IMG/VR virus record: IMGVR_UViG_3300006736_000074
Location: 1-27,624 of that record
Length of the DNA stretch: 27,624 nucleotides
Source: a virus
Strand: one strand, 5' to 3'
Shown here: piece by piece, positions 1 through 27,624 of the stretch
How positions within the stretch are numbered: the first letter of the stretch is position 1
Layout: every line of letters starts with the position of its first letter
Notes under the pieces: generated by a model
Database searches by the model: none
What the model was told of the DNA's origin: nothing
What the model saw: the letters and a program-made list of their open reading frames with translations, nothing else
Program-made: the position numbers and the translations under genes

Positions 1-197
1 ATCCCTACCCTGCTCATGATTCCCCAATGCTATGGTCTATTACGCCCCTAGCATGGTGAATCAATAACGTGCTATACAATAATGTAAGTCTTTTTACGCT
101 GCTAAGTACCGTAGTAGTTGAATCTACTCGCTTGACTGTAATGGTCTAAAATGCCCTATACAACTAACGAAGCAAATCACAAAGCAGGTTTGTACTG
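1..197. other. Non-coding left edge with degenerate repeats
   Basis: No convincing gene is seen here. CTATACAA occurs at 72-79 and 156-163. ATGGTCTA occurs at 32-39 and 141-148, each time followed a few bases later by GCCC. On the minus strand the first pair reads TTGTATAG, so these may be leftward promoter or protein-binding elements for genes beyond the window. Bases 1-14, read on the minus strand, give AGCAGGGTAGGGAT, which matches 1256-1269 at 13 of 14 positions. Function is unknown. Confidence 0.4.
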
Positions 198-232
198 AAA
201 AGTATGACACGACCCAGTGAGCCGTGCCATAC
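198..232 (-). terminator. Rho-independent terminator after the leftward gene
   Basis: On the minus strand, 232-219 pairs with 215-202 as a 14-bp stem (three of the pairs are G-U) with a 3-base loop. It is followed at once by UUUU (201-198). The G-U pairs become A-C mismatches on the plus strand, so the structure favours the leftward transcript. It lies 15 bases past the stop codon of the minus-strand gene 247-699. A (GA)n run at 233-245 separates stop and hairpin. Confidence 0.75.
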
Positions 233-246
233 GAGAGAGAGAGAGA

Positions 247-699
247 TTAGCCTTTGAAGTTGGAAAGAATGCGTCCGATTGAGGAATCTTTATTGCCTGA
301 ATAATGGTCGCGCACATCAAGGGCTGTAACGCAACGCGCTACGCTTGCGCCTAAATGCTTTTTAGCACATACGTTGACGGATGCACCGAGCGCGCTCAAA
401 GCATTTATTTGAGTCTTGTACCACGCACAATACTCAGATGCCCATGCTTCGTACTTACCATGATATGCAAGTAATTTTGCATGATTAGCATCGATATCAG
501 CAGATGTGGTGGTATCGTTGAGGCGAGCAAGTGCGGGCTGCTTGGGTCGCAAGGTTCCAACGTTGTTAAGCGCTGAGATGATTGCAAGCAAATCGTTAGC
601 ACTTGGCGCAGGATTCTTAACAGTAACTTGTACCTTTGCTTTCTTTGCTTTGGTTGTGGTTTTGTTCATTGTGGTCTCTTTTGCTGTTGCAGTTGTCAT
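247..699 (-). CDS. Hypothetical protein with Lys/Thr-rich N-terminus
   Basis: I do not recognise this 150-residue protein. The N-terminus (about residues 1-30) is rich in Thr, Lys and Ala and looks disordered. The remainder is Ala-rich and probably helical, with scattered Cys and aromatic residues (a segment EAWASEYCAWYK). There is no signal peptide or membrane segment. The open frame extends upstream to 900, but an AAGGAG site at 707-712 fits the tandem ATG-ATG at 702/699; 699 gives the better spacing (7 bases). A sigma70-like promoter (845-873) lies upstream and a strong terminator (198-232) downstream, so it is probably a single-gene transcript read by host polymerase, perhaps early. It is transcribed away from the late block. 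An early host-interaction or regulatory protein is possible, but nothing in the sequence proves this. Confidence 0.7.
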   Translation of the reverse strand: MTTATAKETTMNKTTTKAKKAKVQVTVKNPAPSANDLLAIISALNNVGTLRPKQPALARLNDTTTSADIDANHAKLLAYHGKYEAWASEYCAWYKTQINALSALGASVNVCAKKHLGASVARCVTALDVRDHYSGNKDSSIGRILSNFKG

Positions 700-746
700 C
701 ATACAACTCCTTATATTATGTGCCATAGTTGACACGAGGTAATGAT

Positions 747-763
747 GCAGGGGAATACCCTGC
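747..763 (-). other. Hairpin in the 5' leader of the leftward gene
   Basis: GCAGGG (747-752) and CCCTGC (758-763) form a perfect 6-bp stem with a 5-base loop. It lies in the predicted leader between the leftward promoter (845-873) and the ribosome site at 707-712. It has no U-tract, so it is more likely an mRNA-stabilising, processing or regulatory hairpin than a terminator. Confidence 0.5.
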
Positions 764-844
764 GATATTGTGGATACTACCATATTTATCGACAATGGCA
801 ACAGATATATCCAACTATTATTGACATTTTGGCAACAATATGCA

Positions 845-873
845 ATTATATTGATACAGGCATACTCTGTTAA
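845..873 (-). promoter_or_regulatory. Leftward sigma70-like promoter
   Basis: On the minus strand the -35 box is TTAACA (873-868, five of six matches to consensus) and the -10 box is a perfect TATAAT (850-845), with an ideal 17-base spacer (867-851). Transcription would start near 838 and run left into the gene at 699-247, giving a leader of about 135 bases. The -35 box sits inside the first CTGTTA(A/G)GG repeat (867-875), so a protein binding that repeat would compete with or contact RNA polymerase. Inferred by inspection only. Confidence 0.65.
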
Positions 874-939
874 GGTTCTGTTAGGTGGTACACCTATCAT
901 GCGCGAATAACGCAGGAATACCTAACATATACCTAACAG
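867..939. repeat. Mirrored, 11-bp-phased CTGTTAGG repeat array (operator-like)
   Basis: Two direct copies with an 11-bp period on the plus strand (867-875 CTGTTAAGG, 878-886 CTGTTAGGT) face two copies with the same period on the minus strand (931-939 and 920-928 region, ACCTAACA). The two 20-bp arms, 867-886 and the reverse complement of 920-939, agree at 16 of 20 positions and are 33 bases apart. A small palindrome (AGGTG-GTA-CACCT, 883-895) lies in between. A further CTGTTAGGG is at 1270-1278. One-helical-turn phasing and overlap with the -35 box suggest a regulator binding site; an origin or recombination site is an alternative. Confidence 0.55.
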
Positions 940-1096
940 CTTGCGCAGGAAGCAAGGGGCAATACGCAACACCTTCGAGATACATTTCGAGGGGGGGGGA
1001 GCCCCCAAAGGGATTACAACACCCCACACCCCCTTCCCCGTCCATTATCCAGCCTGATTTACCTTGTCGCCATTTTGTCCACACCTTCTGCTTCAC

Positions 1097-1120
1097 TTAG
1101 TTTGTTTCTTCTATAGGGGG
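1097..1120 (+). promoter_or_regulatory. Candidate phage (T7-like) RNA polymerase promoter A
   Basis: TTAG at 1097-1100 and CTATAG at 1111-1116, followed by a run of G, lie in the same register as the second candidate at 1238. The pattern TTAGTnTnTTnnnnCTATAGnnGG is shared without gaps. The CTATAGGG end resembles the initiation region of T7-family promoters. It would read rightward through the 19-bp element and leader into the capsid gene. No phage RNA polymerase gene is in this window, so this rests on pattern only. Confidence 0.4.
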
Positions 1121-1153
1121 AATTGCCTTGAGTTTATATTATTTGTGTGGAAA

Positions 1154-1173
1154 GTGTTGACAATTGGCGACAC
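1154..1173 (+). repeat. Left copy of 19-bp inverted repeat (near-palindrome)
   Basis: TGTTGACAATTGGCGACAC at 1155-1173 is an exact reverse-complement match to 25626-25644. With G1154 it forms a 20-bp near-palindrome around CAATTG with 8 of 10 half-site positions paired. As RNA it can fold with a G-U pair and one A-G mismatch. It contains TTGACA, but no -10 box follows at a normal spacing. It lies between the two rightward promoter candidates, upstream of the capsid gene. Confidence 0.8.
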
Positions 1174-1237
1174 TCTGGATCAAGGAAATAAAAAAATTAT
1201 TAAAATTGTTACATTTTCCTTGCAATGTATTGGCGTG

Positions 1238-1262
1238 TTAGTGTATTATCCCTATAGCAGGG
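1238..1262 (+). promoter_or_regulatory. Candidate phage (T7-like) RNA polymerase promoter B
   Basis: TTAG (1238-1241) and CTATAG (1252-1257) have the same 14-base offset as in candidate A, with matching T residues between and G-rich sequence after. It would begin transcripts about 165 bases before the capsid start, giving a leader that contains the hairpins at 1293-1406. CCCTATAGCAGGG is also a weak inverted repeat, so an operator is an alternative reading. Confidence 0.4.
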
Positions 1263-1292
1263 TAGGTATCTGTTAGGGTATTCCTGTTTGAT

Positions 1293-1406
1293 GAAGGTAA
1301 GTCCTTCCGCCTAAGCGGGCGAATTGAGCAGGGAATGTCCAATAGGGTAGCAGTCCCGTATGCGTCAGATGACATGGTGTCATTTGGCTTTTTTTCGTAT
1401 ACGGAC
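1293..1406 (+). other. Structured late-operon leader RNA
   Basis: Several pairings are visible before the capsid gene: GAAGG/CCTTC (1293-1297 with 1303-1307); CCGC/GCGG (1307-1310 with 1315-1318), the two sharing C1307; and a long stem of 1353-1364 with 1396-1406, which has 11 pairs, one bulged C (1357) and one G-U. The long stem encloses a second hairpin at 1366-1386. The capsid ribosome site (GGAG, 1413-1416) begins seven bases after the long stem. This could be a terminator/antiterminator leader, an RNase processing site or a stabilising 5' end. I do not recognise a known RNA family. Confidence 0.5.
1366..1395 (+). terminator. Terminator-like hairpin upstream of the capsid gene
   Basis: CAGATGACA (1366-1374) pairs with TGTCATTTG (1378-1386), including one G-U pair, around a TGG loop. 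It is followed by GC and seven T (1389-1395). This is a low-GC intrinsic-terminator shape on the plus strand, lying inside the larger stem 1353-1406 and 28 bases before the capsid ATG. It may stop leftover upstream transcription or attenuate the late operon. The long outer stem could compete with polymerase release at the U-tract. Confidence 0.45.
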
Positions 1407-1422
1407 TTTATTGGAGAATACA

Positions 1423-2334
1423 ATGTCCTCACAAATTACTACCGCTTTTGTAGAACAATATAAAAGCAATGTCATGAACCTGGTTCAACAAAAGGGCAGT
1501 CGCTTACGCGGTTGTGTTATGGTTGACTCTTCGGTTAATGGCAAGAAAAAGTTCACTGAACAGGTTGGAACAACGGAAGCCCAACGGCGTACATCACGTC
1601 ACAGTGACTCACCCCTCGTTAACACCCCTCACCTTAGACGTTCGTTGACCCTTGACGATTACGAATGGGGCGATTTGATTGATCAAGCAGACAAGGTTCG
1701 TCTATTAATTGACCCAACTAGTTCTTATGCGCAGAATGCGGCATGGGCTATGGGTCGCGCAATGGATGACGTTATCTTCGATGCACTTCATGGAACTGCT
1801 TACACAGGCGTTTCAGGTAGCACGTCAACCTCCTTGCCGGCAGGGCAAAAAATTGCAGTCACTGTGCAAGATGGTGCCGGAACCTCCGACGCTGGCTTGA
1901 ACACTGCAAAACTACGTGCAGCACGAAAGGTTCTTTTGTCGAATGAGGTTTCCCAAGACGAAGAACTGTTCTGTGCTGTGAACGCACAAATGATTGACAA
2001 CCTTCTTCAGACCACTGAAGTTGGAAGTTACGACTACAACAGTGTAAAAGCACTTGTTCGTGGCGAAATCGACACCTGGATGGGCTTTAAGTTCATCCAC
2101 TCAGAGCGATTGAACACACTAATCTCTGGTGGTGCTGACCAAGCGTGCATGGTATGGGCAAAGAGTGGTCTTGAACTCGGCATCGGTTCTGATGTCAAGT
2201 CTAGCATCGCACCCCGTGCCGATAAATCCTTCTCGACATACGTTTACTACTCAATGTGCTTGGGTGCTACTCGTCTCGAAGAAGAAAAAGTTGTTGAAAT
2301 CGCTTGTGACCCAACTGCGGGTATAACAGCGTAA
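1423..2334 (+). CDS. Major capsid protein
   Basis: Builds the icosahedral head shell. This 303-residue protein matches in style the podovirus capsid family of about 300 residues (Phage_capsid_2 type). The N-terminus is typical (SSQITTAFVEQYKSNV), followed by QQKGSRLRG, a TxxAQRRTSRHSD segment, TPHLRRSLTLDDYEWGDLID, and LLIDPTSSYAQNAAWAMGRAMDD. I recall this order from the family. The frame is open upstream from 1360, but ATG 1423 has GGAG six bases upstream and gives the family's usual N-terminus. It is the first gene of the plus-strand late block, behind a structured leader. Its scaffold partner is on the minus strand at 26206-27051, which is unusual. Confidence 0.93.
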   Translation: MSSQITTAFVEQYKSNVMNLVQQKGSRLRGCVMVDSSVNGKKKFTEQVGTTEAQRRTSRHSDSPLVNTPHLRRSLTLDDYEWGDLIDQADKVRLLIDPTSSYAQNAAWAMGRAMDDVIFDALHGTAYTGVSGSTSTSLPAGQKIAVTVQDGAGTSDAGLNTAKLRAARKVLLSNEVSQDEELFCAVNAQMIDNLLQTTEVGSYDYNSVKALVRGEIDTWMGFKFIHSERLNTLISGGADQACMVWAKSGLELGIGSDVKSSIAPRADKSFSTYVYYSMCLGATRLEEEKVVEIACDPTAGITA

Positions 2335-2357
2335 TTTACTGGGGTTTTACTTGAACC

Positions 2358-2405
2358 AGAAGCAACACGTCATCACCTGACCCCATGATGGCGGCTTCGG
2401 CTTCT
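2358..2405 (+). other. Intergenic RNA hairpin after the capsid gene
   Basis: AGAAGC (2358-2363) can pair with GCTTCT (2400-2405), enclosing GTCATCA/TGATGGC (2369-2375 with 2386-2392). Only three T follow before the ribosome site AAGGAG at 2408-2413. It is more likely an mRNA processing or partial-attenuation element than a full terminator. GGCTTCGGCT (2393-2402) recurs at 2950-2959 in the next intergenic hairpin. Confidence 0.4.
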
Positions 2406-2421
2406 TTAAGGAGATTTAGAT

Positions 2422-2919
2422 ATGGCTACTACCAAATCAAATCTAGTTACAAATCTGGATGCAGTACCAACTGTATTCAACGACGTTGGTCTTTCGGGCG
2501 GTCGCGTTCGAATTGCCATGGACAATTTCGAGGTGGCTGCTGCTGATTTTGATGCAGATGGAGATATTATCCGTCTGTGCCGTCTCCCTGCAAATGCCCG
2601 CGTTTTGAGCATAAAACTTTGGAACGATGCAATGGGTACATCCTCTGCACCAAATGCAGGGATTTATCCAACGAATAGCGATACCGCTTCTGATGAAGAT
2701 TTCTACGCCACCGCGGTAGATACCTCATCTGCTGTAGCGGGTACAGAAATCCGCTTTGAAGCGGCAGACATCAACACGGCTGGTGACAAACTTTGGGAAA
2801 ACGCTGGAGCTTCCAGTAACCCAGGTGGTCATTACGATGTCGCGTTGACACAAACTGCGACTGTTTCGGGCGGTTCTGCCTTTACCTGTGCTTTTGAAGT
2901 ACTGTATACTATTGACTAA
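2422..2919 (+). CDS. Small capsid-associated structural protein (putative decoration protein)
   Basis: This 165-residue protein follows the capsid gene, after an 87-base structured gap, with an excellent ribosome site (AAGGAG, 8-base spacing). It has no signal peptide or membrane segment and is rich in Ala, Thr, Asp and Gly, with a predicted beta-type pattern. Segments such as GGRVRIA, IIRLCRLPANARVLSIKLWNDA and a C-terminal FEVLYTID resemble the small beta-rich proteins often found just after the capsid gene in marine and soil podoviruses. I infer a head decoration or other minor virion role from position and pattern. No enzymatic motif is visible. Confidence 0.6.
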   Translation: MATTKSNLVTNLDAVPTVFNDVGLSGGRVRIAMDNFEVAAADFDADGDIIRLCRLPANARVLSIKLWNDAMGTSSAPNAGIYPTNSDTASDEDFYATAVDTSSAVAGTEIRFEAADINTAGDKLWENAGASSNPGGHYDVALTQTATVSGGSAFTCAFEVLYTID

Positions 2920-2941
2920 AAGACTCTAGGTTGTGTGATTG

Positions 2942-2968
2942 TGGGGGTGGGCTTCGGCTCATCCCCCA
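2942..2968 (+). other. Strong UUCG hairpin before tail tubular protein A
   Basis: TGGGGG-TGGGC, loop TTCG, GCTCA-T-CCCCCA forms 11 pairs (one G-U, one bulged T at 2962) closed by an extra-stable UUCG tetraloop. No U-tract follows; the ribosome site GAGGA is at 2976-2980. It probably protects, processes or partly insulates the highly expressed capsid-region mRNA. It shares GGCTTCGGCT with the hairpin after the capsid gene. Confidence 0.6.
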
Positions 2969-2987
2969 TGATTACGAGGAAAATCTT

Positions 2988-3653
2988 ATGACTGCAAGTG
3001 CTACAACAGAAGTAGATCTGGCAAACATGGCTCTGATAATGTTGGGGCAACAGCCAATTAGCGCCCTGAACGATGACAACAACCGCGCTAACCTTGTAGA
3101 TGCTCGTCTTGCCGATGTGCGCGATACCGTGCTTAGGTCGCACCAATGGAACTGCGCCACTATGCGGGCTTCCCTGTCCGCAGATGCGACTACCCCTACA
3201 TGGGGCTACAAGTATCGTTTCGCATTACCGGCCGACTTTATTAAGTTGGTCAAAACAGAAAACAATACAACCGATTACCGAATAGAGGCAGGGAACCAAT
3301 CAGAAACCCCAACGGGTACTGACCCTATTTTGTTTATTCTCACCGATGAGGCTGAATTGAACATCACGTACGTTTATCAAATAACGAATGTTGCTATGAT
3401 GGATGTTACCCTCAAACAAGCCATAGCCACACGGCTCGCAGCAGACATAGCGATTGCCGTGTCAGGCGAAGTTGCCTTAGAAGGGGCGATGATGGCTAAA
3501 TACCAACTTACCCTTGCAGAAGCGAAGTATGAAGATTCAACGGCTCATAGCGATTTAGAAACATTAAGGGGCGGGGAATGGCTCGACGCGCGTCTTGGTG
3601 GGGGTACAAGTCGAGACTTCCCACCTCTTGATGGAGGCGGGGCGCCAACCTAA
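2988..3653 (+). CDS. Tail tubular protein A (T7 gp11-like, head-tail adaptor)
   Basis: Forms the ring below the portal that joins head and tail nozzle. It is 221 residues long (T7 gp11 is 196). The N-terminus EVDLANMALIMLGQQPISALNDDNNRA followed by R(D)TVLRSHQWNCA is the typical gp11 pattern: a helix with xALxxLGxxxI, then the RDxxLRxHxWxxA segment. A later GYKYRFALPADFIKL also fits. The upstream frame is open from 2931, but ATG 2988 has GAGGA seven bases before it and starts just ahead of the conserved helix. The stop overlaps the next start (TAATG at 3651-3655), so it is translationally coupled to the tubular B gene. Confidence 0.88.
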   Translation: MTASATTEVDLANMALIMLGQQPISALNDDNNRANLVDARLADVRDTVLRSHQWNCATMRASLSADATTPTWGYKYRFALPADFIKLVKTENNTTDYRIEAGNQSETPTGTDPILFILTDEAELNITYVYQITNVAMMDVTLKQAIATRLAADIAIAVSGEVALEGAMMAKYQLTLAEAKYEDSTAHSDLETLRGGEWLDARLGGGTSRDFPPLDGGGAPT

Positions 3654-6172
3654 TGCCTAAAGCAATAAAAGTATCAACTAATTTTACGGCGGGGGAAATA
3701 TCACCTCGCCTTTTAGGTAGAACCGACCTCAAGAAGTACCAGAACGGTGTACGCAAGTTAGAAAACTTCGTGCCGCAAGTACATGGTGGTATTGAGCGTA
3801 GACCGGGAACGATGTTTGTTGCGGAAGTGTGGTCTGACGCCAGTATTGATCCGCCACCACGACTAATTGAGTTTCAGTACAACCAAGAACAGTCGTATGT
3901 GTTAGAGGTTGGGGTGAATGAAGTGGACGACGAGGGGTACATTCGGTTTTTCCGACTTGATGCCACAACAGGTGACCCCATCCTACTCACTGACCCAGTA
4001 GAAGGTGATGCCCCGACCATTAAGAGCGCATTAAACTTCACTAAAGCAGATTTGCCTGATATGCAGTTTGCACAATCGGCAGACATTCTTTACATCTTCT
4101 CAGAAAACCACGAAATGCGGAAACTGAGTAGGAATAGCATAGATGACGATGAAGCAACAAGTTGGGATTATGAAGTTTGTGTGTATAATGACGGTCCCTA
4201 CCTACCGATGAACTCGGACGAAGATATATACCTGAAGCAAGCGGGGTCTGGGGGAGCAGGAGACAGTTGCGGCTTCTCCTTTGAAAATGGAGCAGGGTTA
4301 TCAGTCGATGTACTAGAGTACGATGGAGCCCTTGCTGCTAATGCTCAAAAGGACGTGGGGCGGCTCATTCGCATTGAAGATGATGCACTCGGATTCCCAA
4401 TAGAAGCATTCACAGCCGGAACTTGGGATACAACTGACCCTGATGCGCCGCTTTGGGACCCTCCGGCCACCATAACGGTAGGAGAAGATGAGAATGAAGT
4501 TAAAATGTATAGCCTTGTTGGTGAAGAGGGGGAAGAAGGCAAGCGGATTGAGTTTCTGAAAGTATCGTTTGGTATTCCAGAATTAAACGATACGGTGTAT
4601 ATAGGCAGGAACTTTACAGAAGTAACGGAAACCTCAACTAAGTTTGATTTGTACCACCCAGACACAGGAGAAGGCATCGGGTTTCCTTACCTGGTAGATG
4701 ATAACCCCCTTCTTTCTGCGAACATAGACGGCACTGCCCGTTACGAGAAAGCATCACACATAGGATGGGGGAGAATAGCGACTATAACCTCTGCGTCTGC
4801 ATGTACCGTCACCATAGAAGATGAAACACCAAACATGTCTGGCTCACGAACACGCAATTGGCGCTTGGGCGCTTGGTCAGAAACACAAGGATACCCACGG
4901 ACGGGGCGTTTTTATCAAAACCGTCTCTGGTCAGCATCATCTAAAACAGAACCTCAAACACTTTGGTCATCAGGGACAGGCGCATATAATTGTTACAGCC
5001 CCTCCACTGTGAGAGAGGGCGTAGTCTTAGATGAAAGCGCAATAACAGTTACGTTAAGTGATTCTCTGGTAAACAAGATAAACTTTTTAGAGGGAGATAC
5101 AGCAGGACTTGTTGTGCTTACCACTGGCGGTGAGTGGCTAGGCAGGGGGACAAACCCACAATCCGCCCTCACACCGACAGACTTAGGATTCCAAAAGAGT
5201 AGTTACTACGGTTCTATTAGCACGATTCACCCCCTGCGAGCAGGGACATCTGTTCTGTTTGCACAGAGAGATGCTAGGGTAATCAGAGAACTAACCTACG
5301 AGTTTGGGCAAGACAGGTTTACAGCACCAAACATTACCTTACTCTCAGAGCATATAACAAAAGACGGCATTATTGATTCTGCATATCAAAGCGGGGTGTC
5401 AAACCGTTTATGGTATGTCCGCAAAGATGGTTCAATGCTAACCATGTCGTACGAAAAGGCCGAGGAGGTCATGGGCTGGGCAGAACACACCCTAGCACCC
5501 TCAGCAGCAGGAGTAAAAGCGGAAGTACTGTCAGTTGGAGTTACACTAGACGATGAAATAGATAACGTGTGGGTCTTGGTTAAACGAGATGTAGACGGGA
5601 CAAGCAAATATTATGTGGAGATGCTAGATACAGGGCTACAATCGTATGAGGACCATGAATACGCATTTTATGTAGATTGTGGTGTAAAGGGGTACTCTGC
5701 ATCGCCCGCGCATGGGTGGAGTGGATTGCTACATTTGGCAGGGGAAAATGTGTATGTGTTAGGAGACGGCGAAGAATACGGACCTTACACCGTAGACGCG
5801 GCAGGCGCGATAGCGATGGCTCCAGCAGACGCATCGAGCAGGGTTGCAATAGGTCTAAAATATACTTCTGTTATGGAAACCCTTCCACTCATCATCGACC
5901 CAAGCAAGGGCGACACAAGGGGCAAACTGAAACGTGTATACAAGGTAATGGCGAATCTTTATAGATCGTTGGGCGGTAAGATGGGAACACCAGAACAGGT
6001 ATATTCTGTTGCATATCCAACTGCAACGAGCGAAGAACTAAATACAAAAATGTTTGAGATAAACATTGCTGATAATGCTCAAAGGGAAACAATCATCCGT
6101 TTTGAGCAAAGCGGATTACAGCCTACAAACTTGCTTTCCATAGTTGCGGAGTTTCAAATTGGCCAATTTTAA
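3653..6172 (+). CDS. Tail tubular protein B (T7 gp12-like, tail nozzle)
   Basis: An 839-residue structural protein (T7 gp12 is 794) that forms the tail nozzle. The N-terminus contains NFTAGEISPRLLGRTDLKKY, then GVRKLENFVPQVHGGIERRPGT, the hallmark of this family: the GExSPxLxGRxDLxxY and NxxxxxxGGxxRRPGT motifs. The mid-region has the expected W/G/Y-rich beta segments, for example WRLGAWSETQGYPRTGRFYQNRLW at about residues 401-424, similar to the family's GxPxxxxFxxxRLxxxG motif. The ATG overlaps the upstream stop. The 3' end overlaps the gp13-like gene by 14 bases. No truncation is seen. Confidence 0.9.
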   Translation: MPKAIKVSTNFTAGEISPRLLGRTDLKKYQNGVRKLENFVPQVHGGIERRPGTMFVAEVWSDASIDPPPRLIEFQYNQEQSYVLEVGVNEVDDEGYIRFFRLDATTGDPILLTDPVEGDAPTIKSALNFTKADLPDMQFAQSADILYIFSENHEMRKLSRNSIDDDEATSWDYEVCVYNDGPYLPMNSDEDIYLKQAGSGGAGDSCGFSFENGAGLSVDVLEYDGALAANAQKDVGRLIRIEDDALGFPIEAFTAGTWDTTDPDAPLWDPPATITVGEDENEVKMYSLVGEEGEEGKRIEFLKVSFGIPELNDTVYIGRNFTEVTETSTKFDLYHPDTGEGIGFPYLVDDNPLLSANIDGTARYEKASHIGWGRIATITSASACTVTIEDETPNMSGSRTRNWRLGAWSETQGYPRTGRFYQNRLWSASSKTEPQTLWSSGTGAYNCYSPSTVREGVVLDESAITVTLSDSLVNKINFLEGDTAGLVVLTTGGEWLGRGTNPQSALTPTDLGFQKSSYYGSISTIHPLRAGTSVLFAQRDARVIRELTYEFGQDRFTAPNITLLSEHITKDGIIDSAYQSGVSNRLWYVRKDGSMLTMSYEKAEEVMGWAEHTLAPSAAGVKAEVLSVGVTLDDEIDNVWVLVKRDVDGTSKYYVEMLDTGLQSYEDHEYAFYVDCGVKGYSASPAHGWSGLLHLAGENVYVLGDGEEYGPYTVDAAGAIAMAPADASSRVAIGLKYTSVMETLPLIIDPSKGDTRGKLKRVYKVMANLYRSLGGKMGTPEQVYSVAYPTATSEELNTKMFEINIADNAQRETIIRFEQSGLQPTNLLSIVAEFQIGQF

Positions 6173-6611
6173 CGCATACACATTTAAGCCGAAACACTTT
6201 GACGGTTTTGTTCCGCAGGAGAAGCAAATAATGGAATATGCCCGCTTCAAAGAACATGGTAAAGAGATGGCCGATTATTTAGAATCGGAATGCAATACGG
6301 TAAGTATTCAGCGTAACAATGTGACTATATTTATCTTTGGCATTATCCCGCTACCTAACAATGGTTGCCATGGCTGGCTTTTCTTCGCAGATGAAGTGGA
6401 AGGGTCGGACTTAGTGGTAGCGGTTAGAATGCTCAAGGGCGCCATGGAAGCGTTACATGAAATGGGATACGAATGGATACAAACCCCTGTGCGGACTGAC
6501 TTTGAGCAAGGCGAACGCATGATAAAAATGATTGGGTTCAAAGAAACAGAAATAGAAGAAGATTTAATGGACGATGGAACAATGTATAAATACTGGATGA
6601 GGGTCTTTTAA
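6159..6611 (+). CDS. T7 gp13-like internal virion protein (GNAT-type fold)
   Basis: A 150-residue protein resembling T7 gp13 (138 residues), which is needed for correct assembly of the internal core and ejection apparatus. By eye, KPKHFDGFVPQEKQI aligns with the gp13 N-terminus, NGCHGWLFFADEV with its GDQCWFVTSDQV, and RMIKMIGFKETE with its RFLKTIGAVFHEE. The C-terminal half has the acetyltransferase-like pattern, but acetyl transfer is not implied. The start is probably TTG 6159 (GGAG at 6148-6151, 7-base spacing), because it keeps the N-terminal strand. ATG 6231 also has an AGGAG site but would remove that strand. It overlaps the tubular B gene end and its own stop overlaps the next start. 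Confidence 0.7.
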   Translation: MANFNAYTFKPKHFDGFVPQEKQIMEYARFKEHGKEMADYLESECNTVSIQRNNVTIFIFGIIPLPNNGCHGWLFFADEVEGSDLVVAVRMLKGAMEALHEMGYEWIQTPVRTDFEQGERMIKMIGFKETEIEEDLMDDGTMYKYWMRVF

Positions 6612-7186
6612 TGGCAGCAGCAATACCGTACATTCCTATGGCCATGTCCATGCTTAGTAGTGGCGCAAAAAGCCAGGCGCAGACACAGGGCGCTCAGGCG
6701 TCTGCGGAAGTATATCGTCTCCAAGCGATGCAAAATCGCATAGGGGCAGCCACAGAGCGCCAGTGGGCAAGATACAACGCTGCGGCTGCAAGGGGAGAGG
6801 GGATACGTCAGGGTCAAAAGATTGAAAGAGCGGGGGAACGTTTCTTAGGCAAGATAGCCCCTCAATACGCAGTGGCTGGCGTAGAGATGTCGGGGACACC
6901 TATGGACGTCATGGCAACTCAAATAGAAATAATACAAGAACGCAAAGCAGAAGTGTTAGCAGCAGGCCACCAAGAAGCGAACGCAGCCTTGTATAAGGGG
7001 GACTTGGCTGCTTACGATAGATTAGTAAATGCTGATATACAAGACTTCCTTGCTGAAACAACACTTGGGGCAAATGCGTGGCGACAAGCAGGAAACTTGT
7101 TTGGGGCGGGTTACGGTTTCTACAGGATGGGCGGATTTGGAATGCTGGGCGACCTCTTTGGTGGCGGCGGCGATGGGAATATATAA
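6611..7186 (+). CDS. Internal virion protein B (T7 gp14-like)
   Basis: A 191-residue protein (T7 gp14 is 196) of the ejection apparatus, which in T7 leaves the head first and enters the outer membrane. It has an Ala/Gln/Arg-rich helical middle, a segment APQYAVAGVEMSGTPMDVM typical of gp14-like proteins, the EANAALYKGDLAAYDR helix, and a Gly/Phe-rich hydrophobic C-terminus (GAGYGFYRMGGFGMLG) suited to membrane insertion. The start overlaps the upstream stop (TAATG) and its stop overlaps the next ATG the same way, placing it in a tightly coupled gp13-14-15-16 string. Assignment rests on size, order and pattern. Confidence 0.78.
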   Translation: MAAAIPYIPMAMSMLSSGAKSQAQTQGAQASAEVYRLQAMQNRIGAATERQWARYNAAAARGEGIRQGQKIERAGERFLGKIAPQYAVAGVEMSGTPMDVMATQIEIIQERKAEVLAAGHQEANAALYKGDLAAYDRLVNADIQDFLAETTLGANAWRQAGNLFGAGYGFYRMGGFGMLGDLFGGGGDGNI

Positions 7187-10146
7187 TGGTACAAATTGAA
7201 ACACTAGGCGAAGGAGAAGGTGAACAGCAGCGTACTCCACGTATGCCGCAAGGTTCTGCCTCTACCTTGCCAGACTTCGCTCAAGCAGCCGCAGCCGTTG
7301 GCGAGGCGGCGTCAGAGACGTACGGCCTCATAAAAGCTGGGTCGGACAAGTTGATATTGGTTGATTTAGAGAGGCAATACACCGAAGAACAAACGAACGC
7401 TATGAAGTTTGCTAACAATCTTGCTCTTGAAGCGGAAAAGTTGCCTGCAAAAAACGCAGTTGAGTATTTCGACCACCACATGAAAGAGTACGATGAGGAA
7501 CTGGCGAGCCGTGGGTTTGCGCCCATGGTGCGAGATAAACTCAAAGAATTTGTAAGTGAGTATACCGTCGATAAAGGGATGGCTGTACAAGCATCTGCGT
7601 TTAGGAGAGCAGAAACAGAACAAGAAGAAGCGTGGAAGGTCCAAAGCATTGAGATGATGGACGACTACATCGAAACAGGAAACACAATACAGTTTTTCAA
7701 AAACTTGGGCGAACTTTCCACTGCTATAGGCAACAGTTCGCTGTACGCAACACCAGACAAGAAGTTTCTTGCACAAAGAAAGGTCATCGCCTCGTTGGTG
7801 GGAGAGTTCGTCGGCCGAGAACTCGATGTCATGAAGGGTCTTACAGGTCAGGAACTTATAAATAAAGGTAAATCACTTAGAGGACTCATAGAAAGCGGTA
7901 AAATAGATCCTTCTCTCGTAGATATAGGTAAAATAAAACAGCAAATAAGAGGAGAGATTTCTAGGGGAATTGAAGAATCGGCTAGTATGTTGGGGGGTAA
8001 TATTGCTTTAGCACTCGCAAGCGCTCCACGAACTCAGAACCTTACAGAACTGGCCGCAGGGTGGGAAAACTTATACAACCTACGAATGCAGAACGGCACC
8101 GGAACACGAACCAACGCGGAGAAAGATGCTATAAAATTGGCAAAAGGGTATTTTGGAAACTTGCAGCTGCCTGATAACGTGACACAAAAAGAATTGGATG
8201 CCATCGCAAAAGAGGTAGAAGATTATTTCTTTGAAAAAGGCGTTAGTGTCGATGGGAAAAAGTATATCAATGAAGAATATGAAAAAAGGAAAAAAGGGTT
8301 TGTAGCCGCCGCAGAAGATTTGAGTGCTGATTTTAGCCGGATGTTGGACGATAACGCCTTTAACCCTGCCGCTGCTATAGCCCAGATTAATGAACTTTTG
8401 GGTAGAACCGACATTGTTTCTGACAGAATGTCAGACGCTAATATATTAGACAAGATATTAGGGGAGCCATTAGAGAACCATCTAGCACATCTGGGTGTAA
8501 GTTCAGGTGCTAGAGAAAAAACTGAGCGGATTCTACAAGTGTACAAAACGTTTAACGTTATATCGGATGAGCAAGGTAAAGCAAAAAAAGCATTGGACGC
8601 AGCGCTAGAGAGTGGGGATACAGAAGCAGAACTGATTGTTAAAGATGAGTTGGCCACTATAGGTACAAAGGGATCTATAAAACCCCACATTTCCGTTTCA
8701 CCGTCTTTGCAGCAAGAGCGTAAAGACCAAATAAACGCGTTGGGCAGTTTGGCCGAACAAATGGCCGCAATAGAGGCGTATGCAATAGCAGGACAATCGA
8801 CAGGGCTGGAAAAAAAATACTACGGAATATGGCTGAACAACGGGGAACCGCATAATATCTTTAATTCTGTAAGAACAATCCACAGGGCGGGTGGAAATAT
8901 ATCCAAGTTGGATTTGGGTGGCTCAGACACGCCTTTGGGATTCTTGGCACAATTGGCAATGACCGCCGCCCCAGACGAATTAACGCTGTTTTCCTTGCAT
9001 AAAAAACTAAGTACAAAAGGAGGAATACAGAGCGTAGCTGATGCTTTTTCATTCGTGTCAGACATGATGTCGGGAACACTTGACACAGTGAGGAGTAGCG
9101 CGTTTTCTGGCATAGTGGGGGATTTGCGAGAGACACTAAGAGAGGGTTTGCTAGAAGGCAGCGGTGACAAAAAGATTTTCCGCAGTGCAGATATAAACCA
9201 AATTGGACCACGATTAGCGTTTCACCTTGCTGCTGCATTAGAGGGCAAAGTAGATGTAAATAACTTAAAAAACCAAGACCCGACAGTAATGAAGGGAAAC
9301 TTAAATGAAGCGCTATCCACCGCGCTAGAGTCCATGAAGATTCACAATGACGTTGTGTCGGTGCCTGTAGGTGACTTTGGCAGGGTGAACCTAGATACGG
9401 TTTCGGGGAAAGTGTCTGACCTTGAAATGTCAGCCTTAGATAACTTCTTCAAGCAAACAGTTTCGGCAGATGAATACGTCTCTCGGGTATACTCGCCGCA
9501 ACTTACAGGCAGGGGCGTGTATGCCGGGGCTAACACAGACGACGACACAAAAATCTATATACATTTACATTTACTAAATGCAACTATGATGGACGTACGC
9601 AACGTATATCAAAATGCTGTCATGGATTTGCAAAACTACATAGTCTCAGACGAAGTGCAAGAGGGCAAGAGAACCCTTATTATCCCATTAGCGAAAGAAC
9701 AATCGGGGGGTGTGTTTGGATACATGGCGTTTAACATAGACGTAAACCCAAACACGGGTGTTCTAGGCGGCTTGTCGCCAATTCAGATACCAGACCAAAA
9801 CGGTATACTACGGGAAAGCAATGGTGTTGTTTCGATCGACATGGAGTGGAAACGATTTGAGGATATTGCTGAACAAAAACTTGACCACACACACTTGCAG
9901 GGTGAGATTGAGACGATCACAAAAATCAATCAGTCCTTCAATAATTACGGCATCAATAAATACGCGACAGGGAGCGGGCAAAAAATAAGTTTAGCCGCTG
10001 CGGTCGATTTGTTGGGCGCAGACGCGGCTATGCGCTTGGGAATCAACGCATCTATTGACGAAATAATACTTGAGATTTTAGACGATGCGGAAAGGTTAGG
10101 ATATACCGTGTTATCTGACCCTGTAAATACAGGAACAACTCCGTGA
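7186..10146 (+). CDS. Internal virion protein C (T7 gp15-like)
   Basis: A 986-residue, largely helical protein in the gp15 position between gp14-like and gp16-like genes (T7 gp15 is 747). In T7 this protein forms the periplasmic part of the ejection tunnel. It has no signal peptide, membrane segment or catalytic motif that I can identify. The N-terminal 150 residues are rich in charged helices (QYTEEQTNAMKFANNLALEAEK), similar to gp15-type proteins. The frame is open from 7078, but ATG 7186 overlaps the upstream stop (TAATG) and is the likely start. It overlaps the next gene by 4 bases (GTGA). Function is inferred from order and size; direct similarity to T7 is weak by eye. Confidence 0.7.
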   Translation: MVQIETLGEGEGEQQRTPRMPQGSASTLPDFAQAAAAVGEAASETYGLIKAGSDKLILVDLERQYTEEQTNAMKFANNLALEAEKLPAKNAVEYFDHHMKEYDEELASRGFAPMVRDKLKEFVSEYTVDKGMAVQASAFRRAETEQEEAWKVQSIEMMDDYIETGNTIQFFKNLGELSTAIGNSSLYATPDKKFLAQRKVIASLVGEFVGRELDVMKGLTGQELINKGKSLRGLIESGKIDPSLVDIGKIKQQIRGEISRGIEESASMLGGNIALALASAPRTQNLTELAAGWENLYNLRMQNGTGTRTNAEKDAIKLAKGYFGNLQLPDNVTQKELDAIAKEVEDYFFEKGVSVDGKKYINEEYEKRKKGFVAAAEDLSADFSRMLDDNAFNPAAAIAQINELLGRTDIVSDRMSDANILDKILGEPLENHLAHLGVSSGAREKTERILQVYKTFNVISDEQGKAKKALDAALESGDTEAELIVKDELATIGTKGSIKPHISVSPSLQQERKDQINALGSLAEQMAAIEAYAIAGQSTGLEKKYYGIWLNNGEPHNIFNSVRTIHRAGGNISKLDLGGSDTPLGFLAQLAMTAAPDELTLFSLHKKLSTKGGIQSVADAFSFVSDMMSGTLDTVRSSAFSGIVGDLRETLREGLLEGSGDKKIFRSADINQIGPRLAFHLAAALEGKVDVNNLKNQDPTVMKGNLNEALSTALESMKIHNDVVSVPVGDFGRVNLDTVSGKVSDLEMSALDNFFKQTVSADEYVSRVYSPQLTGRGVYAGANTDDDTKIYIHLHLLNATMMDVRNVYQNAVMDLQNYIVSDEVQEGKRTLIIPLAKEQSGGVFGYMAFNIDVNPNTGVLGGLSPIQIPDQNGILRESNGVVSIDMEWKRFEDIAEQKLDHTHLQGEIETITKINQSFNNYGINKYATGSGQKISLAAAVDLLGADAAMRLGINASIDEIILEILDDAERLGYTVLSDPVNTGTTP

Positions 10147-13100
10147 TTGAAAGAACTCTAGAAAAACTAGCAGCACGGGGCATCTCTGACCCGCTGCGTG
10201 AACAGTTGCGGTTGCAGTTGTTGCAAAATCCTAGATATGGCAGAAACTTGCAGGATAAAGACGCAAGACTCGCTCTTATATCCCAAATGGGTGCAGAGAA
10301 GATTGAAGAGATACAGCGCAAGGCAATGGCTAATCCGCGCGGAAACATATTGACTGATACAAGGGACATCGCAACGGCTGCATGGGCAGATATGGAAGTG
10401 AGTTTTGGCAAGGTTGGGGAAGTCGCGATTGAGGGTGCGCAATGGTCAATGCGCGAAATGCTTGCACACACAATAACCCCATCAAAAGGACTTGTAAGCA
10501 CTGGCGAAGAGAGAGACGCGTTTAGAAAATTATATGACGAACATTTCAGCCATAAACCCACCGTACTTCATGAGGTTGTAGATGAATGGGAAGATACGGC
10601 TAACAGGGCAAGGCAGCGCATGACGGGAGAGATTGGCTTACTCAGGACATTATGGCGAGGGTCGCTAGAACTTGCCATAGGTGTCGGACAGTTTGTGGCT
10701 GTTGGTGCTACTAGGGCAGGAGCAATGGGCATTCAAGGCCTCCTTGCAATGCACGCAAATGAAAAAGGCAAGGCGGTATATGACGAAACAGGCAACAAGA
10801 CGCAAGCGTTTACTGCTGCTGGCCTAAACTATCTTGTGTCGAACCTGATATTTAGCAGGGCACATGCTCCCATAAAAAAGATACAGCAGCAGGCGGACAA
10901 GGCAATTAGGGGCTTTGATTTTAACCAAACGATAAAGTTGAATAAACTTATTGCTACGGGACGTATACGTCCTGCGACTCATACATTAGGGCAAATCATG
11001 GGAGTTACGGTTACAGCCGCCACATTGAGAACCGCGGAACAGGGCATGAATAGCATGCTTCAAGATTATGTTGGGGGGAAGAGATTCGATGCTTTCGAGA
11101 ATACGTGGGAAAACTTCTACGCAACCTTACAGTCTGGGGCTTGGGAAGGGCTTACGATTGCCATGCTTCCCGCTGCAACCAAAGCTGTGGGGGCGCCATT
11201 TGGGATAAAAAGTAACATAGCCGTAAAAGATTTCTACCGCGAACTAGAGATGGCAGGCAAGGCGGGTTCTTCTATGAAAAACCTCACACATCGCATATCC
11301 GACCTTATGGGCAAAAGCGATGTACGTGGTTTAGAGGCTTTGGCGTTAAGAATTAAAGAATCGTCTGGTGGCAATATGCTGTTGGAACAAGTAGCCGAAT
11401 CACTGCTAAAACAAGCCGCAGCAAAGAAAAGCGGCAAAGAAACCGTGGAATCAGAAGTAACAAGTATAGGCGAACCTTTGGCAGAATTGTCCAGTGGCGA
11501 ACGTTTTGAGGTGTTACGTAAGTTTAGTGAAGTGGTAAACGATATTGCGGGCGAAGCGGTTTCAGGGCGTGATGCTACTGCTGTAACAGCCGAAGAAGTT
11601 AAGGCTGCAAAGGAAAAGCAAAAACATGAGACGATAGAAGATAAATACGACCGACTCTTCCGAGAATCCCTAGAAGCAACCAGAGATAAAATCAAAGATA
11701 CACTTCCTAAAGAGGTTGTTGCTGCAATGGACGCAGCCGAAAAGTTTAAGATAACTAAACAAATGGTCGCGGTCGAACTGGTTGGGCATAAAGCCACGGA
11801 TACCCTTCGGGCATTAAGAGAAGAAATGGCGGAGATTGAAGCGGCAGGCAAATCAACGCCAGAGGCAACCCGCAGAAAAGAAATAGTATCTGATCTCATT
11901 AGAGAAATGGCATCACAAGTAGAGGCGCAAAGAAGGGAAGGCAAATTAGAGGGTGATGTAGAAATAAAGGTAGAGGTAGAAGGCAAAGAATTGGGTGCTG
12001 AAGAGTTGCTGAATCTTCTGGATGGAAGAAAAGCCAAGGCAGGTGAAAAAACTTTTATTTTTGACGGGGTAGACTCTAAAGGAAAAGCAGTACGCAAAAT
12101 AGTTGCAAAAAATATTGATGAGGCAATGGAGGCACTGGGTAAGTTTGTTAACACAGAAGGCAAGATATCAGGATTTTTCCCTGTGTCATATAGGGAAGTC
12201 AAAACAAGTGGCAAAGACACTGCCAAACGAAGCAAACTCATAGAGCAGTTGCGAGAGAAGTTGAATCTTCCGGAAGGAATGTCGGAAAAGGCATTGCTCG
12301 GCAAGATACGAAGTGCCCTTAAAAAATCCAAAGAGCCTGTTAAACTTTCCACTGTAAGGCAAGTACTCAAAAAAACACTGGATGCCGTTGTAGAAGGGAA
12401 ACTAGAAAAAACAACCAAAGAAGAGATAATTGCAGAATATGAAACAAGGGAGCAAGCCCAAGCGCGGGACGCAGCAGAAAAGGCGGAGAGCGTTACCCGC
12501 GCCAAAGCAGAAAAAATAATAGACAGACTCATAAAGTCTGAAGCCGAGCGCGTTAAGGGCGAGAAACGCGATAAGAAAGCAGAAGCAAAAGCGCGAATGA
12601 AAGCCTTCCGCGAAGTTTTTGCGGGTACGGGTTTAAGCAGAAATGTTAAAAACGCGATCTTCGCAAAGGTAGGCGAGTTTAAGACAGATGCGGCTTTAAG
12701 AAAAGCAATCAAAGATGCCGTTCAAACGGTACGCGCCGAATACCACAAAGAGGCAACAAAGAAACTTAAGAAGGCGTTGCGCGTCCGTGGCAAGAAGGCA
12801 GAAATTGACCCTGTACTAGATGATGTTTTGACTGCAATTATTCGGGAAGTTGATCCAAAACACGCAGAGAAAATAGGGCAAGAAAAAGGCAAGACCATTG
12901 ATGAAGCGCTAGATGCCTATGTCGAAATGCGCGGCGAACACGTGCGCCCTGTAGCCGAACTGGTAAGAACGTTGTCTCAGACCAAAGGTGGGGTTGATGC
13001 CCTAACAGGGAGACAGGTAGCGTTCTTGGAACAGTTTGCCTCTGGTATTAAAAAACAAAACAGCGCAAAAAGAAAGGCGCAAAAAGAAAGGAAAAGATAC

Positions 13101-15398
13101 GAAAAGGAGCGCATAATTGCGGAGACAAACGCTGATACGCAGGCAACGTGGAACTTGTCGAAACATGATGTTACAGTAGACGCTCTTGGGAACGTGACTG
13201 ATATTGCACCGTGGGCTAAAGACCTAATTGGTATAAGCAAAACATTCTCTTGGGGAATTGAAGCAAACGCACGATTAACAGACGCTATTGAATATATTAC
13301 AGGCAGCAACAGCACCATTGCTCACGATGTGATGGTTAAGGATGTCATAAACGGACAGAGTAATGCTTCCATGGCACTAGCAAATGCTCACAGATTATGG
13401 GAAGCCACGTTAAAAGCCAACGATTTGAAACCTGAAGATTTGTTTGAAGTGTCCGATGCGAACAAGAAGGGTCGCAAGAGCGGAAAGAATGTCATCGAGG
13501 TTAATGGCGCGGGAACAATTACACGCGCACAATTGATTGGTTATTTAATGCAAATCAAAGATGCTTCTACCCTAAGCAAGTTTTTGAGCGGGAAGAATAA
13601 ACTTAACTTTGAAGTGGAGGGCGAAAAAGGGCATGTCAAGGAAAAAGAATGGGGCGAGGAACAACACTCCGCTCTGATGGAACATGTTGGCAGAGAGTTT
13701 GCAAGGGAAGCCAAAATTGCAGAAATTCTCGTTGAAATAATTAACCACCCAACAATTGTCAAACCATTGCGTGCATGGGGTATTGAATACTACGGATACG
13801 ACATGATTCAGCCCGGTACTTATGTTATGAGATCTGTTCGCAGGGGCAAAAAAGATGTTGAGGTTGCACCAAAAAGTGTGGATGGCATCCTTGGCAGTTT
13901 GAGTGAGTTCACTGGGATAAGTGAAGCCGTTTTGCATAATGTAGACATGTCTGCTGGCAAGGCGCGTGTAGAAAAACACACACAATCTATAAATATCGGT
14001 GACGGCATTATCGCAACTACTCGTTACCTAAGAGCCACAACCACATTAACTAATCTTCAGCCCGCTCTCAAGAGGGCAATGGACATAGCCACTAGTCCTG
14101 ACTTCCTTGCTGCAACGAGCCAGAAGGGGCCAACAGGTGCTATTGCGGGCGGATTGGTAGAAAACTACTACAAGCCAATCATCGAACAAGCGTCTGCTGT
14201 CGTGAGAAATCGTTCAGATTTGGGAAATTGGATTAGCAAGGGAAGAAACAATGTGGTCAATGCGGTTCTGTGGGGCAAGATAACTATTCCTGCATACCAG
14301 CCTATATCAGAGATTGCTGCTGCCTCGTATATGGGCGCAAAAGGGCAAAGGTTCATGTTGCAGGCAAACCGTGAATTGGGATTGTGGAAATGGGGCAGGG
14401 CAAGTAGACAGGCATGTTTAGAAAGGATGCTCGGTCCAGGTGGCAGTGGTCTTGCTTGGGAACGCTTCCAGATTGCCAACTCGTATATGCTTATGGCTGG
14501 CGAAGGTATACAAACAAAACATGGCAGTATTACAATAGCGGGCAAACGGCAAGGCAAAGGCAGCAAGTGGCTCAGTATGATTACTCTGGCAGATCGCCAT
14601 GCAATTCTGCGAATCTACAGGGCTGCCGAATTAAAAGTAGAGGACATTTTTAGGTCTAAAGGAATGGAGGTGAATCACAACTCGCCCCTATTCAGAGAGA
14701 TGGTTAGAAGAACTTTTGAGGATGTAGTAGTGGAAACTCAACCTACCTACGAAGCGTCCATGCAGCCCGCCCTGCTAAACAGAGCAAAGCAAGAGCCGGC
14801 AGTGTCTGCCTTTACTATGTTTCGTGGATATACTGGGAAATTGACTGCTATGCAGCGTATAGCCATAACACGCGCACGAAGGGCATACAGGGCAGGAAAC
14901 GTCAAAGAAGCAGAAATGCACCTACGGAAAATGGTTGAACAAACAATTGTTGGTTCTGGTTTTGTGGCGATTTTACGAAAGGTAATTAAGACAGGAATAA
15001 GGGGAGGGATAGGATTAGCGGTAGGTAGGGGGCTTGTTCAACCAGAACAAGAAGAGATGACCGAATATGTAAAAGAAATGGTTTCCGATGTTATTTCACA
15101 GGCGACAGGAATGACCATAGGCGGTGGCATACTTACTGACATAGTAAAACCGTTGCTAGGCTTTGAAGGGTATAGACCGGGGCTAACGCCGTTAACGGAT
15201 ACCATCGAAACGGCCATGCGAACAAGCGGCGCTCTGTCAAGGGGCGAAGGTGGTGCGATGACATGGCTTGCGTTCGCCAAATCTTCTGGCGCACTGTTTG
15301 GTCTACCCACCGTATACATAGAAATGATACAGGATATTATCCGGCAACATGAGAAGATGCAAAAAGAACAATACATTGAGAATATGATACCGAGGTAA
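10143..15398 (+). CDS. Giant internal virion/ejection protein (T7 gp16 position)
   Basis: A 1751-residue protein, the largest in the window, in the position of T7 gp16 (1318 residues), which crosses the inner membrane and pulls in DNA. It has a helical N-terminus with a hydrophobic stretch near residues 163-210, then a long Lys/Glu/Ala/Arg-rich, probably coiled-coil centre (about 480-1000). The C-terminal region (about 1280-1750) is mixed and hydrophobic and includes a Gly-rich helix near 1615-1635 (RGGIGLAVGRGLV). Unlike T7 gp16, I see no lytic-transglycosylase motif at the N-terminus. It starts with GTG 10143 (AGGA eight bases upstream), overlapping the gp15-like stop. A polyvalent-protein-like C-terminus is possible but unproven. 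Confidence 0.68.
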   Translation: MIERTLEKLAARGISDPLREQLRLQLLQNPRYGRNLQDKDARLALISQMGAEKIEEIQRKAMANPRGNILTDTRDIATAAWADMEVSFGKVGEVAIEGAQWSMREMLAHTITPSKGLVSTGEERDAFRKLYDEHFSHKPTVLHEVVDEWEDTANRARQRMTGEIGLLRTLWRGSLELAIGVGQFVAVGATRAGAMGIQGLLAMHANEKGKAVYDETGNKTQAFTAAGLNYLVSNLIFSRAHAPIKKIQQQADKAIRGFDFNQTIKLNKLIATGRIRPATHTLGQIMGVTVTAATLRTAEQGMNSMLQDYVGGKRFDAFENTWENFYATLQSGAWEGLTIAMLPAATKAVGAPFGIKSNIAVKDFYRELEMAGKAGSSMKNLTHRISDLMGKSDVRGLEALALRIKESSGGNMLLEQVAESLLKQAAAKKSGKETVESEVTSIGEPLAELSSGERFEVLRKFSEVVNDIAGEAVSGRDATAVTAEEVKAAKEKQKHETIEDKYDRLFRESLEATRDKIKDTLPKEVVAAMDAAEKFKITKQMVAVELVGHKATDTLRALREEMAEIEAAGKSTPEATRRKEIVSDLIREMASQVEAQRREGKLEGDVEIKVEVEGKELGAEELLNLLDGRKAKAGEKTFIFDGVDSKGKAVRKIVAKNIDEAMEALGKFVNTEGKISGFFPVSYREVKTSGKDTAKRSKLIEQLREKLNLPEGMSEKALLGKIRSALKKSKEPVKLSTVRQVLKKTLDAVVEGKLEKTTKEEIIAEYETREQAQARDAAEKAESVTRAKAEKIIDRLIKSEAERVKGEKRDKKAEAKARMKAFREVFAGTGLSRNVKNAIFAKVGEFKTDAALRKAIKDAVQTVRAEYHKEATKKLKKALRVRGKKAEIDPVLDDVLTAIIREVDPKHAEKIGQEKGKTIDEALDAYVEMRGEHVRPVAELVRTLSQTKGGVDALTGRQVAFLEQFASGIKKQNSAKRKAQKERKRYEKERIIAETNADTQATWNLSKHDVTVDALGNVTDIAPWAKDLIGISKTFSWGIEANARLTDAIEYITGSNSTIAHDVMVKDVINGQSNASMALANAHRLWEATLKANDLKPEDLFEVSDANKKGRKSGKNVIEVNGAGTITRAQLIGYLMQIKDASTLSKFLSGKNKLNFEVEGEKGHVKEKEWGEEQHSALMEHVGREFAREAKIAEILVEIINHPTIVKPLRAWGIEYYGYDMIQPGTYVMRSVRRGKKDVEVAPKSVDGILGSLSEFTGISEAVLHNVDMSAGKARVEKHTQSINIGDGIIATTRYLRATTTLTNLQPALKRAMDIATSPDFLAATSQKGPTGAIAGGLVENYYKPIIEQASAVVRNRSDLGNWISKGRNNVVNAVLWGKITIPAYQPISEIAAASYMGAKGQRFMLQANRELGLWKWGRASRQACLERMLGPGGSGLAWERFQIANSYMLMAGEGIQTKHGSITIAGKRQGKGSKWLSMITLADRHAILRIYRAAELKVEDIFRSKGMEVNHNSPLFREMVRRTFEDVVVETQPTYEASMQPALLNRAKQEPAVSAFTMFRGYTGKLTAMQRIAITRARRAYRAGNVKEAEMHLRKMVEQTIVGSGFVAILRKVIKTGIRGGIGLAVGRGLVQPEQEEMTEYVKEMVSDVISQATGMTIGGGILTDIVKPLLGFEGYRPGLTPLTDTIETAMRTSGALSRGEGGAMTWLAFAKSSGALFGLPTVYIEMIQDIIRQHEKMQKEQYIENMIPR

Positions 15399-15399
15399 A

Positions 15400-16785
15400 A
15401 TGAGCGTCACTAATACCCAATACATTATCAATCTAGACCGCTCTGGTGTTACTCCAACAGAGGACGAGGAGTTCGATATTTCTTTCGCGATTTCTGACGC
15501 AACTGAACTCATAGTGTGGACAATTGTCGACAGTGTGTATACCAGAAGGCGTATAGGCCTCGATTATAGGCTGTTGGGGGACAAAATCATATGGATAGGG
15601 ATGGCACCATCTGAGGATATGCGTATTCAGAGACACGTAAAATATGACCAGCCAAATAGGTACAAAGCAACAGAGCCAAAGAGCATTGAGAAGGGGTTAG
15701 ACGATATGTGTTTGCGTAGTCAGCAGCAACTACCAGTAGACCCTTTGCAGCCGTTACACTTTGACGCGGGCGGTGAGAGTATATGTAATATGATTCCCAA
15801 CCCCGATGAAGAGATTGCTACCGCATATATGATTTCAAAAGAAGATGTGGATGCTAAGCTGAGCGATACCTCTGGAACGAACACATTCTTCATTTCTGAT
15901 CCAAACGATGTTGGAAAGTATCTCAAAACTGATATGGCGCCCGCTCCCCCTACGTGGGAAGATGTAAGTGGGGCGCCAGACCCCAAAGGGCAAGAGGGCA
16001 AGTACCTAACAGAAGGTGGATGGGAGACGTTTGGTGTTATTCCAATCGCTAATAACGATGAACAACAATTACTTAAGGATGTAGAAGGCGTACCAACATG
16101 GACGCCCGTAGATGAAGTCCCTACGGACAACCAACAGTACGGCAGGCTTTTAAGTAGAGACACTGATCCAATAGGTCCTACCATTTATTCAAAGTGGCGC
16201 AACGGTGGTCAACTTCCTGTCCCACTTGGCAAGAGTCGTGGTCAGTTTTTACAGAAGAAGGAAGATAATACAAGGTATCAATGGAAGGGTCGTATGCTCA
16301 CCACTAAGCATTATGTAAATTTTGCGCTGACCCCCTCTATTTCTGTCGATGATGGGGTAGAAATAGGAGCCGTCCAGTACCCAATCCACGACACCTCTAT
16401 ACAAAACCCCTTTTCAGAAGTACCTCAGTTTCTTGGGTGCAACATAGAGCATTGGTTAATAGGTTCAAGGGGCCTTCCGTTGGGTACAAGAAACTACTAC
16501 AACTACAGTTATCAAATTGGGTCGCCAAGAGGGCTGTTGTACAAAGAGCATGGGGCGCACGGGGAGCAGATGCACCTCCCGGTTTCCGTGAGTATTATCA
16601 GTGTTGATGAGGATAATGTTTTGGTCAGCGCCGCGCACATGTTAAACTCTTACGCTTATTATCTTCGATACGTTAATCCTGGCACTACCGACTCATCGCA
16701 ATACGGGGCCAACAATATCGCCATGTCGCCAGTCAGCCCTTCATATCAAGCCTACATACACTTAATGTGGTATTTTGACGAATGA
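15400..16785 (+). CDS. Tail fibre protein 1 (T7 gp17-like N-terminal adaptor)
   Basis: A 461-residue fibre or adaptor, first of three paralogues. The N-terminal 115 residues follow the T7 fibre N-domain layout: beta strands, then an IIWIG strand (WIG motif shared by all three), then a charged segment leading to a helix (EPKSIEKGLDDMCLRSQQQ). Residues about 167-300 contain degenerate repeats of the type GKYL-x-W-x-VP (PPTWEDVSGAP, GKYLTEGGWETFGVIP, QQLLKDVEGVPTWTPV) typical of trimeric fibre shafts. The C-terminal 150 residues are a unique beta-rich tip. ATG 15400 has GAGG close upstream, one base after the previous stop. It overlaps the next fibre gene by 4 bases. Confidence 0.75.
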   Translation: MSVTNTQYIINLDRSGVTPTEDEEFDISFAISDATELIVWTIVDSVYTRRRIGLDYRLLGDKIIWIGMAPSEDMRIQRHVKYDQPNRYKATEPKSIEKGLDDMCLRSQQQLPVDPLQPLHFDAGGESICNMIPNPDEEIATAYMISKEDVDAKLSDTSGTNTFFISDPNDVGKYLKTDMAPAPPTWEDVSGAPDPKGQEGKYLTEGGWETFGVIPIANNDEQQLLKDVEGVPTWTPVDEVPTDNQQYGRLLSRDTDPIGPTIYSKWRNGGQLPVPLGKSRGQFLQKKEDNTRYQWKGRMLTTKHYVNFALTPSISVDDGVEIGAVQYPIHDTSIQNPFSEVPQFLGCNIEHWLIGSRGLPLGTRNYYNYSYQIGSPRGLLYKEHGAHGEQMHLPVSVSIISVDEDNVLVSAAHMLNSYAYYLRYVNPGTTDSSQYGANNIAMSPVSPSYQAYIHLMWYFDE

Positions 16786-18176
16786 GCGTACCAAGCGAAA
16801 AACATAGAATCAAGTATCAAGGTGATGGTACTGAGAATGCCGTCTACTCAATACCCTTTGGCTTTACCTCCCTTGCATCTGTATTTGTCCTTGTAGAAAT
16901 AGATGAAGGGTGGTACAAACAAACCTTAGACGTAGACTACACAATTAACGCTAGAGCGACAGGGCATACTGGAGATGTTCTTACGGATCATTATGCAGAG
17001 GGAGGGTGGGTCATCTGGATTGGAGATTCCCCTACTGCGGTTATTGAGATAACAAGGGAAGAAGATTTAACGCAAGATTTTGATTTGTCTGATACCTTCC
17101 AAACGATGGATACCACCAATTTTGAAAAGACTGTGGATAAAATAACCATGGCACTCTCAAAGACACTAAAGCGAGAGGGCGGTAATCCAGAAACGTATGA
17201 TGCCCAAGATAGAGTCATATTAGATGTCGGGCAGCCTGTTCGTTGGAACGATGCTGCTAGACACACAGAAGTAGACATACTAAAAGATGACACTACGGGG
17301 CTAGAAATACCAGACACAGCAGCACAGGCAGCAGGGAGGTTTTTGCAACCTGTAACCTTCCATCCCGCTACTCCCACAGTTGGGTGGGGGACTGCGAACG
17401 AAACACCTCCAAAATATGGTGTTGACCGAAACGCCTTGGTAGACGAGGGCGGCGGGGCGTATGACTGGAGCGGGGTAAACTGGATTCCTCCTGCTCCAAA
17501 CGATGGTTCTGGTCTTTATATGCACACAGACGGACTGGGTGAATTAGAGTGGAAAATAGTGTATGAAGTGCCATTAGAACTAGATGGAGATGACGACGAC
17601 GTATTATCAAGAATGCGACCGCTTCCTTTAGAGTGGCGCTCTGTTCCAAGAGAACTTCCAGTGTCAGGTTTAAGTGACACGTATGATTACAGTACCCGCC
17701 TTTGGTATACAACAGGGGAACAACCATCATATGAGAAGGGTCCTAAGATTACATACGGTTCACATTTTATAAGTGTGAATATCCCTGAATATGTAGATGG
17801 TGCAGATTTTCATACGGGGGGGGAGGGTGCCACCGATGCTAAGATAACCTGTCCCACCTTCTCAATAGCCCACAACATGACGGATGATGACGATAATGAT
17901 GTGCCGCCTGACAGGGTTATGATTCAGGTACATAATCCTAGATATACTGACGCTCTGGACGACACTTATACTGTGCATTGGATAGCACAGGTCGATGACT
18001 ACAATACTACTTCTGGCGGCATTACAGATACCCACATAAACGGGCGAGCAATTTACATGAACGTAAATGTAGGGTTAAAAGATGAAATTTCCGCATCTGT
18101 GAATCCAGTAGACAGATACAATCTTCCTCTATCGAGTTACTCTGTCAAGATAAATTGGATAGCATTTTTGGACTAA
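16782..18176 (+). CDS. Tail fibre protein 2 (T7 gp17-like N-terminal adaptor)
   Basis: A 464-residue paralogue. The N-terminus is the clearest T7-fibre domain of the three: YQGDGTENAVYSIPFGF, then LDVDYTIN, GWVIWIGDSP, ITREEDLTQDFDLSD, and the helix NFEKTVDKITMAL that leads into the shaft. Residues about 185-320 carry the same Trp-containing shaft repeats as fibre 1 (LGELEWKIVYEVPLE; PLPLEWRSVPRELPV). The C-terminal segment is a distinct beta-rich tip ending SSYSVKINWIAFLD. The start ATG overlaps the fibre 1 stop (ATGA). The conserved N-domain implies that it docks on the tail itself or on another fibre. Confidence 0.82.
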   Translation: MSVPSEKHRIKYQGDGTENAVYSIPFGFTSLASVFVLVEIDEGWYKQTLDVDYTINARATGHTGDVLTDHYAEGGWVIWIGDSPTAVIEITREEDLTQDFDLSDTFQTMDTTNFEKTVDKITMALSKTLKREGGNPETYDAQDRVILDVGQPVRWNDAARHTEVDILKDDTTGLEIPDTAAQAAGRFLQPVTFHPATPTVGWGTANETPPKYGVDRNALVDEGGGAYDWSGVNWIPPAPNDGSGLYMHTDGLGELEWKIVYEVPLELDGDDDDVLSRMRPLPLEWRSVPRELPVSGLSDTYDYSTRLWYTTGEQPSYEKGPKITYGSHFISVNIPEYVDGADFHTGGEGATDAKITCPTFSIAHNMTDDDDNDVPPDRVMIQVHNPRYTDALDDTYTVHWIAQVDDYNTTSGGITDTHINGRAIYMNVNVGLKDEISASVNPVDRYNLPLSSYSVKINWIAFLD

Positions 18177-18178
18177 TT

Positions 18179-20158
18179 ATGCCTATACTTAAAACAGACA
18201 GAAAAATAACAATTACTGGCGACGGTTCAACGCAACTGTTTAATGTCTTTATGTCGGTAGAAAAAGAAGAACATCTTGTAGTATATGAAGGTGACGAAAA
18301 GTGCTTTTTGAATGAACATTACACAATACCATCCTTGGGATTCCCAAGTACAGAAATAACTACGGTGCAGTGGATTGGGAGAACCCGTTCTGGGAGAGAT
18401 TACACCTTTGTACGGGTGACACCAAAAACCCAACCAGAAGTAGTTGAGGCAGGCGTGGGCGGCATATCTGTTGAAAGAGGTATAAATAGGGTAGCAATCG
18501 GGTGTCAAGAGTCTTTGGTTGCAACAGAAGAGGTATTTGATGCAGATGGAGCAAGAATACAGAATCTTGGTACACCCCTGAACGATAAAGAGGCAGCCCA
18601 CCATCTGTATACACAATCCCGGTTTAGCAAAAGTGGGAATATCGCCCCGCCAATAGCAGATTCAGACGAAGATAAACTGTTTTATTGCGTTGACACAGAA
18701 ACAGTTGGATGGAAAAATGCATTCACTTTACCTACTGCTTCTACGGCAGATGACATAATGCGCGTCCAACAAGATGGTTCTATGGATTGGGAAAATTCAC
18801 CCACGTATACGCCCGCGCTGCCTGCTACGCCCAAGTATTTATCTGTTAATGATGATGGGTCAACCGTAGAGTGGCGCAACCTAGCCGACCTACCAGATCC
18901 AACCTTAGTCTTGGACAGGCATTGTATTGCTTGCCAAGAGGGCGGTTCGGTTGCATGGGAAGAGGTGCGAGACATTCCACCCTTGCCAACTTCGGACTCA
19001 TGGCTCCTCGCCGGCAGACCTCGTAAGTTTCTACTTCAAACATGGACAAAACATGATGCGGTTGCGGAAGAAGAAGAATTGAAGATTGCAAACACAACCT
19101 ATATAGAATCGAATAACCCCACAAACAATTATAGCTCTAGTACTCTACTAAAAATAAGCGTCGATTCTAGTGTTCAAAAAAATATACTGATGAAACAAGA
19201 TGTCAGTTCACTTGAAACGAATCCAAGCAAAGTGGTCAAGGCCACCTTGTGTCTGTATAAGAGAAATGCAAATAACGACTCTAACACCAGAACTGCTATT
19301 ATTGGAAGGTTAAAGCAAGACTACTTAGGGATTCAGGCCACATGGAATAACGCTAGAGATGGTGAGCCATGGAACAGTGGCGGGGGAGCGATAAACGATA
19401 TAGATTATGAAATCCATTGCATGCCTTTGGAACTCAAAGGAAAATCGCTAGAGGGCGCTGGAAAAATATACGAATATGACATTACCTATTTATACCTAGA
19501 CGCAATCAAAAACAGGGATAACGAGTTGCGTATTATGCTTTATGTAAAAGAACTAGACGACCCCAATGTTTGGACATACTATTGGAGTGATGATGCGCGG
19601 TCGGCGAGTATGCAACCATACATAAAAGTAACAAGTAACCCTGTGGCTAGAACCGCTAGATACTTTGGTGTCGACTGGGGAAAACACACTGTATACCCAA
19701 CACCTTCTTCGTATGGTGAGAAATGGAGAGATGAGACGGTAAAGTATTTAGCACAGCCAGAAGATTTATCCAAAGAATGGAACCCAGATAACGACAGACC
19801 TACTATTAGTGACTGGGAGGTGTTCAAAGAAAGGCATAATGAGTATTGGAGTTTGCATGAGTTTGTACCTTATGTATTTGGGGATGTTTATTCTTTTGTT
19901 AGCCTAAGTAAGCATACGGCTGGAGCGATTGCGCCTAACAACCATCACTATTACAATGTAGACCACTTAAGTTTATGGTCCTCGAATCCTAATAAACGAC
20001 TTAGGGTGGTTCCTTGCTTTTCATTCTTTGCGGAAGCAGAAACTTCTTATTCAGTTGGGCTACTAGCGACGTTTACTGAGTTTTCGTTTTTTTCTTGGTC
20101 ACCGACAGATTTATATTCTGATAATATCGGAGATTTGGATGGTACTGGCTGTGGATAA
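18179..20158 (+). CDS. Tail fibre protein 3 with DNRLRE/CBM96-like domain
   Basis: A 659-residue third paralogue and probable receptor-binding protein. It has an N-domain (ITGDGSTQLFNVF; TTVQWIGRTRSG) and Trp-containing shaft repeats at about 165-288 (PKYLSVNDDGSTVEWRNLADLP). A domain at about 300-488 follows the DNRLRE/CBM96 pattern: TTYIESNNPTNNYSSSTLLK, a KxxLMKQDVSSL strand, KATLCLYK, and LGIQATWNNARDGEPWN. That fold is known from carbohydrate-binding and secreted proteins. The tip (490-659) is unrecognised, Trp/Tyr/Phe-rich. ATG 18179 lies two bases after the previous stop; an in-frame TTG at 18155 is less likely. The 3' end overlaps TerL by 20 bases. Confidence 0.75.
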   Translation: MPILKTDRKITITGDGSTQLFNVFMSVEKEEHLVVYEGDEKCFLNEHYTIPSLGFPSTEITTVQWIGRTRSGRDYTFVRVTPKTQPEVVEAGVGGISVERGINRVAIGCQESLVATEEVFDADGARIQNLGTPLNDKEAAHHLYTQSRFSKSGNIAPPIADSDEDKLFYCVDTETVGWKNAFTLPTASTADDIMRVQQDGSMDWENSPTYTPALPATPKYLSVNDDGSTVEWRNLADLPDPTLVLDRHCIACQEGGSVAWEEVRDIPPLPTSDSWLLAGRPRKFLLQTWTKHDAVAEEEELKIANTTYIESNNPTNNYSSSTLLKISVDSSVQKNILMKQDVSSLETNPSKVVKATLCLYKRNANNDSNTRTAIIGRLKQDYLGIQATWNNARDGEPWNSGGGAINDIDYEIHCMPLELKGKSLEGAGKIYEYDITYLYLDAIKNRDNELRIMLYVKELDDPNVWTYYWSDDARSASMQPYIKVTSNPVARTARYFGVDWGKHTVYPTPSSYGEKWRDETVKYLAQPEDLSKEWNPDNDRPTISDWEVFKERHNEYWSLHEFVPYVFGDVYSFVSLSKHTAGAIAPNNHHYYNVDHLSLWSSNPNKRLRVVPCFSFFAEAETSYSVGLLATFTEFSFFSWSPTDLYSDNIGDLDGTGCG

Positions 20159-21614
20159 AGTAGAACAATTATTAGATCTGTTGCAAGAGTTAGATGTCTC
20201 TACGATGGAGAACCAGCTCATTGAGGTATATAGTGATACCTATGAGAATGGGCTTGTGGGTGGGCCTTATGTGTGGCAAGAAGAGTTTCATGACAAGGGT
20301 TCTACCCATCGTGAACGCGCTATTATTGCAGGAAATCGTGTGGGTAAAACACGAACAGCAGCGGCTGAAGTAGCCATCCATCTCACAGGACTATATCCCA
20401 AGTGGTGGAAGGGTAGACAGTTTACTCGGCCTACTGACTGGATTGTTGCGGCTCCTACTAACGAGCTCTGTCGAGACATTCTGCAATTGGCCTTAGTGGG
20501 AAACATGCGCGAGGGCGAGAAGGCGCCAGACGGCAGGGGCTGGATACCATCTGGTTGTATACAAGATTATGGATGGAGGCAATGTGGTGTGGCTAATGTT
20601 ATGGACACTTTGCGTATTAAGCATGTATCTGGTGGTACTTCTATGTGTACTTTTAAGTCATACGAACAAGGGCCAGTAAAGTTTCAAGGCGTTGCGCGTG
20701 ACGGTGTTTGGCTAGACGAAGAGCCAAAAGACTACGAGATTTATACAGAATCGCTTACTCGAACTCTTGACAAGAATGGCTTAGTCTTGTTTACAAGAAC
20801 CCCCTTGTTTGGCATGTCGGACATAGTTGAGCATTTTACAAAGGGAGGGCGTGGGGTCTACTTCAAGAATGTCACTTGGGATGATGCCCCTCATCTGGAT
20901 GCTGCCGCAAAGGCAGACCTTCTAGGTAGTTATCCAGAACACGAACGGGATACAAGAGCAAAGGGTGTCCCCATGATGGGCACGGGCAATGTTTACAATG
21001 TTCCTGATGAAATGCTGATGTGCGAACCTTTTGACATACCAGAACACTACAGGAGGATTTGTGGGATTGACTTTGGCATAGACCACCCTGCGGCTGCATG
21101 CTGGGTCGCCCATGACGCTGACGCTGATATTGTTTATGTTTATGACTGCTATAAAGAGCGAGGCCAAACGGCGGCCTACCACTCTCAGGCAATAATGAGC
21201 CGTGGAAAGTGGATTCCAGTCGCATGGCCTCACGATGGTATGATAAGAGACAAAGGGGGTGGGGTCGCCCTAAAAGACCAATATCTGGCACGCGGTGTAA
21301 ATATGCTGGGCTTCTCTGCGAGATACGACGATGCAAAGGGTGGTGGACAGTCAAGGGAGCCAATTACCTTGGAGATACTGGAACGGATGCGCACAGGGCG
21401 TTTTAAGGTATTTAACCATCTTTCAGAGTGGTTTGAAGAAAAACGAATGTTACACAGAAAAGATGGTAAAATTAACCCAATTAAAGATGATATAGAGTCC
21501 GCTACACGTTATGCGGTAATGATGTTGAGATGTGCTACGAATTACGTAGACGAGTTTACTACTAGGCAGAGTAGTGTAAATTACGACGATTATAGTCCTC
21601 TGCAAGATTATTAG
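20139..21614 (+). CDS. terL: Terminase large subunit (DNA-packaging ATPase/nuclease)
   Basis: Pumps DNA into the prohead and cuts the concatemer. It is 491 residues long. The ATPase domain has Walker A at 64-71 (AGNRVGKT) and Walker B at 190-196 (VWLDEEP, acidic pair D193-E194/E195), followed by a coupling motif LFTRTP (217-222). The C-terminal RNase H-like nuclease begins at about 308 with GIDFGIDHPAAA (candidate metal ligand D311), with WPHDG further on. This is the Terminase_6-type layout. ATG 20139 has GGAG six bases upstream and overlaps the fibre 3 end. It follows the fibre genes as in T7, but the portal gene comes downstream. Confidence 0.93.
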   Translation: MVLAVDKVEQLLDLLQELDVSTMENQLIEVYSDTYENGLVGGPYVWQEEFHDKGSTHRERAIIAGNRVGKTRTAAAEVAIHLTGLYPKWWKGRQFTRPTDWIVAAPTNELCRDILQLALVGNMREGEKAPDGRGWIPSGCIQDYGWRQCGVANVMDTLRIKHVSGGTSMCTFKSYEQGPVKFQGVARDGVWLDEEPKDYEIYTESLTRTLDKNGLVLFTRTPLFGMSDIVEHFTKGGRGVYFKNVTWDDAPHLDAAAKADLLGSYPEHERDTRAKGVPMMGTGNVYNVPDEMLMCEPFDIPEHYRRICGIDFGIDHPAAACWVAHDADADIVYVYDCYKERGQTAAYHSQAIMSRGKWIPVAWPHDGMIRDKGGGVALKDQYLARGVNMLGFSARYDDAKGGGQSREPITLEILERMRTGRFKVFNHLSEWFEEKRMLHRKDGKINPIKDDIESATRYAVMMLRCATNYVDEFTTRQSSVNYDDYSPLQDY

Positions 21615-21624
21615 GAGAATAGTT

Positions 21625-21885
21625 ATGGGTGGAATACTAGATATGGTAGGTGGATTCTTTGGAGGTGGTCAACCACAAATACCGACATTACTGCCGCCAC
21701 CGCCGGCACCACCACCGCCCGTTATTCGGGCAACAGTTGCCCGAAAAGGCGCAGGCGAAGCGATGAGCGAAGCGGCTAAAAGGCGGAGAAGGTTTGCCCG
21801 TGGTGGACGGACTTCAACCATTTTAGGCGGCGGAATAGGTGGTACAGGCGAAGGCGGCGGCGCAAGCGCAACGTTGGGTGAATAA
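21625..21885 (+). CDS. Small Pro/Gly-rich conserved phage protein
   Basis: An 86-residue protein between TerL and the HNH gene with a good ribosome site (AGGAG). The N-terminus is Gly/Phe-rich (GGILDMVGGFFGGG), followed by a polyproline run (about 21-32). A basic stretch (KRRRRFARGGRTSTILGGG) then leads into a Gly-rich tail. Similar small proteins with an (R)xxRGGRxSTIL signature occur near portal and terminase genes in many podoviruses, and I take it to be one of them. Their role is not established to my knowledge; a minor virion or packaging accessory protein is a guess. Confidence 0.62.
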   Translation: MGGILDMVGGFFGGGQPQIPTLLPPPPAPPPPVIRATVARKGAGEAMSEAAKRRRRFARGGRTSTILGGGIGGTGEGGGASATLGE

Positions 21886-21886
21886 G

Positions 21887-22117
21887 ATGCCAAGAGACTA
21901 CAAAAAGGAATATCGTGATTTCCATGGTACGCCGGCACAAATTAGACGTAGGGCTGCCCGTAACAAGGCACGTTCTTTGCTTGGTTTGAAACAAGGCGAT
22001 GGCAAGGAGGTCGATCATAAGACACCGCTTAGCAAGGGTGGGGGCAGCGGGAAGAAGAATCTTCGCGTAGTTTCTCGAAGCACAAATCGTAAAAAAGGGG
22101 CAAGTAATGGCTCTTAA
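21887..22117 (+). CDS. Small HNH-type endonuclease-like protein
   Basis: A 76-residue basic protein. KEVDHKTPLSKGGGS (D43, H44) then NLRVVSRSTNR (N58, N67) match the compact HNH-like DHxxPLxxGGxxxxxNLxxxxRxxNR pattern of small phage proteins near terminase and portal genes. HNH nucleases beside terminases can help in genome cutting during packaging. The protein lacks a full-length HNH domain with flanking zinc-binding Cys pairs, so nuclease activity is an inference. ATG 21887 starts one base after the previous stop; an in-frame upstream start at 21839 would overlap the Pro/Gly-rich gene and is less likely. It overlaps the portal start by 11 bases. Confidence 0.75.
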   Translation: MPRDYKKEYRDFHGTPAQIRRRAARNKARSLLGLKQGDGKEVDHKTPLSKGGGSGKKNLRVVSRSTNRKKGASNGS

Positions 22118-23729
22118 ACCTGAAAGTATTATTAAGTCGTTCAATGAAGCCAAGGCAAATCGTTCCAACTGGGACAACCACTGGCAGGATGTGGCTGACT
22201 TTGTTTTGCCTACTCGCAACTTCTACACTAAGACTACTACAAGTGGTGCTAGAAGGCGCGGCAAGATATACAATACAGCAGCACCAGAAGCAGCCGTTCA
22301 GTTAGCAGCAGCCCTAGAGGGGATGCTGTTCAATACTGGCATTCGTTGGTTTGAGTTGACGACAGAAAACGAACAGTTGAACAAGATGCATGAGGTCAAA
22401 GAGTGGCTATACGACACCACTAACCGCATGCTGTCGTATTTCGACAACACCAAAACCCGCTTCTCCGTGTCTGCACATGAAAATGCCTTGGATTTAGTTT
22501 CTTTTGGCACGGGCGTGACTCTTGTTACCGAGAAGGATGGAATGCTAAAGTATCAAGCAAGAGACTTGAGTAGCATTTATATCAAAACAGACGACTCTGG
22601 ATCGCTTACAGATGTGTACCGCGAATTTCTAATGCCTGTCTGGGAAGTGATACAAGAGTTTGGCAAAGAGAATGTGAGCGAACGTGTGCAAAAGATGGCT
22701 GATGACCCTGAAAAGCAAGACAAGGAAGTTAAGGTTTTGCACCACGTTTATATTCGGCTCGACAGGGAATATGGCAAGCAAGATAAGACCAACAAGGCGT
22801 GGGGTTCATGTTATCTAGAGTTGGAGCAAAAGCACCTAATAAGCGAAGGTGGGTTTGACGAGAACCCCTATATCATCTCAAGGTGGAGCAAGGCGGCAGA
22901 AGAAGATTATGGACGCTCTCCTGCGATGGAAGTGTTGCCCACTATACGGGTGGTTAACGCTATGGCTAAGACCATCCTAGAAGCCTCTGAACTGGCTGTG
23001 CGCCCTCCTGTAATTGTAGGCGCTGGAACTATGGAAGGTCCTATTAGAACGGCGCCTGGCTCAATCATGTACGTTAGACAGGGAACCAGAGAGTATCCTC
23101 AACCGTTCCAAAGTGGTTCGCGTCCAGATATAGGTCACGAACTCATGGACAGGGAGGAGGCCAAGATTGACAAGGCATTTTTTGCAGACCGACTGAGTTT
23201 GCCACAGAATGACCGCATGACTGCTACGGAGATTATTGAAAGACGACAACAAGGCTTGATGGTCATATCTCCGGTTTTGTCCCGACTGTACGCGGAATGG
23301 CTCAACCCACTAATTACACGTACATTCAAATGGATGAGGGATAAGGGTTTGTTGTTACCGGCTCCGGATAGTTTGTCGGGCACCCCCTATAAAATAAATT
23401 ACATAAGCCCCATGGCAGTTACGCGCCGCGCTAGTATATCCCAAGCATTTATGACTGCCATGAGTGCGTCACAAGTTCTGTTGCAAATCGACCCCTCGGT
23501 CATGCAGAATCTTGATGTAGATGCAGTGTTTCGTTCCCTCATGTCACAGAACAACGTAGATCCGACATTCCTCAAATCGGAGAGAGAAGTTAAACAAGCA
23601 CGTGAGCAACAACAGCAGCAACAGCAACAAGCAATGCAGATGGAACAAGCACAATCGGCTGCTAGTGCGGCGAAAGACGGCGCGGCTGCTGCGGCTGATT
23701 TGGGAGGTCTAATCGGTGGACAGTTCTAA
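22107..23729 (+). CDS. Portal protein (head-tail connector, T7 gp8-like)
   Basis: A 540-residue protein (T7 gp8 is 536) that forms the dodecameric channel at the head vertex. The N-terminus is typical of the Head-tail_con family: WDNHWQDVADFVLPTRNFY, then GKIYNTAAPEAAVQLAAALEGMLFN, and a mid-protein YGRSPAMEVLPTIRVVNAM. The C-terminal tail after residue about 490 is a Gln-run coil (poly-Gln about 497-504) ending in an Ala-rich segment. The ATG has GGGG upstream within the HNH gene end. It overlaps the Bbp19-like gene by 14 bases. In T7 the portal precedes scaffold and capsid; here it comes after TerL. Confidence 0.93.
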   Translation: MALKPESIIKSFNEAKANRSNWDNHWQDVADFVLPTRNFYTKTTTSGARRRGKIYNTAAPEAAVQLAAALEGMLFNTGIRWFELTTENEQLNKMHEVKEWLYDTTNRMLSYFDNTKTRFSVSAHENALDLVSFGTGVTLVTEKDGMLKYQARDLSSIYIKTDDSGSLTDVYREFLMPVWEVIQEFGKENVSERVQKMADDPEKQDKEVKVLHHVYIRLDREYGKQDKTNKAWGSCYLELEQKHLISEGGFDENPYIISRWSKAAEEDYGRSPAMEVLPTIRVVNAMAKTILEASELAVRPPVIVGAGTMEGPIRTAPGSIMYVRQGTREYPQPFQSGSRPDIGHELMDREEAKIDKAFFADRLSLPQNDRMTATEIIERRQQGLMVISPVLSRLYAEWLNPLITRTFKWMRDKGLLLPAPDSLSGTPYKINYISPMAVTRRASISQAFMTAMSASQVLLQIDPSVMQNLDVDAVFRSLMSQNNVDPTFLKSEREVKQAREQQQQQQQQAMQMEQAQSAASAAKDGAAAAADLGGLIGGQF

Positions 23730-24012
23730 TAAAGAAAACGATGTAGTTCGGAAAAAAGGTAGTGACTATGAAACCGTCTTTGCAAGTGCGGAAGGTTTGC
23801 GCGTGTTGGCTGATCTTATGTCTGAGTTCCACGTTGGTAGCAGTAGTCATGTTCCTAGTGATTCTCATGAAACTGCTTTTCGTGAAGGCGAAAGGCATGT
23901 AGTGCTGCACATCTTGCACAAGCTAGGCAAGCGTGGTGACCCATCATGGCTAAACGACAAACTTGACCAGGGCACTGCCCAGTACAGCGTGTTACAGGAG
24001 TTTGGGCTATGA
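23716..24012 (+). CDS. Bbp19-like phage protein
   Basis: A 98-residue protein just after the portal. The pattern DYETVFASAEGLRVLADLM, then SHETAFREGERHVVLHIL, resembles the Bbp19-like phage family, whose members commonly sit beside portal genes and are of unknown function. It starts with GTG 23716; GGGAGG at 23702-23707 gives an 8-base spacing. It overlaps the portal 3' end by 14 bases and the next gene by 4 (ATGA). No membrane segment or catalytic motif is visible. The position suggests a packaging or assembly accessory role, which is unproven. Confidence 0.7.
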   Translation: MDSSNKENDVVRKKGSDYETVFASAEGLRVLADLMSEFHVGSSSHVPSDSHETAFREGERHVVLHILHKLGKRGDPSWLNDKLDQGTAQYSVLQEFGL

Positions 24013-24203
24013 GTGAAAAAAATGGATGGTCAGAGGACGCTAAGTTAGTTTTACACAGGCTAGACAAAATTGATCAAGAACTTCGAGATATTGAAAAAAG
24101 ATTACGCCACATAGAGGGTAGAATGTGGGTTTTGCAAACAAAAGCAGCATTCATCGGCTCACTCACCGCCATTAGTGTGACACTACTGTTAAGGTATATC
24201 TAA
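24009..24203 (+). CDS. Small coiled-coil membrane protein (XhlA/holin-accessory type)
   Basis: A 64-residue protein with an N-terminal charged heptad-like helix (about 10-38, LDKIDQELRDIEKRLRHIEGR) and one C-terminal membrane segment (about 43-62). This layout matches XhlA-like lysis accessory proteins and small anchored phage proteins. It is coupled to its neighbours by ATGA and TAATG overlaps, within a run of three small membrane-protein genes. A lysis role is likely from context but not shown by any specific motif. Confidence 0.65.
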   Translation: MSEKNGWSEDAKLVLHRLDKIDQELRDIEKRLRHIEGRMWVLQTKAAFIGSLTAISVTLLLRYI

Positions 24204-24724
24204 TGTTATTTTGGAACAGATATAAAGTAATTACAGGGATTGGAGCAACTGCGTGCTGTTTAATGGGATGCTCCGCCCTTCGACCAATCTTCTCGCCAAA
24301 AGCGACCACAAAAGAAGCAATGGACATAGTTGCTACGGCGGTGGATAGCACGAACCTTTGGTGGCCAATTATGTTTGCTGGTTTCTTGGCCCTTCTTGCA
24401 GGAATCGTCAACTTGGTATTCTTGCGTGGTGGTGCAAAACTTTTAATAATAGGCGTGCTATTGGCACTGACTCCTCCTGTTGCTGAAATGATTCTTGCGT
24501 CCATCGTGCCCTGGGTATCAATTGTCGTGGGATTGCTCGGGCTGGCTTTACTTGGCATCGTTCTTGGTCGCTGGTTCGGGCGTAAAGATATTACAAAACG
24601 ACTAGAGTTGCGCGGTAATTTTATCCGTAACACAGGACCAGCAGAATTAGATAATGTAGATGTAGTAAAAGTCCTCAAACACGTAGGGGACAAAGATTTT
24701 AACCCTGAATATAAGGTGAAATGA
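24203..24724 (+). CDS. Membrane protein with lipobox, putative holin/spanin-like
   Basis: A 173-residue protein. The N-terminus has a positively charged start, a hydrophobic stretch and the lipobox L20-M-G-C23, so it may be a lipoprotein signal cut before C23. Three further hydrophobic helices follow (about 54-74, 79-98, 100-122) and then a charged cytoplasmic-looking tail rich in Lys and Asp. A multi-helix membrane protein with a lipobox is unusual for a spanin and fits a holin-like or unknown membrane role better. It starts at TAATG overlapping the upstream stop and overlaps the next ATG. No endolysin gene is adjacent. Confidence 0.6.
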   Translation: MLFWNRYKVITGIGATACCLMGCSALRPIFSPKATTKEAMDIVATAVDSTNLWWPIMFAGFLALLAGIVNLVFLRGGAKLLIIGVLLALTPPVAEMILASIVPWVSIVVGLLGLALLGIVLGRWFGRKDITKRLELRGNFIRNTGPAELDNVDVVKVLKHVGDKDFNPEYKVK

Positions 24725-24849
24725 TTATGTTTTTAGCAGATTTTTTAGGAAACTTGTTTTTTGCGGGAACAGCGGTGGGCGTTGTGGGCTGGATTGCATT
24801 GGTTGGCCACATGGCTAATTGGTGGACTTTGCCCAAACATAAGAAATAA
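24721..24849 (+). CDS. 42-residue single-span membrane protein
   Basis: A short ORF that fills exactly the gap between its neighbours: ATG 24721 overlaps the upstream stop (ATGA) and TAA 24847-24849 is two bases before the next start. AAGGTG lies just upstream; ATG 24727 is an alternative start. The protein is one long hydrophobic helix (FLADFLGNLFFAGTAVGVVG and onward) with a short WWTLPKHKK tail, so it probably inserts once in the membrane with a basic cytoplasmic end. Size and context suggest a small holin, pinholin or antiholin; this is inference. Confidence 0.6.
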   Translation: MIMFLADFLGNLFFAGTAVGVVGWIALVGHMANWWTLPKHKK

Positions 24850-24851
24850 GT

Positions 24852-25625
24852 ATGGCACGTTGGGCAAAGTGGTGTGCAATCAGTTGCACACACGTACCCC
24901 ATCAAAGCGAGAGAGCAATCGACCGTTTGCTTGAGGAAATAAAAGGTCGGAAACTTACTCATTTTGTCCACCTTGGGGATGTTATTGATGCAGACGCAGC
25001 GAGTGTCCACTCTGATGATTCAGAGGGCTATACGCTGTACGAAGAATACTGCGTTGCTGCTGACATGCTTCGGCGCATCAGAGGGGCACTGCCAAGGGAT
25101 TGTGTACTTGTTTTATTAGACGGAAATCATGACGATAATGTTCAGCGTCCTGATCCACGAAGAGTACCTAAAGGTTTGCGCGATTTATGCAACCCTAGAA
25201 AGATGGATGGTGTAGCGAATGAATTCAAACTTTGGAAACACGTCCCATACCGTCACGGCATACGGGGGTGTTATCAACTTGGGGCAGTCATTTTTGCCCA
25301 CGGTTATAGTGCATCCGCAAACTCAGACGAATTGGAAAGCATACAACTCGCCATGGCGTGCGGGGGACATGCTCACAGACTCATTGTGCGAGGACATACT
25401 CATCGCCCAGTCCCGCCTACCCAATGCAAACGAACCGGAAGAGTAAAGTTGCCATGGTGGTACGCTAACGTGGGCTACATGGCATTTGAGAGTAGACCTA
25501 GTTACACCAACAGGTTTGATGTTCAACAGTGGGGCAGGGCGTGCCTGATGGGAGAGTGCCAATTGGGGCGCACAGGACGCATGGGCAAGAACAGTTGGAA
25601 GGCAGACTTAATCCATTTGGATTAG
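24852..25625 (+). CDS. Metallophosphoesterase (calcineurin-like)
   Basis: A 257-residue phosphoesterase with the family motifs in order: ISCTH (10-14), GDVID (42-46), GNHD (91-94), an AHG (149-151) and GHTH (181-184). These normally bind two metal ions and hydrolyse phosphomonoesters or phosphodiesters. The first motif, usually DxH, is here CxH: the expected Asp is Cys12 (codon TGC), while His14 is kept. Activity may be altered, or the site may use Cys as ligand. Substrate is unknown. It ends the late block and faces the minus-strand genes across a 19-base gap that is exactly the 19-bp repeat. Confidence 0.85.
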   Translation: MARWAKWCAISCTHVPHQSERAIDRLLEEIKGRKLTHFVHLGDVIDADAASVHSDDSEGYTLYEEYCVAADMLRRIRGALPRDCVLVLLDGNHDDNVQRPDPRRVPKGLRDLCNPRKMDGVANEFKLWKHVPYRHGIRGCYQLGAVIFAHGYSASANSDELESIQLAMACGGHAHRLIVRGHTHRPVPPTQCKRTGRVKLPWWYANVGYMAFESRPSYTNRFDVQQWGRACLMGECQLGRTGRMGKNSWKADLIHLD

Positions 25626-25644
25626 GTGTCGCCAATTGTCAACA
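25626..25644 (-). repeat. Right copy of 19-bp inverted repeat
   Basis: On the minus strand this reads TGTTGACAATTGGCGACAC, identical to 1155-1173 on the plus strand. It occupies the complete gap between the metallophosphoesterase stop (25623-25625) and the zinc-ribbon stop (25645-25647). A chance 19-bp match within a window this size is expected well under once (my rough estimate, about 0.003 under uniform base use). No separate terminator is seen between the convergent genes. Confidence 0.85.
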
Positions 25645-25836
25645 TTATGGCTTAGATTCCTCAGAGTAGTCGTCAAAGATGGGGTGTTGGTCATCTTCTG
25701 CTGGCAACTTTGCACCAACCTTAGTGTTACTTCCCTTGATTCTGCACTTGTGGCATATCTCTGTTTTGGAACGAGTGTCTCTGCCACAGCCCGTACAAAT
25801 CCTGATTTGATGTGTGGGGTTACTCGTCATATTCAT
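25645..25836 (-). CDS. Small zinc-ribbon protein
   Basis: A 63-residue protein with two CxxC pairs, C14-C17 and C28-C31, ten residues apart, the usual four-Cys zinc site of zinc-ribbon or treble-clef mini-domains. The C-terminal half is acidic and probably disordered (FDDYSEESKP). It overlaps the end of the upstream gene by 17 bases, so it is co-transcribed with the minus-strand set; an alternative ATG lies at 25830. Small zinc-ribbon proteins in phages can bind nucleic acid or host polymerase, but no specific role is visible. Its stop codon touches the 19-bp repeat. Confidence 0.65.
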   Translation of the reverse strand: MNMTSNPTHQIRICTGCGRDTRSKTEICHKCRIKGSNTKVGAKLPAEDDQHPIFDDYSEESKP

Positions 25837-26209
25837 ACTTCTCAGGCGACTCAGAAATGGGGTTGACTTTCATCTCAGCCGAAAATTCGTTTTGCGGCAA
25901 AGCCTCTATCTCTCGCTCCCCATGCGCTGAATCAAGAACACTCTTAAGTTCGGGATGAGCCAGAAGAAGTGCAGCAAGTTTTGTGCGAACCTCTGTAGGA
26001 CTGCGGCTCTCTTGTTGGTCTACTATGATCTCTTGGGTTGGTTTGCCCAAGGTTCGGTCTAGCAACTCTTTCGCAGCCGCAATAGACCCTCCCCTAGCCC
26101 GCTCAATCAACATGAGTATAACGTCCTGCATATCCTCGGGTGTTACGGCAGCCATAAGAGACTGCTTTAACATCTTCTGCCTAGCATGTACAGTTAAACG
26201 ACTACTCAT
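25820..26209 (-). CDS. Small helical protein, possible terminase small subunit
   Basis: A 129-residue protein. The N-terminus is basic (SSRLTVHARQKMLKQSL). It is followed by VTPEDMQDVILMLIERARGGSIAAAKELLDRTLGKPTQ (about 22-59), a pattern I know from DUF5681-type and similar small phage proteins, some annotated as packaging or DNA-binding. The C-terminus is acidic and probably disordered. No other TerS candidate is visible in the window, which makes a small-terminase role worth testing, but it is unproven. It is coupled to the scaffold gene by a 4-base overlap. Confidence 0.55.
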   Translation of the reverse strand: MSSRLTVHARQKMLKQSLMAAVTPEDMQDVILMLIERARGGSIAAAKELLDRTLGKPTQEIIVDQQESRSPTEVRTKLAALLLAHPELKSVLDSAHGEREIEALPQNEFSAEMKVNPISESPEKYEYDE

Positions 26210-27051
26210 TCTTCAACAGGGTAAGCATTTTCGAACAGTCTACCCATCTCCTCTACAGCGTCTTTATGTCCTATATGCATAGCGTCTTGATATGCAGCCA
26301 TAAAATCAGGGTCGCGCCTTTTATTTGCAATAGTTGACTTCGCCTCTGAGGGTGATGACATGAATGTTTGCCGTCCACCACCACCGATTACTTCATCGTT
26401 TGATATTGCTTTTGCGATATTAGAGAATGCGCGTATGATTTCTGGGCTATTGCCAAGACCTGTATCATTGAGCATTTTAACAAGTTCATCGCCACCGAAT
26501 CGCATCACCGCGCCTTGCGCCATGGAGATTTTTTCATCATAGGCATTGCCAAACTCTTTACGCATAGTTGCCTCTGCGGTTTGCAAGGCTTCTGTGTTTT
26601 GTTGTTCGTACACGCCCATTTGTTCTTGTTGCAGTGTAGTTTGCCAGCGTATGATTGCTGCGGCTTGCTGCTTATTCAGACCAATTCGATGTGCTTCCTC
26701 GAAAAACTTGCCTACAAGTTCACCGTTGACTGGCACTTCGGCAGGCATATTTTCAGTTGGGACTTCATAACCGTCGGCCTTTTCGGGCCTACCTAGTTTG
26801 TTGTAGAAGGCGTCCATATCCTCTTGTGAAGCATCTGGCGCAGGGAGCACTACCTTATCAGCACCTATCATCTTCTGTGCGTGAACATAGCCTTTGGCTA
26901 GTCCGGCAACATCTTTAATATCTGCAAGGGACGTATCCCCTCGCAAATCCTCTGGAATTGAGTCCATCCAATTCCCTGTATCTTCGGTCGTGGGCGCCTC
27001 GGTTTGATCCGATGCTCCCTGACCACCATCAATCATAGTTTCGTCAGACAT
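26206..27051 (-). CDS. Capsid scaffold (assembly) protein
   Basis: A 281-residue acidic, helical protein (T7 gp9-type role: directs capsid shell assembly and is not kept in the virion). The N-terminus is acidic and disordered. NWMDSIPEDLRGDTSLADIKDVAGLAKGYVHAQKMIG and FYNKLGRPEKADGYEVP are the typical podovirus scaffold motifs. A Gln-rich helical centre (KQQAAAIIRWQTTLQQEQ) and a basic C-terminal segment follow. Tandem ATGs lie at 27054 and 27051; AAGGAG upstream favours 27051. It sits on the minus strand, opposite to the capsid gene that it should serve, which is the main oddity of its context. It overlaps the RusA-like gene by 8 bases. Confidence 0.85.
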   Translation of the reverse strand: MSDETMIDGGQGASDQTEAPTTEDTGNWMDSIPEDLRGDTSLADIKDVAGLAKGYVHAQKMIGADKVVLPAPDASQEDMDAFYNKLGRPEKADGYEVPTENMPAEVPVNGELVGKFFEEAHRIGLNKQQAAAIIRWQTTLQQEQMGVYEQQNTEALQTAEATMRKEFGNAYDEKISMAQGAVMRFGGDELVKMLNDTGLGNSPEIIRAFSNIAKAISNDEVIGGGGRQTFMSSPSEAKSTIANKRRDPDFMAAYQDAMHIGHKDAVEEMGRLFENAYPVEE

Positions 27052-27466
27052 CATTGTCTCCTTGTGACATTATTATTATAGCCCGATGAACACCATCAGG
27101 CGACTTTTCTTGTTTTACAAGCAACTCTATATCGGCGCTGCTGTCGTCTTTTATTATACCAAGACCATGAGCACTGCGCCCCTTTGGTTCTTTTAAGCAA
27201 TCTATAAGCATTTTACAGGATGCTACCAGATTGTCAGGGTCAAACGCCCTTCCCCTTTTGCCCCATTGCCGTATAATTGTTAAGCGTGTTCTTCCTTGGA
27301 ACTTGGGAATAGGACGAGGCGCAGCGTATTCAACGGCTGCCCATAGCTCTTCTTGCCTTTTTTTACGCACTGCCCAGTGCATTCGCAACATCTTGTTAAG
27401 CGACTCAAATTGGTATTCAAGGTCGATCCTGTAGAAATCTTTGTCTATTATCCTTTTCATGCCCAT
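27044..27466 (-). CDS. RusA-like Holliday junction resolvase
   Basis: A 140-residue protein (E. coli RusA is 120). SLNKMLRMHWAVRKK is the usual N-terminal segment. FDPDNLVASCKMLIDCL (Asp76, Asp78, Lys85, Asp89) and GIIKDDS (Asp107-Asp108) supply the acidic active-site set and conserved Lys of RusA-type endonucleases. It would cut branched DNA made during replication and recombination, clearing junctions before packaging. Start ATG 27466, or 27460; the ribosome site is weak. It follows a 48-residue ORF on the same strand, 5 bases away. It overlaps the scaffold start, a structural-gene neighbour rather than a replication gene in this window. Confidence 0.85.
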   Translation of the reverse strand: MGMKRIIDKDFYRIDLEYQFESLNKMLRMHWAVRKKRQEELWAAVEYAAPRPIPKFQGRTRLTIIRQWGKRGRAFDPDNLVASCKMLIDCLKEPKGRSAHGLGIIKDDSSADIELLVKQEKSPDGVHRAIIIMSQGDNDV

Positions 27467-27471
27467 CTAAT

Positions 27472-27618
27472 TCAACTTGGTTCCTCTCTAACACAGAGAA
27501 GTTGTTCTATGTTGTCTATCCAGTCGAGTGCTGTACGTAGCACTTCAAAATCCTTCTTGTCGTAGCCGGGCATGTACGTTATTACCGCGTCCCTAACCAC
27601 ATCAATTTTATCTATCAT
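27472..27618 (-). CDS. 48-residue hypothetical protein (may be partial at the window edge)
   Basis: A short frame: MIDKIDVVRDAVITYMPGYD, then KKDFEVLRTALDWIDNIEQL, ending LCVREEPS. The composition (charged, helix-forming, sensible Trp/Leu spacing) looks coding. It ends five bases before the RusA-like start on the same strand. ATG 27618 is used, but the frame stays open to the window edge (GTG at 27621), so a longer protein is possible. No family is recognised. Confidence 0.5.
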   Translation of the reverse strand: MIDKIDVVRDAVITYMPGYDKKDFEVLRTALDWIDNIEQLLCVREEPS

Positions 27619-27624
27619 CACTTG

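Follow-up and report, generated by a model that had tools for sequence, protein, structure and literature searches.

A conserved array of 11-bp-spaced TGTTAGG repeats, predicted to be a protein-binding control site, between divergent operons of an uncultured podovirus clade

The window, the whole stretch of DNA analysed here (an IMG/VR virus record of 27,624 bases, 27.6-kb), carries the major capsid protein gene (1423..2334, plus strand) at the head of a presumably late operon and, transcribed away from it, a first leftward gene (247..702, minus strand) encoding 151 aa without a family match. The capsid protein matches Phage_capsid_2 and, among its best 20 matches, is approximately 50-54% identical to pelagiphage capsids such as that of HTVC010P. 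The large terminase gene is located at 20139, approximately 19 kb from the array described below. A sister record, G002 (37,688 bases), aligns to the window from its position 37318 down to 9901, with identities of 94.6 and 98.0% in the two longest pieces, 87-89% in three shorter ones, and some stretches unmatched. In G002 and in another relative, G001, leftward genes continue past the window start and encode a peptidase, a nuclease, an ERF recombinase, a helicase, a methyltransferase, and a Toprim protein, so that the array lies between the leftward and the capsid-led operons. The gene content suggests that the former is early and the latter late, which would place the array in the switch region of an uncultured, little-known podovirus clade. 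Neither nucleotide relatives of the window nor relatives of its first leftward gene were found among annotated phages, and a host search using the capsid protein in bacterial genomes returned distant relatives only (49-53%).

Four copies of TGTTARG occur at 868-938, organized as two mutually facing tandem pairs with the architecture TGTTAGG-N4-TGTTAGG and a period of 11 bp. Repeat 1 (CTGTTAAGG, 867..875, plus strand), containing the -35 box of a leftward promoter, is followed 11 bp further on by repeat 2 (CTGTTAGGT, 878..886, plus strand), while the inverted repeat 3 (ATGTTAGGT, 920..928, minus strand) lies 11 bp from repeat 4 (CTGTTAGGT, 931..939, minus strand), also inverted. An earlier sequence-only reading had described four copies of CTGTTA(A/G)GG; their positions and pairing stand, but this longer motif fits exactly in the first copy only, one copy starting with A instead of C, and the common core is TGTTARG. 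Direct reading returned the same coordinates for repeats and promoter as that reading had given, and the 20-bp arms it proposed (867-886 and 920-939, separated by 33 nt) are indeed complementary at 16/20 positions (80%). Lone copies, with one mismatch allowed, are unremarkable in number across the window (14 vs 10.7 expected). A quadruple arrangement of any core (period 11, inverted) appeared in 1/1000 shuffles of positions 1-1422 and in 1/60 of the whole window, figures to be read with the 11-bp period having been picked after the data were seen. In the 1200 bp that precede the capsid gene, two TGTTAGG-N4-TGTTAGG sites with at most one mismatch were observed, vs none in 200 shuffles.

The strong leftward sigma70-like promoter that had been reported to overlap the left repeat pair is present (TTAACA-17-TATAAT, 845..873, minus strand), with 11/12 consensus matches, both hexamers near consensus, and a spacer within the 16-18 bp range. 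The -10 region is identical at 9/9 positions in sister record G002. As the -35 box becomes CTAACA there, weaker than that of the window, the overlap of array and promoter is, on these sequences, a trait of the window lineage and not generally conserved; other relatives place their arrays elsewhere. On the rightward side, a late promoter-like match (TTGCAA-18-TATTAT) is found at 1220..1249 on the plus strand. Degenerate pairs abut the late -10 box in L013, L008, and L007, with 21, 51, and 61 of 2000 shuffles being as good, respectively, and are absent at this position in the window, L006, and L014, where the best match has 6 mismatches and 1338, 1010, and 1839/2000 shuffles score as well.

Conservation of the repeats in relatives, on which the sequence-only reading had made its proposal depend, was found at two levels. 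Between the window and G002, the 7-bp cores are identical at 26/28 positions and the remaining columns of 853-960 at 46/81 (Fisher p 0.0004). A TGTTAGG-N4-TGTTAGG pair with at most two mismatches is carried by 11 of L002-L017, the 16 nearest relatives by capsid, many of these 11 being near copies of one another. Of the 13 relatives whose sequence extends 778 bp or more beyond the capsid gene on its upstream side, the same 11 have the pair; L009, L011, and L012, with less than 350 bp there, are uninformative for this count, and L008 and L010 lack the pair despite sufficient upstream sequence. By our count, the pair occurs in six lineages (window/L002, L003-L005, L006, L007, L013, and L014-L017) and is missing from one (L008/L010). 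At one mismatch or fewer, the close relatives contain 16 matches at the N4 spacing and a single match across eleven other spacings tested, and in seven representatives, six of which carry one or two such sites, no site arose in 200 shuffles each. In 64 more distant relatives, no pair comes within one mismatch, and three of them share one common sequence with two mismatches. The pairs are inverted in the window and G002, L007 and L013 carry two pairs in the same direction, L014-L017 have one pair, and in L006, whose capsid is 87% identical, the intergenic region is a different one, in which a single pair precedes a small HTH_17 gene. This variation in pair number and orientation fits a DNA site better than an RNA one. 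Given the conservation and the fixed 11-bp spacing, the comparison supports well the prediction of a functional DNA site, and since relatives keep the evenly spaced repeats, the array very probably serves as a control site to which a protein binds.

Several other elements surround the array. A second repeated element, TTGACA..GGCAACA (818..837, plus strand), adjoins the expected leftward start and resembles an imperfect palindrome, TTGACAATTGGCGACA, at 1158..1173, upstream of the late promoter. Imperfect palindromes occupy a similar place in each lineage with different letters, such as TGTACAATTGTACA in L007 and L013, TTGCCAATTGGCAA in L008, TTACCAAATGGTAG in L006, and TTACCAGATGGTAA in L014, and a perfect form, TGTTGACAATTGTCAACA, precedes an early gene in G001 (L087 6164-6181). 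This palindrome resembles a repressor operator with exchanged specificity, while the TGTTAGG element stayed. Because one is exchanged and the other kept, the two elements may be read by two different proteins. A palindromic operator-like element is also present at 1064-1083. A G-run/C-run at 991..1006 recurs downstream of the array in relatives, and after it, at approximately 1040-1130, blocks of CCATTATCCAGCC and CTATAGGGG are recognisable by eye in several of them.

The capsid gene is preceded by a structured leader RNA conserved among close relatives (1256..1396, plus strand; start placed from the promoter-like site), ending in an intrinsic terminator-like site at 1364-1388. Its fold has a z-score of -4.2, and 13 of 35 predicted pairs show changes on both sides across six sequences. 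No Rfam match above threshold was obtained. A model whose input included the window and L014's record recovers, among 78 sources, all seven leaders that were expected, and matched none of 64 distant relatives (best E 0.12). The RNA may act in attenuation or antitermination. A fifth repeat copy at 1270, previously suggested to extend control to the late leader, is located with a degenerate partner (1260..1278, plus strand) inside this expected transcript. As it sits within the conserved structured RNA and TGTTAGG is missing from the leaders of L007, L008, L013, and L014, the copy is better taken as part of the leader RNA and supports the suggested extension of control only weakly.

With middling confidence, we interpret the array as an operator of the early/late switch region, bound head-to-tail in the manner of OmpR/ArcA-type regulators, and its position between divergent operons counts in favor of this reading. 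A putative DNA-binding protein, encoded by phage or host, would contact the TGTTAGG units along a single helix face, two of them per 11-bp-phased pair, as do head-to-tail dimers of OmpR/PhoB/ArcA-type regulators. Because the left pair covers the leftward -35 box in the window lineage, occupancy would be expected to shift the activity of this promoter and, in turn, might alter the early-to-late balance. The previous proposal of an operator for an undescribed phage regulator is plausible, and the conserved DNA site with its fixed spacing supports it in part. No binding protein was identified, and the OmpR-type domain PF00486 was absent from the 8 phage records searched, several of which are fragments. 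Among these records, HTH_17 was detected in that of L006 and in none of the seven others; in L006, a gene for a small HTH_17 protein lies at approximately 2800-2970, flanked on one side by the repeat pair and on the other by the late promoter. The early protein L082:3743-4471, which is conserved, is a possible DNA-binding candidate and serves as a lead only. It is 47% identical in L097, shares its N-terminal part with plasmid-encoded proteins (65 records), weakly matches a replication/partitioning family (E 0.0084, 16.6 bits vs a cut-off of 60), and has no relatives in annotated phages. Its fold was set aside as evidence, the prediction being poor (pLDDT 51.7) and the fold search empty. Among the literature matches listed, those for TGTTAGG being judged by title, none described the array. 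The conserved spacing offers a concrete DNA bait for a regulator search.

Similar arrays were also sought more widely. In viral contigs, GTTARG double pairs at 11 bp occurred in 98 stretches vs 23 for a complement control pattern; the 97 loci read form 36 clusters (33 outside ORFs), and the 23 control loci form 21 (9 outside). This excess is moderate and owes part of its size to simple tandem repeats. A position outside ORFs is to be expected, as the stop codons of GTTARG hit all frames at an 11-bp period, and was therefore not used as evidence of function. An enrichment of exact TGTTAGGGTNYTGTTAGG was considered and rejected, since its 19 stretches, 7 of them from the clade, compare with 12 for a pattern with spacing off by one base, leaving no excess outside the clade. 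In L150, 11-bp GTTAAG arrays lie at 9498-10064; this phage matches Salmonella phage Si3 and Felixounavirus records. That 11-bp GTTA(A/G)G arrays constitute a recurrent control element of many unrelated phages at early/late or terminase boundaries, read by one hitherto unrecognised type of phage protein that binds DNA head-to-tail, is a tentative generalization that we consider doubtful. If true, the array of the window would be one member of a recurrent class, and a binder type common to such arrays would point to an overlooked phage control or packaging device.

The main rival to the operator reading is that the small terminase binds the repeats as signals for packaging or concatemer processing, similar to cosB/pac or the CCTAAAG arrays at T7 ends, a possible but rather unlikely explanation. 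It arises from three unrelated groups of phages in which comparable arrays are found beside terminase genes: 11-bp arrays lie upstream of the large terminase in L162, L179, L203, L192, and L173, as well as in L089, and directly after it in the T7-like L194, all of these being phages unrelated to the window. In addition, the T7 core resembles CCTAACAG, and a G-run/C-run follows the array in the clade, as it does in L191, which is unrelated. However, the large terminase of the window is far from the array, the T7 repeats have, in our reading of the sequence, a period of 12-13 bp, and contig ends, which may differ from physical ends, do not cluster at the array. The related Skadi phages are reported to have a 125-bp terminal repeat that holds the terminase gene (PMC10504331).

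Replication-origin iterons, bound by a phage initiator or a partition-like protein, would agree with a single noncoding site between operons and with the plasmid-like N-terminal part and weak replication/partitioning match (E 0.0084) of L082:3743-4471. This explanation is improbable, as the copies are few, variable, and split into pairs, and no initiator was recognised beyond this candidate, whose fold, as noted above, gives no help. Least probable is that the phage exploits a response regulator of its host (ArcA-, PhoB-, or CtrA-like) through binding to the array, which agrees with the ArcA-box-like geometry of TGTTA-N6-TGTTA (11 bp centre to centre) and the lack of PF00486 in the 8 phage records but conflicts with the conserved GG after TGTTA, a feature that we take to be missing from the ArcA, PhoB, and CtrA boxes.

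Comparison with known systems places the array among several types of repeated site. It shares with the T7 terminal CCTAAAG repeats, which we take to be SRL/SRR, the presence of short repeats that contain CCTAA, in noncoding DNA beside early genes. However, those repeats have a period of 12-13 bp and lie at a genome end beside a terminase gene, whereas the array consists of inverted pairs with an 11-bp period, the terminase gene is at 20139, and the contig ends are elsewhere. The pac site of SPP1 is described as comprising three sets of direct repeats (PMC4737164), and such cosB/pac sites resemble the array in having direct repeats that overlap promoters; there, however, the repeats span the small terminase promoters and the start of the gene, whereas the array precedes a capsid operon. 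ArcA boxes are reported as direct repeats whose centres lie 11 bp apart, extra copies being common (PMC3798270). The array differs from these OmpR/PhoB/ArcA-type boxes in its TGTTAGG core and in the lack of PF00486 in the 8 phage records, and has in common with them direct repeats at the same distance of 11 bp centre to centre.
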